Positions 1 through 64,000 of a DNA stretch of 64,000 nucleotides are shown here, one piece after another; the stretch's first letter is position 1, and every line of letters begins with the position of its first letter. The stretch comes from Comamonas denitrificans (GTDB lineage: Bacteria > Pseudomonadota > Gammaproteobacteria > Burkholderiales > Burkholderiaceae_C). The DNA lies in the NCBI RefSeq assembly GCF_017368815.1, contig NZ_JAFNME010000005.1, forward strand, positions 1 to 64,000, read 5' to 3'. Made by a program: the position numbers and the translations under genes. The notes under the pieces were generated by a model. The model was not told where the DNA came from, did not search any database, and was given only the letters and a program-made list of their open reading frames with translations.

Positions 1-10
1 CGCAAAGCAC

Positions 11-40
11 AAGGCCCGAACCGTCGCCAGTTCGGGCCTT
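11..40 (-). terminator. Hairpin downstream of lpdA
   Basis: A perfect 10-bp inverted repeat (AAGGCCCGAA at 11-20 and TTCGGGCCTT at 31-40) with a 10-nt loop lies just past the lpdA stop. The T-run after it on the minus strand is weak, so termination may be inefficient or may also serve a gene beyond the window edge. Confidence 0.6.
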
Positions 41-63
41 GTCAGGGTAGCTTGGCTGCGGAC

Positions 64-1947
<1,884 letters not shown>

Positions 1948-1963
1948 AGTGTGCGGCCCTTTC

Positions 1964-3697
1964 TTACAGCAGGATGCGGCGGTAGTCGGCCAGCACCGCG
2001 CCCAGGTAGGCGTTAAAGCGGGCGGCGGCAGCGCCGTCAATGACGCGGTGGTCGTAGGACAGCGACAGCGGCAGCATCAGGCGCGGCTGGAAGCCTTTGC
2101 CGTCCCACACGGGCTGCATGGCGCTCTTGGACAAGCCCAGGATGGCCACTTCCGGCGCGTTGATGATGGGCGTGAAGTCGGTGCCACCAATGCCACCCAG
2201 CGAGCTGATCGAGAAGCACCCGCCTTGCATGTCGGCCGCGCCCAGCTTGCCGTCGCGCGCTTTTTTGGCCAACTCGCCCATTTCCTGGCTGATTTGCAGG
2301 ATGCCTTTTTGGTCGGCGTTTTTCAGCACCGGCACCACCAGGCCGTTGGGCGTATCGGCGGCAAAACCGATGTGGTAGTACTGCTTATAGACCAGGGTGT
2401 CGCCATCCAGGCTGGCGTTGAACTCGGGGAATTTCTTCAGCGCCGCGACCACGGCCTTGATGACAAAGGCCAGCATGGTGACTTTGACATCGCTCTTGGC
2501 CTTGGCATTCTCGGCGTTGGTTTGCACGCGGAAGGCTTCCAGCTCGGTGATGTCGGCCAGGTCGTTGTTGGTGACGTGGGGAATCATCACCCAGTTGCGG
2601 TGCAGGTTGGCGCCGCTGATCTTTTTGATGCGCGACAGCTCTTTGCGCTCGACGGCGCCGAACTTGGCAAAGTCCACCTTGGGCCAGGCCAGGACTTCCA
2701 AACCGCCGACGTTGCCGCCCGCCCCAGGGGCCGCCTTGGGGGCTGTGGCCGCTTGCGCGGCGGTTTGCACGGCACCGGCCATGACGGACTTGGTGAAGGC
2801 CATCACGTCTTCCTGGGTGATGCGGCCCTTTTGGCCCGAGCCTTTGACCTCGGCCAGCGGCACGCCCAGTTCACGCGCAAATTTGCGCACCGAGGGCGAG
2901 GCGTGAGGCAGCTGGGCCGACGGTGCCACGCTGGGGTTGTGCGCTGGCACGGCAGCGGCAGCAACGGCCACGGGCGCAGCCACAGGTGCTACTGCAACAG
3001 GAGCTTCAGGCGCAGCAGCGGCGGGCGCTGGAGCCGTATTTTGTGCTGCAGGTGCAGGTGCAGCAGCGGGTGCGGCAGCGCCTTGCACGACCATCTGGCC
3101 GACCACGTCGCCCACGTTCACCTTGTCCCCCAGCTGAACGGTCAAGGCAACGATGGTGCCCGCTGCGGGCGAGGGGATTTCCATCGAGGCTTTGTCCGAT
3201 TCGACCGTAAACAGCGATTGCTCCACGGCCACGGTGTCGCCCACCTTGGCCAGCAGTTCAATCACGGCCACGTCTTGGAAGTCGCCGATATTGGGGATGC
3301 GGATGTCCACGGTGGTGTCTGCTGCAGTTACCGTAGTGGCTACCGGATCATTTACCGAAGTAGCTACCGCTGGTTCTGCTTTGGTTTCAGGTGCTTTTAC
3401 CGTGGAAACTTCGGCAGGCTGTGCGCTAGCAGCTTCTTCTTTGGGAGCAGTGGCGCTGTCCGCCGTTTCCAGCAGTAGCAGCACGCTGCCTTCACGGATT
3501 TGGTCGCCCAGGGCCACTTTCAGCTCTTTGACCACGCCCGCTTGGCTGGAGGGGATTTCCATCGAGGCTTTGTCGCTTTCGACGGTGACCAAGGATTGCT
3601 CCACCTTGATGGTGTCGCCCGCTTTGACCAGCACTTCGATCACGCCCACGCTGTCGAAGTCGCCAATGTCCGGTACTTTAATTTCTACGAGTGCCAT
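1964..3697 (-). CDS. aceF: Dihydrolipoyllysine-residue acetyltransferase (E2)
   Basis: E2 core of pyruvate dehydrogenase, moving acetyl groups from lipoamide to CoA. The 577-residue protein has two lipoyl domains (lipoyl-lysines K43 and K169), each followed by an Ala/Pro/Val-rich flexible linker. A peripheral subunit-binding domain follows (about 265-300, [13 protein letters not shown]...GRITQEDV), then the acetyltransferase domain ending in the active-site motif DHRVIDG (H550, D554). The ATG at 3697 has a GGAGA-like ribosome binding site, and only 17 bp separate it from the aceE stop. With the lipoyl domain on LpdA, the operon encodes three lipoyl domains per set of subunits. Confidence 0.97.
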
Positions 3698-3714
3698 AAC
3701 TTTGTCTTCTCCAA

Positions 3715-6423
3715 TTAAGCGTGCAGGGGGTTGATCTTGTCGGTTTTGAGGCCGTATTTGGCAATCGCTTCGGCCACTTTGGTGACGGGCAGCTTGCCTT
3801 CGTCGGCCAACGATTTGAGGGCTGCAACCACGATGTAGTGGCGGTTGATCTCAAAGTGCTCGCGCAGCTTGGTGCGGAAGTCCGAGCGGCCAAAGCCATC
3901 GGTGCCCAGCACTTTGAAGCTGCGGCCTTTGGGCATGTACGGGCGAATTTGCTCCGGGAAGGCTTTGACGTAATCGGTCGAAGCCACCACCGGGCCAGCA
4001 TGGGCGGCCAGTTGCTGGGCGACAAAGGCGGTTTTGGGGGTTTCCAGTGGGTGCAGCAGGTTCCAGCGCTCCACTTCCTGGCCATCGCGCGCCAGCTCGG
4101 TAAAGCTGGGGCAGCTCCAGACATCGGCGCTGATTTGCCAGTCTTTTTCCAGAATGCTTTGGGCTGCCAGAGATTCGCGCAGGATCGAGCCCGAGCCCAG
4201 CAGCTGCACGCGCAGCCCGCTTTGCGGCACTTTTTGCCCTGGTTGGCACAGGTACATGCCCTTGAGGATTTGCGCTTCCGTGCCCGCAGTCAGGCCCGGC
4301 ATGGCGTAGTTCTCGTTGAGCAGGGTGATGTAGTAGAAGACGTTTTCCTGGTTCTGCACCATGCGGCGCATGCCGTCTTGCATGATGACGGCCACTTCGT
4401 GCGCAAAGCTGGGGTCGTAGCTGATGCAGTTGGGGATGGTGGCCGAGTAGATGTGGCTGTGGCCGTCCTCGTGCTGCAGGCCCTCGCCGTTGAGCGTGGT
4501 GCGGCCACTGGTGCCGCCCAGAATAAAGCCACGGGCCTGCATGTCGCCCGCAGCCCAGGCAAAGTCGCCAAAGCGCTGGAAACCAAACATCGAGTAGTAC
4601 ACGTAGAACGGAATCATGATGCGGTTGTTGGTGGAGTACGACGTGGCCGCCGCAATCCACGAGCACATGCCGCCCGCCTCGTTGATGCCTTCTTGCAGAA
4701 TTTGCCCGGCCTTGTCTTCCCTGTAGTACATGACCTGTTCGCGGTCCACGGGGGTGTAGAGCTGGCCTTTGGGGTTGTAAATACCAATTTGGCGGAACAG
4801 GCCTTCCATGCCAAACGTGCGGGCCTCGTCCACCAGGATGGGCACCACGCGCGGGCCCAGCGCCTTGTCGCGCAGCAGCTGCGTCAAGAAACGCACATAG
4901 GCCTGGGTGGTGGAGATTTCACGGCCCTCAGCAGTGGGCTCCAAAATAGCTTTGAAGGTTTCCAGCGGCGGCACGGTAAAGCTCTCATCGCTGTGCGTGC
5001 GCCGCTTGGGCAGGTAGCCGCCCAGGGCTTTGCGCCGCTCGTGCAGGTACTGCATCTCGGGGGTATCGTCCGCCGGTTTGTAGTACGGCAGGCTTTCCAG
5101 CTCGCTGTCCGAGATGGGGATGTTGAAGCGGTCGCGGATGTATTTGATGTCCTCGTCGGCCAGTTTTTTGGTCTGGTGCACGGTGTTTTTGGCTTCACCG
5201 GCCTTGCCCATGCCATAGCCTTTGACCGTTTTAACCAGCAGCACCGTGGGCTCGCCCTTGTGCTCGTTGGCGGCGTGGAAGGCGGCGTACACCTTTTCCG
5301 GGTCGTGGCCGCCCCGGCGCAGCTCCCAGATGTCGTCGTCGGTCAGGTGCTCGACCAGTTTGGCGGTTTCAGGGTACTTACCAAAGAAATTCTTGCGGAT
5401 GTAGGCCCCGTCCATGGCGCGCATGGTTTGGTAGTCGCCGTCCAGGGTTTCCATCATCAGCTGTTTGAGTTTGCCGCTCTTGTCGCGGGCCAGCAGGTCG
5501 TCCCAGCCTTTGCCCCACAGCAGTTTGATCACGTTCCAGCCCGCGCCACGGAAGTCGCCTTCCAGTTCTTGGATGATTTTGCTGTTGCCTCGCACCGGGC
5601 CGTCCAGGCGCTGCAGGTTGCAGTTGATGACAAAAATCAGGTTGTCCAGGTTCTCGCGCGCGGCCAGGCTGATGGCGCCCTTGCTCTCGGGCTCGTCCAT
5701 TTCACCGTCGCCCAAAAACACCCAAACGCGGCGATTGGCCGTGTCGGCAATGCCACGGGCGTGCAGGTATTTCAGGAAGCGGGCTTGGTAGATGGCCATC
5801 ATCGGCCCCAGGCCCATGCTGACGGTGGGGAACTGCCAAAAGCCGGGCATCAGCTTGGGGTGGGGGTAGCTGGACAGGCCCTTGCCGTCCACTTCCTGGC
5901 GGAAGTTTTCCAGCTGCTCTTCGGTAATGCGGCCTTCCAAGTAGGCGCGGGCGTAGATGCCGGGGGCGCTGTGGCCTTGGAAGTAGATGCAATCGCCGCC
6001 GTGGTTTTCGCTCTCGGCGTGCCAAAAGTGGTTAAAGCCCGCGCCCCACATCGAAGCCAGTGAGGCGAACGAGCCAATGTGTCCGCCCAGATCCCCCCCA
6101 TCTTCGGGGTGGATGCGGTTGGCACGCACCACCATGGCCATGGCGTTCCAGCGCATAAAGGCCCGCAGGCGCTTTTCGATGTGGATGTTGCCGGGGCAGC
6201 GCGCTTCCTGCGCCGGCTCAATGGTGTTCACGTAGCCGGTGTTGGCCGAAAACGGCAGATCAATGCTGTTTTGGCGCGCGTGCTCGAGCATTTCTTCGAT
6301 GAGGTGGTGGGCGTACTGCGCACCTTCACGGTCAATCACCGCAGAAAGGGCATCCATCCATTCGCGCGTTTCTTGCGGATCCAGCGCGGGAGTATTCTGT
6401 GTCGTCGAGGGTTGGGTTGTCAT
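3715..6423 (-). CDS. aceE: Pyruvate dehydrogenase E1 component, homodimeric type
   Basis: Thiamine-diphosphate-dependent decarboxylase that acetylates the lipoyl groups of AceF. The 902-residue length and the sequence match the homodimeric AceE family, including GDGEMDEPES and the following NCNLQRLDGPVRGN of the ThDP-binding region, and QEGINEAGG and DFAWAAGDMQARGFILGGTSGRTTLNGEGLQHEDGHSH in the pyrimidine domain. The start is the ATG at 6423 (MTTQPSTTQ), preceded by GGAGAC. A longer in-frame reading to 6597 would run into the promoter region and has no family similarity. It is the first gene of aceE-aceF-lpdA and divergent from the sensor kinase gene. Confidence 0.97.
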   Translation of the reverse strand: MTTQPSTTQNTPALDPQETREWMDALSAVIDREGAQYAHHLIEEMLEHARQNSIDLPFSANTGYVNTIEPAQEARCPGNIHIEKRLRAFMRWNAMAMVVRANRIHPEDGGDLGGHIGSFASLASMWGAGFNHFWHAESENHGGDCIYFQGHSAPGIYARAYLEGRITEEQLENFRQEVDGKGLSSYPHPKLMPGFWQFPTVSMGLGPMMAIYQARFLKYLHARGIADTANRRVWVFLGDGEMDEPESKGAISLAARENLDNLIFVINCNLQRLDGPVRGNSKIIQELEGDFRGAGWNVIKLLWGKGWDDLLARDKSGKLKQLMMETLDGDYQTMRAMDGAYIRKNFFGKYPETAKLVEHLTDDDIWELRRGGHDPEKVYAAFHAANEHKGEPTVLLVKTVKGYGMGKAGEAKNTVHQTKKLADEDIKYIRDRFNIPISDSELESLPYYKPADDTPEMQYLHERRKALGGYLPKRRTHSDESFTVPPLETFKAILEPTAEGREISTTQAYVRFLTQLLRDKALGPRVVPILVDEARTFGMEGLFRQIGIYNPKGQLYTPVDREQVMYYREDKAGQILQEGINEAGGMCSWIAAATSYSTNNRIMIPFYVYYSMFGFQRFGDFAWAAGDMQARGFILGGTSGRTTLNGEGLQHEDGHSHIYSATIPNCISYDPSFAHEVAVIMQDGMRRMVQNQENVFYYITLLNENYAMPGLTAGTEAQILKGMYLCQPGQKVPQSGLRVQLLGSGSILRESLAAQSILEKDWQISADVWSCPSFTELARDGQEVERWNLLHPLETPKTAFVAQQLAAHAGPVVASTDYVKAFPEQIRPYMPKGRSFKVLGTDGFGRSDFRTKLREHFEINRHYIVVAALKSLADEGKLPVTKVAEAIAKYGLKTDKINPLHA

Positions 6424-6519
6424 CTTTGTCGTCTCCAGGTCAAGAGGCTTGCATTGCAAGTGTCTGCAACGACACGCTGCCAATAGAGCATTTGGAATAT
6501 TTGCTGCGTGAAGGGGCAG

Positions 6520-6548
6520 GTATAACCTTGCTTCATCACTTGGCGCAA
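6520..6548 (-). promoter_or_regulatory. Candidate sigma-70 promoter of aceE
   Basis: On the minus strand, TTGCGC (6543-6548) and TTATAC (6520-6525) are separated by exactly 17 nt, about 95 bp upstream of the aceE start. This is a motif match only. Confidence 0.45.
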
Positions 6549-6721
6549 TCCTGATTAGCAGCACGTTTTGCGGCACTTTCCCTGCGAAGTGTCGCATATT
6601 TTTTTAAAATTTCAAATCATGCTTTTTAGTTTCTTAATGTGAAATTTTGCTGCAGATGCACATTGCGCAATCCCGCTCAATTGCATGCATGCAAGCAACC
6701 GCCTCCCCTACACTGCCGGCC

Positions 6722-9256
6722 ATGCCAATGCCGCCACCGCACCACCACTCTGACCTTGCGCCGACCAATCCTTTTTCGCTAGAGCCCCCCACCCGCTGGT
6801 GGCGCTCTTGGTGGCGCAGTCTTTCGCCCACCCGCCAAGACCGCTTGGCTGCCATCGCGCCGTTGATTTCGGTGGCGTTGTTTTTTGTGGCCATCGTCGC
6901 ATCGTTTTGGTACTTGCGCACCGAAGAGCAAGACCGTGAGCAAGATGCCCTGATGCGCTCTGTCCATTACACCCAGCAGCGCATGCGCCTGCGCCTGCTA
7001 GAGCGGCAAGAGCAAATCATGCGCCTGGCCCGTGACGTGGCCACGGAGCAAATGGGCACGGCTGAATTTGCCAGCCGGGCCGAAACCTTGATTACCCAAT
7101 ACCCCGAGCTGCAGGCTATTACCTGGGTGAATGCCGAAAGCACTGTGGTTATCAGCCAAGCGGCCCCTGCGGTACCCAGCGGGCAGTTGCACACCCCTGC
7201 CCGGCCTTTGCCGCCAGGCCCTACGGCCACCATCTTTGCCCAGATTCGCAAGCAGCCCCAAAGTGTGTATTGGCAGCCGCAGATGGATCCCAACGCGGCC
7301 CCCCCCATGCTGCAGCTACAGGTGCCCATTACTGCGGGTGTGAAATTTTTAGGAACAGTGCTTGCAGAATTTTCTGTCGATAACCTGCTGCGCTACACCA
7401 CGCCGACAGAAATTTTGTCGCGCTACACCGTCAGCATGCTCGATGCCCAGGGGCGCACACTCTCCAGCCCTGGGGGATCACATGCCCAGCCCCGGCTGAG
7501 CTTGCCCTGGATTGGCCTGCAACCCCTGAAGGCCTATACCCTGCCCGTCATGCCCGTGGGCGATTCGCTCTCTTTATCAGCCCAGGCCTACCGCACCTCG
7601 CCCGGGCTGGTGGGCAATGGCTTGTTTTGGCTGGTTGGGTCGCTCAGTTTGCTCACGGCTTGGCTGCTGTTGGGCACTTGGCGCCACACCGGCAAGCGCT
7701 TGCGCACCCAGGAGGCCTTGGTGGCCGAGACCAACTTTCGCCGCGCCATGGAAAACTCGCTGCTCACTGGGATGCGGGCGCTCGATTTGCAAGGGCGCAT
7801 CACCTATGTGAATGCCGCGTTTTGCCAGATGACCGGCTGGGACGAAGCCGAGCTGGTGGGCCAACTGCCCCCCTACCCTTACTGGCCTAAGGCCGAGTAC
7901 GCCAACTTGATGCTCAAGCTCAAGGAAGAACTGTCCGGCAAAACTGTGCCCGGCGGCTTTCAAATCAAGGTGCAGCGCAAAAACGGCACCTGCTTTGATG
8001 CCCGTTTGTATGTCTCTCCGCTGGTGGATGCCCACGGCCAGCACACCGGGTGGATGTCCTCTATTACCGACATTACCGAGCCCAACCGCATCCGTGCCCA
8101 GCTGGCCGCCTCCCACGAGCGCTTCACCATCGTGCTGGAATCCCTGGATGCCTCGGTCTCCGTCGCCCCTTTGGGCAGTGCCGAACTGCTATTTGCCAAC
8201 AAATCGTACCGCCAGTGGTTTGGCTCGCAAACCACCGGGCATCTGCAGCTGTTGCAGGAAGCCGGGATTGTCAAAGCCAGCCCGCAAGAAGATGACAATG
8301 CCCTGAACCTGCGCCCCAAAGCCCGCAATAAAAACGCCGAAGTATTTTGGCCTGAGCTCAATAAATGGCTGGAGGTGCGCTCGCGCTACCTCACCTGGGT
8401 GGATGGACGGCTGGCACAAATGGTGATTGCCACCGACATCACCGCCCGCCACCAGGCCGAGGAACAAGCCGCGCAACAGGCCGAACGCGCCCAAGCCGCC
8501 AGCCGCCTGATCACCATGGGGGAGATGGCCTCGAGTGTGGCGCACGAGCTCAACCAGCCGCTGACGGCGATCAACAATTACTGCAGCGGCATGCTCTCGC
8601 GCCTGGACAGCGGCACCCTGACGGAAAGCCAAATGCGCTTTGCGCTAGAGAAAACGGCCCACCAGGCCCAGCGGGCCGGGCAGGTGATCCAGCACATCCG
8701 CTCCTTCGTCAAGCGCAGCGAACCCAACCGCGCCCCAGCCCAGGTCGAAGACATGGTGGCCGAGGCGATGGAGCTGGCCAACTTCGAGCTGCGTCGGCGC
8801 AACGTGCGCCTGTCGCACCACATTGCTGCGCGGCTGCCGCCAGTGCTGGCCGATGCCATCTTGATCGAGCAGGTGCTGGTCAATTTGATGAAAAATGCCG
8901 CCGAAGCCATTGACCACGGTGGCCGCCCCGAGGGGCGGCGCAGCGTCGAGCTGCTGGTGCGCCCCAAAACGCTGGAAGAGCGCCCCGGGGTGGAATTTGC
9001 CGTTCAAGATACCGGCCCTGGCTTGCCGCCGCAGGTTTTGGAGCGTTTGTTTGAAGCTTTTTTCAGCACCAAGAGCGAAGGCATGGGCATTGGCCTGAAC
9101 CTGTGCCGCAGCATTATCGAGTCGCACAACGGCCGACTACAAGCGCAGAACCTCTACAATGGATCGGAGGTCACGGGCTGCTGTTTCTCCTTCTGGATCC
9201 CTCTGGCTGAACCAGCCGCCCTGCAGGAAGACAAGGACACTCTCCCCCAACAATAA
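6722..9256 (+). CDS. PAS-domain membrane sensor histidine kinase
   Basis: Sensor kinase of a two-component pair with the next gene. It has a transmembrane segment at about residues 42-65, a periplasmic domain of about 230 residues, a second transmembrane segment at about 296-318, and two PAS-like domains (about 338-455 and 464-580). A HisKA domain follows with GEMASSVAHELNQPL (phospho-His about 607), then an HATPase with NLMKNAAEAID, DTGPGLPP and GMGIGLNLC. The HisKA sequence is of the FixL/DctB kind. The ligand is not evident. The start is uncertain: TTG 6647, ATG 6656, ATG 6689 and ATG 6722 are in frame and none has a clear ribosome binding site. The regulator begins 10 bp after the stop, so the two are co-transcribed. 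Confidence 0.9.
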   Translation: MPMPPPHHHSDLAPTNPFSLEPPTRWWRSWWRSLSPTRQDRLAAIAPLISVALFFVAIVASFWYLRTEEQDREQDALMRSVHYTQQRMRLRLLERQEQIMRLARDVATEQMGTAEFASRAETLITQYPELQAITWVNAESTVVISQAAPAVPSGQLHTPARPLPPGPTATIFAQIRKQPQSVYWQPQMDPNAAPPMLQLQVPITAGVKFLGTVLAEFSVDNLLRYTTPTEILSRYTVSMLDAQGRTLSSPGGSHAQPRLSLPWIGLQPLKAYTLPVMPVGDSLSLSAQAYRTSPGLVGNGLFWLVGSLSLLTAWLLLGTWRHTGKRLRTQEALVAETNFRRAMENSLLTGMRALDLQGRITYVNAAFCQMTGWDEAELVGQLPPYPYWPKAEYANLMLKLKEELSGKTVPGGFQIKVQRKNGTCFDARLYVSPLVDAHGQHTGWMSSITDITEPNRIRAQLAASHERFTIVLESLDASVSVAPLGSAELLFANKSYRQWFGSQTTGHLQLLQEAGIVKASPQEDDNALNLRPKARNKNAEVFWPELNKWLEVRSRYLTWVDGRLAQMVIATDITARHQAEEQAAQQAERAQAASRLITMGEMASSVAHELNQPLTAINNYCSGMLSRLDSGTLTESQMRFALEKTAHQAQRAGQVIQHIRSFVKRSEPNRAPAQVEDMVAEAMELANFELRRRNVRLSHHIAARLPPVLADAILIEQVLVNLMKNAAEAIDHGGRPEGRRSVELLVRPKTLEERPGVEFAVQDTGPGLPPQVLERLFEAFFSTKSEGMGIGLNLCRSIIESHNGRLQAQNLYNGSEVTGCCFSFWIPLAEPAALQEDKDTLPQQ

Positions 9257-9266
9257 GGAACCCCCT

Positions 9267-9896
9267 ATGAATATGACTGCGAAAAAAGGCATCGTTTACG
9301 TTGTGGATGACGATGAAGCTGTGCGCGACTCTCTGCAGTGGCTGCTGGAGGGCAAAGACTACCGCGTGCGCTGCTTTGAATCGGCCGAAGCCTTTTTAGC
9401 GCGTTACGATCCCCGCGAAGTCGCTTGCCTGATTGCCGATATTCGCATGCATGGCATGACGGGCCTGGAGCTGCAGGACAAGCTGATCGAGCGCCATTCG
9501 CCCCTGCCCATCGTCTTTATCACCGGCCACGGCGATGTGCCCATGGCCGTGGACACCATGAAAAAAGGCGCTCTGGACTTTATTCAAAAACCCTTCGATG
9601 AAAGTGCCCTGGTCAGCGTGGTCGAGCGCATGCTTGAGCACGCCCGCACCGCCTTTACCGACCAGCAACAGGCCGCCACCCGCGAAGCCTTGCTGGCCAA
9701 ACTCACCGGGCGCGAATCGCAGGTGCTTGAACGCATCGTCGCTGGCCGCTTGAACAAACAAATTGCCGACGATTTGGGCATCAGCATCAAAACCGTAGAA
9801 GCTCACCGCGCCAACATCATGGAAAAAATGGGGGCCAACACCGTGGCCGATTTGCTGAAAGTGGCCCTGGGCTCGGCCCACAACGCGACCGCATAA
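9267..9896 (+). CDS. FixJ/NarL-type response regulator
   Basis: Cognate regulator of the upstream kinase. The 209-residue protein has a receiver domain with acidic residues D14/D15, phospho-acceptor D58 (IADIRMHG) and K108 (FIQKPF), then a LuxR-type helix-turn-helix (about 146-205, LTGRESQVLERI...KTVEAHRANIMEKM). The ATG at 9267 follows AAGGAA. The position beside aceE suggests control of central carbon or C4-acid metabolism, but no target is visible in the sequence. Confidence 0.93.
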   Translation: MNMTAKKGIVYVVDDDEAVRDSLQWLLEGKDYRVRCFESAEAFLARYDPREVACLIADIRMHGMTGLELQDKLIERHSPLPIVFITGHGDVPMAVDTMKKGALDFIQKPFDESALVSVVERMLEHARTAFTDQQQAATREALLAKLTGRESQVLERIVAGRLNKQIADDLGISIKTVEAHRANIMEKMGANTVADLLKVALGSAHNATA

Positions 9897-9973
9897 ACTT
9901 GCCCCTCGGCACCGACCTGCCAGCCAGATACCAAAACGTGCTTGCGTTTTATACCGTCTGCGCTGGCAGCGTG

Positions 9974-10025
9974 CTTTTTTACTCCCCCTCTTGCTTCTCC
10001 CCTTCTCTCCTTTTCTCTTTTCCCC
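9974..10025 (+). other. Polypyrimidine leader of folD
   Basis: All but two of 52 bases are C or T, with 32 uninterrupted pyrimidines at 9994-10025. The tract ends 6 nt before the folD start, where a Shine-Dalgarno sequence would be expected and none is present. Confidence 0.8.
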
Positions 10026-10031
10026 ACGACC

Positions 10032-10892
10032 ATGACAGCACAGATCATCGACGGCAAAGCCCTCTCCGCCCAATTGCGTACCGAAGTCACCCAACGCGCC
10101 GCCGCTTTGACGGCCCAAGGTGTGCAGCCGGGTTTGGCGGTGATTTTGGTCGGCGAAAACCCGGCCAGCCAAGTCTATGTGCGCAACAAAGTGCAGGCCT
10201 GCGCCGATGTGGGCTTTCATTCGGTCTTGGAAAAATACGATGCCAATTTGACCGAAGCGGCGTTGCTCGAGCGCATCCAAGCCCTGAACAACGACCCCAG
10301 CATCCACGGCATCTTGGTACAACTGCCCCTGCCCAAGCACATTGATGACCACAAAGTCATCGAAGCCATCTCGCCCTTGAAAGACGTGGACGGCTTTCAC
10401 GTGGCCAGCGCCGGCGCGCTGATGGTGGGCGAAGTCGGCTTCAAAGCCTGCACCCCCTACGGCTGCATGAAGATGCTCGAAAGCATCGGCATGAAAGATT
10501 TGCGCGGCAAGCACGCCGTGGTGATTGGCCGCAGCAACATCGTCGGCAAGCCCATGGCCATGATGCTGCTGGCGGCCAACGCCACCGTCACCATCTGCCA
10601 CAGCGGCACCGCTGATCTGGCCGCCATGACGCGCCAGGCCGACATCGTGGTCGCCGCCGTCGGCAAGCGCAATGTGCTCACCGCCGACATGCTCAAGCCC
10701 GGCGCCGTAGTGATTGACGTGGGCATGAACCGCGACGATGCCGGCAAGCTGTGCGGCGATGTGGACTTTGACGGCTGCAAAACCGTGGCCAGCCACATCA
10801 CCCCCGTGCCCGGCGGTGTCGGCCCCATGACCATCACCATGCTGCTGGTCAATACCCTGGAAGCGGCCGAGCGTGTCGCAGCCAAGCAATAA
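10032..10892 (+). CDS. folD: Bifunctional methylenetetrahydrofolate dehydrogenase/cyclohydrolase
   Basis: Interconverts 5,10-methylene-THF and 10-formyl-THF in one-carbon metabolism, using NADP. The 286-residue protein carries the family signatures [13 protein letters not shown] (catalytic Lys region), [17 protein letters not shown]-like substrate motifs, [17 protein letters not shown] of the dinucleotide fold, and [14 protein letters not shown] near the C-terminus. The ATG at 10032 is fixed by family length; the in-frame upstream extension lies in the pyrimidine tract. An intrinsic terminator follows the stop. Confidence 0.97.
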
Positions 10893-10912
10893 CGCACGGC
10901 ACACCCTCGCAC

Positions 10913-10944
10913 AAACCCTGGTGGCCCCGCCCCAGGGTTTTTTT
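10913..10944 (+). terminator. Intrinsic terminator after folD
   Basis: A 9-bp stem AAACCCTGG/CCAGGGTTT with a 10-nt GC-rich loop is followed by a T-run, 20 bp past the folD stop. Confidence 0.85.
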
Positions 10945-11022
10945 ATAGCTGCAACCGCAATGGTTAAAGAAAATTTTTAATACTTTGCTGATAAATCACT
11001 TGTTTTATCAGCGGTCACAGCT
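10945..11022. repeat. Nested palindromic intergenic repeat, copy 1
   Basis: The outer arms are ATAGCTGCAACCGC (10945-10958) and GCGGTCACAGCT (11011-11022). An inner hairpin CTGATAAA/TTTATCAG lies at 10988-11011. It belongs to the same family as the copies near 13.2, 26.3, 33.8, 45.7, 49.9, 56.2 and 63.8 kb. Confidence 0.7.
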
Positions 11023-11089
11023 CTTGCTTCATCGCATCTTGCCCATGTGCAGGCCTTGAACCCTGCGTTTGCACCACAACCTAGCCACC

Positions 11090-13147
11090 ATGACTATGCA
11101 CACCCCCAACCCCCTTCTGGCCAGCGCTGGCCTGCCCTTGTTTGACCAAATCCGTGCCGAGCATGTGGGCCCGGCCATTGATCAGCTCATCGCCCATGCC
11201 AGTGCAGCGCTGGAAACCGTCACCGCCCCCGACTTCCCTGCCGACTGGAACGCCTTGGCCACCACATTGGACACCGCCACCGAAGCCCTGGGCCGTGCCT
11301 GGGGCGCCGTCAGCCACTTGAGCAGCGTGGCCGATACGCCCGAGCTGCGCGCCGCCTTCAACGCCGCCTTGCCGGTGGTCACCGAGTTTTGGACGCGCCT
11401 GGGCGCCGATGAGCGCCTGTACGCCAAATACAAAGCCGTTGATGTGCAAACCCTCAATGCCGAGCAGCGCAAAGCCCATGCCAACGCCCTGCGCAGCTTT
11501 GTCCTGTCCGGTGCCGAGCTGCAAGGCGCTGCCAAAGAGCGCTTTGCCGCGATTCAAGAGCGCAGCGCCGCATTGGCACAAAAATTCAGCGAAAACACGC
11601 TGGACGCCACCGATCGCTGGGCCTACTACGCCACGGCAGAAGAGATGCAAGGCATCCCCGCCGACGTGCAGCAGGCGGCCCGCACCGCCGCACAAGCCGA
11701 GGGCAAAGACGGCTTCAAACTCACCCTGAAAATCCCGTGCTACCTGCCGGTCATGCAATTTGCCACCCGCAGCAGCCTGCGCGAAAAGCTCTACCGCGCC
11801 TATGTCACCCGCGCCTCGGAGCAGGCCGAAGGCGATGGCCAGCAGTACGACAACCGCCCCATCATCGAAGAGCTCCTGGCCTTGCGCCACGAGGAAGCGC
11901 AGTTGCTGGGCTACGCCAATTTTGGCGAAGTCTCTCTGGTGCCCAAAATGGCCAATTCCCCGCAAGAAGTCATCACCTTCTTGCGCGACTTGGCCCAGCG
12001 GGCCCGCCCCTACGCCGAAAAAGACGTGCAAGACCTGCGCCAATTTGCCCGCGAACACCTCGGCCTGAGCGATCCCCAGCCCTGGGACTGGACGTTTATC
12101 GCTGAAAAACTCAAGGAACAGCGCTACGCTTTCAATGAACAGGAAGTGAAGGAATATTTCACCGCCCCCAAAGTGCTGGCCGGGCTGTTCAAAATCATCG
12201 AAACCCTGTTTGACGTGGCCATCGTGCCCGACCAGGCCCCGGTCTGGCACCCGGCGGTGCAGTTCTACGCCCTGCAGCGCAATGGCCAAACCATTGCCCA
12301 GTTCTACCTGGACCAGCCCGCCCGCACCGGCAAACGTGGCGGCGCCTGGATGGACGATGTGCGCAGCCGCTGGCAGCGCCCGGACAACGGCCAGCTGCAA
12401 ACGCCCGTGGCGCACATGGTGTGCAACTTTGCCGACGGGGTCGATGGCCAACCCGCCCTGCTCACGCACGACGATGTAATCACCCTGTTCCACGAATCGG
12501 GCCACGCCCTGCACCACCTGCTCACCCAAGTGACGGAGAAAGATGTCAGCGGCATCAACGGCGTGGAATGGGACGCGGTGGAGCTGCCGAGCCAGTTCAT
12601 GGAAAACTTCTGCTGGGAATGGGACGTGCTGCGCCACATGACGGCCCATGTCAAAACCGGCGAGCCCCTGCCGCGGGCGCTGTTCGACAAAATGGTGGCG
12701 GCCAAAAACTTCCAAGCTGGCATGCAAACTCTGCGCCAAGTGGAATTTGCCCTGTTCGACATGCTGCTGCACACCCAGGCCGCCCCCAGCGGCGATTACC
12801 TGGCCCTGCTGCAGCAAGTGCGCGATGAGGTGGCCGTGTTGCCCACCACGCCCTACAACCGCAGCACCAACACCTTCAGCCACATCTTTGCTGGCGGCTA
12901 TGCGGCGGGCTATTACAGCTACAAATGGGCCGAAGTGCTCTCTGCCGATGCCTACGCCGCGTTTGAAGAAACGCACAACCCCGACGGCAGCCACAGCCGT
13001 GCTACTGGGCAAAAGTACCTGCACGAAATTTTGGAGCGCGGGGGCAGCCGCAGCGCACTGGAAAACTTCACCGCCTTCCGTGGGCGGGCCCCGCAGCTCG
13101 ATGCCCTGCTGCGCCACCAAGGCATGGCAGAACCTGTCAGCGCATAA
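11090..13147 (+). CDS. prlC: M3-family oligopeptidase (oligopeptidase A type)
   Basis: Zinc metallopeptidase of family M3 (thimet oligopeptidase fold) that degrades short cytosolic peptides. The 685-residue length fits oligopeptidase A. The zinc site is HESGHALHH (HExxH near residue 468), with the third ligand region GVEWDAVELPSQFMEN about 25 residues later. The start is taken as ATG 11090 (MTMHTPNP); ATG 11096 is also possible, and an upstream TTG at 11069 is less likely. The gene ends directly before a large inverted repeat that also faces the convergent exporter gene. Confidence 0.94.
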   Translation: MTMHTPNPLLASAGLPLFDQIRAEHVGPAIDQLIAHASAALETVTAPDFPADWNALATTLDTATEALGRAWGAVSHLSSVADTPELRAAFNAALPVVTEFWTRLGADERLYAKYKAVDVQTLNAEQRKAHANALRSFVLSGAELQGAAKERFAAIQERSAALAQKFSENTLDATDRWAYYATAEEMQGIPADVQQAARTAAQAEGKDGFKLTLKIPCYLPVMQFATRSSLREKLYRAYVTRASEQAEGDGQQYDNRPIIEELLALRHEEAQLLGYANFGEVSLVPKMANSPQEVITFLRDLAQRARPYAEKDVQDLRQFAREHLGLSDPQPWDWTFIAEKLKEQRYAFNEQEVKEYFTAPKVLAGLFKIIETLFDVAIVPDQAPVWHPAVQFYALQRNGQTIAQFYLDQPARTGKRGGAWMDDVRSRWQRPDNGQLQTPVAHMVCNFADGVDGQPALLTHDDVITLFHESGHALHHLLTQVTEKDVSGINGVEWDAVELPSQFMENFCWEWDVLRHMTAHVKTGEPLPRALFDKMVAAKNFQAGMQTLRQVEFALFDMLLHTQAAPSGDYLALLQQVRDEVAVLPTTPYNRSTNTFSHIFAGGYAAGYYSYKWAEVLSADAYAAFEETHNPDGSHSRATGQKYLHEILERGGSRSALENFTAFRGRAPQLDALLRHQGMAEPVSA

Positions 13148-13161
13148 AAATTGATATTAAA

Positions 13162-13241
13162 AGAGCTGCTTGCGCTTTAACCATCTATATTTCAGTATAA
13201 AAAACCTCTGAAATATAGACAGACAATGCGCAAGCAGCTCT
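13162..13241. repeat. Nested palindromic intergenic repeat, copy 2 (bidirectional terminator-like)
   Basis: The outer arms AGAGCTGCTTGCGC (13162-13175) and GCGCAAGCAGCTCT (13228-13241) are perfectly complementary over 14 bp. Inside lies a second perfect 12-bp stem (13184-13195 with 13208-13219). A T-run follows. The element sits between two convergent genes and may terminate both. Confidence 0.85.
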
Positions 13242-13254
13242 TTTTTTAAATACT

Positions 13255-13920
13255 TTAGCGCTGGCTTGTCGCCAAAATCCCCGCCGCCGCAATAAACGCC
13301 CCCCCTGTCGCCCGGTCAAACCATTGCCCGGCGCGCGTGCCATGCAAACGGGCCAGCAATTTGGCCCCCGCCAGCACATACATCAGCATGATGGAGCCAT
13401 CGAGCACCATCCAAGTACAGCCCAAAATTAGCAACTGCCCCGCCACGGGCGCACTGGCATCCATAAACTGCGGAAACAAGGCGCTGAAAAACAGCAAATC
13501 TTTCGGATTGCCCAGCCCCACCATCAAGCCTTTGCGAAACAGCGTCCAAAAGGTGGTGGTATCTGCCGACTCAGCACGCTCTGGCGCACCGGCATTGACA
13601 ACCTCAGTGTCCACCTCCACACCCGCCGGTGCCTGCTTGGCGTTGCGCCAAGTGCTGATGCCCAAGTAGAGCAAATACACCGCTCCGGCCCATTTAATCG
13701 CGCTAAACAGCGTATCGGAAGCGGCAATGATTGCCCCCAAGCCCAGGGCTGAGAGCAACATCAACGTCATGGAGGCGGTAATCCCGCCCAAAATGGTGCC
13801 GATGGTTTTACGTGCGCCATGCGCCAACGCATGCGAAACACACAACAAGGCCGATGGCCCTGGCGAAGCAATCAGCGCTGCCGCCAAAGAAACGTACAAC
13901 AACCACAAGCTCAACAACAT
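13255..13920 (-). CDS. LysE/RhtB-family amino-acid exporter
   Basis: Inner-membrane translocator of the LysE superfamily, 221 residues with about six hydrophobic segments and the N-terminal signature SPGPSALLCVSHALAHGARKT. Members export amino acids or related metabolites; the substrate cannot be told from sequence. The ATG at 13920 has no good ribosome binding site. The gene is convergent with the M3 peptidase and divergent from the micro-ORF region. Confidence 0.9.
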   Translation of the reverse strand: MLLSLWLLYVSLAAALIASPGPSALLCVSHALAHGARKTIGTILGGITASMTLMLLSALGLGAIIAASDTLFSAIKWAGAVYLLYLGISTWRNAKQAPAGVEVDTEVVNAGAPERAESADTTTFWTLFRKGLMVGLGNPKDLLFFSALFPQFMDASAPVAGQLLILGCTWMVLDGSIMLMYVLAGAKLLARLHGTRAGQWFDRATGGAFIAAAGILATSQR

Positions 13921-14006
13921 TTATAAAAATCCAAAAAAAATTTCACTGCCCAGTAAACCGAAGCGGCCGCCCTGGCGTTAAACCTTACATCTAAGGAGTG
14001 AACGCA

Positions 14007-14081
14007 ATGACTGCAACCCAACCGATCACCATCTGGCCCGAAGACGAACGCGATCGCAAACGCGGCCCCGCTCGCTTTTAA
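14007..14081 (+). CDS. Micro-ORF 1 with IWPEDERDRKR motif (24 aa)
   Basis: The ATG at 14007 is preceded by a good ribosome binding site (AAGGAG at 13993-13998) and encodes MTATQPIT, then IWPEDERDRKR, then GPARF and a TAA stop. A small hairpin (TAATGC/GCATTA, 14079-14097) overlaps the stop. The same 11-residue motif recurs 122 nt downstream in micro-ORF 2. I do not recognise the peptide. Expression is inferred from the ribosome binding site and the duplication only; a leader peptide, a small regulatory protein or a conserved RNA element are all possible. Confidence 0.5.
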   Translation: MTATQPITIWPEDERDRKRGPARF

Positions 14082-14140
14082 TGCTTTTAGCGCATTAAGC
14101 CCCTTTGGTTTTTGACCTCACCTTTTTTTGAGAGTCCATC

Positions 14141-14188
14141 ATGAACACCTGCATCTGGCCTGAAGACGAACGCGATCGCAAACGCTAA
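14141..14188 (+). CDS. Micro-ORF 2 with IWPEDERDRKR motif (15 aa)
   Basis: The ATG at 14141 follows a GAGAG ribosome-binding-like sequence and encodes MNTC, then IWPEDERDRKR and a TAA stop. The 33-nt motif DNA (14153-14185) matches that in micro-ORF 1 (14031-14063) except for one synonymous base (CCC versus CCT), while flanking DNA and N-terminal codons differ. The protein function is unknown. Confidence 0.5.
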   Translation: MNTCIWPEDERDRKR

Positions 14189-14271
14189 TCGCCCTAGCGT
14201 GCATTGGCTGTAGCGCCCATTGAGCAAACCGTCGATAGTAACGCCGTCCCCACCCTTGCTTTAGAACAAAC

Positions 14272-14304
14272 AAAAAACGCCTGCACTAGTTGCAGGCGTT
14301 TTGC
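14272..14304. terminator. Bidirectional terminator between micro-ORFs and phaB
   Basis: A perfect 10-bp stem AACGCCTGCA/TGCAGGCGTT (14276-14285, 14291-14300) with loop CTAGT has an A-run on the left and T-rich sequence on the right. It can terminate the micro-ORF transcript and the pha operon coming from the other side. Confidence 0.8.
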
Positions 14305-14323
14305 TTTTCAGCGCAGGGCGCTT

Positions 14324-14341
14324 AGAACGTGAACACGTTCT
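14324..14341. repeat. Palindrome AGAACGTG-AA-CACGTTCT at phaB 3' end
   Basis: Eight-base arms are perfectly complementary around a 2-nt centre, abutting the phaB stop codon. A near-identical palindrome follows trhP at 39042-39059. This could be a protein-binding site or an additional terminator. Confidence 0.55.
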
Positions 14342-15078
14342 TATTGCATGTGCTGACCGCCATTCACCGAGAACTCGGCGCCAGTGGCATAACCACCTTC
14401 GTTGGAGGCCAACCATGACACCATCGACGCGATTTCTTTGGGCTCACCCAAGCGCTTGACGGGAATGGTGGCGACAATTTTCTCCAGCACATCCTCGCGG
14501 ATGGCTCGCACCATGTCAGTGCCGACATAGCCGGGGCTGACCGTGTTCACCGTCACGCCTTTGCTGGCCAGCTCTTGCGCCAGGGCTTTAGAAAAGCCGT
14601 GCATCCCGGCCTTGGCCGCCGAGTAGTTGGTTTGCCCAGCTTGGCCTTTGGCACCGTTGATCGAGCTGATATTGATGATGCGGCCCCAGCCTTTTTCCAC
14701 CATGTCGGCCACCACTTGCTTGGTCACGTTGAACATGGAGTTGAGGTTGGTCTCAATCACTGAACGCCAATCTTCCGGCGTCATTTTGATGAACATGCGG
14801 TCGCGGGTAATGCCGGCGTTGTTCACCAGCACATCAATGCTGCCGTGCTCGGCTTTGGTTTTGCTGAAGGCTTCGACGGTCGATTCCCAATCGCCCACGT
14901 TCCCCACCGAGGCGTAAAAGGTATAGCCAAGCGCTTTTTGCTCGTCGAGCCACTTTGTGTAGTCACGGGTGGGGCCGCAGCCAGCAATGACTTTAAAACC
15001 ATCGTCGTGCAGACGTTGGCAAATTGCCGTTCCAATCCCGCCCATACCACCGGTGACGTAAGCTACTTTTTGACTCAT
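14341..15078 (-). CDS. phaB: Acetoacetyl-CoA reductase
   Basis: Short-chain dehydrogenase that reduces acetoacetyl-CoA to (R)-3-hydroxybutyryl-CoA with NADPH, the second step of polyhydroxybutyrate synthesis. The 245-residue protein has the TGGMGGIG cofactor motif (about 9-16), the catalytic Ser in INISSINGAKGQAGQ, and the NYSAAKAG Tyr/Lys pair. PhaB-type residues such as GCGPTRDY and the FSVNGGQHMQ C-terminus set it apart from FabG. It is the last gene of phaC-phaA-phaB, 86 bp after phaA. Confidence 0.96.
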   Translation of the reverse strand: MSQKVAYVTGGMGGIGTAICQRLHDDGFKVIAGCGPTRDYTKWLDEQKALGYTFYASVGNVGDWESTVEAFSKTKAEHGSIDVLVNNAGITRDRMFIKMTPEDWRSVIETNLNSMFNVTKQVVADMVEKGWGRIINISSINGAKGQAGQTNYSAAKAGMHGFSKALAQELASKGVTVNTVSPGYVGTDMVRAIREDVLEKIVATIPVKRLGEPKEIASMVSWLASNEGGYATGAEFSVNGGQHMQ

Positions 15079-15164
15079 AGTTTCTCCTTGAATTAGTCTA
15101 TCGCTTTATAAATGGACTGCTCGCGCAGCCCTAGGGGTCAATTGATTGCGTTTGGCGTATTTGA

Positions 15165-16346
15165 TTATTTGCGCTCAACCGCCAAGGCCACGCCCATGCC
15201 ACCGCCGATGCACAGCGAGGCAATGCCCTTTTTGGCATCACGGCGTTGCATTTCATGCAGCAAAGTGACCAGCACACGGCAGCCCGACGCGCCAATGGGG
15301 TGGCCAATGGCAATCGCCCCACCATTGACGTTTACTTTGCTGGCATCAATGTCCAGCACCTTGTTCACAGCGCAGGCTTGGGCGGCAAAGGCTTCGTTCA
15401 ATTCAAATAAATCAACATCGCCAACGGCCCAACCGGCACGGTCAAGCACTTTGCGGGTAGCAAACACCGGGCCCATGCCCATCGTGGCCGGATCCAGACC
15501 ACTGGTGGCATAGGCTTTGATGGTGGCCAAGGGCTTCAGGCCCAGGGCAGCGGCTTTGCTGGCCTTCATGACCACCACGGCAGCAGCACCATCGTTGATG
15601 CCCGAAGCATTGCCAGCGGTCACCGTGCCAGCCTTGTCAAACGCTGGGCGCAGGCCAGACAAGGCCTCTAGGTTGGTTTTGCGATTGACGTATTCGTCCG
15701 TATCAAACACCACCGGGTCCCCTTTGCGCTGGGGAATCACCACGGGGACGATTTCATCCTTGAATTTGCCCGCATCTTGGGCTGCAGCGGCCTTTTGCTG
15801 GCTGGCAATGGCCAAAGCATCTTGCTGGGCGCGGGTGATCTCGTTCTCTTTGGCAACGTTTTCTGCGGTGATGCCCATGTGGTACTGGTTGTACACATCC
15901 CACAGGCCATCGACGATCATGGTGTCTTGCATCTTCCAATCACCCATGCGCTGGCCATCGCGCGAGCCTTGCAGCACGTGGGGCGACAGGCTCATGTTTT
16001 CCTGCCCACCGGCCACCACAATTTCGCTGTCACCAGTGGCAACGGCTTGGGCGGCCAGCATGACCGATTTGAGGCCCGAGCCGCACACGGCGTTGATCGT
16101 CAAGGCCGGGGTTTCTTTGGCCACACCGGCTTTCATCATCGCTTGGCGGGCCGGGTTTTGGCCCACGCCCGCTGCCAGCACTTGGCCCATGATGACTTCG
16201 CCCACCTGATCCAAGCCGACATTGGCGCGGGCCAAGGCTTCTTTAATCACCAAAGCACCCAAATCCGTAGCTGGCACCTTGGCCAAGCTACCACCAAACT
16301 TGCCAACGGCGGTGCGTACAGCAGAAACGATAACAATGTCTTCCAT
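15165..16346 (-). CDS. phaA: Acetyl-CoA C-acetyltransferase (beta-ketothiolase)
   Basis: Condenses two acetyl-CoA to acetoacetyl-CoA, the first step of polyhydroxybutyrate synthesis. The 393-residue protein has the thiolase nucleophile Cys in [10 protein letters not shown] (C88), the GHPIGASG histidine motif and the C-terminal CIGGGMG cysteine. The ATG at 16346 is preceded by an AAGG-like ribosome binding site. Its place between phaC and phaB supports the biosynthetic role. Confidence 0.96.
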
Positions 16347-16477
16347 AACTTTTCCTTAGAGGTGAAGCAAATGCAAACGGGATTTAGAGCGTATTTGCGA
16401 TCTTTGCGCGAGGGGAGCAACCAGCGAATCAGGATGCCAGGGCGCTGCGCCCCCGCACAGGAATCACAACCACGTTT

Positions 16478-18172
16478 TTAAGCCTTTTGCAGTACATAGC
16501 GGCCGGGAGCGGCCTCAATTTCTTTAAATTTCGTGCCCTTGCCGTAGCGCTTGGGCGCTGCAATTTGTTTGCCAGCATGGCCCTTGAGCCATTGGGCCCA
16601 ATCGGTCCACCAACTGCCAGCGAATTCGTCTGCACCGGCAATCCAGTCTTCCAGCGTCTGTGGCAAGGCGTTGTCGCTGCGAATCCAGTGGCTGCGCTTG
16701 TTTTTGGCCGGGGGGTTGATCACTCCCGCAATGTGCCCCGAAGCACCCATGACAAAGCGCTTGTCACCCGGTAGCACTTTGGTTGCAGCGTACGAGGCAT
16801 TGATCGGCACGATGTGATCCTCGCGCGAGCCGTAGATGTATACCGGCAAATCCAAGTGACCAAAGTCAATCTTTTCTCCGCAAACGGTCAGTTTCCCGGG
16901 TTGAATCAAGTTATTTTCTAAATAGGTATTGCGCAAATACCATGCATACCATGGCCCGGGCAGGTTGGTGGCATCGCTATTCCAATACAGCAGATCAAAT
17001 GCTGGTGGAGTTTCCCCCTTCAAATAGTTGCCCACCACGTAGTTCCACACCAAATCATTGGGCCGCAAAAAGCTAAAAGTGGCAGCTAGCTCTTGCCCCT
17101 TGAGCAACCCACCCTGCCCCATTTGGGCTTCGCGGTTTTTCACGAAGGCTTCGTCAATAAAGACATCCAAGATTCCGGTATCGGAAAAATCCAGCAAGGT
17201 CGTGAGCAAGGTGGCACTGGCCACCGGTTTTTGGCCCCGTGCAGCCAGCACAGCCAACGCGGTGGCCAGCATGGTGCCGCCCACACAAAACCCCAAGGCA
17301 TTGATTTGCGCTGCCCCTGCAATCTCTTGCACCACCCCAATGGCCTCAATCACAGCGCGTTCAATGTAATCATCCCACGTAAGGTGGGCGCAAGAGGCAT
17401 CGGGATTGCGCCAGCTGATCACAAAAGTGCGGTGGCCTTGGCTAACTGCATACCGAATCAAAGAATTGTCCGGCTGCAAATCCAATATATAAAACTTGTT
17501 AATGCAAGGCGGTACTAATAAGAACGGACGCTCGTGGACTTTTTCTGTCAGTGGCTTGTATTCCAATAATTGAAATATGTCGTTCTCGTAAACCACGGCA
17601 CCTTCAGTGGTAGCTACGTTTTTGCCGACTTCAAAAACACTTTCATCCGTCATCGAGACATAGCCCTTGCCCATATCCTGCAGCATATTTTGCAGGCCTT
17701 TGCTCAGACTTTCGCCTTTGGTTTCGAGGGCTTTTTTCTGGGCATCAGGGTTGAGCGCCAAAAAATTGCTGGGGGCCATGGCCGCTACCCATTGCTCGAC
17801 TGCAAAGCGAATGCGCTGGCGGGTTTTTTCATCCGCTTGCACGGCTTCGGCCATGCCCATGAGTGCGTGAGAATTGAGCGAATACGCTGCCGCCGTAAAC
17901 GCCGCCAAAGGGTTTTGCGCCCAGTTTTCACTGGCAAAACGCCGGTCTTTAGGCACTTGCGGGGCTTGCGAAAGCCCTCCACTCCACAGCTGGCTGGCCT
18001 GTGCAATATAACTTTGCTGTAGCGCCTGGAGCTTTTCCACATCAAACTGCACTTGGGCCGCGTCCGCCGCAGGCGCAACGGTGCCTAATTGGCCAAACGT
18101 TTGCAGGGCCTTGGACCAATGTTCAGTAAAAAATTGTTGAACACCCTCCGTCCAAATTGGTTCAGAAGCCAT
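16478..18172 (-). CDS. phaC: Class I polyhydroxyalkanoate synthase
   Basis: Polymerises (R)-3-hydroxyacyl-CoA into PHA on the granule surface. The 564-residue protein has the lipase-like box GFCVGG with catalytic Cys about 296, the long N-terminal domain of class I enzymes, and the C-terminal region DLPVYIYGSREDHIVP and GASGHIAGVINPP containing the expected catalytic Asp and His. The ATG at 18172 follows AAGGAGTGG. It heads the pha operon. Confidence 0.97.
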   Translation of the reverse strand: MASEPIWTEGVQQFFTEHWSKALQTFGQLGTVAPAADAAQVQFDVEKLQALQQSYIAQASQLWSGGLSQAPQVPKDRRFASENWAQNPLAAFTAAAYSLNSHALMGMAEAVQADEKTRQRIRFAVEQWVAAMAPSNFLALNPDAQKKALETKGESLSKGLQNMLQDMGKGYVSMTDESVFEVGKNVATTEGAVVYENDIFQLLEYKPLTEKVHERPFLLVPPCINKFYILDLQPDNSLIRYAVSQGHRTFVISWRNPDASCAHLTWDDYIERAVIEAIGVVQEIAGAAQINALGFCVGGTMLATALAVLAARGQKPVASATLLTTLLDFSDTGILDVFIDEAFVKNREAQMGQGGLLKGQELAATFSFLRPNDLVWNYVVGNYLKGETPPAFDLLYWNSDATNLPGPWYAWYLRNTYLENNLIQPGKLTVCGEKIDFGHLDLPVYIYGSREDHIVPINASYAATKVLPGDKRFVMGASGHIAGVINPPAKNKRSHWIRSDNALPQTLEDWIAGADEFAGSWWTDWAQWLKGHAGKQIAAPKRYGKGTKFKEIEAAPGRYVLQKA

Positions 18173-18192
18173 ACGCCACCACTCCTTTTTTT

Positions 18193-18206
18193 AAAAGCAT
18201 GCTTTT
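18193..18206. promoter_or_regulatory. Palindrome AAAAGCATGCTTTT, candidate operator of phaC
   Basis: A perfect 14-bp palindrome lies just downstream of a predicted phaC -10 element, over the likely transcription start, a typical place for a repressor. No binding data are implied. Confidence 0.4.
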
Positions 18207-18209
18207 TAG

Positions 18210-18238
18210 ATTGTTGCCAAAATACTTTGCGATGACAA
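18210..18238 (-). promoter_or_regulatory. Candidate sigma-70 promoter of phaC
   Basis: On the minus strand TTGTCA (18233-18238) and AACAAT (18210-18215) are separated by 17 nt, about 40 bp upstream of the phaC start. Confidence 0.45.
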
Positions 18239-18320
18239 TATAAACCATACTAACTTAGGTAGGATTTAAATCCTTAAAAATGAATTGCGTATTTACCCTT
18301 TGTTTTTGCGAGTGTTTTCT

Positions 18321-18635
18321 ATGTATTTGATTGTTATTGCATGGCTTTACGTCACTGTGATGATGGCCGTCGCCGAGGCCACTGTGCCCAATGGCAGCCT
18401 ATTAGGTGCCGTCATTACTTTTCTTTTATACGGCCTGTTGCCCTGCGCCATCTTGATCTATATCTTTGGCACTCCCCAGCGCAAGCGCCGCCTGCATGCC
18501 CAACGTCAAAAAGAGCAGCAAGAGTGGGAGGCTGAACAAGCAAAAAACACCTCAAACAGTGCGAACAATGGCAGCAGCCATGCGGCCCGTGCTCCCGAAA
18601 ATACCACTGTCACGGCGGTGCGAGAAAAAGCGTGA
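18321..18635 (+). CDS. Small two-TM membrane protein, function unknown
   Basis: The 104-residue protein has two hydrophobic segments (about 1-20 and 28-50), followed by a basic and then Gln/Glu-rich cytoplasmic tail. The start is placed at ATG 18321, where the hydrophobic segment begins; an upstream in-frame start at 18285 is possible. The last 84 nt overlap the 3' end of the convergent pgeF gene. I recognise no functional family. It is divergent from phaC. Confidence 0.65.
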   Translation: MYLIVIAWLYVTVMMAVAEATVPNGSLLGAVITFLLYGLLPCAILIYIFGTPQRKRRLHAQRQKEQQEWEAEQAKNTSNSANNGSSHAARAPENTTVTAVREKA

Positions 18636-19397
18636 AGGATTGGCAACCGTACACCACCCGGTGCTGGAGTCATTGCCATAAATCGCGTCAATCCCCAAGG
18701 CCTGCCAACGCTGGCGGGCCAAGGCGGCCAAATCAGCCTGCCATTTGCCGGGCGCAGCCCCTGGAAGAAAACACGCTTCAGCCTGCGCCTTGGCTTGCGT
18801 AAAGGCGCGAACAACCTCTTCCCCCACTTCAAACGCCTGCGGGCCAATGCACGGCCCCAGCCACACCTGGGTGGCCGCAGCGATGGCGGCGTGAGGGGTT
18901 GCCTGCTGCTGCTCCACCAAGCGGCAATAGGCTTGCCACAGCTGCTCCACCACCCCCACGCTCTGCTGCCCGGCCAGGCCACGCCAGCCGGCGTGGGCAG
19001 CGCCAATAATTTTTAGCTCACGGTGGGCAATCAAAATCGGCAAGCAATCGGCCACCATGATGGTGCAGGCTTGCCCAATGGCATTGCTGACGCAGGCATC
19101 AAACGCGCGCGCAGCTGCAGCCGCCAAAGGCAGCTGGCACACCTGCACCCCATGCACCTGCTGCAAAAAGTGCGGCGTGACCGGGCAAGCGGCCAGTTGC
19201 TCCAATTGGGCGGCAAACAACTGGCGATTGCTCATCACCGCCTGCGGCGCATCTCCCACGTGGTCACCCAGATTCAAGCTATCCCAAGGGGCTTGGCTGA
19301 CCCCACCGTTGCGACTGGTAAACACGGCAAAAACGCCAGGGATGGCGGGCCAATCCGGCAACAGCCAATCGGGGGGCAAAGGATTTGCGTTTTTCAT
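18552..19397 (-). CDS. pgeF: Peptidoglycan editing factor PgeF (YfiH/polyphenol oxidase family)
   Basis: Cytosolic purine-nucleoside-phosphorylase-like enzyme; the E. coli YfiH relative removes L-Ser wrongly inserted in peptidoglycan precursors. The family signatures are QQVHG, VADCLPILIAH, GAAHAGWRGLAGQ, LGPCIGPQAFEVG and the C-terminal FFSHRRDSG...GRMAA. The start is ATG 19397 (MKNANPLPPDW); an in-frame ATG at 19436 is possible but would narrow the divergent promoter region. The 3' end overlaps the convergent membrane protein gene. Confidence 0.93.
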   Translation of the reverse strand: MKNANPLPPDWLLPDWPAIPGVFAVFTSRNGGVSQAPWDSLNLGDHVGDAPQAVMSNRQLFAAQLEQLAACPVTPHFLQQVHGVQVCQLPLAAAAARAFDACVSNAIGQACTIMVADCLPILIAHRELKIIGAAHAGWRGLAGQQSVGVVEQLWQAYCRLVEQQQATPHAAIAAATQVWLGPCIGPQAFEVGEEVVRAFTQAKAQAEACFLPGAAPGKWQADLAALARQRWQALGIDAIYGNDSSTGWCTVANPSRFFSHRRDSGIFGSTGRMAAAIVRTV

Positions 19398-19468
19398 TTG
19401 TCCAGCATACCAAGCCAAGAAGTGTGGGCGTGGCACACTTGGCAGATTGTTTTAGTGTCCGTGTTGCC

Positions 19469-20164
19469 ATGAATTTTGTTTTTCCTCCCCAGCCCTCCGC
19501 CAGCTTGCCCGTGGTGGCCAGCGACCAGCGCTTTCCCATTCATCGCGTTTATTGCGTAGGTCGCAATTACGCTGACCATGCCCAGGAAATGGGGGATACC
19601 GGACGGGAGCCGCCTTTTTTCTTCACCAAGCCAGCCGATGCCGTCATTAGCGCCCCTGCAGGGCAGAGCGTGCCTCTGCCCTACCCCAGCCTGACGCAAG
19701 ATCTGCACCACGAGGTAGAGCTGGTGGTCGCCCTGGGCAGCGGTGGCAAAAATATTGCTGTCGCCGATGCATTGCAGCATGTTTGGGGCTACGCCGTAGG
19801 CCTAGACATGACGCGACGCGACTTGCAAGCCCAGTTAAAAAAGCTGGGCCGCCCTTGGTGCATCGCCAAAGGCTTTGATGCCAGCGCGCCCATGGGGGCA
19901 CTGACCCCCGCTGCCCAGGCAGGCGATGTGCAGCATGCGGCCATTGATTTGCAGGTCAATGGCCAACTGCGCCAAAGCGGCAAGACCAGCGCCATGATTT
20001 GGAATATTGCCGAAATCATTGCCGAGCTCTCTTGCGCCTGGGAGTTGCAAGCAGGTGACCTCATCATGACCGGCACCCCTGCCGGGGTTGCGGCCGTGCA
20101 GCGCGGCGATCGCTTGCAGGCGCAAGTGACCGGGTTGGCACCGCTGCAAGTGAACGTTCTTTAG
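19469..20164 (+). CDS. Fumarylacetoacetate hydrolase family protein
   Basis: The 231-residue FAH-fold enzyme has CVGRNYADHAQEMG, PFFFTKPADAV, HHEVELVVALG (metal ligands Glu), GYAVGLDMTRRDLQ and DLIMTGTPAGV. Members hydrolyse C-C bonds of acylpyruvates; the closest functional type seems to be fumarylpyruvate or acylpyruvate hydrolases, but no aromatic-catabolism genes are nearby. The ATG at 19469 is chosen from the conserved length. The Nudix gene follows 17 bp later. Confidence 0.9.
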   Translation: MNFVFPPQPSASLPVVASDQRFPIHRVYCVGRNYADHAQEMGDTGREPPFFFTKPADAVISAPAGQSVPLPYPSLTQDLHHEVELVVALGSGGKNIAVADALQHVWGYAVGLDMTRRDLQAQLKKLGRPWCIAKGFDASAPMGALTPAAQAGDVQHAAIDLQVNGQLRQSGKTSAMIWNIAEIIAELSCAWELQAGDLIMTGTPAGVAAVQRGDRLQAQVTGLAPLQVNVL

Positions 20165-20181
20165 GGCCAAAGGACAGCACC

Positions 20182-20733
20182 ATGGCCTCTTATTACCCCC
20201 GCCCGATTCGTTTCTGTAACCAATGTGGCCACGCCATCGCCATGCGTGTACCTGACGATGGCGATACCCGCATGCGGGCTATTTGCCCGCAGTGCCAGCA
20301 CATTCAGTACCAAAACCCCCTGAACGTGGTGGGAACCCTACCCGTTGCCGACGATGGGCGCATCTTGCTGTGCAAACGCAATATTGAGCCGCGCTTTGGC
20401 ACCTGGACGTTGCCTGCCGGTTTTATGGAGTTGGATGAAACCCTGGAACAAGGTGCTGCCCGCGAAACCGTTGAAGAAGCGGGGGCCGATATTGCCTTGG
20501 GCCGCTTGTTTTCGGTCATCAGCGTGCCCCAGGCGGCGCAAGTGCATATTTATTTTTTGGCCCAATTGCGTAGCTTGGTATTCAACCCCGGTTTTGAATC
20601 CCAAGAAGTGCGTTTATTCGCGCCTAAAGATATTCCCTGGGACGAATTATCGTTTCGCACGGTGAGCTGGACGCTGCGCCGCTACCTAGAAAATCCGCAA
20701 GGCACCGAGGTGCACCAGTGGAATGTGGAGTAA
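20182..20733 (+). CDS. Nudix hydrolase with N-terminal zinc ribbon
   Basis: The 183-residue protein has an N-terminal zinc ribbon (FCNQCGH...CPQCQH) followed by a Nudix domain with the Nudix box running from GFMELDETLEQGAA through RETVEEAGA. This two-domain layout resembles NADH pyrophosphatase-like Nudix proteins that are shorter than NudC. The substrate is uncertain. It starts 17 bp after the FAH gene and ends 3 bp before the DUF192 gene, so the three are probably one transcript. Confidence 0.9.
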   Translation: MASYYPRPIRFCNQCGHAIAMRVPDDGDTRMRAICPQCQHIQYQNPLNVVGTLPVADDGRILLCKRNIEPRFGTWTLPAGFMELDETLEQGAARETVEEAGADIALGRLFSVISVPQAAQVHIYFLAQLRSLVFNPGFESQEVRLFAPKDIPWDELSFRTVSWTLRRYLENPQGTEVHQWNVE

Positions 20734-20736
20734 GCC

Positions 20737-21210
20737 ATGCCAGCGCATTTTGTCCGGCACATCCTGAGCGCGGTTGTCAGCATTGCCGCTTGGGCCAGCC
20801 CTGGCTTTAGTTTTTCTCAGCAAATTCCGCAGCTGGACTTGCCGCGCATTGAATTGCGCGCCGGTATGCACCGCATCGTGGCCCAAGTGGCCAGCCGCCC
20901 GATTGAGCGGCAAATTGGCCTGATGCGCCGCGATTCCATGCTGCCTTTTGAAGGCATGCTCTTTGTCTTTGAGCATCCCGGGGTGCAATGCTTTTGGATG
21001 AAAGACACCACCCTGCCTTTAACGGCAGCCTTCCTGGCCGACGATGGTGCCATCGTCAATTTGGTGGATATGCAGCCGCTGGATGAAAATTCGCACTGCT
21101 CCAGCGCCCCGGTGCGCTTTGTGCTGGAGATGCACCAAGGCTGGTTTGCCAGCAAAGGGCTGAAAGCGGGCAGCCAGCTCAGCGGCAGTATTTTTAATAA
21201 AAAAGAATAG
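20737..21210 (+). CDS. Secreted DUF192 family protein
   Basis: The 157-residue protein has an N-terminal signal peptide (hydrophobic about 8-28) and a DUF192 domain: EVASRPIERQIGLMRR-like opening, GMLFVFE, CFWMKDTTLPLTAAFLADDG and the tail GWFASKGLKAGSQL. The function of DUF192 is not established. The start is ATG 20737, 3 bp after the Nudix stop. Confidence 0.88.
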   Translation: MPAHFVRHILSAVVSIAAWASPGFSFSQQIPQLDLPRIELRAGMHRIVAQVASRPIERQIGLMRRDSMLPFEGMLFVFEHPGVQCFWMKDTTLPLTAAFLADDGAIVNLVDMQPLDENSHCSSAPVRFVLEMHQGWFASKGLKAGSQLSGSIFNKKE

Positions 21211-21242
21211 CTACTTTGCTGAGCCCATAGGCAAAAGAAGCC
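21207..21242. repeat. Short or degenerate member of the intergenic palindrome family
   Basis: ATAGCTACTTTGC at the DUF192 stop codon faces GGCAAAAGAAGCC about 20 nt later, resembling the outer arms of the larger repeats but without the inner hairpin. Confidence 0.4.
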
Positions 21243-21280
21243 ACTTTTTAAATATTTTTTTAACTGAAAGGAAGCTTTTT

Positions 21281-21490
21281 ATGACCTCTTGGCAATGTGT
21301 CCGCCTGATCGCCGGTATTTTTATCTTGTTGTCTCTGGCTCTGGGCATTCCCGGCAGCCCCGTGTTTATCAGCCAATGGTTTTTGGCTTTTACGGCCTTC
21401 GTTGGTGCCAACCTGCTGCAAAGTGCCCTGACCAAATGGTGTCTACTCGAAAGCATTCTGCGCAAAATTGGCGTTCAGCCAGGGTGCTAA
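21281..21490 (+). CDS. DUF2892 (YgaP-like transmembrane) protein
   Basis: The 69-residue protein has two hydrophobic segments and the DUF2892 pattern: RLIAGIFILLSLALG, a W-F-A-F-VGANLLQSALTKWC segment and a final ILRKIGV. It corresponds to the membrane part of YgaP-type proteins without a rhodanese domain. The ATG at 21281 follows AAAGGAAG. The role is unknown. Confidence 0.85.
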   Translation: MTSWQCVRLIAGIFILLSLALGIPGSPVFISQWFLAFTAFVGANLLQSALTKWCLLESILRKIGVQPGC

Positions 21491-21513
21491 ACCAGTGATG
21501 GTTCGGCACATAC

Positions 21514-21538
21514 AAAAAAACGCCCCTTTCGGGGCGTT
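21514..21538. terminator. Terminator shared by rpoD and the DUF2892 gene
   Basis: An 8-bp stem AACGCCCC/GGGGCGTT with loop TTTC (21519-21538) is flanked by seven A residues at 21514-21520, giving a strong T-run for rpoD on the minus strand. Confidence 0.8.
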
Positions 21539-21558
21539 GCTGTTTGAGGAAGGCTGTT

Positions 21559-24009
21559 TTAGAGCGAATCAATAAAGCTGCGCAGCTTGTCGCTGCGGCT
21601 GGGGTGCTTTAACTTGCGCAGCGCCTTGGCCTCAATTTGGCGGATGCGCTCGCGCGTCACGTCAAACTGCTTGCCCACTTCTTCCAGCGTGTGGTCGGTG
21701 GACATTTCAATGCCAAAGCGCATGCGCAGCACCTTGGCTTCGCGCGGGGTGAGGCCATCCAAGATGTCTTTCACCACATCGCGCAGGCCCGCCTGCATGG
21801 CCGCTTCCATGGGCGCGACGTTGTTGGAGTCCTCGATGAAGTCGCCCAGGTGGCTGTCGTCATCGTCGCCAATCGGGGTTTCCATCGAGATGGGTTCTTT
21901 GGCGATTTTCATGATCTTGCGGATCTTGTCCTCTGCCATCTCCATCTTCTCGGCCAGCAGGGCCGCATCGGGCTCAAAGCCAAACTCCTGCAAGTGCTGG
22001 CGCGACAGGCGATTCATCTTGTTGATGGTCTCGATCATGTGCACCGGAATGCGAATGGTCCGGGCCTGGTCGGCAATCGAGCGGGTGATGGCCTGGCGGA
22101 TCCACCACGTGGCGTAGGTCGAGAATTTGTACCCCCGGCGGTATTCGAACTTGTCCACCGCCTTCATCAGGCCAATGTTGCCCTCTTGAATCAAATCGAG
22201 GAACTGCAGGCCCCGGTTGGTGTACTTTTTGGCAATCGAGATCACCAGGCGCAAGTTGGCCTCGATCATCTCTTTCTTGGCAAAGCGGCTGGCGCGTTCA
22301 CCATCGTTCATGCGCTTGTTAATGCGCTTGAGCTCTTCCAGCGGCACCACCACGCGGTTTTGCAGGTCGATGAGCGACTGCTGCAGCTCTTGCACATCGG
22401 GGATGTTGCGCCCCAGGATGGCGCTGTAGGGCTTGTTGCTGGCGGCCTGCTTTTCCACCCACTGCAGATTGAGCAGGTTGGCTGGGAAGTCTTTGATGAA
22501 CTGCTCTTGGCTCATGCCGCATTTATCGACAATGATTTTGCGCAGCTCGCGCTCTTTCTTGCGCACATCATCGACCTGGGCGCGGGCCATATCGCACAGC
22601 TTTTCGATGGTTTTGGCCGTAAAGCGAATGGTCATCAGCTCTTCGGTGATGGCCTTTTGCACCTTGACGTAGGCGGGCGAGCCCCAGCCGTCTTTGTCAT
22701 ACGCCTTGCGCAGCTTCTCGAACAGCACGCCCATGCGGTCAAAGCGCTCCAGCGCGTCGGTTTTGAGCTTTTCCAGCAGGCGTGTCATGGCCTTGGAGCC
22801 GCCTTTGCCGTCGTCATCGTCGTCTTCGTCGTACTCGTCGAAGTCTTCTTCAGCCACATAGTCGTCGTTCTCATTGGCATTGACAAAGCCATCGACAACG
22901 GTGGAGATGATCACCTTGCCTTCGCGGATGTCTGCCGCCATTTTCAGCACTTCGGCAATCGTGGCGGGCGAGGTGGAGATGGCCTCCATCATGTCCATCA
23001 GGCCGCCTTCGATGCGCTTGGCGATTTCGATTTCGCCCTCGCGCGTGAGCAGCTCCACCGTGCCCATTTCACGCATGTACATGCGCACGGGGTCGGTGGT
23101 GCGGCCAAATTCACTGTCCACGGTGGACAGGGCCGCCTCGGCCTCTTCCTCGGCTTCTTCTTCGGTCGTGGCGGACTGGCCAGTGTTGTTCAGCAGCAGG
23201 GTCTCGGCATCGGGCGTTTGCTCGTACACCGCGACGCCCATGTCGCTGAGCATGGCGATCACCACTTCCAGCGTTTCGGCATCGACCAGCTTGTCGGGCA
23301 GGTGGTCGTTGATTTCAGCGTGGGTCAGGTAGCCGCGCGTCTTGCCCAGCTTGATCAGCTGTTTCAGGCGCTGGCGGCGGGTGTTCATTTCTTCTTCGGT
23401 GAGCACCGTCTCATCCAGGCCGAATTCCTTCATCAAGGCGCGCTCCTTGGCCTTGCTGATTTTCATGCGCAGGGGTTTGACTTTTTCCACACCTTCGGCC
23501 GGGGCGGCGGCCTCGGGTTCGGCTTCCAGCTCCAGGTCGGATTCGATGTCGCTCAAATCGGCATCGTCATCCAGGGCCGGTTTGCCTTTGCTTTTGGCAC
23601 CGCGCTTGGCGCTGGGCTTGTCGGCATCAGCTGCGGCCGCTTTGGTGGTTTTTGTCGTTTTGGTGGTTTTTTTGGCTGCAGCGGCTTTTTTGGCTGGTTT
23701 TTCTTCCGTTGCAGCGTCTGCCACGACCTCGGTGGCTACCGCTTTTTTGCTGGTGGTTTTTTTGGCGGCCGGTTTTTCTGCGGCAACAACGGCTTCAGGC
23801 TCTTTGGGTGCTACTGTTTTTTTAGCTGCAGCCGCTTTTTTTACGGGCTTTTCAGCGTCAATTTGCTCTGCAGTTGTTTTTTTGTCAGCGTCAGCCGCTA
23901 CTTTTTTTGCTACCGTGGCCTTGGGTTCGGCTTTTTTACGGGGGCTTTTTGGGGTTGCTTCTGCCAACAGCGCATCGGCCATGGCTTTGAGTTCAGCTTT
24001 GGTTGCCAC
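21559..24009 (-). CDS. rpoD: RNA polymerase primary sigma factor RpoD (sigma-70)
   Basis: Housekeeping sigma factor. The 816-residue protein is longer than E. coli RpoD (613 aa) because of a lysine/alanine-rich N-terminus (about residues 1-170, runs such as [15 protein letters not shown]). Region 1.1 follows from about 180, then an acidic patch ([10 protein letters not shown]), region 1.2 ([12 protein letters not shown]), region 2 ([39 protein letters not shown]) and region 4 ([21 protein letters not shown]). The start is GTG at 24009, with an AAGGA ribosome binding site. The gene lies downstream of dnaG. Confidence 0.97.
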
Positions 24010-24349
24010 TTACATTCCTTTTTGCAATATCCACCAGCACGCCAAAGGTGCATGGGCTGCACCTAGCGGGCGATCAGTTTTTTTCCATTGAGTCTGCACA
24101 GCACGCACCTGGGGCCAGGGCGTGGGGAAGTCAAACCTTCCCAGGCAAGATGGTGGGCGATCATTTGGTGTGCAGTCCTTGCGAAAGTGGGTCAAGGCGC
24201 GGTGCCGAACGTGAATGCGCTTTCACGTGACCCGGGTCGGAGGTGCTGCTGTCGCTCTTGCCGGTAAGGGGGCAATTATAGGCAATGACGGGAAACTCAA
24301 GACCAAATTTTAAAAAAATGTCAAGAGTTTTCAAAAAATTAAGCCTGTT
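24010..24349 (-). other. 340-bp intergenic leader between dnaG and rpoD
   Basis: No protein gene is evident. On the minus strand it contains a TATAAT-type promoter near 24275-24302, leaving an untranslated leader of about 260 nt. The leader includes a hairpin (ACGTGAA/TTCACGT, near 24208-24227) and an adjacent GACCCGGGTC palindrome. Confidence 0.6.
24275..24302 (-). promoter_or_regulatory. Candidate rpoD promoter
   Basis: On the minus strand a consensus -10 TATAAT (24275-24280) lies 16 nt from TCTTGA (24297-24302). It would give rpoD a promoter independent of dnaG. Confidence 0.55.
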
Positions 24350-26248
24350 TTAAAGATTCTTGCTGCGCAATTGCAGATTTTGGTAGCGCTGACGCAGCTC
24401 TTGGTTGCCGGGGTCGTTGGCATACGCTTGGGCCAATTGGGTTAGAAGTTGGCGAATGCGCTGGGTCAGCAGCGGTTTCAAAATGCTGCGCAACTCGGCT
24501 TGCTGGGCCTGGGGGTCATCTTCTGGGTGGCCCAAGGGGCCGGCCATTAGGCGTTGCACCCAAGCGCCATGTTCTGACTGGTCCAGCTGCTGCTGCACCA
24601 CGGCCCAGGTTTGCGCGCCGTGGGCTTGGTAAAACGCCTCCGTCCAGGCAAACAAGGGGCCATGCGGCACGGGCAGGTGTACCAGCGCATCCCAATCGTC
24701 GTTGTCCAGCTGCTCCAGCAAGGCCATGTGCCCCAGCAAGAGGCGCACGGCTTGGTCTGGCCCGTTGGTGATTTCAACGCGGCGCATCGGTGGCGGCGCT
24801 GGGGCGTAGCGGCCTTGCCCCCATTTTTCAGAGGGCGCAAACGACCTGGATTGGCCGCGCTGCCAGGGCTGGCGCTCGGTACGGCGAAAACCTGCGCCTG
24901 GTGCACCGCCTTGCGCAGCAGGCCCAAGGTGGCCTGCGGCTGGGCTGGGTGGCTGCCAACTGCGCTCCAGCTCGTGCGCGGGCAGGGTGATGTGCTGGGC
25001 CAGCTCGTCCAAAACCAAACGCTTTAAGGTGCTGGGCGGCAATAAACTCCACAGCGGCTGGGCTTGGTTGGACAGTTTGGCCTTGCCCGGTGCGGTGCCC
25101 AGGTCGCAGCCCTCGCTGGCCACTTGCAATAAAAATTGGTTGAACGGCATGGCCGCATGCACCATGCGCGTAAACGCATCGGCCCCATGGGCGCGGATGA
25201 AGCTGTCCGGGTCGTGCTCGGGCGGCAGAAATAAGAATTTGGCGCTGCGCGTGTCATTGAGCAGGGGCAGCACCGCCTCCAGCGCTTTGCGGGCGGCCCG
25301 CTGGCCGGCGGCATCGCCATCAAAGCTGAACACCACCGCTTCGGTAAAGCGAAACAGCTTGTGCATGTGCTCGCTGGTGCAGGCTGTGCCCAAGGTGGCC
25401 ACGGCATTGGGAAAGCCCAGTTGGGCCAGCGCCACCACGTCCATATAGCCCTCGCACACCAGGGCGTAGCCGCTGTCGCGCAAGGCGGTGCGGGCTTCGT
25501 ACAGGCCATACAGCTCGCGCCCTTTGTGAAACAACGGGGTTTCGGGGGAGTTGAGGTATTTGGGCTTTTCATCCCCAAAGACGCGCCCGCCAAAGCCGAT
25601 GCACTGGCCTTTGACATCGCGAATCGGGAACATGATGCGGTCGCGAAAACGGTCGTAGCGCTTGCCCTCGTCCTCGTGCGTGTTGTGGATGACCAGTCCA
25701 CCCTCTTCCAGCAAGTGGCTGGTGTAGTCGGGGAAGATGCTGGCCAGAAAATTCCAGCCCGCCGGGGCGTACCCCAGGCCAAACCGGCGGCTGACCGCGC
25801 CCGAGACACCCCGGCGCTTTAAATACTCAATGGCGTGTGGGGCGTTTTTGAGCTGTTCGCAATACGCCTGGGCGGCCCGCTCCAGGGTATCGACCAGGCT
25901 GTCTTGCTGCTGCTTCATGGCCTGGCGCTGGGCACGCTGCTGGGGGGAGATGTCTTCCTGCGGCACCTGCATGCCCACCTCTTGGGCCAGGGACTGCACC
26001 GCCTCCATAAACTCCATGCCGGTGTGCTCGCGCAAAAAGGCGATGGCATCGCCGCCTTTGCCGCAGCCAAAGCAATGGAAAAACTGTTTGACCGGGCTGA
26101 CGCTGAACGAGGGCGATTTTTCCCCATGAAACGGGCACAGCCCCATGAAGTTGGCCCCGCTTTTTTTCAGCGGTACATAGCGCCCAACCACATCGACGAT
26201 ATCGACGCGTTGGAGCAGGTCTTGGAGGAAGGAGGCAGGAATCGACAC
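24350..26248 (-). CDS. dnaG: DNA primase
   Basis: Synthesises RNA primers for replication. The 632-residue protein has the CHC2 zinc finger (CPFHGEKSPSFSV...HCFGCGKGG, C38/H41/C59/C62), the RNA polymerase core with KYLNSPETPLFHKG and the TOPRIM motif ALVCEGYMDVVAL, then FSFDGDAAGQRAA, and a C-terminal helicase-binding domain. The start is GTG 26248, giving the usual SIPASFLQDLLQRVDIVDVV N-terminus; an ATG at 26293 in the same frame adds 15 residues without similarity. Neither start has a clear ribosome binding site. Confidence 0.95.
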   Translation of the reverse strand: MSIPASFLQDLLQRVDIVDVVGRYVPLKKSGANFMGLCPFHGEKSPSFSVSPVKQFFHCFGCGKGGDAIAFLREHTGMEFMEAVQSLAQEVGMQVPQEDISPQQRAQRQAMKQQQDSLVDTLERAAQAYCEQLKNAPHAIEYLKRRGVSGAVSRRFGLGYAPAGWNFLASIFPDYTSHLLEEGGLVIHNTHEDEGKRYDRFRDRIMFPIRDVKGQCIGFGGRVFGDEKPKYLNSPETPLFHKGRELYGLYEARTALRDSGYALVCEGYMDVVALAQLGFPNAVATLGTACTSEHMHKLFRFTEAVVFSFDGDAAGQRAARKALEAVLPLLNDTRSAKFLFLPPEHDPDSFIRAHGADAFTRMVHAAMPFNQFLLQVASEGCDLGTAPGKAKLSNQAQPLWSLLPPSTLKRLVLDELAQHITLPAHELERSWQPPSPAAGHLGPAAQGGAPGAGFRRTERQPWQRGQSRSFAPSEKWGQGRYAPAPPPMRRVEITNGPDQAVRLLLGHMALLEQLDNDDWDALVHLPVPHGPLFAWTEAFYQAHGAQTWAVVQQQLDQSEHGAWVQRLMAGPLGHPEDDPQAQQAELRSILKPLLTQRIRQLLTQLAQAYANDPGNQELRQRYQNLQLRSKNL

Positions 26249-26314
26249 GGCAGCGATTGTCTTGCAAATCGCCCATCCGCTGGGGCGTTGCATGAATTAA
26301 AAATTAAAAAATAA

Positions 26315-26391
26315 AGAGCATTTACCGCAATGAATACGTGGTTTTTTATATAAATTAACTAAAAAACCAATAAATACAAGCGGTAAATACT
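26315..26391. repeat. Nested palindromic intergenic repeat, copy 3
   Basis: Outer arms are AGAGCATTTACCGC (26315-26328) and GCGGTAAATACT (26380-26391). The inner perfect 10-bp stem is TGGTTTTTTA/TAAAAAACCA (26339-26348, 26360-26369). Confidence 0.7.
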
Positions 26392-26398
26392 ATGGTTT

Positions 26399-27247
26399 TT
26401 AATTATTCCCACCGTCCCGCACGCGCCAATACCGGGCAAAGCGTGGCAGCCCGCTGGCGTGGGTGCCGTTGAAGCGGTAGGTGATGGTGCTGCCAATGGC
26501 CGGCGGCTGGGCGCGGTCGGCATCGCGCAATCCGCTACCAATTTTGAAGCGTTGGCCATTGGGTATCTCCACCAGCAAAGCGCCGGTCAAGCCCTGGTAT
26601 TTGCCTTTGCCGGGCAGGTGGGCCACGACCACGGCCTCGGCATCTTCGAACAATTTCAGCTTGATCAAATCATCACTGCGCCCTGGGCGGTAGGGGCTGT
26701 CGGCGCGGCGCAGCATCAAGCCCTCGGCACCTGCCGCGCTCACATCGTTTAACTGCTGCTGCAGCGCAGCGTGGCTATCGACCTGCCACTGCGCTGCAGC
26801 CTGCACCCAGGGCTGGCCCATGGCCTTGACCACACGCTGCAAGGCCTGCTGGCGCTGGGCAAAGCCGCCGGGGTGCTGGGGCAAGTCAAACACCATGTAG
26901 CGCAGCGCCCGCCAGCCGCCCTCATCCTTGGCCCCCAGCGCCACCGTGGCCTGCACAGCGGCAAACTGCCCCCGGCCCGCCCACAACTCGCCATCAAGCG
27001 CCTGCGCGGGCCAGCCCTGGGTGAACCACGCAGGCGCGTCAATGGGCAGCCCCTGGCGGCTCATCAACCGCTGCCCGTCCCAATGGCCACGGATGCCATC
27101 GTACTTCTCGCTCACCCAGTACGCCTGCACGTCCAGCCCAGGCCGGTAGCTGTTGGCCAGGGTGAGCGCATCGGCCCAGGCCGCAGCGGCCAGCAGGCAC
27201 AGCGTGAGAAAACTACCCAGGCGGCGTAGCCAGAAAAGTGGGGGCAT
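26399..27247 (-). CDS. Periplasmic ATP-dependent DNA ligase (Lig E type)
   Basis: Single-subunit ATP-dependent ligase joining DNA nicks. The 282-residue protein has a cleavable signal peptide (about 1-25, ending AAAAWA), then the adenylation motif I with nucleophile K48 (SEKYDGIRG), LDGEL, YMVFDLP, AEGLMLRRAD and LIKLKLFEDAEAVV, followed by a minimal OB domain (GLTGALLVEI...FKIGSGL). A secreted minimal ligase fits the Lig E group, found mostly in proteobacteria capable of DNA uptake; a role on imported or extracellular DNA is an inference. No competence genes are adjacent. Confidence 0.88.
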   Translation of the reverse strand: MPPLFWLRRLGSFLTLCLLAAAAWADALTLANSYRPGLDVQAYWVSEKYDGIRGHWDGQRLMSRQGLPIDAPAWFTQGWPAQALDGELWAGRGQFAAVQATVALGAKDEGGWRALRYMVFDLPQHPGGFAQRQQALQRVVKAMGQPWVQAAAQWQVDSHAALQQQLNDVSAAGAEGLMLRRADSPYRPGRSDDLIKLKLFEDAEAVVVAHLPGKGKYQGLTGALLVEIPNGQRFKIGSGLRDADRAQPPAIGSTITYRFNGTHASGLPRFARYWRVRDGGNN

Positions 27248-27384
27248 GAGGGGGGCCTTTCATGGGTGGCAGGTTGGCACCGTGCTGCCGACTTTATGCG
27301 ATCTGCGGAAACCGGGCCGCCGCGCTCAACACGGCCAGGATGGAGGCGGTGACGATGTTTGCATGCAGCCCTACGCCAAGCGCG

Positions 27385-27424
27385 TTCGACAAATTAACTT
27401 AAAACATGTACATTAACCTGTACG
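27385..27424 (+). promoter_or_regulatory. yefM-yoeB promoter and TGTACA operator
   Basis: TGTACA (27407-27412) and TGTACG (27419-27424) are repeated at 12-bp spacing, overlapping a possible promoter TTCGAC (27385-27390), 18 nt, TACATT (27409-27414). YefM proteins are known to bind TGTACA motifs, so this is the likely autoregulatory operator. Confidence 0.55.
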
Positions 27425-27451
27425 TTAAGGTGTGCATCTTAGGAGAAAATC

Positions 27452-27706
27452 ATGCAAGTTATCAGCTTCACCAAGGCCCGCAATGAGTTCAAAGGAGTCA
27501 TTGACCGCGTAGTGGCTGACCGCGATGCAACCCTCATCCACCGCCGCGACGGGGAAAACGCCGTCCTGCTCTCCGAATCCACCTACACCAGCATGCTAGA
27601 GACACTGCACTTGATGCAAAGCCCCGCGAATGCACGTCGCTTGATGGCCGCTGCCCAGCAAGACCGCAAAGGTATCGCCAAAAAACAAACCCTCATTGAA
27701 GCGTGA
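27452..27706 (+). CDS. yefM: YefM/Phd-family antitoxin
   Basis: The 84-residue antitoxin neutralises YoeB and autorepresses the operon. It has the Phd/YefM N-terminal DNA-binding fold ([20 protein letters not shown]...[28 protein letters not shown]) and a C-terminal toxin-binding tail. The ATG at 27452 follows TAGGAG. Its last 4 nt overlap the toxin start (GTGA), typical of translational coupling. Confidence 0.92.
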
Positions 27707-27969
27707 GCCGCACAATTAAATTCCTCCCTGATGCCTGGGGGGACTACCTCTATTGGCAAGGCCAAGACAAAAAGACCCTCAAACGCATCAATTTGCTACT
27801 GACCGAGGCAGCGCGAGAACCATTCGTTGGCACTGGAAAGCCCGAGCCACTGGTGGGCAATTTATCAGGCTACTGGTCAAGGCGTATCGACCAGACCCAC
27901 CGGCTTGTGTACCGTGCCGATGATGATGATCTGGTCGTCTTGCAGTGTAGATACCACTATGGCGACTGA
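27703..27969 (+). CDS. yoeB: YoeB-family ribosome-dependent mRNA interferase toxin
   Basis: The 88-residue RelE-superfamily toxin cleaves mRNA in the ribosomal A site. It shows the YoeB pattern [13 protein letters not shown]...[23 protein letters not shown]...HRLVYR...CRYHYGD, with the expected catalytic Glu, Arg and penultimate-region His. It starts at GTG 27703, overlapping yefM. The pair appears intact. Confidence 0.93.
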
Positions 27970-28001
27970 GCTTGAACTGGCGAGATGCCGTTAGTAGTTT
28001 G

Positions 28002-29417
28002 TTAGGCCGCCGCGCCCAGCTTCTGCGCGCGCGCTATTTCTTGCTGCAAGAAGTCGAACACCGCCTCATCCTCGCAAAACGCGATGTTGAAACGCAGCCA
28101 CGGACTTGGCTCCAGCCCGGGCGAGAACAAATGCCCCGGCCCCAGCAGGATGTCATGCTCAGTCGCCCGCAGTGCCAGCACATTGGCATCGGCAATCTGC
28201 GGGTGGCGCACCCACAAAAACATACCGGCTTTGGGTTCGGTGAACAGCTCAAAGCCCAGTTCAAGAAAACGGGCGGCGATTTTTTCATGCGCGGCGGTGA
28301 GGCGCTCGCGCAGCGTTTTGGCGTGTTTGCGCCAGCGCCCGTCAATCAGGGCACCGTAAACGATGCGCTCAGACAGCTCGGCCGAGGTCAGGCCGGCAAT
28401 CATTTTGAGCTGGGCCAGGTCCTCGATCAGCTCTGGGTGGCCCGCCATATAGCCCACGCGCAAGTTGGGTGAGATGGTTTTGGAAAAGCTGCTGATATAG
28501 ACCACGCGCTTGAGCTGGTCCAGGCTGGCCAAAGAGGGGTGGGGACGCGGATCCAGGTCGCTGTAAATATCGTTTTCGACCAAGGTTACGTCGTATTTTT
28601 CGGCCAGCTGCAGCACGCGGTACATGTGCGCCAGCGTGGCCGATGCCCCGGTGGGGCAGTGCAGCCGAGGCTGGGTGAAGAACACTTTGGGGCGGTGCGT
28701 TTGCAGCAAATGCTCCAGCAGGGCCAGGTCATAGCCTTCTGGGGTGCGGGTCACCCCCAGCAGGTCAGCCCCCAGCAAGCGCAAACCAAAGCACAAGTTG
28801 GCATAGCTGGGGTCGTCGATCAGCACCGGGTCGCCGGCATGGACCAGCCGCCGGGCAATCAAATCCAGCGCGTGGCTGGAGCCTTGGGTGAGCAAAATCT
28901 GTTCGGTGGTCAGCGCCACCTCCTGCTCGGCCAGCAGGTCGCGCACCAGCTGGCGCAGTGGCACAAAGCCCTTGGGCTCGCCATAGCCGCTGATGCTGAT
29001 CTCGCCTGAGGCCAGGGTGCGCAGCGCACGGCGCACGCCTTCGCCAAACAGCCAATCCTCCGGCAGCCAGCCACAGCCGGGTTTGCGACTCAGCCCCCGG
29101 TGCTCGAAGATGCGGCGCATGTAGTACATGGAGTCAAAATCGTAGCGGTCACCGCCTGCGGGGACTTGATCATCGTCCTGTCGACGGCGGCGCACAAAAA
29201 ACCCCAGATGCGGGCGCGAGACGAAATAGCCCTGGGCGACCAACCGGTCGTAGGCATCCACCACCGTATAGACGCTCACGCCGTGGGCGTGGGCAAACTG
29301 CCGAATCGACGGCAACTTGGCGCCCGAGCGCAGCGTGCCCTCATCGACCAGATGGCTAAAACCATCCACGATCTGCTGGACCAGGGACACGGACGAGGAG
29401 GAATCAAGCACGAACAT
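28002..29417 (-). CDS. MocR/GabR-like transcriptional regulator (GntR HTH plus aminotransferase domain)
   Basis: The 471-residue chimera has an N-terminal winged helix (about 1-75, LRSGAKLPSIRQFAHAHGVSVYTVVDAYDRLVAQGYF) and a fold-type I aminotransferase domain with PLP-Lys motif YISSFSKTISPNLRVGY. Such proteins sense PLP plus an amine; GabR senses GABA. It is divergent from the aminotransferase/permease genes, so control of that cluster is likely. The start is ATG 29417; the longer in-frame reading crosses the promoter region. Confidence 0.9.
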   Translation of the reverse strand: MFVLDSSSSVSLVQQIVDGFSHLVDEGTLRSGAKLPSIRQFAHAHGVSVYTVVDAYDRLVAQGYFVSRPHLGFFVRRRRQDDDQVPAGGDRYDFDSMYYMRRIFEHRGLSRKPGCGWLPEDWLFGEGVRRALRTLASGEISISGYGEPKGFVPLRQLVRDLLAEQEVALTTEQILLTQGSSHALDLIARRLVHAGDPVLIDDPSYANLCFGLRLLGADLLGVTRTPEGYDLALLEHLLQTHRPKVFFTQPRLHCPTGASATLAHMYRVLQLAEKYDVTLVENDIYSDLDPRPHPSLASLDQLKRVVYISSFSKTISPNLRVGYMAGHPELIEDLAQLKMIAGLTSAELSERIVYGALIDGRWRKHAKTLRERLTAAHEKIAARFLELGFELFTEPKAGMFLWVRHPQIADANVLALRATEHDILLGPGHLFSPGLEPSPWLRFNIAFCEDEAVFDFLQQEIARAQKLGAAA

Positions 29418-29482
29418 GACAAAAGCAAGCGGGGCGGGTGGTTGCAGCACCACCCTAGGGTTATTGCGAAGCGGGTTTGTTT

Positions 29483-29509
29483 GTACTGCACACACCGCCT
29501 GCACAGTAC
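29483..29509. promoter_or_regulatory. Inverted repeat GTACTG-N15-CAGTAC, candidate regulator operator
   Basis: The half-sites at 29483-29488 and 29504-29509 are perfect inverted repeats with 21-bp centre spacing, two helical turns. They lie in the 182-bp region between the divergent regulator and aminotransferase genes. Confidence 0.4.
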
Positions 29510-29599
29510 CTGCCAAAAAGGGCACAAGTTGTATATGTTAGCCCGTCAGACCAGGCAATAAAGTGGCTTGCACTGTCCCCCCAAGTAAAGAAGGAAGCC

Positions 29600-30901
29600 A
29601 TGCTTGACACCACCCAAACCACCAACGCCACCTTGTACGCCCGCCGCGAAGCAGCCATCCCACGCGGTGTCGGTCACACCCACCAAATTTTTATTGACCG
29701 CGGTGAGAATGCCGAGATCTGGGATGTGGAAGGCAAGCGCTACATCGATTTTGCCGGTGGCATCGCCGTGCTGAACACGGGCCACCGCCATCCGCAGATC
29801 ATGGAGGCGGTGCAGGCGCAAATGCAGCGCTTTACCCACACCTGCTTTCAGGTGCTGGCCTACGAAAGCTATGTGGAGCTGGCCGAGCGCCTGAACGACA
29901 AAGCCCCCGGCGACTTCGCCAAAAAGACCGTGCTGCTCTCCACCGGCGCTGAAGCGGTGGAAAACGCCGTCAAGATTGCCCGCAGCCACACCCGCCGTGG
30001 CGGGGTGATTGCCTTCAGTGGTGCTTACCACGGCCGCACCTCGCTGACCATGGCGCTGACGGGCAAAGTCGTGCCCTACAAGGCCGGTTTTGGCCCTTTC
30101 CCCGGCGAGATCTTCCACGCCCGCTTTCCCAACCCCAAGCGCGGCGTGACGGTGGAAGATGCCATCGAGTCCATCGAGCAAATCTTTAAAAACGATATCG
30201 AGCCCAGCCGCGTGGCCGCCATCATCATCGAGCCAGTGCAGGGCGAAGGCGGCTTCAACCCCGCCCCGCGTGCCCTGCTGGAGCACATCCGCGCAGTGTG
30301 CGACCAGCACGGCATTGTGATGATCGTCGATGAGGTGCAAACCGGCGCAGGCCGCACCGGCACCTGGTATGCCATCGAACAAAGCGGTGTGGTGCCAGAC
30401 ATGATTACCTTGGCCAAGTCGATGGCCGGGGGCTTTCCCATCTCGGCCGTGACGGGCCGCGCTGACATCATGGATGCCCCCGCCCCCGGCGGCCTGGGCG
30501 GCACCTACGCAGGCAACCCGATCTCGTGCGTGGCTGCGCTGGCCGTGCTCCATGCCTTTGACCAAGAAGACTTGCTGCAGCGCTCGCGCAGCGTGGGCCG
30601 CCATCTGGTGAGCCGGTTGGAGGCCATCGCCGACCAGCATCCTGAGCTGGCCGACATCCGTGGCCTGGGTGCCATGGTGGCGGTCGAGTTGTGCAAAAAC
30701 GGCGACCTGCAGCAGCCCGCCCCCGAGCTGGCCAAGGCCGTCAGCGCCGAAGCCGCCCGCCGGGGCCTGATCCTGCTGACCTGCGGCACTTACGGCAACG
30801 TGCTGCGCATTCTGGTGCCGCTGACAGCCAGCGATGCGCTGCTGGACGAGGGCCTGGCCATCCTGGCCGCCAGCATCGAAGCGGTCAAGCAGCAGGCCTA
30901 A
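29600..30901 (+). CDS. gabT: 4-aminobutyrate / 5-aminovalerate aminotransferase
   Basis: Class III PLP aminotransferase converting GABA to succinate semialdehyde or 5-aminovalerate to glutarate semialdehyde. The 433-residue protein has GGIAVLNTGHRHP, STGAEAVENAVKIAR, VDEVQTGAGRTG and the PLP lysine in ITLAKSMAGGFP. The ATG at 29600 follows AAGGAAG. The downstream glutaryl-CoA dehydrogenase and CoA-transferase favour a 5-aminovalerate (DavT) role; both substrates are used by many members. Confidence 0.93.
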   Translation: MLDTTQTTNATLYARREAAIPRGVGHTHQIFIDRGENAEIWDVEGKRYIDFAGGIAVLNTGHRHPQIMEAVQAQMQRFTHTCFQVLAYESYVELAERLNDKAPGDFAKKTVLLSTGAEAVENAVKIARSHTRRGGVIAFSGAYHGRTSLTMALTGKVVPYKAGFGPFPGEIFHARFPNPKRGVTVEDAIESIEQIFKNDIEPSRVAAIIIEPVQGEGGFNPAPRALLEHIRAVCDQHGIVMIVDEVQTGAGRTGTWYAIEQSGVVPDMITLAKSMAGGFPISAVTGRADIMDAPAPGGLGGTYAGNPISCVAALAVLHAFDQEDLLQRSRSVGRHLVSRLEAIADQHPELADIRGLGAMVAVELCKNGDLQQPAPELAKAVSAEAARRGLILLTCGTYGNVLRILVPLTASDALLDEGLAILAASIEAVKQQA

Positions 30902-31031
30902 GCGACGGCTTTGCCGGGGCCCGCCCCCCGGCATGGGCCAGCGGCCCGCAACCTGCCCAAGCAAGGCAGACCCGAACGTTTATCAAAGCCACAGCGCTTT
31001 GCCCAATACACAAAATAAACGAGGAGACAAC

Positions 31032-32489
31032 ATGACAACACAAGCCTGCACAGCAGGAAGCGGTAGCACGCTGCACAACGGATTGCGCTCGCGCCATCTC
31101 ACCATGATTTCGATTGCGGGCGTGATCGGCGCGGCCCTGTTCATCGGCTCCGGCAAGGTGATTGCCAACGCCGGGCCGGCGGCCATCCTGGCCTATATCG
31201 CAGGCGGCATCGTGGTGGTGCTGGTCATGCGCATGCTGGGGGAGATGGCCGTGGCCCAGCCCGATACGGGCTCGTTCTCGACCTATGCCGACCGGGCCAT
31301 TGGCCGCTGGGCGGGCTTTACGATTGGCTGGCTGTATTGGTACTTTTGGGCGCTGCTCATGGGCTGGGAGGCCTATGTGGCGGGCAAAATCCTGCACGAC
31401 TGGTTCCCGATGATTCCGATCTGGGGCTATATGCTGATCGTCACCATCTCGCTGGTGCTGGTGAACCTGATGAAGGTAAAAAACTACGGTGAATTTGAAT
31501 TTTGGTTTGCGCTGATCAAGGTCACAGCCATCATCATCTTCCTGATCATCGGCCTGCTGGCGCTGACGCACATCTGGCCCTGGGGCCAGCCCGATGCCGT
31601 GGGCTTTACGCACCTGACCAAAGAAGGCTTCATGCCCAACGGCTTCGGGGCGGTGGTCACCGCCATGCTGGGGGTGATGTTTGCCTTTATCGGCGCAGAA
31701 ATCGTCACCGTGGCCGCAGCCGAATCGGAAAACCCCAGCAAAGAAATCGTCAAAACCACCAAATCCGTGGTGTGGCGCATCATCCTGTTCTACGTCGGCT
31801 CCATCTTCATCGCCGTCTGCCTGGTGCCCTACAACGATCCGCTGCTGCAACAGGCCACGCACGGCACCTACACCGTCACGCTCACGCGCCTGGGCATCCC
31901 CGAAGCGCGGCACATCGTCAATTTTGTGGTTCTGACCTCGGTCTGCAGCTGCTTTAACTCGGCCTTGTACACCTGCTCGCGCATGCTGTATTCGCTCTCG
32001 CGCCGAGGCGATGCCCACCGCATCATGCAAGTCACCGGTAAAAACAGCGGCAGCCCCTGGGTCGGCGTGCTGGTCTCCAGCGTGTTCGCCTTCGTTGCCA
32101 TCTACCTGACGGCCACCGAAAAAATGGACATCTACGATGTGCTGATGTCTGCCACTGGCACCGTAGCCATGTATGTGTACCTGTGCATCGCTATTTCTCA
32201 GCTCAAAATGCGCCAAAAGCTTGATGCCGCCAAGACTGAGATCACGTTCAAAATGTGGCTCTTCCCCTGGCTGACCTATGCCGTCATCTTCGCCATCCCT
32301 GCCGCGCTGGTGGTGATGGTGTTCGAGGGCACTTACCGCACCGAGGTGGTCTATACCTCCTTGCTGGCGGCGGTGATCATCGCCATGGGGCTGATTGCCC
32401 AGAAGTTCAATATCGGCGGGCCCCAGGCCCAGCACGCACCGGCCCACCTCTCCAAAGGAGGCTTGCAGCCCGAGGCCAACCCCACCTGA
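31032..32489 (+). CDS. gabP: APC-family amino-acid permease, GabP-like
   Basis: Inner-membrane proton symporter of 485 residues with about 12 hydrophobic segments. The APC signatures are [45 protein letters not shown] and the consensus around [17 protein letters not shown]. It resembles GABA permeases; by context it may also import 5-aminovalerate. The ATG at 31032 follows GAGGAG, 130 bp after the aminotransferase. Confidence 0.9.
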
Positions 32490-32529
32490 TCCATCCCGTT
32501 TTTTTTGTATCTCAAAGGAAGTCTCAAAA

Positions 32530-33717
32530 ATGCTCCAAAAAACCCACCGCACCGCTTTTCAATGGCACGACCCGCTGCTGCTGGACCAGCAACTGACCGA
32601 CGAAGAACGCATGGTGCGCGAGGCCGCTGCGGCTTACTGCCAGGAAAAGCTCGCACCCCGCGTGCTCGAAGCCTTTCGCCATGAGCACACCGACCTGGCC
32701 ATCTTTCGCGAGATGGGCGAACTGGGCCTGCTCGGCCCCACCATCCCCGAGCAATACGGCGGCCCCGGCCTGAACTACGTCAGCTACGGCCTGATTGCCC
32801 GCGAGATCGAGCGCGTCGATTCCGGCTACCGCTCCATGGCCAGCGTGCAGTCCTCGCTGGTGATGGTGCCCATCTACGAATTTGGCAACGAGGAAACCAA
32901 ACAAAAATACCTGCCCAAGCTGGCCAGCGGCGAATGGATCGGCTGCTTTGGCCTGACCGAGCCCAACCACGGCTCCGACCCCAGCAGCATGGTCACCCGG
33001 GCCAAAAAGGTCGCTGGCGGCTACCAACTGAGCGGCAGCAAAATGTGGATCACCAACAGCCCCGTGGCCGATGTGTTTGTCGTCTGGGCCAAGGACGATG
33101 CCGGGGCCATTCGCGGCTTTGTGCTGGAAAAGGGCTGGAAGGGCCTCTCTGCCCCCACCATCCACGGCAAGGTGGGCCTGCGCGCCAGCATCACCGGCGA
33201 AATCGTCATGGATGAAGTGTTTGTGCCCGAAGAAAACGCCTTCCCCGAAGTGCGTGGCTTGAAAGGCCCCTTCACCTGCCTGAACAGCGCCCGCTACGGC
33301 ATTGCCTGGGGCGCGATGGGCGCTGCCGAAGCCTGCTGGCACACCGCCCGCCAGTACACCATGGACCGCCAGCAGTTTGGCAAGCCGCTGGCCGCCAACC
33401 AGCTCATCCAGAAAAAGCTGGCCGACATGCAAACCGAAATCACCCTGGGCCTGCAAGGCGTGCTGCGCCTGGGCCGCATGAAGGACGAGGGCACCGCCGC
33501 CGTGGAAATCACCAGCCTGTTCAAGCGCAACAACTGCGGCAAAGCGCTGGACATTGCCCGCACCGCCCGCGACATGCTGGGTGGCAACGGCATCAGCGAC
33601 GAGTTTGGCGTGGCCCGCCACCTGGTGAACCTGGAGGTGGTGAACACCTACGAGGGCACGCACGACATCCACGCCCTGATCCTGGGCCGCGCCCAGACCG
33701 GTATTGCCGCGTTCTAA
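32530..33717 (+). CDS. gcdH: Glutaryl-CoA dehydrogenase
   Basis: FAD enzyme that oxidises and decarboxylates glutaryl-CoA to crotonyl-CoA. The 395-residue protein has [65 protein letters not shown], and the catalytic Glu in [19 protein letters not shown], all typical of GcdH rather than other acyl-CoA dehydrogenases. The ATG at 32530 is 41 bp after gabP, preceded by AAAGGAAG. Confidence 0.95.
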
Positions 33718-33741
33718 GCACGGTTTACAACTTCAAATACA

Positions 33742-33821
33742 AGAGCTGTTAGCGCTGATTATTCAATTGTTTTATAGATTTTTTACTATGAAACCTTTGA
33801 TTTCAAAGCGCGAGCAGCTCT
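33742..33821. repeat. Nested palindromic intergenic repeat, copy 4
   Basis: Outer arms AGAGCTGTTAGCGCT (33742-33756) and AGCGCGAGCAGCTCT (33807-33821) are complementary at 13 of 15 positions, followed by a T-rich run. It separates gcdH from the CoA-transferase gene and may act as a partial terminator. The right arm shares 16 consecutive bases with a segment inside lptG. Confidence 0.75.
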
Positions 33822-33849
33822 TTTATTTTTTTAAACGGAATACTTGCTC

Positions 33850-35094
33850 ATGACCGACTCCCCTCCCCGCGCACAGCCCCTGGCCGGTTTGCGTGTGCTT
33901 GACCTTTCCCGCGTGCTGGCCGGCCCCTGGGCCAGCCAAATCCTGGGCGACTTGGGTGCCGACGTGGTCAAGGTCGAACGCCCCGGCAGCGGCGACGACA
34001 CCCGCGCCTGGGGCCCGCCGTATCTGCAGGGTGCCGACGGCCAAGCCACGCGCGAATCGGCCTACTTTCTGTGCGCCAACCGCAACAAGCGCTCGATTGC
34101 CATCGACATGGCCAGCCCCGAGGGGCAACAACAACTGCAGCAACTGGCCGCCCAGGCCGACATCGTGCTGGAAAACTTCAAAACCGGCGGTCTGGCGCAA
34201 TACGGCCTGGACTACGCCAGCCTGAACGCCCTCAACCCGCGCCTGATTTACTGCTCGATTACCGGCTTTGGCCAAAACGGCCCCTACGCGGCGCGGCCGG
34301 GCTACGACTTTTTGATTCAAGCCATGGGCGGCTTGATGAGCATCACCGGCGTGCCCGACGGTGAAGACGGTGCCGGCCCGCAAAAAGTGGGCGTGGCGCT
34401 GACCGACATCCTCACCGGCCTGTACGCCACCATCGGCATCCTGGCCGCACTGCAAGAGCGCCGCCACTCTGGCCTGGGCCAGCACATCGACACCGCCTTG
34501 CTGGATGTGCAAGTGGCCGCGCTGGCCAACCAAGCCTCTAACTACCTGGTCGGCGGCGTGGTGCCGCGCCGCATGGGCAATGCCCACCCCAGCATCGTGC
34601 CCTACCAAAGCTTTCCCACGGCCGACAGCGACATGATTCTGGCCATTGGCAACGATGGCCAGTTTGCGCGCTTTTGCCAGGTCGCTGGGCACCCGCAATG
34701 GGCACAGGACGCGCGCTTTGCCACCAACCCGCAGCGCGTTGCGCACCGCAGCGTCTTGATTCCGCTGCTGCGCCAAACCACCGTCATGCGCACCACCGCC
34801 GAATGGGTCAGCGCCCTGGAGCAGGCCGACGTGCCCTGCGGCCCGGTGAACCGGCTGGACGAAGTGTTTGCCGATCCGCAGGTGCAGGCCCGGGGCATCC
34901 AGGTCGATCTGCCGCATCCGCTGGGCACGGTGGCCACCGTCGCCAGCCCGGTGCGCCTGAGCGCCACACCCGTGCAATACCGCCGCCCGCCGCCCTTGCT
35001 GGGCCAGCACACCCAGGAGGTGCTGCACGACTGGCTAGCATCCCAACCGGCAGACCCCAGCCAATCCACGCAGCTGGCACAGGCCACCTCCTGA
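33850..35094 (+). CDS. CaiB/BaiF family class III CoA-transferase (probable glutarate CoA-transferase)
   Basis: The 414-residue CoA-transferase opens with PLAGLRVLDLSRVLAGPWASQILGDLGADVVKVERPG and has NKRSIAIDM, VLENFKTGGLAQYGLDY, and the catalytic Asp in the PGYDFLIQAMGG motif. The position between glutaryl-CoA dehydrogenase and a semialdehyde dehydrogenase suggests activation of glutarate with a succinyl-CoA-type donor, as in human SUGCT. The specific substrate is an inference. The start is ATG 33850. Confidence 0.88.
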   Translation: MTDSPPRAQPLAGLRVLDLSRVLAGPWASQILGDLGADVVKVERPGSGDDTRAWGPPYLQGADGQATRESAYFLCANRNKRSIAIDMASPEGQQQLQQLAAQADIVLENFKTGGLAQYGLDYASLNALNPRLIYCSITGFGQNGPYAARPGYDFLIQAMGGLMSITGVPDGEDGAGPQKVGVALTDILTGLYATIGILAALQERRHSGLGQHIDTALLDVQVAALANQASNYLVGGVVPRRMGNAHPSIVPYQSFPTADSDMILAIGNDGQFARFCQVAGHPQWAQDARFATNPQRVAHRSVLIPLLRQTTVMRTTAEWVSALEQADVPCGPVNRLDEVFADPQVQARGIQVDLPHPLGTVATVASPVRLSATPVQYRRPPPLLGQHTQEVLHDWLASQPADPSQSTQLAQATS

Positions 35095-35172
35095 GCCCGG
35101 CCACAATGTCTGCTACGATTTTTTCCTGCCATTTTTTATCCAACATCGCCAACATCGCTTACCAAGATCGCT

Positions 35173-36645
35173 ATGACCACGCCCCAATCCCCCCTGCACC
35201 TGCTCCAAGACCCCAGCCTGCTGAAAACCGCCGGCTACATCAACGGCACCTGGGTGCAAGGCCCCGACACCTTTGCCGTCACCGACCCAGCCACCGGGCT
35301 GGAGCTGGCCCAGGTGGCCAACCTCACACCCACCCACACCCAGCAGGCCATTGATGCGGCCGAGGCCGCCCTGCCCGCCTGGCGCAGCCTCACGCACAAG
35401 CAGCGCAGCCAATTGCTGCGCAAATGGTTCGACCTGATCATGGCCCACCGCGACGATCTGGCCCGCCTGATGACCGCCGAACAAGGCAAACCGCTGGCCG
35501 AGGCCACGGGCGAAGTCGTCTATGGAGCCACCTTTGTCGAGTGGTACGCCGAAGAAGCCAAGCGCACCTACGGTGAAACCGTGCCCAGCTTCGCCCCCGA
35601 CCGCCGCGCCATGGTGCTGCGCCAACCCATCGGCGTGTGCGCAGCAATTACGCCCTGGAACTTCCCCGTGGCCATGATCACGCGCAAAGTGGCCCCGGCC
35701 ATCGCGGCGGGCTGCACCGTGGTGGTGAAACCTGCCGAATTCACCCCGCTGTGCGCCCTGGCCATGGCCGAGCTGGCACACCGCGCCGGTATCCCGCAGG
35801 GCGTGATCAACGTCGTGCCCACCGAGCATGCCGCCGCCGTGGGCAAGGTGCTGTGCGACAGCCCGGTGGTGCGCCACCTGAGCTTTACCGGCTCGACCGA
35901 AGTGGGCCGCATCCTGATGGCGCAGTGCGCCCCCACCATCAAAAAACTGGCGCTGGAGCTGGGCGGCAACGCCCCCTTCATCGTCTTTGACGATGCCGAT
36001 CTGGACAGCGCCGTCGAAGGGGCCATGACCAGCAAGTACCGCAACGCCGGCCAGACCTGCGTCTGCGCCAACCGCCTGTACGTGCAAGCGGGTGTGTACG
36101 ATGCTTTTGTCGCCAAGCTGGCCGAGCGCGTGCAGGGCCTGAAAGTGGGCAACGGCTTTGAGCCGGGCGTAACCCAAGGCCCGCTGATCGAACCGGCCGC
36201 GCTGGACAAGGTGCAAGAGCACATTGCCGATGCCGTGGCCAAGGGCGGGCGCATCGTCACCGGCGGCCAGCGGCTGCAGGGCCAGTTCTTTGCGCCCACC
36301 GTGATCGCCAACGCCACCCAGGACATGCGCGTGGCCCGTGAGGAAACCTTCGGCCCCCTGGCCCCGGTGTTTCGCTTCGAGACCGAGCAGGAAGTCGTGG
36401 CCGCGGCCAACGCCACCGAGTTCGGCCTGGCCAGCTACTTCTACAGCCGCGACATTGGCCGCATCATCCGCGTGAGCGAAGCGCTGGAATACGGCATGGT
36501 GGGCGTAAACATCGGCCTGCTGGGCAGCGAGCAGGTGCCGTTTGGCGGTGTCAAACAATCGGGCCTGGGCCGCGAAGGTGCCCACCAGGGCATGGATGAG
36601 TACTTAGAGGTGAAGTACATCAACCTGGGCGATGTGCTGAAGTAA
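35173..36645 (+). CDS. gabD: Succinate/glutarate-semialdehyde dehydrogenase
   Basis: NAD(P)-dependent aldehyde dehydrogenase of 490 residues oxidising succinate semialdehyde or glutarate semialdehyde. It has PWNFPVAMITRKVAPAIAAGCTVVVKPAEFTP, FTGSTEVGR, catalytic Glu in LELGGNAPFIVFDDADLD, catalytic Cys in NAGQTCVCANR, and the C-terminal PFGGVKQSGLGREGAHQG. It is the final step of the aminotransferase pathway. The ATG at 35173 is chosen from family length. Confidence 0.94.
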   Translation: MTTPQSPLHLLQDPSLLKTAGYINGTWVQGPDTFAVTDPATGLELAQVANLTPTHTQQAIDAAEAALPAWRSLTHKQRSQLLRKWFDLIMAHRDDLARLMTAEQGKPLAEATGEVVYGATFVEWYAEEAKRTYGETVPSFAPDRRAMVLRQPIGVCAAITPWNFPVAMITRKVAPAIAAGCTVVVKPAEFTPLCALAMAELAHRAGIPQGVINVVPTEHAAAVGKVLCDSPVVRHLSFTGSTEVGRILMAQCAPTIKKLALELGGNAPFIVFDDADLDSAVEGAMTSKYRNAGQTCVCANRLYVQAGVYDAFVAKLAERVQGLKVGNGFEPGVTQGPLIEPAALDKVQEHIADAVAKGGRIVTGGQRLQGQFFAPTVIANATQDMRVAREETFGPLAPVFRFETEQEVVAAANATEFGLASYFYSRDIGRIIRVSEALEYGMVGVNIGLLGSEQVPFGGVKQSGLGREGAHQGMDEYLEVKYINLGDVLK

Positions 36646-36649
36646 TGCT

Positions 36650-37549
36650 TTAGTTGTCGTTGCGGTGGCAGCCTGGCAAATCATTGTTCCAGCGCTTGCC
36701 ATCGGGCGTACACCTCCAGAACGTGGCCGGGCCTTCCAGCGCACACACCGGGCGCATCAAGAAACTGGCCTGCCCGCAGGATTTAACCGCTGCCACCGGG
36801 GCCGGCGCGGGTGTTGGCACAGGGGCCACTTCCGGGGCCGGGGCCGGGGCCTCGCGGGTCACGGGGCGCACCACCGGCTTGGGCTGCTCCACCGGGCGCT
36901 TGACCGGTTTCGCCTCGGCTTGCGCGGGCGCTTCGGGTGATGGCGGCAGCGGCACATCGGGCACCATCACAGGCTGGGGGGCCACCGCCAGCGGGGTATT
37001 GAGCGGGGCACTGTCTGTCACCAGCGCAGGCGCGACAGGTTCAGTGGGTGCATTCATAACCGGGGCCGGGGTCGATACGGCAGGCACCTCCATCGGCCCC
37101 ACCTTGTTCTTCAGGGGCGAGGGGCTGTTGTCCATGAACAGGTACACCGCCCCACCAATGGCCGCAAAAAAAGCAATGGCCCCACCAATCCAAAGCCCTA
37201 CATTGTTCCCCATATTGGTAGCTGGTTCCGCAGGAAATAAAGGTGGAAGGGGATAGTTTCCCTCATCTTTTGACTCCTTACCTGCGGAAATAGCTTCTTT
37301 AATAGGAGCAGACTCAGGCACAGGGGGCGCTGGCGGCACCGCCACAGGCTGGGCCGCCATGGGGGCACGCGCGACGGCAGCGCCGCAATGGTTGCAAAAC
37401 TTGGCCTCGGGCTTCAAAGGCGCTTGGCAAGCCGCGCACGCCAACGTTGGGGCGAGCACCGGCGCAACGGCCACGGCAGCAGGATGGCCGCAGTGGGGGC
37501 AAAACTTTGCGCTGTCTTGAAATTCGGCGTGGCATTGGGTGCATTGCAT
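36650..37549 (-). CDS. Double zinc-ribbon membrane protein with Pro-rich periplasmic tail
   Basis: The 299-residue protein starts with two zinc ribbons (CTQCHAEF...CPHCG and CAACQAPL...CNHCG, within about 1-60). A Pro-rich linker, one transmembrane segment (about 118-138, LWIGGAIAFFAAIGGAVYLF), a long Pro/Ala/Val-rich low-complexity region, and a C-terminal domain with four cysteines (CGQASFLMRPVCALEGPATFWRC...GC) follow. The topology puts the ribbons in the cytoplasm and the Cys domain outside. Function unknown. It ends 4 bp from the convergent gabD stop. Confidence 0.8.
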   Translation of the reverse strand: MQCTQCHAEFQDSAKFCPHCGHPAAVAVAPVLAPTLACAACQAPLKPEAKFCNHCGAAVARAPMAAQPVAVPPAPPVPESAPIKEAISAGKESKDEGNYPLPPLFPAEPATNMGNNVGLWIGGAIAFFAAIGGAVYLFMDNSPSPLKNKVGPMEVPAVSTPAPVMNAPTEPVAPALVTDSAPLNTPLAVAPQPVMVPDVPLPPSPEAPAQAEAKPVKRPVEQPKPVVRPVTREAPAPAPEVAPVPTPAPAPVAAVKSCGQASFLMRPVCALEGPATFWRCTPDGKRWNNDLPGCHRNDN

Positions 37550-37684
37550 GGCAGAGCTCTCCCCCTCTCTTTTGAAAATATGGTTTTTTGGAAGCGCGGA
37601 TATTACCCCGCAGAAACTGACAGCAGGCCTGCAAAACAGTCAAACCTCAGAGGAAAAGCACTTTCCGAGACAATCGCGCCCACC

Positions 37685-39040
37685 ATGAAAGCCCCTGAAC
37701 TGCTCCTGCCCGCCGGCTCGCTCGACAAGATGCGTGCCGCTTATGATTTTGGTGCCGATGCCATCTACGCCGGCCAACCACGCTACTCGCTGCGTGCCCG
37801 CAACAACGACTTTCGCCTGGAGCAAATCGCCCAAGGCATCCAAGAAGCCCACCAGCGCGGCAAAAAATTCTTCGTCACCAGCAACCTGATTGCGCACAAC
37901 GACAAAGTACGCACCTACCTGCGCGACATTGAGCCCGTGATTGCCTGCCGCCCCGATGCCCTCATCATGGCCGACCCCGGCCTGATCATGATGGTCAAGG
38001 AAAAGTGGCCCGAGCAGGAAATTCACCTCTCGGTGCAGGCCAACACCACCAACTGGGCGACAGTGAAGTTTTGGCAGAAGATGGGTGTCTCGCGCATCAT
38101 CTTGTCGCGCGAGCTGTCGCTGGACGAGATTGAAAAAATCCGCCAGGAATGCCCCGACATGGAGATTGAAGTCTTCGTCCACGGCGCTTTGTGCATCGCC
38201 TACTCGGGTCGCTGCCTGCTGTCAGGCTACTTCAACCACCGCGACCCCAACCAGGGCACATGCACCAACGCTTGCCGCTGGGAGTACAAGACGCACGACG
38301 CGGCCGTCGATCCCAACACCGGCGAAGCCCTGGCCACACCGATGGAACAGGGCTTTAGCTTTAGCAAATCGCGCGAAGATGCCGATAGCCAGTTCTCCAG
38401 CACCCACATGCAGCGCCACCCGCTGGCCGACCAAATCTACTTGCTCGAAGAAAAAGGCCGCCCCGGCGAGCTCATGCCCATCATGGAAGACGAGCACGGC
38501 ACCTACATCATGAACAGCAAGGACTTGCGCGCGGTGGAGCACGTGGAGCGACTGGTGAAAATCGGGGTTGATTCCCTGAAGATCGAGGGCCGCACCAAGA
38601 GCCTGTACTACGTCGCCCGCACCGCCCAGGTGTACCGCCGCGCCATTGACGATGCCGTGGCCGGTCGCCCGTTCAACCCGCATTTGATTACCGAGTTGGA
38701 AGGCCTGGCCAACCGGGGCTACACCGGCGGTCTGCTCGAGCGCCGCCCGGCCAACGACTACCAGAACTACGAAACCGGCACCAGCGTGCTGCAGCGCAGC
38801 CACTTTGTCGGCCAGGTGCGCGGCCACGCTGACGGCATGGCCGAAATCGAAACCATGAACCGCTTTGCCGTGGGCGACATGATCGAAATCATCCACCCCA
38901 GCGGCAACCGCACCGTTAAGCTCGAACAGATGTTTAACCTGGAAGGCGAACCGGTACAGGTCGCCCCTGGCAACCCGGTGCGTGTGCGCGTGCCGCTGAC
39001 GGGGCCGCTAGAGGGCGCACTGATCGCCCGCTTGCTGTAA
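37685..39040 (+). CDS. trhP: U32-family protein TrhP/YegQ, tRNA hydroxylation
   Basis: The 451-residue protein belongs to peptidase family U32; E. coli TrhP (YegQ) is needed for hydroxylation of uridine 34 in tRNAs (ho5U). It begins KAPELLLPAGSLDKMRAAYDFGADAIYAG and has the U32 signature EVFVHGALCIAYSGRCLLSGYF, plus the Cys-containing segment NQGTCTNACRW. The start is ATG 37685; a much longer in-frame extension into the zinc-ribbon gene is not credible. No iscS or prephenate-linked partner is adjacent. Confidence 0.9.
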   Translation: MKAPELLLPAGSLDKMRAAYDFGADAIYAGQPRYSLRARNNDFRLEQIAQGIQEAHQRGKKFFVTSNLIAHNDKVRTYLRDIEPVIACRPDALIMADPGLIMMVKEKWPEQEIHLSVQANTTNWATVKFWQKMGVSRIILSRELSLDEIEKIRQECPDMEIEVFVHGALCIAYSGRCLLSGYFNHRDPNQGTCTNACRWEYKTHDAAVDPNTGEALATPMEQGFSFSKSREDADSQFSSTHMQRHPLADQIYLLEEKGRPGELMPIMEDEHGTYIMNSKDLRAVEHVERLVKIGVDSLKIEGRTKSLYYVARTAQVYRRAIDDAVAGRPFNPHLITELEGLANRGYTGGLLERRPANDYQNYETGTSVLQRSHFVGQVRGHADGMAEIETMNRFAVGDMIEIIHPSGNRTVKLEQMFNLEGEPVQVAPGNPVRVRVPLTGPLEGALIARLL

Positions 39041-39041
39041 G

Positions 39042-39059
39042 AACGTGTTCACGATCTAA
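39042..39059. repeat. Palindrome AGAACGTG-TT-CACGATCT after trhP
   Basis: It matches the palindrome at 14324-14341 except for the two central bases and one arm mismatch. It lies directly after the trhP stop in a 28-bp convergent gap. Confidence 0.5.
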
Positions 39060-39068
39060 TAACAAATA

Positions 39069-39881
39069 TCAAAAAAACCGATTGCCCCGCTCGGGCTTGG
39101 CAGGGGCCAACTCACCAAACCGGGCGGTGGTGCTGCTGCCCTCGCGGTAGGCCAGCACGGCGCTGGCCAGGGCAAAGTCTTCTGGGTAAGTCACTTTAAA
39201 GTTTTGCGCGCCACCCGCCACCAGCTTGGGGCGGTGGCCTGCGGCCTCCATGGCGCTGGCTTCGTCGGTGGCCGCATCGCCCAACTTTTCTAGCGCGTGC
39301 AGCAAAGGCTCGAGGCGGAACATCTGCGGCGTTTGCGCCAGCCATTTATCGCTGCGCTCCAGCGTGCCCACCACGCGCACACCACCCGGGCCGGTGACCG
39401 CCGTTTTCAAGGTGTCGGGGATTTTGTGTGCCAGCAAGCCGCCCACACTGTCGTGTTGGCACTCGGCAATCAAGGTTTCAATTTGCAGTGAAGTGACCAA
39501 GCACCGCGCCGCATCGTGCACCAGCACCCAATCGTCGGCCTGTGCTCCACGCTGCAACAACGCGCGCAAAGCACCCAACACCGTTTGCGCCCGACTCGGG
39601 CCGCCGCAGGGCACCGTGAAATAGCGCAAGGAAGGGTAAGCGGCCAAAAAATCATCGCCAGAGGCTACCGCTACCAACGTGCCCGCCAACTGCGGTACGG
39701 CGGCAAAGGCCGCCAAGGTATGTAGCACCAGGGGCTGCCCCAACAGCGGCTGGTATTGCTTGGGCAAGCTTGGCTCCAACGCCCCCGCAGCCATCGCGCG
39801 AGCACCCACGCCAGCACAGGGAATGACCGCCCAGAAACGGGGTGGTGAAGAAGGTTCAGGGGCAATAAAAGCGAGCGTCAT
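39069..39881 (-). CDS. ispD: 2-C-methyl-D-erythritol 4-phosphate cytidylyltransferase
   Basis: Third step of the MEP isoprenoid pathway, transferring CMP to MEP. The 270-residue protein has the CTP-binding loop IPCAGVGARAMAAG...LPKQYQPLLGQPL, VHDAARCLV and the C-terminal NFKVTYPEDFALA motif. The start is ATG 39881; an in-frame extension reaches into the tRNA terminator. ispF, often the next gene, is not present here: trhP converges instead. Confidence 0.94.
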   Translation of the reverse strand: MTLAFIAPEPSSPPRFWAVIPCAGVGARAMAAGALEPSLPKQYQPLLGQPLVLHTLAAFAAVPQLAGTLVAVASGDDFLAAYPSLRYFTVPCGGPSRAQTVLGALRALLQRGAQADDWVLVHDAARCLVTSLQIETLIAECQHDSVGGLLAHKIPDTLKTAVTGPGGVRVVGTLERSDKWLAQTPQMFRLEPLLHALEKLGDAATDEASAMEAAGHRPKLVAGGAQNFKVTYPEDFALASAVLAYREGSSTTARFGELAPAKPERGNRFF

Positions 39882-39911
39882 GGCAGGCGATGATAGCGAG
39901 CACGGGCAAAG

Positions 39912-39946
39912 AAAAAGCCGTGCTTGCTTGCGCAACCACGGCTTTT
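39912..39946 (-). terminator. Terminator of tRNA-Gln
   Basis: A 10-bp stem AAAAGCCGTG/CACGGCTTTT (39913-39922, 39937-39946) on the minus strand ends in a T-run, 8 bp after the tRNA 3' end. Confidence 0.8.
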
Positions 39947-39954
39947 ATCAAACT

Positions 39955-40031
39955 TGGCAGGGGAGGAAGGACTCGAACCCTCGCATGCCGGAATCAAAAT
40001 CCGGTGCCTTAACCAACTTGGCGACTCCCCT
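39955..40031 (-). tRNA. tRNA-Gln (anticodon TTG)
   Basis: Read on the minus strand, a 77-nt cloverleaf forms: acceptor AGGGGAG/CTCCCCT, D-arm GCCA...GGC, anticodon stem CCGGA/TCCGG with loop TTTTGAT (anticodon TTG), variable loop, T-arm GAGGG-TTCGAGT-CCTTC, discriminator G and genomically encoded CCA. A CATAAT -10-like element lies at 40044-40049. Confidence 0.95.
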
Positions 40032-40261
40032 ACGAAAAATCGAATTATGCACGATTTTTTGTGTCATTTTTCCCAAGCACTCAATTTTTTTAAAAATGAG
40101 CGCAATGCTCACAATTTTTCACCCTGCTGTGCAGCGCACGGGGCCACTGTTCTGCATTGTCCGCCCTCCAAGAGGCATGCATTGTTTAAAACTAAGCCCT
40201 GGGGCAAGGATTTGTGCAACTGCCCACAATGGTAGCTTTTTAATACGCTTTACTCGTTTTC

Positions 40262-40639
40262 ATGTCTCAACACGAATCGGTCTCGCCAACTACGATCTGG
40301 GTTTTAACCCTTGCAGGATTGGGTGTTGCCTTGCTCATCATCTGGGGCTTTGTGGCACAGCGTCAGCAGCAAGAGGCGGCGCAGCAGCTGAAAAAACAGC
40401 AAGCCGCTTATGCCATCTATGAGCGCAATACCCGGGTCAATGCGCCGACCACAGACAACTCGGCCGAACCCACCCCCACCCAACAAGAGCGCCAAAATGC
40501 TTGGGAAGAGGCCCGACAAATCCGTAAATTCTTACTCGAGCACCCCAGCGTCACTCCCGGCCCCGGCTTTAGCGCCCCTGGCGTGCAAACCACTGGGGCG
40601 GCCATTGTCCGCGCGATTGACAATGCCCAAGAGCGTTAA
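40262..40639 (+). CDS. Single-TM hypothetical protein
   Basis: The 125-residue protein has a short N-terminus, one transmembrane segment (about 12-32, IWVLTLAGLGVALLIIWGFVA), a Gln/Lys-rich coiled region and a Pro/Gly-rich tail. I do not recognise a family. The ATG at 40262 lies 33 bp upstream of the msrA gene region in the same direction, so co-transcription is possible. Confidence 0.65.
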   Translation: MSQHESVSPTTIWVLTLAGLGVALLIIWGFVAQRQQQEAAQQLKKQQAAYAIYERNTRVNAPTTDNSAEPTPTQQERQNAWEEARQIRKFLLEHPSVTPGPGFSAPGVQTTGAAIVRAIDNAQER

Positions 40640-40672
40640 ATCGGCCACCTAACACTATCAAGGCTTCACACC

Positions 40673-41236
40673 ATGCCCCACCAGTCCAGCCCCCAGCAAC
40701 CAACCGCAAGCATTTACCTAGCCGGTGGTTGTTTTTGGTGCACAGAAGCCATCTTTCGCCGCGTGCGCGGTGTTCAACATGTGCGCAGCGGCTATGCCAA
40801 TGGCACTGATATAGCGACCCCACCGACGTACGCAGCAGTCTGCACCGGCACCACAGGCTATGCCGAAGCGGTTGAAGTGGTGTATGCGCCGCAGGAATTG
40901 GCATTGGTGGATTTGCTCGCCATTTTCTTTGCCACCCACGATCCAACCACGCTCAATCGCCAAGGCAATGACGTGGGCACGCAGTACCGCAGCGGGATTT
41001 ACACCACCACCGCAGAACAGCTCGCGGTGGCACAAGACTATGTGGCGCAGTTGAACCAAGATCGCAGCTTCCCCGCGCCGGTGGTGACCGAAGTGGCCCC
41101 TCTCACCGCTTTTTACCCGGCAGAAGAGGAGCACCACGATTATTTTGCCCAGCACCCCCAGGCGGGCTATTGCGCGTGGGTGATTGCTCCCAAGGTGGCG
41201 AAATTCACAAGCCAATTCGCCCACTGCATGCGCTGA
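40673..41236 (+). CDS. msrA: Peptide-methionine (S)-S-oxide reductase
   Basis: Repairs methionine-S-sulfoxide in proteins. The 187-residue protein has the active-site motif GGCFWCTEAIF, GYANG, GHAEAV-like TGYAEAVEVVY, FFATHDPTTLNRQGNDVGTQYRSGIY and EEEHHDYF. The ATG at 40673 is 33 bp after the small membrane protein gene. Confidence 0.95.
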   Translation: MPHQSSPQQPTASIYLAGGCFWCTEAIFRRVRGVQHVRSGYANGTDIATPPTYAAVCTGTTGYAEAVEVVYAPQELALVDLLAIFFATHDPTTLNRQGNDVGTQYRSGIYTTTAEQLAVAQDYVAQLNQDRSFPAPVVTEVAPLTAFYPAEEEHHDYFAQHPQAGYCAWVIAPKVAKFTSQFAHCMR

Positions 41237-41314
41237 AGATGCGTGCGCGCGCCCAGCCTGCGCCAAGGCCCGGCATGCATTGCATCGCCTTGTGCGGCAC
41301 GCCGGTCATTAAAA

Positions 41315-41578
41315 TCACAAATACCAATTAAGCGCCTCAGGACGGCGCTCGGTTGTAAACCACTGTGGTTCAAGCTGCAGACGATCGGGCCGAATGGGCT
41401 CATCATGCCCCACCAGATAGACCATCATCTCTTTACGGCGCAGCACCACGTGACTGACGGTTTCTTCGCGGCCACCTTGCAGCACCCGAACCCCAGGTTT
41501 GAACACCGGCATTTGAAACATGCGGTGGCGAGGCGTAGCCCCGGCCTGGGCCGCTTCGGTAAAAGTTGTGTTATTCAT
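41315..41578 (-). CDS. Small conserved-type hypothetical protein
   Basis: The 87-residue protein (MNNTTFTEAAQAGATPRHRM...) has no signal peptide or membrane segment. Its central part, FKPGVRVLQGGREETVSHVVLRRKEMMVYLVGHDEPI, looks like a small beta-rich fold. I do not recognise a family. The start is ATG 41578; the longer in-frame reading to 41665 approaches the divergent transporter promoter. Confidence 0.6.
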   Translation of the reverse strand: MNNTTFTEAAQAGATPRHRMFQMPVFKPGVRVLQGGREETVSHVVLRRKEMMVYLVGHDEPIRPDRLQLEPQWFTTERRPEALNWYL

Positions 41579-41689
41579 TCTGGAGCCCTTTCCAAGCTTT
41601 GCATTGCAGACAGCGAATACTTGCGCTATCGGCAGCTGCGGTAAAAAGTTAAGCTGTTTTTCCAATCCGCCTGGTTTTCAAGGATTTTT

Positions 41690-42688
41690 GTGCGTTTCAA
41701 ACCTGACACCTTCACCCTGCTCCTGCTTTCTACGGTAACGATAGCTAGTCTCGCACCAGCCACTGGGATATTTGCAGAAATTTTGAACAAAGCAACTACC
41801 TGGGTGATTGTTTTGCTCTTTTTTTTGCATGGCAGCAAACTCTCGCGCCAAGCCATCTGGGCCGGTATTGGCCACTGGCGCCTGCATCTGGTGGTTACGG
41901 CCACCACGTTCATGGTGTTTCCCCTGGTAGGCTGGTTGGCCCAACCGCTGTGGGCCCTGTTGCTGCCTCCGCCTTTGGTGCAAGGCATGCTGTTTTTGTG
42001 CGCCTTGCCCGCCACGGTGCAATCGGCCATTGCGCTGACCAGCATTGCCCGGGGCAATATCCCTGCTGCGGTCTGCAGCGCATCGGCCTCAACCTTGCTG
42101 GGCATTGTGTTCACGCCTTTGCTGGTGGGCGCTTTGCTGGCCCACAGCGGTAATACCGGCGACCCACTGCAAGCCGTCAGCCGCATTGCCGTGCAGCTGC
42201 TGCTGCCCTTTGCCCTGGGCCACCTGCTGCGCCCCTGGACGGGCAAGTTGCTGCAAAAAGCAGGGCAAAAAATCCGCATCATTGACCAAGGCTCCATCCT
42301 GTTGGTGGTTTATGCAGCCTTTAGCAGCGCCGTCGTCGGCGGCCTGTGGCAGCAAATGCCCCTTGCGGCCATGGCGACGCTGCTGGGCGTGTGCGCTGTG
42401 CTGCTGGCGATCAGCATGGCCTGGTGCCTTTGGATCAGCCGCCGCCTGGGCTTTAACCAAGCCGATGAGGCAACCATTTTGTTTTGCGGGGCGCAAAAAA
42501 GCCTGGTCAGCGGCATTCCTATGGCCAACGTGCTGTTTTCAGCGGCGGTCGTGGGGCCCATGATCTTGCCGGTGATGCTGTTTCACCCCATGCAAATCAT
42601 GGTCTCGGGCATTTTGGCGGGCCGCTATGGCCGCCAGCAGGCCCAAGCCCTTGCAGACAAGCAACCAGGGGTTCACCCTAGCACCTGA
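41690..42688 (+). CDS. SBF-like (bile acid:sodium symporter family) transporter
   Basis: The 332-residue integral membrane protein has about ten hydrophobic segments and the SBF-like pattern FFLHGSKLSRQAIWAG, LCALPATVQSAIALTSIARGNIPAAVCSASASTLLG and FCGAQKSLVSGIPMANVLF. It resembles E. coli YfeH; the substrate is unknown. It begins at GTG 41690 after AAGGA. Confidence 0.88.
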   Translation: MRFKPDTFTLLLLSTVTIASLAPATGIFAEILNKATTWVIVLLFFLHGSKLSRQAIWAGIGHWRLHLVVTATTFMVFPLVGWLAQPLWALLLPPPLVQGMLFLCALPATVQSAIALTSIARGNIPAAVCSASASTLLGIVFTPLLVGALLAHSGNTGDPLQAVSRIAVQLLLPFALGHLLRPWTGKLLQKAGQKIRIIDQGSILLVVYAAFSSAVVGGLWQQMPLAAMATLLGVCAVLLAISMAWCLWISRRLGFNQADEATILFCGAQKSLVSGIPMANVLFSAAVVGPMILPVMLFHPMQIMVSGILAGRYGRQQAQALADKQPGVHPST

Positions 42689-42743
42689 TAAAACAAAACC
42701 TTGGTTGCACCTGCAATTTTTCAATTAGAGAAAATAGCGCCAT

Positions 42744-42789
42744 GTCCCCGTAAAGTGCCTGCCATGCAGTGCGCGAACGGGGATTTTTT
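42744..42789 (+). terminator. Intrinsic terminator between the SBF transporter and gltS
   Basis: TCCCCG (42745-42750) pairs with CGGGGA (42778-42783) and is followed by six T residues. It lies 56 bp after the transporter stop and 60 bp before gltS. Confidence 0.6.
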
Positions 42790-42848
42790 CCTTTGAACAC
42801 TGGCAGAGTTCCCCTCTGCTCCTCCGACGAAGAAGGGTTATCTCTCCT

Positions 42849-44087
42849 ATGCACATCACCTTCAGTGCCTACTACACGCTGATCCTGGCCGTGCTCGTGC
42901 TCCTGCTGGGCAAGTTTTTGGTGCAGCGCATACGCTTTTTGCGCAACTTCAATATCCCAGAGCCCGTGGCGGGCGGCCTGGTGGTCGCCACGGTGATTTA
43001 CACCCTGCACGAAGCGATTGGACTGACGCTGGCATTTGAAAGCAGCTTGCAAACGGCTTTTATGCTGATTTTTTTCTCGTCGATTGGCCTGAGTGCCAAC
43101 TTCGCCAAGCTGCGTGAAGGCGGTATGGGGCTGGTGGTGTTCCTGGCCATCATTGCCGTATTTATCGTGGTGCAAAACACTGTGGGCATTGGGCTGGCCA
43201 GCCTGCTGGGACTGGACCCGCTGATCGGTTTGGTGGCCGGCTCGATTACCCTGATCGGTGGCCACGGCACTGCCGGGGCCTGGGGATCGGTGCTGGAAGG
43301 CCAATATGGCCTGACCGGTGCCACCACGTTGGGCATTGCCTGCGCTACCTTTGGTTTGGTCATTGGTGGCTTGCTCGGCGGCCCGCTGGCCAAGCGCCTG
43401 ATTACCCGCCACCAGTTGGCCCAAGCCCGCCCGGATGCTGAGCAACTGGCCCCCACCGCACCCACCGTACCGGAAGGCGGCGAGCGCACGAATTTCGAGT
43501 TTCCCTCGAATGCGCCGCGCCTGATCACGGCCGATGCCGCCATTGAAACCCTGGCCTTGTTTGCCGGTTGCCTGGCCTTTGCCGAGTTCATGACCCACCT
43601 GACCAAAGGCACGGCCATTCAGCTGCCTACCTTTGTCTGGGCCTTGGGCACGGGGGTGGTGATTCGCAACGTGTTGGACTATGTCTTTAATGTCCAGGTT
43701 TTTGACCGCGCCATTGACGTGTTTGGCAACGCCGGCCTGTCGATTTACCTGGCCATGGCCTTGCTGTCCTTGAAGCTGTGGGAGCTGACCGATCTGGCCG
43801 CGCCGTTGATGGTCATTTTGACTGTGCAAACCGTCATGATGGGCTTGTACGCCGGTTTTGTGACCTTCCGCCTCATGGGCAAAAACTACGATGCTGCCGT
43901 GCTGGCCGCTGGCCATTGCGGCTTTGGCATGGGGGCTACGCCTACCGCAGTGGCCAATATGCAGGCCATTACCAACCAGTACGGGCCGTCGCACAAAGCG
44001 TTTTTGATTGTGCCGCTGGTGGGTGCCTTCTTTATTGACATCATCAACGCCTTCATGATTCAGGGCTTTATCCAGTTTGTGCGCTAA
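42849..44087 (+). CDS. gltS: Sodium/glutamate symporter
   Basis: Inner-membrane ESS-family symporter of 412 residues with two inverted halves of hydrophobic segments. Typical motifs include NIPEPVAGGLVVA, FFSSIGLSANFAKLREGG, TLIGGHGTAGAWG and GHCGFGMGATPTAVANMQ (the two re-entrant loops). The ATG at 42849 is preceded by a weak ribosome binding site. Confidence 0.95.
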   Translation: MHITFSAYYTLILAVLVLLLGKFLVQRIRFLRNFNIPEPVAGGLVVATVIYTLHEAIGLTLAFESSLQTAFMLIFFSSIGLSANFAKLREGGMGLVVFLAIIAVFIVVQNTVGIGLASLLGLDPLIGLVAGSITLIGGHGTAGAWGSVLEGQYGLTGATTLGIACATFGLVIGGLLGGPLAKRLITRHQLAQARPDAEQLAPTAPTVPEGGERTNFEFPSNAPRLITADAAIETLALFAGCLAFAEFMTHLTKGTAIQLPTFVWALGTGVVIRNVLDYVFNVQVFDRAIDVFGNAGLSIYLAMALLSLKLWELTDLAAPLMVILTVQTVMMGLYAGFVTFRLMGKNYDAAVLAAGHCGFGMGATPTAVANMQAITNQYGPSHKAFLIVPLVGAFFIDIINAFMIQGFIQFVR

Positions 44088-44137
44088 CACCGCCTAACTT
44101 GCGCCGCATCGGGCCGCGACTGCGCATACCATCGCGC

Positions 44138-45706
44138 ATGTTTTTACGGTTTTGCTCCGCCGCCTGCATCGCCCTGCTGGCTTTGGCCCTTGGCGGCTGC
44201 GCCCTGCCCTCTTTAGAGGGGCGCAGCCACAGCCAAGCCATCGCCGCCACTGCCGACACACCGCTGGGCCAGACAGCCCGCCACCTGCGCCAATTGGCCC
44301 AAGCGCCAGAGAGCATCACCGCCATCGTGCCCCTGGACAGTCCACAAGAGGCTTTTGCGGCCCGCCATTTTCTGATCCAGCAGGCCACACACAGCCTGGA
44401 TGTGCAGTACTACATCTGGCGGGCCGATACCAGCGGGCTGATGCTGCTGGGCGATTTGCTCGCTGCGGCTGATCGGGGTGTGCGTGTGCGCTTGTTGCTT
44501 GACGATGGCGGCACCGCCGGAATGGACAGCCTGCTGCACACCTTGAACACCCACCCCCAGATTGAGGTGCGCCTGTTCAACCCCTTTGTGCTGCGCTGGC
44601 CCAAAGTGCTGGGCTATGTGTTTGACTTTCAGCGCACCAACCGGCGCATGCACAACAAATCGCTCACCGCCGACAACCAGGCCAGCATTGTGGGCGGGCG
44701 CAATATTGGCAACGAGTACTTTGACAATCCCCAAGGGGTATTGTTTGCCGACTTGGATGTGCTGGCCTGGGGCCCGGTTGTGCGCGATATTTCGCACGAC
44801 TTTGACCGCTACTGGGCCAGCCCTTCGGCCTACCCCATCGAGCGCATCGTCACCCACCCCTACGCTTTGGATTGGCCCACGTTGCGCCAGCGCATTGCCA
44901 CAGCGCACGCCAGCACCGAAGGGCAGCGCTACCAGGCCGCCAAGGCCAACAGCCGGCTGCCCGAGCATTTACAAGCCAACGATCAAGCCATCCTCTGGGC
45001 CCCGGCCCACCTGGTCAGCGACGACCCGGCCAAGGTGCTGGGCCAGGCCCGCCAGCAGGGCCTGATCGGCGCACAACTGACCCGCGCCATTGGCCAGCCC
45101 AGCATTGCGCTGGATATGGTCTCGCCTTATTTTGTGCCCACCCAGGCCGGGCTGGATGCGCTGGCCCAGCTGCGTGCCCAGGGCATCCGCATTCGTGTGC
45201 TGACCAATGCACTGGAGGCCACCGATGTCAGCCTGGTACACGTGGGCTACGTGCGCTACCGCGCCCCCCTGTTGCGCATGGGTGTGCAGCTGTACGAGCT
45301 GCAGCGCCAGGCCCCCATTGAGCTGCCGCGCCAGCTGCATGAACGCATCAAACGCCGTTGGCTACTGGCCAGCAGCGGCACCAGCTTGCATGCCAAAACC
45401 TTTGCCATTGATGGGCAACGCGCCTTTGTCGGCTCGTTTAATTTTGATCCGCGCTCCATGCTGCTCAATACCGAGATGGGGCTGGTGATTGAAAGCCCCG
45501 CCCTGGCCGCACAAATTAGCAATATCTTTGAGCAGGACATCCCCTGGCGCTCTTACCGCTTGAGCCTCGACCCCGAAGGCCGCCTGCAGTGGGAAGCCCC
45601 CCCCTTTGGCAGTGGCACCATGCACTCAACCGAGCCCAACACCGGCTGGTTCAAGCGCTGGGGATTGCGCCTGTTGGAATATCTGCCGCTAGAACCATTG
45701 TTATAA
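44138..45706 (+). CDS. clsC: Phospholipase D family lipoprotein, cardiolipin synthase C-like
   Basis: The 522-residue protein has a lipoprotein signal peptide (LALALGGC, lipid-modified Cys about 21) and two HKD motifs (HNKSLTADNQASIVGGRNIG and HAKTFAIDGQRAFVGSFNFDPRS). The layout matches ClsC, which makes cardiolipin from phosphatidylethanolamine and phosphatidylglycerol. The start is ATG 44138; a TTG 39 nt upstream is less likely. A lipoprotein anchor is unusual for E. coli ClsC but common in related sequences. Confidence 0.88.
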   Translation: MFLRFCSAACIALLALALGGCALPSLEGRSHSQAIAATADTPLGQTARHLRQLAQAPESITAIVPLDSPQEAFAARHFLIQQATHSLDVQYYIWRADTSGLMLLGDLLAAADRGVRVRLLLDDGGTAGMDSLLHTLNTHPQIEVRLFNPFVLRWPKVLGYVFDFQRTNRRMHNKSLTADNQASIVGGRNIGNEYFDNPQGVLFADLDVLAWGPVVRDISHDFDRYWASPSAYPIERIVTHPYALDWPTLRQRIATAHASTEGQRYQAAKANSRLPEHLQANDQAILWAPAHLVSDDPAKVLGQARQQGLIGAQLTRAIGQPSIALDMVSPYFVPTQAGLDALAQLRAQGIRIRVLTNALEATDVSLVHVGYVRYRAPLLRMGVQLYELQRQAPIELPRQLHERIKRRWLLASSGTSLHAKTFAIDGQRAFVGSFNFDPRSMLLNTEMGLVIESPALAAQISNIFEQDIPWRSYRLSLDPEGRLQWEAPPFGSGTMHSTEPNTGWFKRWGLRLLEYLPLEPLL

Positions 45707-45711
45707 ATTTA

Positions 45712-45788
45712 ATAGCTCTTAGCGCTTATATAAAGCCATTCCCCATTGAAAAACGGCTAAAAAATATACATAACAAACGCAAAGAGCT
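45712..45788. repeat. Nested palindromic intergenic repeat, copy 5
   Basis: ATAGCTCTTAGCGCTT at the left faces AAACGCAAAGAGCTT at the right, the usual outer arms of the family, between two convergent genes. Confidence 0.6.
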
Positions 45789-45822
45789 TCAAAAACAATA
45801 GTAGAACCCTGTTCTTGCTGGC

Positions 45823-46344
45823 TTACTTCAACCGCGCCAGCTCGCGCTCAATGCCTTGCACATCGCTTTCTTGGCGGGCGATTTTGGCTTTCAGATCGTC
45901 AATACGGGCTTGGTACACCTCGGGCTGGCTTGCCTCCAGCTCGGCCGCAGTGGGCTGGCCACCATTGAATTGGGCTTTCAACTCAGCCAAGCGCGCTTGG
46001 GCCCGGCCCAGCTCAGACTGCAAAATCGCTCGGGCATCGTTATCGCGCACCTGCTGCTGAGTGCTGCTGACCTGCGCCGCTTCTGGCCCTCGGTTCACCG
46101 GGGTTGCGGGGCCACTGCTGGATGCCGCCGCACGTGGGGCGCTGCCACCACCACTGCTGCCCCCACCTGTATGCACAATCGTCAGCGAGCCGCCCTCAAC
46201 CAAACGGCAATTTTCTTTTTTCGCCTGGGCTGCATTGTTCGTGTACTCATTGCCACAGCGGTACACCCGGCTTTGCCCCCAGCTGGCCGAAGCCACGCTC
46301 AGCAGCACCAGCGCACAAAAAAATTGGATGCGGTTTGTTTTCAT
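45823..46344 (-). CDS. Secreted DUF4124-like coiled-coil protein
   Basis: The 173-residue protein has a signal peptide (about 1-24), then an RVYRCGNEYTNN segment like DUF4124, a Gly/Ser/Pro-rich linker, and a C-terminal helix (about 95-170) with coiled-coil character (QSELGRAQARLAELKAQF...IDDLKAKIARQESDVQGIERELARLK). Periplasmic role unknown. The start is taken as ATG 46344; a GTG directly before it is also in frame. Confidence 0.75.
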   Translation of the reverse strand: MKTNRIQFFCALVLLSVASASWGQSRVYRCGNEYTNNAAQAKKENCRLVEGGSLTIVHTGGGSSGGGSAPRAAASSSGPATPVNRGPEAAQVSSTQQQVRDNDARAILQSELGRAQARLAELKAQFNGGQPTAAELEASQPEVYQARIDDLKAKIARQESDVQGIERELARLK

Positions 46345-46497
46345 CACAGCCTCTACCTTCTAAATTTTGCGTATCCTCGCACCCACTGGCGCTTTGCCCG
46401 CACTGTAAGCGAGGCCGCCGCGCTTAAAGCCCCAATGAGCAGGGTTTCTCTGCATGAGATACTTCTGTGAAACAGTTTTTTACCTCCCCGTGTGCCC

Positions 46498-46998
46498 ATG
46501 ACTACAACGCCCCCCAACGCCGCCACCGAGCGCGTGATTAAAAAATACCCCAATCGCCGTCTGTACGACACCAGTACCTCGGCCTACATCACCCTGGACG
46601 AAGTCAAGCAGCTGGTTTTACAGCGCGAAAATGTGCTGGTCAAAGATGCCAAAACAGGTGAAGACCTCACCCGCTCCATCCTGCTGCAAATCATCTTGGA
46701 AGAAGAAGCCGCCGGCATCCCCATGTTCAGCGAAGCGGCGCTGGCCAACATCATCCGCTTTTATGGCCACGCCATGCAGGGGCACATGGGCAGCTACATT
46801 GAAAAAAACCTGCAAATGTTCACCGACTTTCAAACCAAGCTGGCCGAGCAAACCGGCAACACCGATGCTTGGGCCAAGATGATGCAGATGCCCCAGGCCA
46901 TGCTGCCGGCCGGTTACGCTGAACAAATACAAAAAATGCAGGAGCAAATGCGCCAACAAACCGAGCAAATGATGGGCATGTTTGGCCTCAAGCGCTAA
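46498..46998 (+). CDS. phaR: Polyhydroxyalkanoate synthesis repressor PhaR
   Basis: DNA- and PHA-binding regulator that represses phasin and PHA genes until granules form. The 166-residue protein has the conserved N-terminal domain VIKKYPNRRLYDTSTSAYITLDEVKQLV and the DLTRSILLQIILEEE segment, then a Gln/Met-rich C-terminus (EQMRQQTEQMMGMFG). The start is ATG 46498; a GTG 6 nt upstream is possible. It lies 28 kb from phaC. Confidence 0.94.
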   Translation: MTTTPPNAATERVIKKYPNRRLYDTSTSAYITLDEVKQLVLQRENVLVKDAKTGEDLTRSILLQIILEEEAAGIPMFSEAALANIIRFYGHAMQGHMGSYIEKNLQMFTDFQTKLAEQTGNTDAWAKMMQMPQAMLPAGYAEQIQKMQEQMRQQTEQMMGMFGLKR

Positions 46999-47051
46999 CC
47001 ATGCGCTTGCCCGCTGCCAGTGGCACGTGATGGCTTGCCTGCGCACACAAT

Positions 47052-47080
47052 AAAAAAGCCAGCTTGCGCTGGCTTTTCTT
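47052..47080. terminator. Bidirectional terminator between phaR and the RRM gene
   Basis: A perfect 10-bp stem AAAAGCCAGC/GCTGGCTTTT with loop TTGC lies between the two convergent stops, flanked by A- and T-rich runs. Confidence 0.85.
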
Positions 47081-47116
47081 GATGGTCAATGTGGTCAATG
47101 GCTGACCAACAACCAA

Positions 47117-47431
47117 TTAATAGCTGCTGCGACGCGAATCACTGTAGCCACCGCCGTAGCCACCGCTGCGGGGGGCGCGCGCTTCCATCGGGCGGGCGAT
47201 GTTCACGGTCAGGTCACGGCCACCCATGTTCTTGCCGTGCATGGCCTGGATCGCTGCCTCGGCTTCTGCGCCACTGGACATCTCGACAAAACCAAAGCCT
47301 TTGGAGCGGCCGGTGTCGCGCTCCATCATGACTTTGGCGGATTGGACTTGGCCAAAGTGGGAAAACTGCTCTTGCAGATCGTCGTCACGGACCGAGTAGG
47401 ACAAGTTACCGACATAAAGTTTGTTGCTCAT
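47117..47431 (-). CDS. RNA recognition motif (RRM) RNA-binding protein
   Basis: The 104-residue protein has a single RRM with RNP2 (KLYVGNLSYSV) and RNP1 (RSKGFGFVEM), followed by a Gly/Ser/Arg/Tyr tail (GGYGGGYSDSRRSSY). Bacterial single-RRM proteins with such tails are often cold-induced RNA chaperones. The start is ATG 47431; an in-frame upstream start adds five residues. Confidence 0.9.
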   Translation of the reverse strand: MSNKLYVGNLSYSVRDDDLQEQFSHFGQVQSAKVMMERDTGRSKGFGFVEMSSGAEAEAAIQAMHGKNMGGRDLTVNIARPMEARAPRSGGYGGGYSDSRRSSY

Positions 47432-47506
47432 TTTGGAGCCTTTCAAAAAAAGCGCCCAACAACGTTAGGGGCGCAGGTGAAAACACAGGTGTGCGAGAAA
47501 TTAGTA

Positions 47507-47776
47507 TTAGTGCTTGCGTTTGAAGGCAGGCGCTCGCGCAGCGCGGGGCTGGCGATTTTCGATATGGCGGAAAGTGATTCGCCCTTTGGTCAGGTCGTAC
47601 GGCGACATCTCCAGCGTGACGTTGTCGCCGGCCAGAATGCGGATTCGGTGCTTGCGCATCTTGCCGCCGGTGTAGGCAATCAATGTGTGGCCGTTGTCCA
47701 AGGTCACCCGATAACGGGTATCAGGCAGCATTTCATCTACCTTGCCTTGCATTTCAATAAGTTCTTCCTTGGCCAT
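47507..47776 (-). CDS. infA: Translation initiation factor IF-1 (long betaproteobacterial form)
   Basis: The 89-residue S1-fold protein binds the 30S A site during initiation. The sequence [24 protein letters not shown]...[42 protein letters not shown] is IF-1, with a basic tail ([13 protein letters not shown]) beyond the usual 72 residues. It has a strong AAGGAGG ribosome binding site. It is away from the ribosomal-protein cluster, so it is probably a second infA copy. Confidence 0.94.
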
Positions 47777-47798
47777 AGAGCCTCCTTGAAGTTACGGT

Positions 47799-48035
47799 TT
47801 AGGGCAGCGAGGTGGGGTCAAGCAACCAGTGGCGGCCTTGTGCGGCGGCGTACATCAAGGCGCTGTCTTGCGTCTTGAACTCGGGCTTGAAGGTGTAAAC
47901 ACGGTCAAGTTGTTGGCGGCCTTGACCTCGCTGGATGGAAAGCAATGCGGTGTATTGGTCGCTGCCGTGCGAGCGGCTAAGCGGTGTGATCCGAAAATCG
48001 CCGACAGCGAACGGATGGGTACTGGCAAATGGCAT
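47799..48035 (-). CDS. Small hypothetical protein
   Basis: The 78-residue protein (MPFASTHPFAVGDFRITPLSRSHGSDQYTAL...) has a compact pattern, FRITPLSR...YTALLSIQRGQGRQQLDRVYTF...FKTQDSALMYAAAQGRHWL, that resembles small Burkholderiales proteins of unknown function. The start is ATG 48035. It lies 22 bp upstream of infA on the same strand and may be co-transcribed. Confidence 0.6.
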   Translation of the reverse strand: MPFASTHPFAVGDFRITPLSRSHGSDQYTALLSIQRGQGRQQLDRVYTFKPEFKTQDSALMYAAAQGRHWLLDPTSLP

Positions 48036-48389
48036 TAAAAACAATAGTGCTCGGGCCGATGTAGCCCGGGTTCATGCTGTCACGCTGTGCGACAAAGCAT
48101 GGGCAGAGGCAACCGCGTAAAGGTCGCTCAAGTGAAGCTTGCCTTGGGAAAAGTCAGACCACCGAAGAGCCCACATTGAAGTGGTATGCAGTGGAGGTGT
48201 GCGGTTTTGGGGTACCGCTGCCCAGATCGAACCTGCTTGCAGCACGAGTAAGCAAAAAACGCTGCAGCTGGGCTAATGTAGGGGGCTTAGGCCTGGTGCG
48301 CAAGCAGTTTTTGCATATTGGTAGAAAAAAGTCTAGCGCCAGGTGTGCGCCAGTGCATTCGCGGGAAGCGGTTATAGCCAGTGTCGCCC
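48036..48389. other. Intergenic stretch with no recognised gene
   Basis: About 350 bp between the small hypothetical gene and the rimO promoter. Open frames on both strands show no recognisable protein and lack good ribosome binding sites. Composition is less GC-rich and less codon-like than neighbours. Confidence 0.5.
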
Positions 48390-48416
48390 TTGGATGCAAA
48401 GCGTTTGAAATAGAAT
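48390..48416 (+). promoter_or_regulatory. Candidate rimO promoter
   Basis: TTGGAT (48390-48395) and TAGAAT (48411-48416) are separated by 15 nt, about 43 bp before the rimO start. A small hairpin (CGCCTT/AAGGCG, 48420-48438) follows in the leader. Confidence 0.4.
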
Positions 48417-48458
48417 CCCCGCCTTACGAATAAAGGCGTTATCGCAAAAGAAAATTAA

Positions 48459-49871
48459 ATGAAATCAATGGATTGTGAAAATAATACCCAACCCGCCATT
48501 CCGAAAATTGGGATGGTGAGTCTGGGCTGCCCCAAAAATCTGACTGACTCTGAACTCATCATCACCCAGCTCAGTGCCGAGGGCTACCAGACCGCCAAAA
48601 GCTTTGCCGGTGCCGATTTGGTCATTGTGAACACCTGCGGCTTTATCGACGATGCCGTCAAAGAAAGCCTGGACACCATTGGCGAAGCCCTGGCTGAAAA
48701 CGGCAAAGTCATCGTCACCGGCTGCCTGGGGGCCCGCAAAGACGATGGCGGAAGCAATATGGTGGCCGGCATCCACCCCCGCGTGCTGGCCGTGACCGGC
48801 CCCCATGCCACGCAAGAAGTGATGGATGCCGTGCATGCGTACTTGCCCAAACCGCACGACCCCTTCATCGACCTGGTGCCCAGCCTGCCCGGTGCGGTGG
48901 GCGAGGCGGGCATCAAGCTCACCCCACGCCATTACGCCTATCTGAAAATCTCGGAGGGCTGCAACCACCGCTGCACGTTTTGCATCATCCCCAGCATGCG
49001 TGGCGACCTGGTGTCGCGCCCGATTGGCGACGTGCTCAAAGAAGCGCAAGCGCTGTTCGCTGGCGGGGTGAAAGAGCTGCTCATCGTCAGCCAAGACACT
49101 TCGGCCTATGGCGTGGACATCAAATACCGCATGGGTTTTTGGGAAGGCCGCCCGGTCAAAACGCGCCTGCTGGAGCTGGTGCAAGAGCTGGGCAAACTGG
49201 CACAACAACACGGTGCCTGGGTGCGCCTGCACTACGTTTACCCCTACCCCAGCGTGGACGACATCCTACCGCTGATGGCCCAGGGGCTGGTGCTGCCCTA
49301 CCTGGATGTGCCGCTGCAGCACAGCCACCCCGATGTGCTCAAGCGCATGAAGCGCCCAGCCAGCGGCGAGAAAAACCTCGAACGCATCCAGCGCTGGCGC
49401 GAAATCTGCCCCGAGTTGGTGATCCGCTCCACCTTCATCGCCGGTTTTCCGGGCGAGACCGAAGAAGAATTTCAGCACCTGCTCGATTTTGTGCGCGAAG
49501 CACAAATTGACCGCGCCGGCTGCTTTGCTTATAGCGATGTCAGCGGTGCCACCGCCAACGACCTGCCCGGCCAACTGCCCCAGTCCGTGCGCGAAGAGCG
49601 CCGTGCGCGCTTCATGGCCGTGGCCGAGGAAGTCTCCATCCAGCGCCTGCAGCAGCGCGTGGGCCAGACGATGCAGGTGCTGGTCGATAAAGCGCACAGC
49701 CTGGGCAAAAAAGGCGGCATCGCCCGCAGCTGGGCCGATGCGCCAGAAATTGATGGCTTGGTCCACCTGCAACCCATTGCCAAGGCCAGCCAGCAGTACA
49801 AGGTGGGCGACATGCTCAAGGTGCGCATCACCGCCGCGCAAGGGCACGATCTGATCGGTGAAGTGCTCTAA
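48459..49871 (+). CDS. rimO: Ribosomal protein S12 methylthiotransferase
   Basis: Radical-SAM enzyme that methylthiolates Asp of ribosomal protein S12. The 470-residue protein has the N-terminal UPF0004 domain ([34 protein letters not shown]), the radical-SAM cluster motif CNHRCTFC, and a C-terminal TRAM domain. [11 protein letters not shown] distinguishes RimO from MiaB. The ATG at 48459 gives a slightly longer N-terminus than ATG 48468. Confidence 0.96.
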
Positions 49872-49897
49872 AAAAAGCGATGAAAAGCCAATTAAGT

Positions 49898-49975
49898 AGC
49901 TATTGCCGCAGGTGTTTATTCAAATTCAGGTGTTTTTAACCCTGAAAATCAATAAACACCTGCGGTAAAAGCTAT
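49898..49975. repeat. Nested palindromic intergenic repeat, copy 6
   Basis: Outer TAGCTATTGCCGC and GCGGTAAAAGCTA continue into a perfect 15-bp stem (49907-49921 with 49952-49966), with a further TTCAGG/CCTGAA-type inner pairing. It lies between convergent rimO and the 113-residue protein gene. Confidence 0.85.
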
Positions 49976-49991
49976 AAAAAATCAGTGGCTT

Positions 49992-50333
49992 TTACTCCGG
50001 GTCGGAACGCTCAAAGAAGCGATGGCGCTGCGCTTGCAAGGTGTTTTTGATTTCGGCACGGATTTCCACCTCCAGCTGGCGCAGGTGGCTGGCAACCAAG
50101 GCATTGATGCGCTCCTCCAGTTGCTCTTGCAGCAGTTTTTTTGGTGGCCCTGCCGTGGGGTGGGCCACCGATGTGTCCACTGCCGCCACTGCCGCCTCGA
50201 TCGGTGGGGCGGCCAGTGGTTCTGGCCCGCGCTGCTGCCCCACGGGCCCAGGCACAGGCTCAAGCACGGGCTCCACCGCCTGGGTCAGGGTTGGCACAAA
50301 GCGGGGGGGCTGCTTTTGCGGGTAGTGGCTCAT
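49992..50333 (-). CDS. Hypothetical protein coupled to pepA
   Basis: The 113-residue protein (MSHYPQKQPPRF...) has a Pro-rich N-terminal half and a predicted helical, charged C-terminal half (LLQEQLEERINALVASHLRQLEVEIRAEIKNTLQAQRHRFFE). I recognise no family. Its ATG overlaps the pepA stop (ATGA), so it is translationally coupled to the aminopeptidase gene. Confidence 0.65.
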   Translation of the reverse strand: MSHYPQKQPPRFVPTLTQAVEPVLEPVPGPVGQQRGPEPLAAPPIEAAVAAVDTSVAHPTAGPPKKLLQEQLEERINALVASHLRQLEVEIRAEIKNTLQAQRHRFFERSDPE

Positions 50334-51775
50334 GCTGCGCGCTGAAGCAAATAGTGCAGCAACAAGGCCACTGGACGGCCCGTAGCGCCTTTGGCCGCGC
50401 CTTCTTTCCAGGCTGTGCCGGCAATGTCCAAATGCGCCCACGGTGCATCACCGACAAAGCGCTGCAAGAACTTGGCGGCGGTGATCGACCCACCAGCGCG
50501 GCCTGCGACGTTGCCCACGTCGGCAAAATTGCTTTTCAGCCCCTCGCCGTAATCCTCATCCAGCGGCATGCGCCAGCATAGATCCAAGGCCTGCTCACCA
50601 GCCGTTTGCAATTGGCTGGCCAGCGTATCTTCGCTGGCGTACAGGCCGCTGCGGATGCCGCCCAGAGCAATCACGCATGCGCCGGTTAGTGTGGCAATGT
50701 CGATCAAGGCGGCGGGTTTGAAGCGCTGGGCATAGGTCAAGGCGTCGCACAGCACCAAGCGGCCTTCGGCATCGGTGTTCAGGATTTCAATGGTCTGCCC
50801 GCTCATGCTGGTGACCACGTCACCGGGTTTGATCGCTGCGCCATCGGGCATGTTTTCGCAGGCGGGGATCAAGCCGACCACATTGATGGCCGGCTGCAAC
50901 TGCGCCAAGGCGGTAAACACCCCCAGCACGCTGGCCGCGCCGCACATGTCGAATTTCATTTCGTCCATGGCTGCAGCCGGTTTGATGCTGATGCCACCGG
51001 TATCAAAGGTGATGCCCTTGCCGACCAGCACCACGGGGGCCTCGGTTTTGGCGGCCCCTTGGTAGTGCAGTTCGATCAATTGCAAGGGCTCTTTGGAGCC
51101 TTGGGCTACGGCCATAAAGGCCTGCATGCCCAGCTTGGCCACTTCTTTGGGGCCGTGAATTTTGCAGCGCATATTCTCGGCCTTGCCCAGCGCCTGGGCC
51201 ACCTCGGCCAAGTGGCTGGGGGTGGCGTGGTTGGCGGGGCGATTGCCCCATTCTTTGGCGGTGGTTTGCCCGGCAGCAATGGCTTGGCCCAGGGTGAAAG
51301 CGGCCTCAGCAGCGCGTTTATTGGGCACGCCCAGGGTCAGTTTTTTGATGGCGGGGACTTTGGCCGAGGGCTTGGTGTGCTGGTAGTGGTAGAGCGCTTC
51401 GTGCAGAGCTTGTACGGCAATGGCCACGTCAGGCGCATCTAAAGCGCTTAAACACAGCGCAGCGTGCTCTACTGCTGGCGCTTTGAGCGCGCTGGCTGCC
51501 CCCAGCAAGGCGCTGCGCAGCTCTTTGGCGCTGCCTTGCCCGGTGCCCAGCACCAGCACGCGACGGGCTTTGATGCCCGCGATTTGGTAGGCCTGCAGCT
51601 GGCTGCCCGCTTCGGTGGAGGCATCCTTATGGGCGATGGCGGCGGCCAGCCATTGCGGCAAAACCTCTTGTTGTGCGGAAAAATCGCCACTTTGGCTGCT
51701 GATAGGCACGATCAGCAAATCACATTTCAGCGCTGCGGCCGCGCTAAGGCTTAAAGCTTTGAGTTCAAAGTTCAT
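50330..51775 (-). CDS. pepA: Leucyl aminopeptidase (M17)
   Basis: Two-metal aminopeptidase removing N-terminal residues from peptides. The 481-residue protein has the M17 signatures VGKGITFDTGGISIKP, MKFDMCGAASVLG, NTDAEGRLVLCDALTYAQ and WAHLDIAGTAW. The ATG at 51775 is only 24 bp from the divergent lptF start, so the two promoters must overlap or lie within coding sequence. Confidence 0.96.
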   Translation of the reverse strand: MNFELKALSLSAAAALKCDLLIVPISSQSGDFSAQQEVLPQWLAAAIAHKDASTEAGSQLQAYQIAGIKARRVLVLGTGQGSAKELRSALLGAASALKAPAVEHAALCLSALDAPDVAIAVQALHEALYHYQHTKPSAKVPAIKKLTLGVPNKRAAEAAFTLGQAIAAGQTTAKEWGNRPANHATPSHLAEVAQALGKAENMRCKIHGPKEVAKLGMQAFMAVAQGSKEPLQLIELHYQGAAKTEAPVVLVGKGITFDTGGISIKPAAAMDEMKFDMCGAASVLGVFTALAQLQPAINVVGLIPACENMPDGAAIKPGDVVTSMSGQTIEILNTDAEGRLVLCDALTYAQRFKPAALIDIATLTGACVIALGGIRSGLYASEDTLASQLQTAGEQALDLCWRMPLDEDYGEGLKSNFADVGNVAGRAGGSITAAKFLQRFVGDAPWAHLDIAGTAWKEGAAKGATGRPVALLLHYLLQRAA

Positions 51776-51799
51776 AATCGGGGTTTTCCTTTTTTGCCA

Positions 51800-52921
51800 A
51801 TGTTATTCGATTCATCCATACGCAAAGAGCTCTCGCGCAGCTTTGGTGCCACGCTGTTGGTGCTGATTACTGTGGTGATGACCATGATGCTGATCCGCAT
51901 GCTGGGCCAAGCGGCCAAGGGCGTTATCAGCCCCGCAGATGTGCTGCTGATTATGGGCTTTACCGTGCTGGGGTATCTGGCCACGATTTTGACGCTCAGT
52001 TTGTTCGTGGCCATGGTCTCCACCCTCTCGCGCATGTACCGCGACAGCGAAATGGCCATTTGGATGAGCAGCGGCCAAGGGTTGCTGGCGCTGCTGCGGC
52101 CGTTTTTGCGCTTTTCTTGGCCCATTTTGCTGGCCGTGCTGGGGCTGTCGGTATTGGCTTGGCCATGGAGCAATAGCCAAGTTTTGCAATTGCGCACCCA
52201 GTTTGAGCAACGCAGTGACTTGGACCGCATTGCCCCCGGCGAATTTCAAGAATCGGCCGATGGCAGCCGGGTCTTTTTCATTGACAAAGAAAAACTCAGT
52301 GCTGAATCGGCCAGCAACGTCTTCATTGTTGAAAACCGCCCGGATCAAGAGATTGTGACTTCGGCCCAATCGGCCCATTTAGCGGTACAAGATGGCCTGC
52401 GCTATGCCATCTTAGAAAATGGCCAGCGCGTTGAAACCCAGCCCAGCACCCAAACCACCAAATCCACCCAATTTGCGCGTTACCAGGTGCTGCTCAAGGC
52501 AGAAAGCACCACGCAGGCCGGATTGAGCGTGCGCGCCCTGCCCACCATGGCCCTGTTCAGCGCAGCAGAGGCGCAACACCACGGTGAGCTGGCCTGGCGA
52601 CTGAGCCAGCCTTTGCTGGGCCTGAGTTTGATTTTCTTGGCGCTGGCCATTACGCGCGTCAATCCCCGGGTGGGCAAAAGCAGCAGTTTGATGCTGGCCC
52701 TGCTGGCCTTCGTGGTTTATTACAACTTGGTCAATGCCGGGCAAAGCTGGGTGGCTGCGGGCCGGGTGAATATGTGGGTGTTTTTAATCGCGCTGCATGG
52801 CAGCGTTTTGCTGCTGGGGGTGGGCGGGCTGCTGATGCGCCACCAACAAACCACCCTGGGCCAACTCCTGGGGGCCTGGCTGGGCCGTGGCACGGCAGGC
52901 AAAACCGGAGAGGCCGCATGA
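51800..52921 (+). CDS. lptF: LPS export ABC transporter permease LptF
   Basis: Inner-membrane permease of LptB2FG, which extracts lipopolysaccharide from the inner membrane. The 373-residue protein has N- and C-terminal groups of transmembrane segments and a periplasmic beta domain (about 130-260), with FDSSIRKELSRSFGATLLVL at the start and LSLFVAMVSTLSRMYRDSEMAIWMSSG. The start is ATG 51800; a TTG 6 nt upstream is in frame. Its stop overlaps the lptG start by 4 nt. Confidence 0.94.
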   Translation: MLFDSSIRKELSRSFGATLLVLITVVMTMMLIRMLGQAAKGVISPADVLLIMGFTVLGYLATILTLSLFVAMVSTLSRMYRDSEMAIWMSSGQGLLALLRPFLRFSWPILLAVLGLSVLAWPWSNSQVLQLRTQFEQRSDLDRIAPGEFQESADGSRVFFIDKEKLSAESASNVFIVENRPDQEIVTSAQSAHLAVQDGLRYAILENGQRVETQPSTQTTKSTQFARYQVLLKAESTTQAGLSVRALPTMALFSAAEAQHHGELAWRLSQPLLGLSLIFLALAITRVNPRVGKSSSLMLALLAFVVYYNLVNAGQSWVAAGRVNMWVFLIALHGSVLLLGVGGLLMRHQQTTLGQLLGAWLGRGTAGKTGEAA

Positions 52922-54030
52922 AGATTTTTCGCCGTTTGATTTACAAAGAAGTCCTCAGCGCCGTCACGTTTGTCTCGCTGGGGTTTTTAGCGCTGTTTTT
53001 CTTTTTTGACCTGCTCGATGAAATGCGCAGCGTAGGCCGTGCCCCGGGCTACACCCTGGGCTATGCGCTGATGGCGGTGGCGTTTGAAATTCCCAATCAC
53101 CTGTACGAGTTGCTGCCCATCACGGTGCTGATTGGCACGATTTTTGTCATGGCCCGGTTGGCCCAAAGCTCGGAGTTCACCATCATGCGCACCAGCGGCC
53201 TGGGGCCTTGGCGTGCGCTGGGCACGATGGTGTTGCTGGGGCTGGGCTTTGTGCTGTTTACCGGGTTTTTGGGCGACTACGTTGCGCCAGCGGCCCAGCG
53301 CTTGGCCTTGCAAGCGCAGGCCAAGTATTTAGGCAGCAGCAAATCGACCGGCAGCACGGGCGCTTGGCTCAAAGAGCGCAGCGCCGATGGGCACATGCTG
53401 GCGGTGAATATTCGCGCCATTGATGCCAATGGCCGCTTGGGCCCGGTGCGGATTTTTGCGTTTGATGCGGCCGGCCGCATGCACCAGCAGCTGCACGCCA
53501 GCGATGGGCAGGTGCATGCCGAAGCCGGAGTTTGGGAGCTGAACGCGGTGCAGTACAGCCAGTTTTCATACGATAGTGCTGGAGAAATGGCGCAAGTAAA
53601 GCGCGAGCAGCTCCCAAGTTTTAGCTTTTACACCAGCATTACCGGCGACATGGCCCTGGCCGCAGCGCACAAGCCCGACCACATGCCCATGCTGGAGCTG
53701 TGGCGCTTTGCCCAGCACCTCAAGGCCAACGATCAATCGGCGCAAAAGTACGAAATGGCCTTCTGGCGCAAAGTGTTCTACCCCTTGAGCTGCCTGGTGA
53801 TGGTGGTGCTGGCCCTGCCCTTTGCCTATTTGCACTTTCGCTCGGGCGGGATTGCCGGCTATGTGTTTGGCGGCGTGATGGCGGGGATCAGCTTTTTTCT
53901 GCTGAACAACGTCTTTGGCTACGCCGGCAGTTTGCAAAACTGGTCGCCGCTGTGGAGCGCTGCGGCACCGGGGCTGACGTATTCGGTGCTGTCCCTGGCG
54001 GCCTTTGGCTGGTTGGTACTTAGACGATAA
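52918..54030 (+). CDS. lptG: LPS export ABC transporter permease LptG
   Basis: Partner permease of LptF. The 370-residue protein has the LptG N-terminus (MKIFRRLIYKEVLSAVTFVSLGFLALFFFFDLLDEM) and ARLAQSSEFTIMRTSGLGPWRAL, a periplasmic domain (about 120-260) and C-terminal transmembrane segments. It starts in an ATGA overlap with lptF. In the periplasmic domain, codons at 53598-53613 match 16 consecutive bases of the right arm of the intergenic repeat at 33805-33820, suggesting a repeat fragment was absorbed into the gene. Confidence 0.94.
   Translation: MKIFRRLIYKEVLSAVTFVSLGFLALFFFFDLLDEMRSVGRAPGYTLGYALMAVAFEIPNHLYELLPITVLIGTIFVMARLAQSSEFTIMRTSGLGPWRALGTMVLLGLGFVLFTGFLGDYVAPAAQRLALQAQAKYLGSSKSTGSTGAWLKERSADGHMLAVNIRAIDANGRLGPVRIFAFDAAGRMHQQLHASDGQVHAEAGVWELNAVQYSQFSYDSAGEMAQVKREQLPSFSFYTSITGDMALAAAHKPDHMPMLELWRFAQHLKANDQSAQKYEMAFWRKVFYPLSCLVMVVLALPFAYLHFRSGGIAGYVFGGVMAGISFFLLNNVFGYAGSLQNWSPLWSAAAPGLTYSVLSLAAFGWLVLRR
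53598..53613 (+). repeat. Fragment of the intergenic palindrome within lptG
   Basis: AAAGCGCGAGCAGCTC is identical to 33805-33820, the right arm of repeat copy 4. It encodes part of KREQLPS in the periplasmic domain of LptG. Confidence 0.4.
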
Positions 54031-54100
54031 AACAACAGCGCAGTCAATCCTATATGCAAATAGATCATAATGACGCGCAGTTTTATTGTTTGCGTACCTT

Positions 54101-55042
54101 ATGAACCTCCATCAATTTCGCTTTGTGCAAGAGGCCGTGCGCCGCAACCTGAATTTAACGGAAGCGGCCAAGGCCCTGCACACCTCGCAGCCCGGTGTTT
54201 CCAAAGCCATCATCGAGCTGGAAGAAGAACTGGGCGTGGACATCTTCGCCCGCCACGGCAAGCGCTTAAAGCGCGTGACCGAACCCGGCGAGCATGTGCT
54301 GCAAAGCGTGGCCATCATCATGCGCGAGGTGGGCAACCTCAAGCGCATTGGCGAGCAATTCAGCGCCCAGGACAGCGGCACCCTGAGCATCGCCACCACC
54401 CACACCCAGGCGCGTTACGTGCTGCCGCATGCGGTGGCCAAGCTGCGCAGCAGCTACCCCAAAGTCCACATCAGCCTGCACCAGGCTACCCCACACGAAG
54501 TGGCCCGCATGGTGCTGGACGAGCAAGCCGAAATCGGCATGGCCACCGAATCCTTGGCCGACTACCCCGACCTGGTCACCCTGCCCTGCTACGAGTGGGA
54601 GCACGTGCTGGTGGTGCCGCCCAGCCATCCGCTGGCCACCAAGGAGCGCATCGGCCTGGACGATTTGGCCATTGAGCCGCTCATTACCTACCACCCCTCA
54701 TTCACCGGCCGCAACAAAATTGACGCCGCCTTTGCCGCCCGCCAGCTGCATCCGCGCGTGGTGCTGGAGGCGATCGACTCCGACGTGATCAAAACCTACG
54801 TGCGCCTGGGCCTGGGCGTGGGCATCGTGGCCGAAATGGCCATGCGCGAAGACCCCGGCGTTGATCTGGTCGCCCGCCCGCTGGGCCATTTGTTTGGCCA
54901 AAGCGTGGCCCGCGTGGCCTTCAAGCGCGGGGCCTACCTGCGCAACTTTGTCTATAAATTTGCCGAAACCTTGAGCGACCGCTTAAGCCGCGACCTGATC
55001 GTTCGCGCCATGCAAGGCGAACCCAGCGACTACAGCCTGTAA
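54101..55042 (+). CDS. cysB: CysB-family LysR-type transcriptional regulator
   Basis: The 313-residue LysR protein has the winged HTH MNLHQFRFVQEAVRRNLNLTEAAKALHTSQPGVSKAIIELEEELGVDIF, characteristic of CysB/Cbl regulators of sulfur assimilation, and an effector domain with THTQARYVLPHAV and GRNKIDAAFAARQL, typical of CysB. The start is ATG 54101; an in-frame upstream start adds five residues. The next gene begins 3 bp after its stop. Confidence 0.92.
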   Translation: MNLHQFRFVQEAVRRNLNLTEAAKALHTSQPGVSKAIIELEEELGVDIFARHGKRLKRVTEPGEHVLQSVAIIMREVGNLKRIGEQFSAQDSGTLSIATTHTQARYVLPHAVAKLRSSYPKVHISLHQATPHEVARMVLDEQAEIGMATESLADYPDLVTLPCYEWEHVLVVPPSHPLATKERIGLDDLAIEPLITYHPSFTGRNKIDAAFAARQLHPRVVLEAIDSDVIKTYVRLGLGVGIVAEMAMREDPGVDLVARPLGHLFGQSVARVAFKRGAYLRNFVYKFAETLSDRLSRDLIVRAMQGEPSDYSL

Positions 55043-55045
55043 CCC

Positions 55046-56200
55046 ATGACTGCCACCCCCTCCTTCCCCAGCCGCCTGCCCCAAGTGGGCACCACCATCT
55101 TCAGCACCATGTCTGCCCTGGCGCAGCAGCACCAGGCCGTCAATCTTGGCCAAGGCTTCCCCGACTTTGGCTGCGATCCACGCCTGCTGCACGCCGTCAC
55201 CGATGCCATGCAAGCCGGGCACAACCAATACGCCCCCATGCCCGGCATCGCCGCACTGCGCCAGGCCGTCAGCGACAAAATGCAGGCCCTGTACGGCCGC
55301 CGCTACAACGCCGATAGCGAAATCACCGTCACCGCCGGGGCCACCCAGGGCATTCTCACCGCCATCCTCGCCTGCACCCAGCCCGGCGACGAAGTCATCG
55401 TGCTCGACCCCTGCTACGACAGCTACGTGCCCAACATCGAACTGGCCGGTGCCACCGCCGTGCGCGTGCCACTCACCCCCGGCAGCTTTGCACCGGACTT
55501 TGCCAAAATCGCCGCCGCGCTAACCCCGCGCACGCGCCTGCTCATCATCAACACCCCGCACAACCCCAGCGCCACCGTCTGGAGCGATGCGCAAATGCGC
55601 CAGTTGGAGGATTTACTCGCCCCCACCAACGTGCTGCTGCTCAGCGATGAGGTGTACGAGCACATGGTCTTTGACGGCCAGCCGCACCAAAGCGTTGCCC
55701 GCTTCCCCGGCCTGGCCGCGCGCGCCTTTATCGTCTCCAGCTTTGGCAAAACCTACCACGTCACCGGCTGGAAAGTGGGCACCATCGCCGCCCCGGCCGC
55801 GCTCATGGCCGAGTTTCGCAAAGTCCACCAATTCAACGTCTTTAGCGTAAACACCCCCATGCAAGCAGCCCTGGCCAGCTACATGGCCGACCCCGCGCCC
55901 TACCTGGAGCTGCCCGCCTTCTACCAACGCAAGCGCGATCTGTTTTTGCACGGCCTGCAAGCCACCCGCCTCAAGCCCTTGCCCACACGCGGCACCTACT
56001 TTCAGTGCGTGGACATTTCTGCGGTCACCGACCTGCCCGAGGCCGACTTCTGCCGCTGGCTGGTGCAAGAAATCGGCGTGGCCGCCATCCCACTCTCTGC
56101 CTTTTATGGCGACGGCTTTGACCAACAAGTGGTGCGCTTTTGCTTTGCCAAAGAAGATGCCACGCTACTGGCCGCGCTGGAGCGCTTGAAGAAGCTGTAG
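55046..56200 (+). CDS. PLP-dependent aminotransferase (methionine aminotransferase, YbdL-like)
   Basis: The 384-residue class I/II aminotransferase has NLGQGFPDFGCDP, AGATQGILTAILA, DPCYDSYVPNIELAGA, NTPHNPSATVW and the PLP-Lys in SSFGKTYHVTGWKVG. The YbdL family transaminates methionine and aromatic amino acids. Coupling to a cysB gene 3 bp upstream is consistent with a sulfur amino-acid role. Confidence 0.92.
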   Translation: MTATPSFPSRLPQVGTTIFSTMSALAQQHQAVNLGQGFPDFGCDPRLLHAVTDAMQAGHNQYAPMPGIAALRQAVSDKMQALYGRRYNADSEITVTAGATQGILTAILACTQPGDEVIVLDPCYDSYVPNIELAGATAVRVPLTPGSFAPDFAKIAAALTPRTRLLIINTPHNPSATVWSDAQMRQLEDLLAPTNVLLLSDEVYEHMVFDGQPHQSVARFPGLAARAFIVSSFGKTYHVTGWKVGTIAAPAALMAEFRKVHQFNVFSVNTPMQAALASYMADPAPYLELPAFYQRKRDLFLHGLQATRLKPLPTRGTYFQCVDISAVTDLPEADFCRWLVQEIGVAAIPLSAFYGDGFDQQVVRFCFAKEDATLLAALERLKKL

Positions 56201-56202
56201 CG

Positions 56203-56282
56203 ATAGCTGCTTACGCTGGTATTTAAAGGGTTTCATGGCTTTATTGCTTTGAAACCCTTTGTTTTTGTGCGCTGAAGGCTAT
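56203..56282. repeat. Nested palindromic intergenic repeat, copy 7
   Basis: ATAGCTGCTTACGC on the left faces GCGCTGAAGGCTAT on the right. Inside is a perfect hairpin AAAGGGTTTCA/TGAAACCCTTT. It lies between the convergent aminotransferase and murI genes. Confidence 0.65.
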
Positions 56283-56318
56283 GGAAGTCTTGGGCATGGC
56301 CTACAGCAGGGGGGCGGG

Positions 56319-57173
56319 CTACACCAGCGCCTGCGCTACGCTGCAGCAGTTGGCAGGCAGGCCCAGCCAGCGCTGGGCGGCCGCTTGCAGCGCCGGGAGC
56401 TGGCCCGTGGTGAAAAGCTGCATGGCTGCAGTGGTAGTGCCCGGTGGCGGGGGGGCAAGCAGCTGGCCTTGCTGCAGCAGGCGCTGGGTTTGCTGGGCCA
56501 CGGCTTTGCCGGTATCCAGCAGGTGTACGTGCGGGCCGACCAGGCGCTGCAGCACGGGCCGGGCAAACACGTAGTGGGTGCAGCCCAAAACCAGGGTGTC
56601 CATGTGTCCAGAATTTGGACCAAATGGGCCTAAAGCGCTTATGTAGCGTGCGCAGAGTGCTTCTATTTCTGCCAAGTTTCCGTCGGCCTGCCAGGTGCTG
56701 GCTTCAATGGCTTGGGCCAGGCCATCGCAGGCTTGCACGTGCCAATGCACTTGCTGGCCATGGGTGTGCAGCAGGTTTTGAAAACGGCTACTGCCCACCG
56801 TGCCGCGCGTGGCGATAACGCCGACATGGCCGGTGCCCGTTTGCAGTGCGGCGGGTTTGATGGCCGGCTCCACCCCGACCAGGGGCAATTGGGGCCAAAG
56901 GGCACGCAGGTGGCCAATGGCGGCAGCGGTGGCGGTGTTGCAGGCCACCACCAATAATTTGATGGTGTGGTGCTTGAGCAGGTAGTCGGCAATTGCGGCG
57001 CAGCGCTGTTGCACAAAAGCATCACCACGCTCGCCGTAGGGGGCGTGGCCGCTGTCTGCGACGTAGATGCAGGGCTCGTGCGGCAATGCCGCGCGCAGGG
57101 CTTGCAAGACGCTCAGGCCGCCAATGCCGCTGTCAAAAATTCCAATGGGTGCCATGCCAGAGGCTGTTTGCAT
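56319..57173 (-). CDS. murI: Glutamate racemase
   Basis: Makes D-glutamate for peptidoglycan. The 284-residue protein has IGIFDSGIGGLSVLQ, YVADSGHAPYGER, the first catalytic Cys in VVACNTATAAAIG and the second in VLGCTHYVF. The start is ATG 57173 (MQTASGMAPIG); ATG 57155 is an alternative. An in-frame TTG 15 nt upstream is unlikely. Confidence 0.94.
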   Translation of the reverse strand: MQTASGMAPIGIFDSGIGGLSVLQALRAALPHEPCIYVADSGHAPYGERGDAFVQQRCAAIADYLLKHHTIKLLVVACNTATAAAIGHLRALWPQLPLVGVEPAIKPAALQTGTGHVGVIATRGTVGSSRFQNLLHTHGQQVHWHVQACDGLAQAIEASTWQADGNLAEIEALCARYISALGPFGPNSGHMDTLVLGCTHYVFARPVLQRLVGPHVHLLDTGKAVAQQTQRLLQQGQLLAPPPPGTTTAAMQLFTTGQLPALQAAAQRWLGLPANCCSVAQALV

Positions 57174-57309
57174 ACTCAAAACGTCCAATTGCGAAGGGGT
57201 GAAGTATGCACCTTGGCGCGGCTGGCAAATGGGGGGAATGGGGAAATGAGGGGGTGCCGAGGGGCCGGGCAGTAGTGGCTGCCGGCCCGGCTTGGGGCAC
57301 AGGGCGTAA

Positions 57310-57333
57310 AGCAGTTTTTGCAGCAGTTTTTGC
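57310..57333. repeat. Tandem 12-bp repeat downstream of the cytochrome gene
   Basis: AGCAGTTTTTGC is repeated twice in tandem with a third degenerate unit, in the 179-bp gap after the cytochrome c stop. Confidence 0.7.
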
Positions 57334-57352
57334 AGCGGTTTGAGAGCTGGCT

Positions 57353-58024
57353 TTAGGGCAGTGCCGCAACGTAGGCGGCGACAGCTTTCATGTCGGCCTC
57401 GCTCATGCCTTGGGTGATGCTTTCCATTTCGGGGTTGGAGCGAATGCCGTCCCTCTTCTTAAAGTGTTGGAGTGTGGCCAGCACATACCCTGGGTGTTGC
57501 CCAGCCAGGCGGGGCATGTGAGCGGTGCCCCGGGCATCGGCACCGTGGCAGGCGACGCACACTTTGCCAAAGTACTGTTTGCCTTTTTCGACCAAGGCAG
57601 CGGATTGAGTGGGCTGCGGCTCGACGGCTTGCGCGGCGTAAAACAGGGACATGCCGACGATTTCATCAACGCTCAGGGCTTTGAGCACGCCCTGCATAAA
57701 GGTATCGCGGCGGCGGCCGTCGATGTATTTGCGGGACTGCTCAATCAGGTAGTCCGAGTTTTGCCCAGCCAGCACGGGGATTTCTTCGGTATTGCTATGC
57801 CCTTTGTCGCCGTGGCAGTTGGCGCAGACAGCGGCGACTTTGCGGCCCAGGACGAAGAGTTTTTTTTCTAACTCCGGATTGGTGCGTGCCGCTTGCATCC
57901 TGTCATGAATGGGGCCGGTGCCTACAGCAGGTGCCTGGGCATACGCGCAAGTGGCAATGAAAGTGGCCGACAGCGCTGCCACTGGCAGCCGAAAAAAACG
58001 AGACACCCGCAATTTCTGGTTCAT
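57353..58024 (-). CDS. Di-haem cytochrome c (c4 type)
   Basis: Periplasmic electron carrier of 223 residues. A signal peptide (about 1-29, ending AYA) precedes two cytochrome domains with haem-binding motifs CANCH and CVACH, and LAGQ...Y motifs typical of cytochrome c4 (PVLAGQNSDYL and PRLAGQHPGYV). The ATG at 58024 fits the signal peptide. It probably feeds a terminal oxidase, which is not in the window. Confidence 0.93.
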   Translation of the reverse strand: MNQKLRVSRFFRLPVAALSATFIATCAYAQAPAVGTGPIHDRMQAARTNPELEKKLFVLGRKVAAVCANCHGDKGHSNTEEIPVLAGQNSDYLIEQSRKYIDGRRRDTFMQGVLKALSVDEIVGMSLFYAAQAVEPQPTQSAALVEKGKQYFGKVCVACHGADARGTAHMPRLAGQHPGYVLATLQHFKKRDGIRSNPEMESITQGMSEADMKAVAAYVAALP

Positions 58025-58123
58025 GACAATGCTTTATCAAAACAAACCGAAAGATCATAGGGGCAAGCGCTGCGCATCCCACGCAATGCACGACCAAAAT
58101 AGTCGCGCTTTCAAAAAAGAGGG

Positions 58124-58146
58124 ATGAAAAAACCGCCCGAAGGCGG
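58124..58146 (-). terminator. Terminator of the antitoxin gene; left copy of 23-bp direct repeat
   Basis: On the minus strand, a CCGCC-TTCG-GGCGG hairpin followed by six T residues. The 23 bases are identical to 58641-58663. Confidence 0.75.
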
Positions 58147-58179
58147 CAGTTAGTTGGTAGGGAATAAGGCAGCGCTGGC

Positions 58180-58494
58180 TTAGACGGCCGCCAGACGCTT
58201 GACCGTGTCGGGATACTTTTTAACCAACCGCATGATGAGTGCGGCCTGGGCGTTGGGCTTGGCCCGGCCTTGCTCCCAGTTTTCCAGGGTGCGAGGGTTG
58301 GTGCGCAGATAGCGGGCGAACACAGCGCGGGACAGTCCCAGGCGATCGCGCAGGGAAACGATTTCGGCTGCTTCGATTTTTACTTCAGGCCTGATCTGCA
58401 CCTCATGGGTACGCAAAGTGCGCTTGCCGGTGCGCTGCTCTTTCAGGGCCTCAAAGCCTTCGGTCAGTTCTGCAAAGATGTCGCGTTTGGTCAT
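58180..58494 (-). CDS. XRE-family HTH antitoxin-like protein
   Basis: The 104-residue protein ends in an XRE/HigA-type helix-turn-helix (SLRDRLGLSRAVFARYLRTNPRTLENWEQGRAKPNAQAALIMRL), in a layout typical of antitoxins paired with RelE/HigB toxins. Its ATG overlaps the stop of an upstream toxin remnant (ATGA), so it was the second gene of a toxin-antitoxin operon. The antitoxin looks intact; its toxin does not. Confidence 0.85.
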   Translation of the reverse strand: MTKRDIFAELTEGFEALKEQRTGKRTLRTHEVQIRPEVKIEAAEIVSLRDRLGLSRAVFARYLRTNPRTLENWEQGRAKPNAQAALIMRLVKKYPDTVKRLAAV

Positions 58495-58640
58495 TGTCGG
58501 GCCTCCAGTTCTGCCTTGAGCATGGTCTTGAGCGCAGCCTTTTGCTTGGGGCTCAAGTCGTCTAGTTCGTGTTTGTCGTAGAGGGTAAAGAGCCAGAATT
58601 GGTTCTTGCCATCCCATCGATTGCGTATAGATTACAAAGA
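58491..58640 (-). pseudogene. 5'-truncated RelE/HigB-type toxin remnant
   Basis: The minus-strand frame ending at 58491 encodes about 45 residues, including RNRWDGKNQFWLFTLYDKHELDDL and a Lys-rich C-terminus. This matches the C-terminal half of HigB/RelE toxins that precede XRE antitoxins. The upstream part is missing: an in-frame stop precedes it at 58632-58634, and only a VIYT-like piece survives in another frame before a fumarase terminator. The catalytic N-terminal half is gone, so the product should be inactive. Confidence 0.75.
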
Positions 58641-58668
58641 ATGAAAAAACCGCCCGAAGGCGGTTTTT
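58641..58668. terminator. Terminator of the fumarase gene; right copy of 23-bp direct repeat
   Basis: AAACCGCC-CGAA-GGCGGTTT (58647-58666) has an A-run before and T-run after it. Positions 58641-58663 repeat 58124-58146 exactly. Confidence 0.8.
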
Positions 58669-58685
58669 CTGCACAGGCCAGTGGT

Positions 58686-60245
58686 TTACGCGCTCTTGCG
58701 TTTTGTCACTGAAAACTCGCCGCTGGCAATGCGCTGCTGCCACTGGGCTGGGCCGGTGATGTGGGCGCTGGTGCCGCCGGCATCTACGGCCACGGTGACG
58801 GGCATATCGACCACGTCAAATTCGTAGATGGCTTCCATGCCTAAGTCTTCAAAGGCCAGCACTTTGGCGTGCTTGATGGCCTTGGACACCAAGTAGGCGG
58901 CGCCGCCCACGGCCATGAGGTAGGCGCTTTGGTTGTCTTTGATGGCTTCGATGGCGACCGGGCCGCGTTCGGATTTGCCGATCATGGCAATCAGGCCGGT
59001 TTGCTCCAGCATCATTCGGGTGAATTTGTCCATGCGGGTGGCGGTGGTGGGGCCGGCGGGGCCCACCACTTCATCGCGCACCGGATCGACGGGGCCGACG
59101 TAGTAGATCACGCGGTTGGTGAAGTCCACGGGCAGCTTCTCGCCCTTGGCCAGCATGTCTGCAATGCGTTTGTGGGCAGCATCGCGGCCGGTGAGCATTT
59201 TGCCGTTCAAGAGCAGGGTTTGGCCGGGCTTCCAGCTGGCGACTTCTTCCTTGGTCAGGGTGTTGAGGTCAATGCGCTTGCTGGTTTCGGTGTTGGGTGT
59301 CCATTCCACCTGGGGCCACAGATCGAGGCTGGGCGCTTCCAGGTAAACGGGGCCGCTGCCGTCCATGACAAAGTGGGCGTGGCGCGTGGCTGCGCAGTTG
59401 GGGATCATGGCCACGGGTTTGCTGGCCGCGTGCGTGGGGTAGAGCTTGATTTTTACGTCCAGCACGGTCGAGAGGCCGCCCAGGCCCTGCGCCCCAATGC
59501 CCAGGGCATTGACTTTTTCGTACAGCTCCAGGCGCAGCTCTTCGACCTGGTCGAGTTTCTCGCCGCGTTCGGCCTTGGCTTGCAGCTCGTACATGTTCAG
59601 GTCTTCCATCAGGCTTTCTTTGGCCAGCAGCACGGCTTTTTCTGCTGTGCCGCCCACGCCAATGCCCAGCATGCCCGGCGGACACCAGCCCGCGCCCATT
59701 TCAGGCACGGTTTTCAGCACCCAATCCACCAGGTTGTCGCTGGGGTTCATCATGATGACTTTGGACTTGTTCTCGCTGCCGCCGCCTTTGGCCGCGACGG
59801 TCACGTCCAGCTTGTCACCCGGGACGATTTGCACGTTGATGATGGCGGGGGTGTTGTCCTTGGTGTTTTTGCGGGCAAACAGCGGGTCGGCCACGACCGA
59901 GGCCCGCAAGGTGTTGTCCGGGTTCAGGTAGCCCCGGCGCACGCCTTCGTTGATGGCGTCTTCCAGGCTTTGGTCGGCGGGGAAACCTTCAAAACGCACG
60001 TCCATGCCGATTTTCAGGAAGACGTTCACGATGCCGGTGTCTTGGCAAATCGGGCGGTGGCCAAAGGCGGCCATTTTGGAGTTGGTCAAAATCTGCGCCA
60101 TGGCATCTTTGGCGGCAGCGCTTTGCTCACGCTCATAGGCACGGGCCAGGTGCTGGATGTAGTCGGCCGGGTGGTAGTAGCTGATGTATTGCAGGGAAGC
60201 TGCAACAGATTCAACCAAGTCTTGGTAGCGAATGGTGGTAGTCAT
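58686..60245 (-). CDS. fumA: Class I fumarate hydratase (iron-sulfur)
   Basis: Oxygen-sensitive 4Fe-4S fumarase interconverting fumarate and malate. The 519-residue single-chain protein has cluster-ligand segments ICQDTG, GWCPPGMLGIGVGG and NCAATRH, plus PVDPVRDEVVGPAGPTTATRMDKF and FDVVDMPVTVAVDAGG. The start is ATG 60245 (MTTTIRYQ); the in-frame reading beyond it has no family similarity. It is divergent from fumC. Confidence 0.95.
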   Translation of the reverse strand: MTTTIRYQDLVESVAASLQYISYYHPADYIQHLARAYEREQSAAAKDAMAQILTNSKMAAFGHRPICQDTGIVNVFLKIGMDVRFEGFPADQSLEDAINEGVRRGYLNPDNTLRASVVADPLFARKNTKDNTPAIINVQIVPGDKLDVTVAAKGGGSENKSKVIMMNPSDNLVDWVLKTVPEMGAGWCPPGMLGIGVGGTAEKAVLLAKESLMEDLNMYELQAKAERGEKLDQVEELRLELYEKVNALGIGAQGLGGLSTVLDVKIKLYPTHAASKPVAMIPNCAATRHAHFVMDGSGPVYLEAPSLDLWPQVEWTPNTETSKRIDLNTLTKEEVASWKPGQTLLLNGKMLTGRDAAHKRIADMLAKGEKLPVDFTNRVIYYVGPVDPVRDEVVGPAGPTTATRMDKFTRMMLEQTGLIAMIGKSERGPVAIEAIKDNQSAYLMAVGGAAYLVSKAIKHAKVLAFEDLGMEAIYEFDVVDMPVTVAVDAGGTSAHITGPAQWQQRIASGEFSVTKRKSA

Positions 60246-60441
60246 CGTCTCTCTACGGTCAAAGAAAGCGCTGTGCGCGGGAGGGTATCCCGGGATTATC
60301 GGGCCAAGACCCCTACACCCAGCTGACCTGGGCAAGCTCTTATACAAGAGTGGCAAGAGTGGCGCATTGGCTATCGGCCCGTTTGCTGCCCGAGCGCCTG
60401 TTGGGCTAGCATGATCGCCATCGCATACAAGGAGTTGCACG

Positions 60442-61833
60442 ATGACCGACACCCGCATGGAATCCGACAGCTTTGGCCCCATCGCCGTCCCGGCGCAGCG
60501 CTTGTGGGGAGCGCAAACGCAGCGCTCGCTGATCCACTTTGCCATCAGCGGCGAAAAACAGCCGCGCGAACTGCTGCACGCGCTGGCCCTGGTCAAACGC
60601 GCCAGCGCCGCCGTCAATCACAAGCTGGGGCTGCTGGACGAGAAAAAAACCAAAGCCATCATGGCCGCTGCCGATGAGGTGCTGGAGGACAAGCACCCGG
60701 AAGAATTCCCCTTGGTGGTCTGGCAAACCGGCTCGGGCACACAAAGCAATATGAACATGAACGAGGTGCTGGCCAACCGCGCCAGCGAGTTGCTGGGCGG
60801 CCAGCGCGGCGAAGGGCGGCTGGTTCACCCCAACGATGATGTGAATAAAAGCCAATCAAGCAACGACGTGTTCCCCACCGCCATGCACGTGGCCGCCGTG
60901 GTGGCCTTGCAGCAGCGGCTGCTGCCCGCGCTGGAGCTGCTGCGCCAGACGCTGGCGGATAAATCCACCGCATTTGCCGACATCGTCAAAATTGGCCGCA
61001 CCCACCTGCAAGATGCCACGCCGCTGACGCTGGGGCAGGAAATTTCTGGCTGGGTGGCCCAGCTCAGCCACGGCGCGGCCCATGTGCAAGCCGCCCTGCC
61101 CCACCTGAACGAGCTGGCCCTGGGCGGCACGGCCGTGGGCACCGGCCTGAACGCCCCCAAGGGCTACGCCGAAGCGGTGGCCAAAGAACTGGCCCGCCTG
61201 ACCGGCGAAAACCTGGTCACCGCGCCGAACAAGTTTGAAGCCCTGGCCAGCTGCGATGCCCTGGTACATGCCCACGGCGCTTTAAAAACCCTGGCCGCCA
61301 GCCTGATGAAAATCGCCAACGATGTGCGCTGGCTGGCCAGCGGCCCGCGCAGCGGCATTGGCGAAATCCGCATTCCAGAAAACGAGCCCGGCTCGTCCAT
61401 CATGCCCGGCAAGGTCAATCCCACCCAGTGCGAAGCGCTGACCATGGCCTGCGCCCAGGTGCTGGGCAACGACGTGGCCATCAACGTGGGCGGCTCCAGC
61501 GGCAACTTTGAGCTGAACGTTTTTCGGCCCATGGTGGCGCACAACTTTCTGCAAAGCGTGCGCCTGCTGGCCGATGGCATGCGCAGCTTCAACGACCACT
61601 GCGCCGTTGGCATTGAGCCCAACCGCGAGCGCATCGACGAACTGGTGGAGCGCTCCCTGATGCTGGTGACGGCGCTGAACCCACACATCGGCTACGACAA
61701 GGCCGCCACCATCGCCAAGAAAGCCCACCAAGAAGGCAGCACCCTGCGCGCAGCCGCCATTGCCAGCGGGCACCTAACAGCCCAGCAGTTTGATGCCTGG
61801 GTGGTGGCGAAAAATATGGTGGGAAATTTGTAA
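60442..61833 (+). CDS. fumC: Class II fumarate hydratase
   Basis: Iron-independent fumarase of 463 residues. It has [71 protein letters not shown] and the superfamily signature [16 protein letters not shown]. The ATG at 60442 matches family length. The 196-bp region shared with fumA holds both promoters. Confidence 0.96.
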
Positions 61834-61873
61834 ACAGGTGACAGATAACAGGTGGCGGCAGTGGGCACCGTAT

Positions 61874-63625
61874 TTAGGGTGCTTGGTAGATGATTTGCCC
61901 CTCTTTGAGCGTCTGGATGACACGAATGTCCTTGATCGCCATGGGATCAACGGTCAGCGGGTTGTTATCCAAAATCACCAGATCGGCCAATTTTCCAGGC
62001 TCTAGCGAGCCCTTGGTGGCCTGCTCACCATGCTGCTCGGCAGCCCACAGCGTCATGGCTTTGAGGCCCTCCAGCGCGGTGATACGCTGGTCCGGGCCAA
62101 TGGGCACGCCGTCCCGCGAAATCCGATTGACCGCAGACCACAGCATAAACATCTGGTCCAGCGGGGCAACCACCGCGTCCGTGTGGTTGGTCGGGCGCAA
62201 GCCCGCATCAATCGCATCACGCATGGGACTGATGTACATGGCTTGCGCTTTGCCACGGTTGTTAATGTGCGCTTGGGCAAAGTAGTAGGTGTGCAGTGTG
62301 TAAAAGGACGGGCGAATGTTGTACTGCACAAACTGCCTAATCTGGTCTTTGCGCGCGAACTGCGCGTGAATGGCCGTCACATTGCGCGGCTTGCCCAGAT
62401 CGGGGGCGGCGGCAAATTCATGCGCTGCGAGCAGGGAATCAATCGCTGCATCGCCATTGACGTGAAAGAGCACTGGCACATTCAAGTCGTACACCTGCTT
62501 GAGCGCTTGGTTGATCACCGCCTGCGAAGCAATCAACTGCCCCTTCCAATCCTTTTCGCCGCCCGGCCCGCCCGTGAGGTAGGGGGTGGTGAAGGCAGCG
62601 GTTCGCCCTTGCGGGGAGCCGTCAATGGTGATTTTGACCCCACCAATTTTCACCCGCTGCTGGTACTGCCCCCAGCTGGCCACCGGAAACTGGGTGAGGG
62701 TATTTTGCAGATCGGTGATGAACGGGTAGGCAACCACATCAATGCTGTTGGCCCCGGCAGCGGCGGCGCGGTAAATGGTTTGCAACGCGCTCAGGTGCGT
62801 GGCCCCCTCTTGCGCTGTGGTGATGCCCGCTTGGGCGTACATCTGGTGCGCGGCCTTGGTGCCCTCAATCTCTTGCTGCGGTGTCAGCGGCGCGGCTTTT
62901 TCAAATATTGGCAAAAAAGCCGTTTCCATGATCAAACCGTAGGGCTCATTCGTCCCAGGCTTGCGCACGATGATGCCGCCGTCGGGGGTTTGGGTGTCCG
63001 CACCAATGCCGTAGAACTTTTGTGCCAAGGTGTTGAGCACCGTGCCGTGCATTGAGACGTGATCCACGCGCACCGGGTGGTTCGGGAAGGCACGATCGAG
63101 ATCGTCGCGATTGAGCAAACGCCCCTGGGGCATCACCGTATCGTCATAGCCGTAGCCCATGATCATTTCACCAGGCGCAATCTTGCGCTCTAGGGCAAAC
63201 CGTTGCAGTGCCGCAATGATGCTGGGGACATCTTGGCCCGGCCCTGCCGGTGGCGCGTACAACTTGGCCTGATGGGCCACCGAAAGCGCGTTGATGTAAT
63301 GGCTGTGGGCATCAATAAAGCTGGGCATCAAGGTTTTTCCGCCAAGATTGACCACCTGGGTGTGGGCCGCTTGGTGGTTTTTTTCGATCTCTGCTTGTGG
63401 GCCAACTGCCAAAATTTTCCCATCCCGAATGGCCAGTGCCTGGGCGCTGGGCTGCGCATCGTTGAGGGTGACGATATCGCCGCCCAGGTAAATCACTTGC
63501 GCCGCGCCGGAGGGTAAAGCCGACGCTGCCGCCAATGGCGCGGGCTGCTGTGCCAGCGTATGGCAGCCAGCCAGTGCGGCAGCGGCCAAACAGCCAATCA
63601 GCACGCGGGGATGCATCAATCTCAT
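61874..63625 (-). CDS. Amidohydrolase family 3 (YtcJ-like) lipoprotein
   Basis: The 583-residue protein has a lipoprotein signal peptide (CLAAAALAGC) and an amidohydrolase fold with PSFIDAHSHYI (metal His motif), HVNGDAAID and a C-terminal KLADLVILDNNPL. It belongs to the YtcJ/NfdA group acting on N-acyl or amide substrates; the substrate is unknown. The ATG at 63625 follows AGGAGAC. Export as a lipoprotein is notable since most members are cytosolic. Confidence 0.88.
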   Translation of the reverse strand: MRLMHPRVLIGCLAAAALAGCHTLAQQPAPLAAASALPSGAAQVIYLGGDIVTLNDAQPSAQALAIRDGKILAVGPQAEIEKNHQAAHTQVVNLGGKTLMPSFIDAHSHYINALSVAHQAKLYAPPAGPGQDVPSIIAALQRFALERKIAPGEMIMGYGYDDTVMPQGRLLNRDDLDRAFPNHPVRVDHVSMHGTVLNTLAQKFYGIGADTQTPDGGIIVRKPGTNEPYGLIMETAFLPIFEKAAPLTPQQEIEGTKAAHQMYAQAGITTAQEGATHLSALQTIYRAAAAGANSIDVVAYPFITDLQNTLTQFPVASWGQYQQRVKIGGVKITIDGSPQGRTAAFTTPYLTGGPGGEKDWKGQLIASQAVINQALKQVYDLNVPVLFHVNGDAAIDSLLAAHEFAAAPDLGKPRNVTAIHAQFARKDQIRQFVQYNIRPSFYTLHTYYFAQAHINNRGKAQAMYISPMRDAIDAGLRPTNHTDAVVAPLDQMFMLWSAVNRISRDGVPIGPDQRITALEGLKAMTLWAAEQHGEQATKGSLEPGKLADLVILDNNPLTVDPMAIKDIRVIQTLKEGQIIYQAP

Positions 63626-63725
63626 GGGTGTCTCCTGGTATTAAATGGCCCAAGCCATCTGGTAATCATTTGCTAATCGTCTGGTAACCGGCCAGGGTAC
63701 AGCAAAGTGGGCACCCATAAAGCCA

Positions 63726-63763
63726 AACACCCCAAGGCCAGGTTTGCCCGGCTTTGGGGTGTT
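63726..63763. terminator. Hairpin between greA and the amidohydrolase gene
   Basis: AACACCCCAA (63726-63735) pairs perfectly with TTGGGGTGTT (63754-63763), with extra pairing in the loop. T-runs are weak on both sides. Confidence 0.45.
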
Positions 63764-63788
63764 GCGAGGGTATAAAAGTATGAATTAA

Positions 63789-63868
63789 ATAGCTTGTTCC
63801 GCTTATTTAATAAAGAATTAAAGGCTTTTTAAAGATAAAAGCCTTTAAATTAAAACGCAAACAGCTAT
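63789..63868. repeat. Nested palindromic intergenic repeat, copy 8
   Basis: Outer ATAGCTTGTTCCGC (63789-63802) faces ACGCAAACAGCTAT (63855-63868). The inner hairpin is TAAAGGCTTTT/AAAAGCCTTTA. It lies just downstream of greA. Confidence 0.75.
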
Positions 63869-63876
63869 CAAATTTA

Positions 63877-64000
63877 TTAAATGTATTTCACCGACACAAT
63901 TTCGTAGCTGCGCTCGCCGCCGGGGGCCATAACAACGGCCACATCGCCCTCTTCTTTGCCGATCAGGGCGCGGGCAATGGGGCTGGAGACGTTGATCAGG
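63877..64000 (-). CDS. greA: Transcription elongation factor GreA, C-terminal part
   Basis: The gene runs off the right edge of the window. The 41 visible codons read [22 protein letters not shown]...[15 protein letters not shown] followed by TAA, the characteristic C-terminus of GreA ([14 protein letters not shown], PxGxxxYEIxxVxY), which rescues backtracked RNA polymerase. Confidence 0.9.

Follow-up and report, generated by a model that had tools for sequence, protein, structure and literature searches.

A sequence-only reading of the window (the whole 64,000-nucleotide stretch of DNA that was analysed) had singled out two tandem micro-ORFs with a common peptide motif in a 420-bp gap. This raised the question of whether they form a small peptide family, a pair of leader peptides, or an RNA or DNA element. 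The gap itself is as described, extending from the start of a LysE-type exporter gene (13920) to the stop codon of phaB (14341). The features recognised in it are the following:

13921..13943, + strand: A/T-rich, UP-element-like tract upstream of the -35 (sequence; A/T enrichment in the profile of 95 copies)
13953..13958, + strand: -35-like element GTAAAC, GTCAAC in most relatives (sequence and copy profile)
13976..13979, + strand: -10-like element CGTT, 17 nt past the -35 (sequence and copy profile)
13993..13998, + strand: Shine-Dalgarno (SD) sequence AAGGAG of ORF1 (sequence)
14007..14081, + strand: micro-ORF 1 with its stop codon, MTATQPITIWPEDERDRKRGPARF (sequence; match with E 7.5e-14 to a profile that has the window peptide among its rows)
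14141..14188, + strand: micro-ORF 2 with its stop codon, MNTCIWPEDERDRKR (sequence; own promoter not found)
14274..14302, no strand assigned: inverted repeat, putative terminator shared by the micro-ORF transcript (+) and the pha operon (-) (repeat search)

The locus and the peptide family

ORF1 (14007-14078, then TAA) encodes 24 amino acids and ORF2 (14141-14185, then TAA) encodes 15, and the motif announced for them is present in both as WPEDERDRKR. Near-identity of the underlying DNA was likewise found: the direct repeat 14030-14063 / 14152-14185 is identical at 33 of 34 positions, the sole difference, CCC/CCT, being synonymous. The claim that each ORF has its own ribosome binding site stands for ORF1, whose AAGGAG is strong, and falls short for ORF2, which in the window genome is preceded by a weak GAGAG (14130-14134); four aligned members of the window clade have GGAG at this position. 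ORF2 is probably carried on the ORF1 transcript. Neither peptide contains a hydrophobic segment of membrane-spanning length.

Around the pair lie an M3 peptidase gene (oligopeptidase A type) and the LysE-type gene, the latter on the - strand. The phaB (short-chain dehydrogenase), phaA (thiolase) and phaC genes are all on the - strand, convergent to the micro-ORFs. The inverted repeat at 14274-14302 stands between the micro-ORFs and phaB, and the hairpin is conserved in the window clade among the alignment parts listed. A terminator scan reported it for the - strand alone, with one site against a mean of 1.1 in shuffled sequences; for the micro-ORF transcript it is therefore a putative terminator. 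A sigma-70 scan of the locus region returned no promoter.

When a degenerate IWPEDERDRKR pattern was run with up to 3 mismatches over the 3.0 Mb genome, the two window copies were the only matches, and the reversed pattern gave none. With 2 mismatches, 34 of the 61 genomes used as relatives contained the motif, with 34 of 37 positive within the genus and 0 of 24 outside it; the three genus genomes without it are 85, 59 and 75% complete. Copies number one to three per genome in the genus and are accompanied by an SD, as the sequence-only reading had proposed to check. Exact matches in named records amount to 31 stretches, every one from Comamonas or Delftia.

At the level of the family, a search with the shorter pattern WPxD[DE]RDRKR was positive for 26 of 200 genomes, representing 17 of 141 genera. 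An order-wide scan of 399 genomes yielded 6 positives, all inside the family (0 of 387 others). A profile built from 30 peptides, some of whose rows derive from genomes searched with it, had matches at E ≤0.1 in 74 of the 349 genomes of the family, 55 of these at E <1e-3; matches near E 0.1 are probably due to chance. Twenty further stretches were fetched, of which 18 are listed, L187 and L189 having been dropped by a length filter and read separately. The promoter-like site described below is present in 16 of the 18, and the peptide profile made no use of that site. L183 and L185, which match the profile but lack the site, appear to be chance hits. L187 and L189 contain good micro-ORFs behind GTCATC in place of GTCAAC; both lie outside the set of 105 copies analysed below and belong, with L083, to three micro-ORFs of one genus that show this change. 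Divergent peptides were also recovered: NWPSDDRDRRRMPAR came from all 3 of the genomes fetched for one genus, and SWKKDDRDRRRSPARAC from a single genome of a different genus. The family core reads WPxD[DE]RDR[KR]R, in many cases with [A/S]PARL directly after it. Given the two sites in the window genome, the empty control and the recurrence through genus and family, chance is excluded as the source of the window motif.

The microprotein family appears to be new, as judged from the absence of a Pfam or NCBIfam model for the three peptides tried (E up to 10), queries of 24-39 residues having little power in such searches. One 24-residue query found no match at E up to 1 in collections of plasmid and phage records. 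The motif WPEDERDRKR was not found in a literature search with most subscription papers outside its scope, and a literature search found no ribosome-profiling study of small proteins in Comamonadaceae.

A promoter-like site common to the micro-ORFs and other genes

The main feature of the family lies upstream of the ORFs and is absent from the sequence-only reading: the sequence GT[C/A]AAC-N16/17-CGTT precedes 99 of the 105 copies. The six without it are five second ORFs of the window clade, which sit close behind the first ORF, and L083, with GTCATC. The typical layout runs from an A/T-rich tract through tGTCAAC[C/G], 16-17 nt, gCGTTga and CA to the SD, with a median of 12 nt between the end of CGTT and the SD. 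The upstream profile covers 95 of the 105 copies (9 misses, and 1 too near the locus end); at least one of its segments is mis-anchored (second copy of L035) and probably two (odd distance of 57). The promoter alignment retains 57 of 58 non-redundant rows, the mis-anchored row having been removed by hand. AAC in the -35, CGT in the -10 and a fixed interval of 16-17 nt recur upstream of the start codon, a form and spacing characteristic of the ECF-sigma promoter class. The site is thus promoter-like and of ECF-sigma type by its sequence.

An upstream motif found before many copies, TTGCATTTTYTTGC, was considered as a PhaR-type operator and dropped; it is read as an A/T-rich upstream element. 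Allowing one mismatch, a single further form, TTGCACTTTTTTGC, was found in 10 of 10 genomes. Its flanks are conserved near base 1500 of L116, L117, L120, L124, L125, L131, L132 and L133; at five of these eight places, read by eye, it is flanked by mraZ/mraW and, at the opposite end, by hslU, and at a sixth mraW alone is recognisable. The TTGCACTTTTTTGC region has the appearance of a conserved promoter or operator.

For the strict site TGTCAAC-N17-CGTTG, 10 genomes gave 15 matches, 12 of them ahead of micro-ORFs, 2 ahead of an Asr-like gene and 1 elsewhere, against 4 for the reversed pattern. In the window genome, a looser site shows no enrichment (3 matches versus 7 in the reversed control). 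A blind search of this genome produced three sites: at the micro-ORFs, inside the sigma gene of an ECF-DUF3619 operon, and before a lipoprotein-like gene. The last gene, L098:997-1389 (-), encodes a putative lipoprotein rich in Ala, Lys and Glu behind GTAAAC-N17-CGTT; since the looser site is not enriched, its occurrence here may be fortuitous.

In a promoter-profile search of 15 genomes, in which 150 candidates per genome were scored, 20 micro-ORF sites came out at E <1e-3, as expected because many of them had trained the profile. Of nine other sites that were read (E 0.0027 to 0.29), five precede genes whose products begin, by eye, like exported proteins. One of these proteins recurs. Basic, exported and Asr-like, it consists of a signal peptide and an A/P/K/H-rich stretch behind it, and was found in 20 of 30 genomes at E up to 0.01; examples are L099:1207-1437 (-) and L113:1589-1843 (+). 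Among the 16 best of 26 loci, and with N16/N17 spacing, the exact site stands before 15 of 16 orthologues, beginning 82-133 nt ahead of the start codon; one orthologue lacks it. Shuffled upstream regions of these genes reach the site once in 3200. One orthologue compared with the acid-shock protein Asr (NF033636) scored 17.8 bits (E 0.0043), below the cut-off of 50. Signal peptide and A/P/K/H-rich composition are what the co-occurring protein has in common with Asr; the micro-ORFs themselves show no resemblance. Two more genes with exported-looking products lie behind a micro-ORF-type site in one genome each: L208:1601-1987 (+), a helix-hairpin-helix protein, and L215:1607-1930 (+), a Pro/Val/Tyr-rich protein.

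The site inside the sigma gene belongs, in the window genome, to an operon ECF-DUF3619-DUF3106, the sigma factor of which is a member of NF006550/PRK09047 (255.6 bits against a cut-off of 173). It is kept in the same codons in all four genera looked at, 127 nt ahead of the start of the next gene, which Pfam identified as DUF3619 in the window genome. Codons of the sigma gene do vary: of 97 invariant residues, 27 are encoded identically throughout. CGT, which encodes both Arg residues within the site in 4 of 4 genes, is found in 3 of 36 cases at the nine other invariant Arg columns. When codons were resampled synonymously, 0.27-1.15% of the simulations for each gene produced such a site at any position; because the four genes are related, these values are not independent of one another. 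The regions upstream of the sigma genes themselves yielded no site of the micro-ORF type. An arrangement of this kind occurs in Escherichia coli, where rseA P3 is a sigma-E promoter inside rpoE (PMC8595263); the two systems would have in common a promoter within an ECF sigma gene that drives the next gene.

Six sigma factor matches were obtained in the window genome: RpoD, RpoH, FliA, RpoE, an ECF factor with a putative anti-sigma, and ECF-DUF3619. Genome G501, which has a micro-ORF, gave five: RpoD, RpoH, FliA, RpoE and ECF-DUF3619 (RpoD, RpoH, FliA and all G501 names were assigned by eye). The two sets therefore leave RpoE and ECF-DUF3619 as main candidates. The ECF factor associated with a cysteine-containing putative anti-sigma (L092) was set aside, having GGAAC-N16-CGTT upstream of its own gene and no counterpart in G501. 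That sigma gene, L092:1225-1779 (-) in the window genome, has the likely anti-sigma behind it, and GGAAC-N16-CGTT can be read by eye at two places, ahead of the sigma gene and, further downstream, ahead of another gene, which suggests a self-regulated operon.

Between the two main candidates, we favour ECF-DUF3619 over RpoE by about two to one. A possible, if unlikely, alternative is that RpoE or another sigma factor reads the same peptide genes, the ECF-DUF3619 operon being merely another target: RpoE is present in both the window genome and G501, and several targets start like exported proteins. However, no such site was seen in four RpoE loci (L094, L264, L270 and L271, about 1.5 kb on each side), and the E. 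coli RpoE consensus, GGAACTT/TCTGA, differs from the site described here. As for the favoured ECF-DUF3619 factor, the position of DUF3619 in the operon hints at an anti-sigma. Neither DUF3619 nor PRK09047/NF006550 was found in a literature search with most subscription papers outside its scope.

What the units encode

All 103 copies listed start with ATG, and all except window ORF2 (3/6) match the SD at 4/6 or better, in a scoring where the start codon was chosen so as to favour the SD. Among the 105 copies there are 59 distinct 30-nt DNA cores specifying 10 peptides. Mean pS and pN over the core are 0.569 and 0.069, respectively; leaving out the variable third codon, pN falls to 0.016 with pS at 0.544. 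The four codons before the W show about equal values (pN 0.594, pS 0.603). The low pN is in part a product of how the copies were collected, since the residue pattern used conditions on W, [DE]R, D and [RK]K; free of this conditioning are only P, D3 and the last R, together with the synonymous changes. Overall, the comparison of synonymous and nonsynonymous change, which the sequence-only reading had called for, indicates that the core is under purifying selection as a peptide. With a start codon, an SD, a frame that is kept and residues under such selection, the units have the attributes of microprotein genes. The suggestion of a peptide family is thereby upheld, and so is that of duplication of a functional unit, tandem copies being present in many genomes.

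Codon choice was surveyed in 137 copies. At the three invariant core positions, just 2 of 411 Arg codons are other than CGC or CGT; Glu at the third position is encoded by GAA in 84 of 84 cases, and Ser two residues before the W by TCC or TCT in 56 of 65. All three choices depart from the local background. We read this bias as probably that of the favoured codons of a strongly expressed gene. The second Asp does not fit that picture, GAT being used 80 times and GAC 57 against a local background of 32% GAT. The uniform GAA and the preference for GAT could hint at an additional constraint at the nucleotide level.

We consider it rather improbable that the main product is a small regulatory RNA, with the micro-ORF secondary (a dual-function RNA). 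The unit is short, stands alone, ends in a hairpin and reaches three copies per genome, and several sigma-E targets in enteric bacteria are sRNAs. However, in three groups, among the alignment parts listed, little is conserved outside promoter, SD, ORF and hairpin, and this scarcity of conserved untranslated sequence lowers the likelihood of a regulatory RNA. Against it also stand the constancy of residues where synonymous sites vary, the unremarkable fold of the window transcript (z -1.31), and the outcome of a search of 13800-14400 with Rfam covariance models, whose best score, 21.5 bits at the hairpin, lies below the gathering score of 55.

A leader-peptide pair, as had also been proposed, would sense translation through attenuation or stalling on behalf of a neighbour such as a YheS-like ABC-F gene. 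The ORFs are short, with WP and charged runs, and ABC-F signatures occur upstream on the same strand at 40 of 65 loci; phaB-like signatures are found on the opposite strand at 47 of 65, and both together at 33 of 65, as counted from short sequence signatures in loci of unequal length. Profiles showed one ABC-F gene to be YheS-like. However, the ABC-F gene is upstream rather than downstream, and the + strand offers no following gene to regulate before the convergent pha genes. Neighbours differ elsewhere: in one setting the flanking genes are chaC and that of a phosphomethylpyrimidine kinase, and the unit still has its promoter, SD and ORF. Because these three elements stay together beside other neighbours, the micro-ORF unit appears self-contained, which makes a leader role unlikely; adding the promoter-like site at nearly every copy, we regard it as highly improbable. 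Amino-acid operon leaders (Thr_leader, the Trp leader) are similar in being tiny ORFs with an SD. In contrast to them, the micro-ORFs have no downstream structural gene, have their own promoter-like site, and encode a conserved peptide that is not rich in one regulatory amino acid.

Least credible is a repeated DNA element or transcription-factor site open in frame by accident, as the near-identity of the window copies might suggest: the diversity of DNA cores for so few peptides, the presence of just two copies in the window genome and the retention of residues while synonymous sites change all speak against it, and for the coding part the RNA/DNA element of the sequence-only reading is unsupported because variation sits at synonymous sites.

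A candidate ECF regulon of stress microproteins

The reading that we prefer, with a probability of about 0.6 on the strength of sequence comparison, is that the family consists of stress microgenes that code for peptides and belong to an as yet uncharacterised ECF regulon, the window locus being a short stand-alone unit for two microproteins. For transcription, translation, sigma factor, type of stress, abundance and mode of binding, we infer the following course of events. The ECF-type promoter (GTAAAC-N17-CGTT at this locus) would start an mRNA about 20 nt ahead of ORF1, from which both ORFs would be translated and which the hairpin at 14274-14302 would end. The likely sigma factor is the ECF member (NF006550/PRK09047) of the ECF-DUF3619-DUF3106 operon, an assignment that draws, as far as the intragenic site is concerned, on four genomes. 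The same factor would drive the Asr-like exported basic protein and also, from the promoter within its own coding sequence, the gene that follows. During some envelope or acid-type stress, large amounts of the peptides would be produced, as several copies, strong SD sequences and favoured codons suggest; soluble and highly charged, they may bind a partner via the conserved motif.

More tentatively, NF006550-DUF3619-DUF3106 may constitute an undescribed ECF system whose strongest-matching targets are tandem microproteins of 15-40 residues, mostly with a promoter of their own, the bulk peptide being the effector. In a bolder form of this proposal, the W/R-rich peptide, which by eye resembles the segment DWFRRQKTR of the sigma factor, might act on the DUF3619 protein as a decoy. 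Compared with the sigma-E regulon of E. coli, the system is distinguished by its commonest targets found, peptides of 15-40 residues, by a likely sigma factor of the NF006550/PRK09047 type beside DUF3619, and by GTCAAC as the -35 in place of GGAAC.

Genes of 15 codons easily escape annotation; here, conservation, promoter and likely co-regulated genes are legible from sequence. In our judgement, the family ranks with the shortest protein families whose conservation is clear. For an uncharacterised ECF sigma factor with two neighbours annotated without function, DUF3619 and DUF3106, the micro-ORFs would provide a marker promoter and a list of targets.
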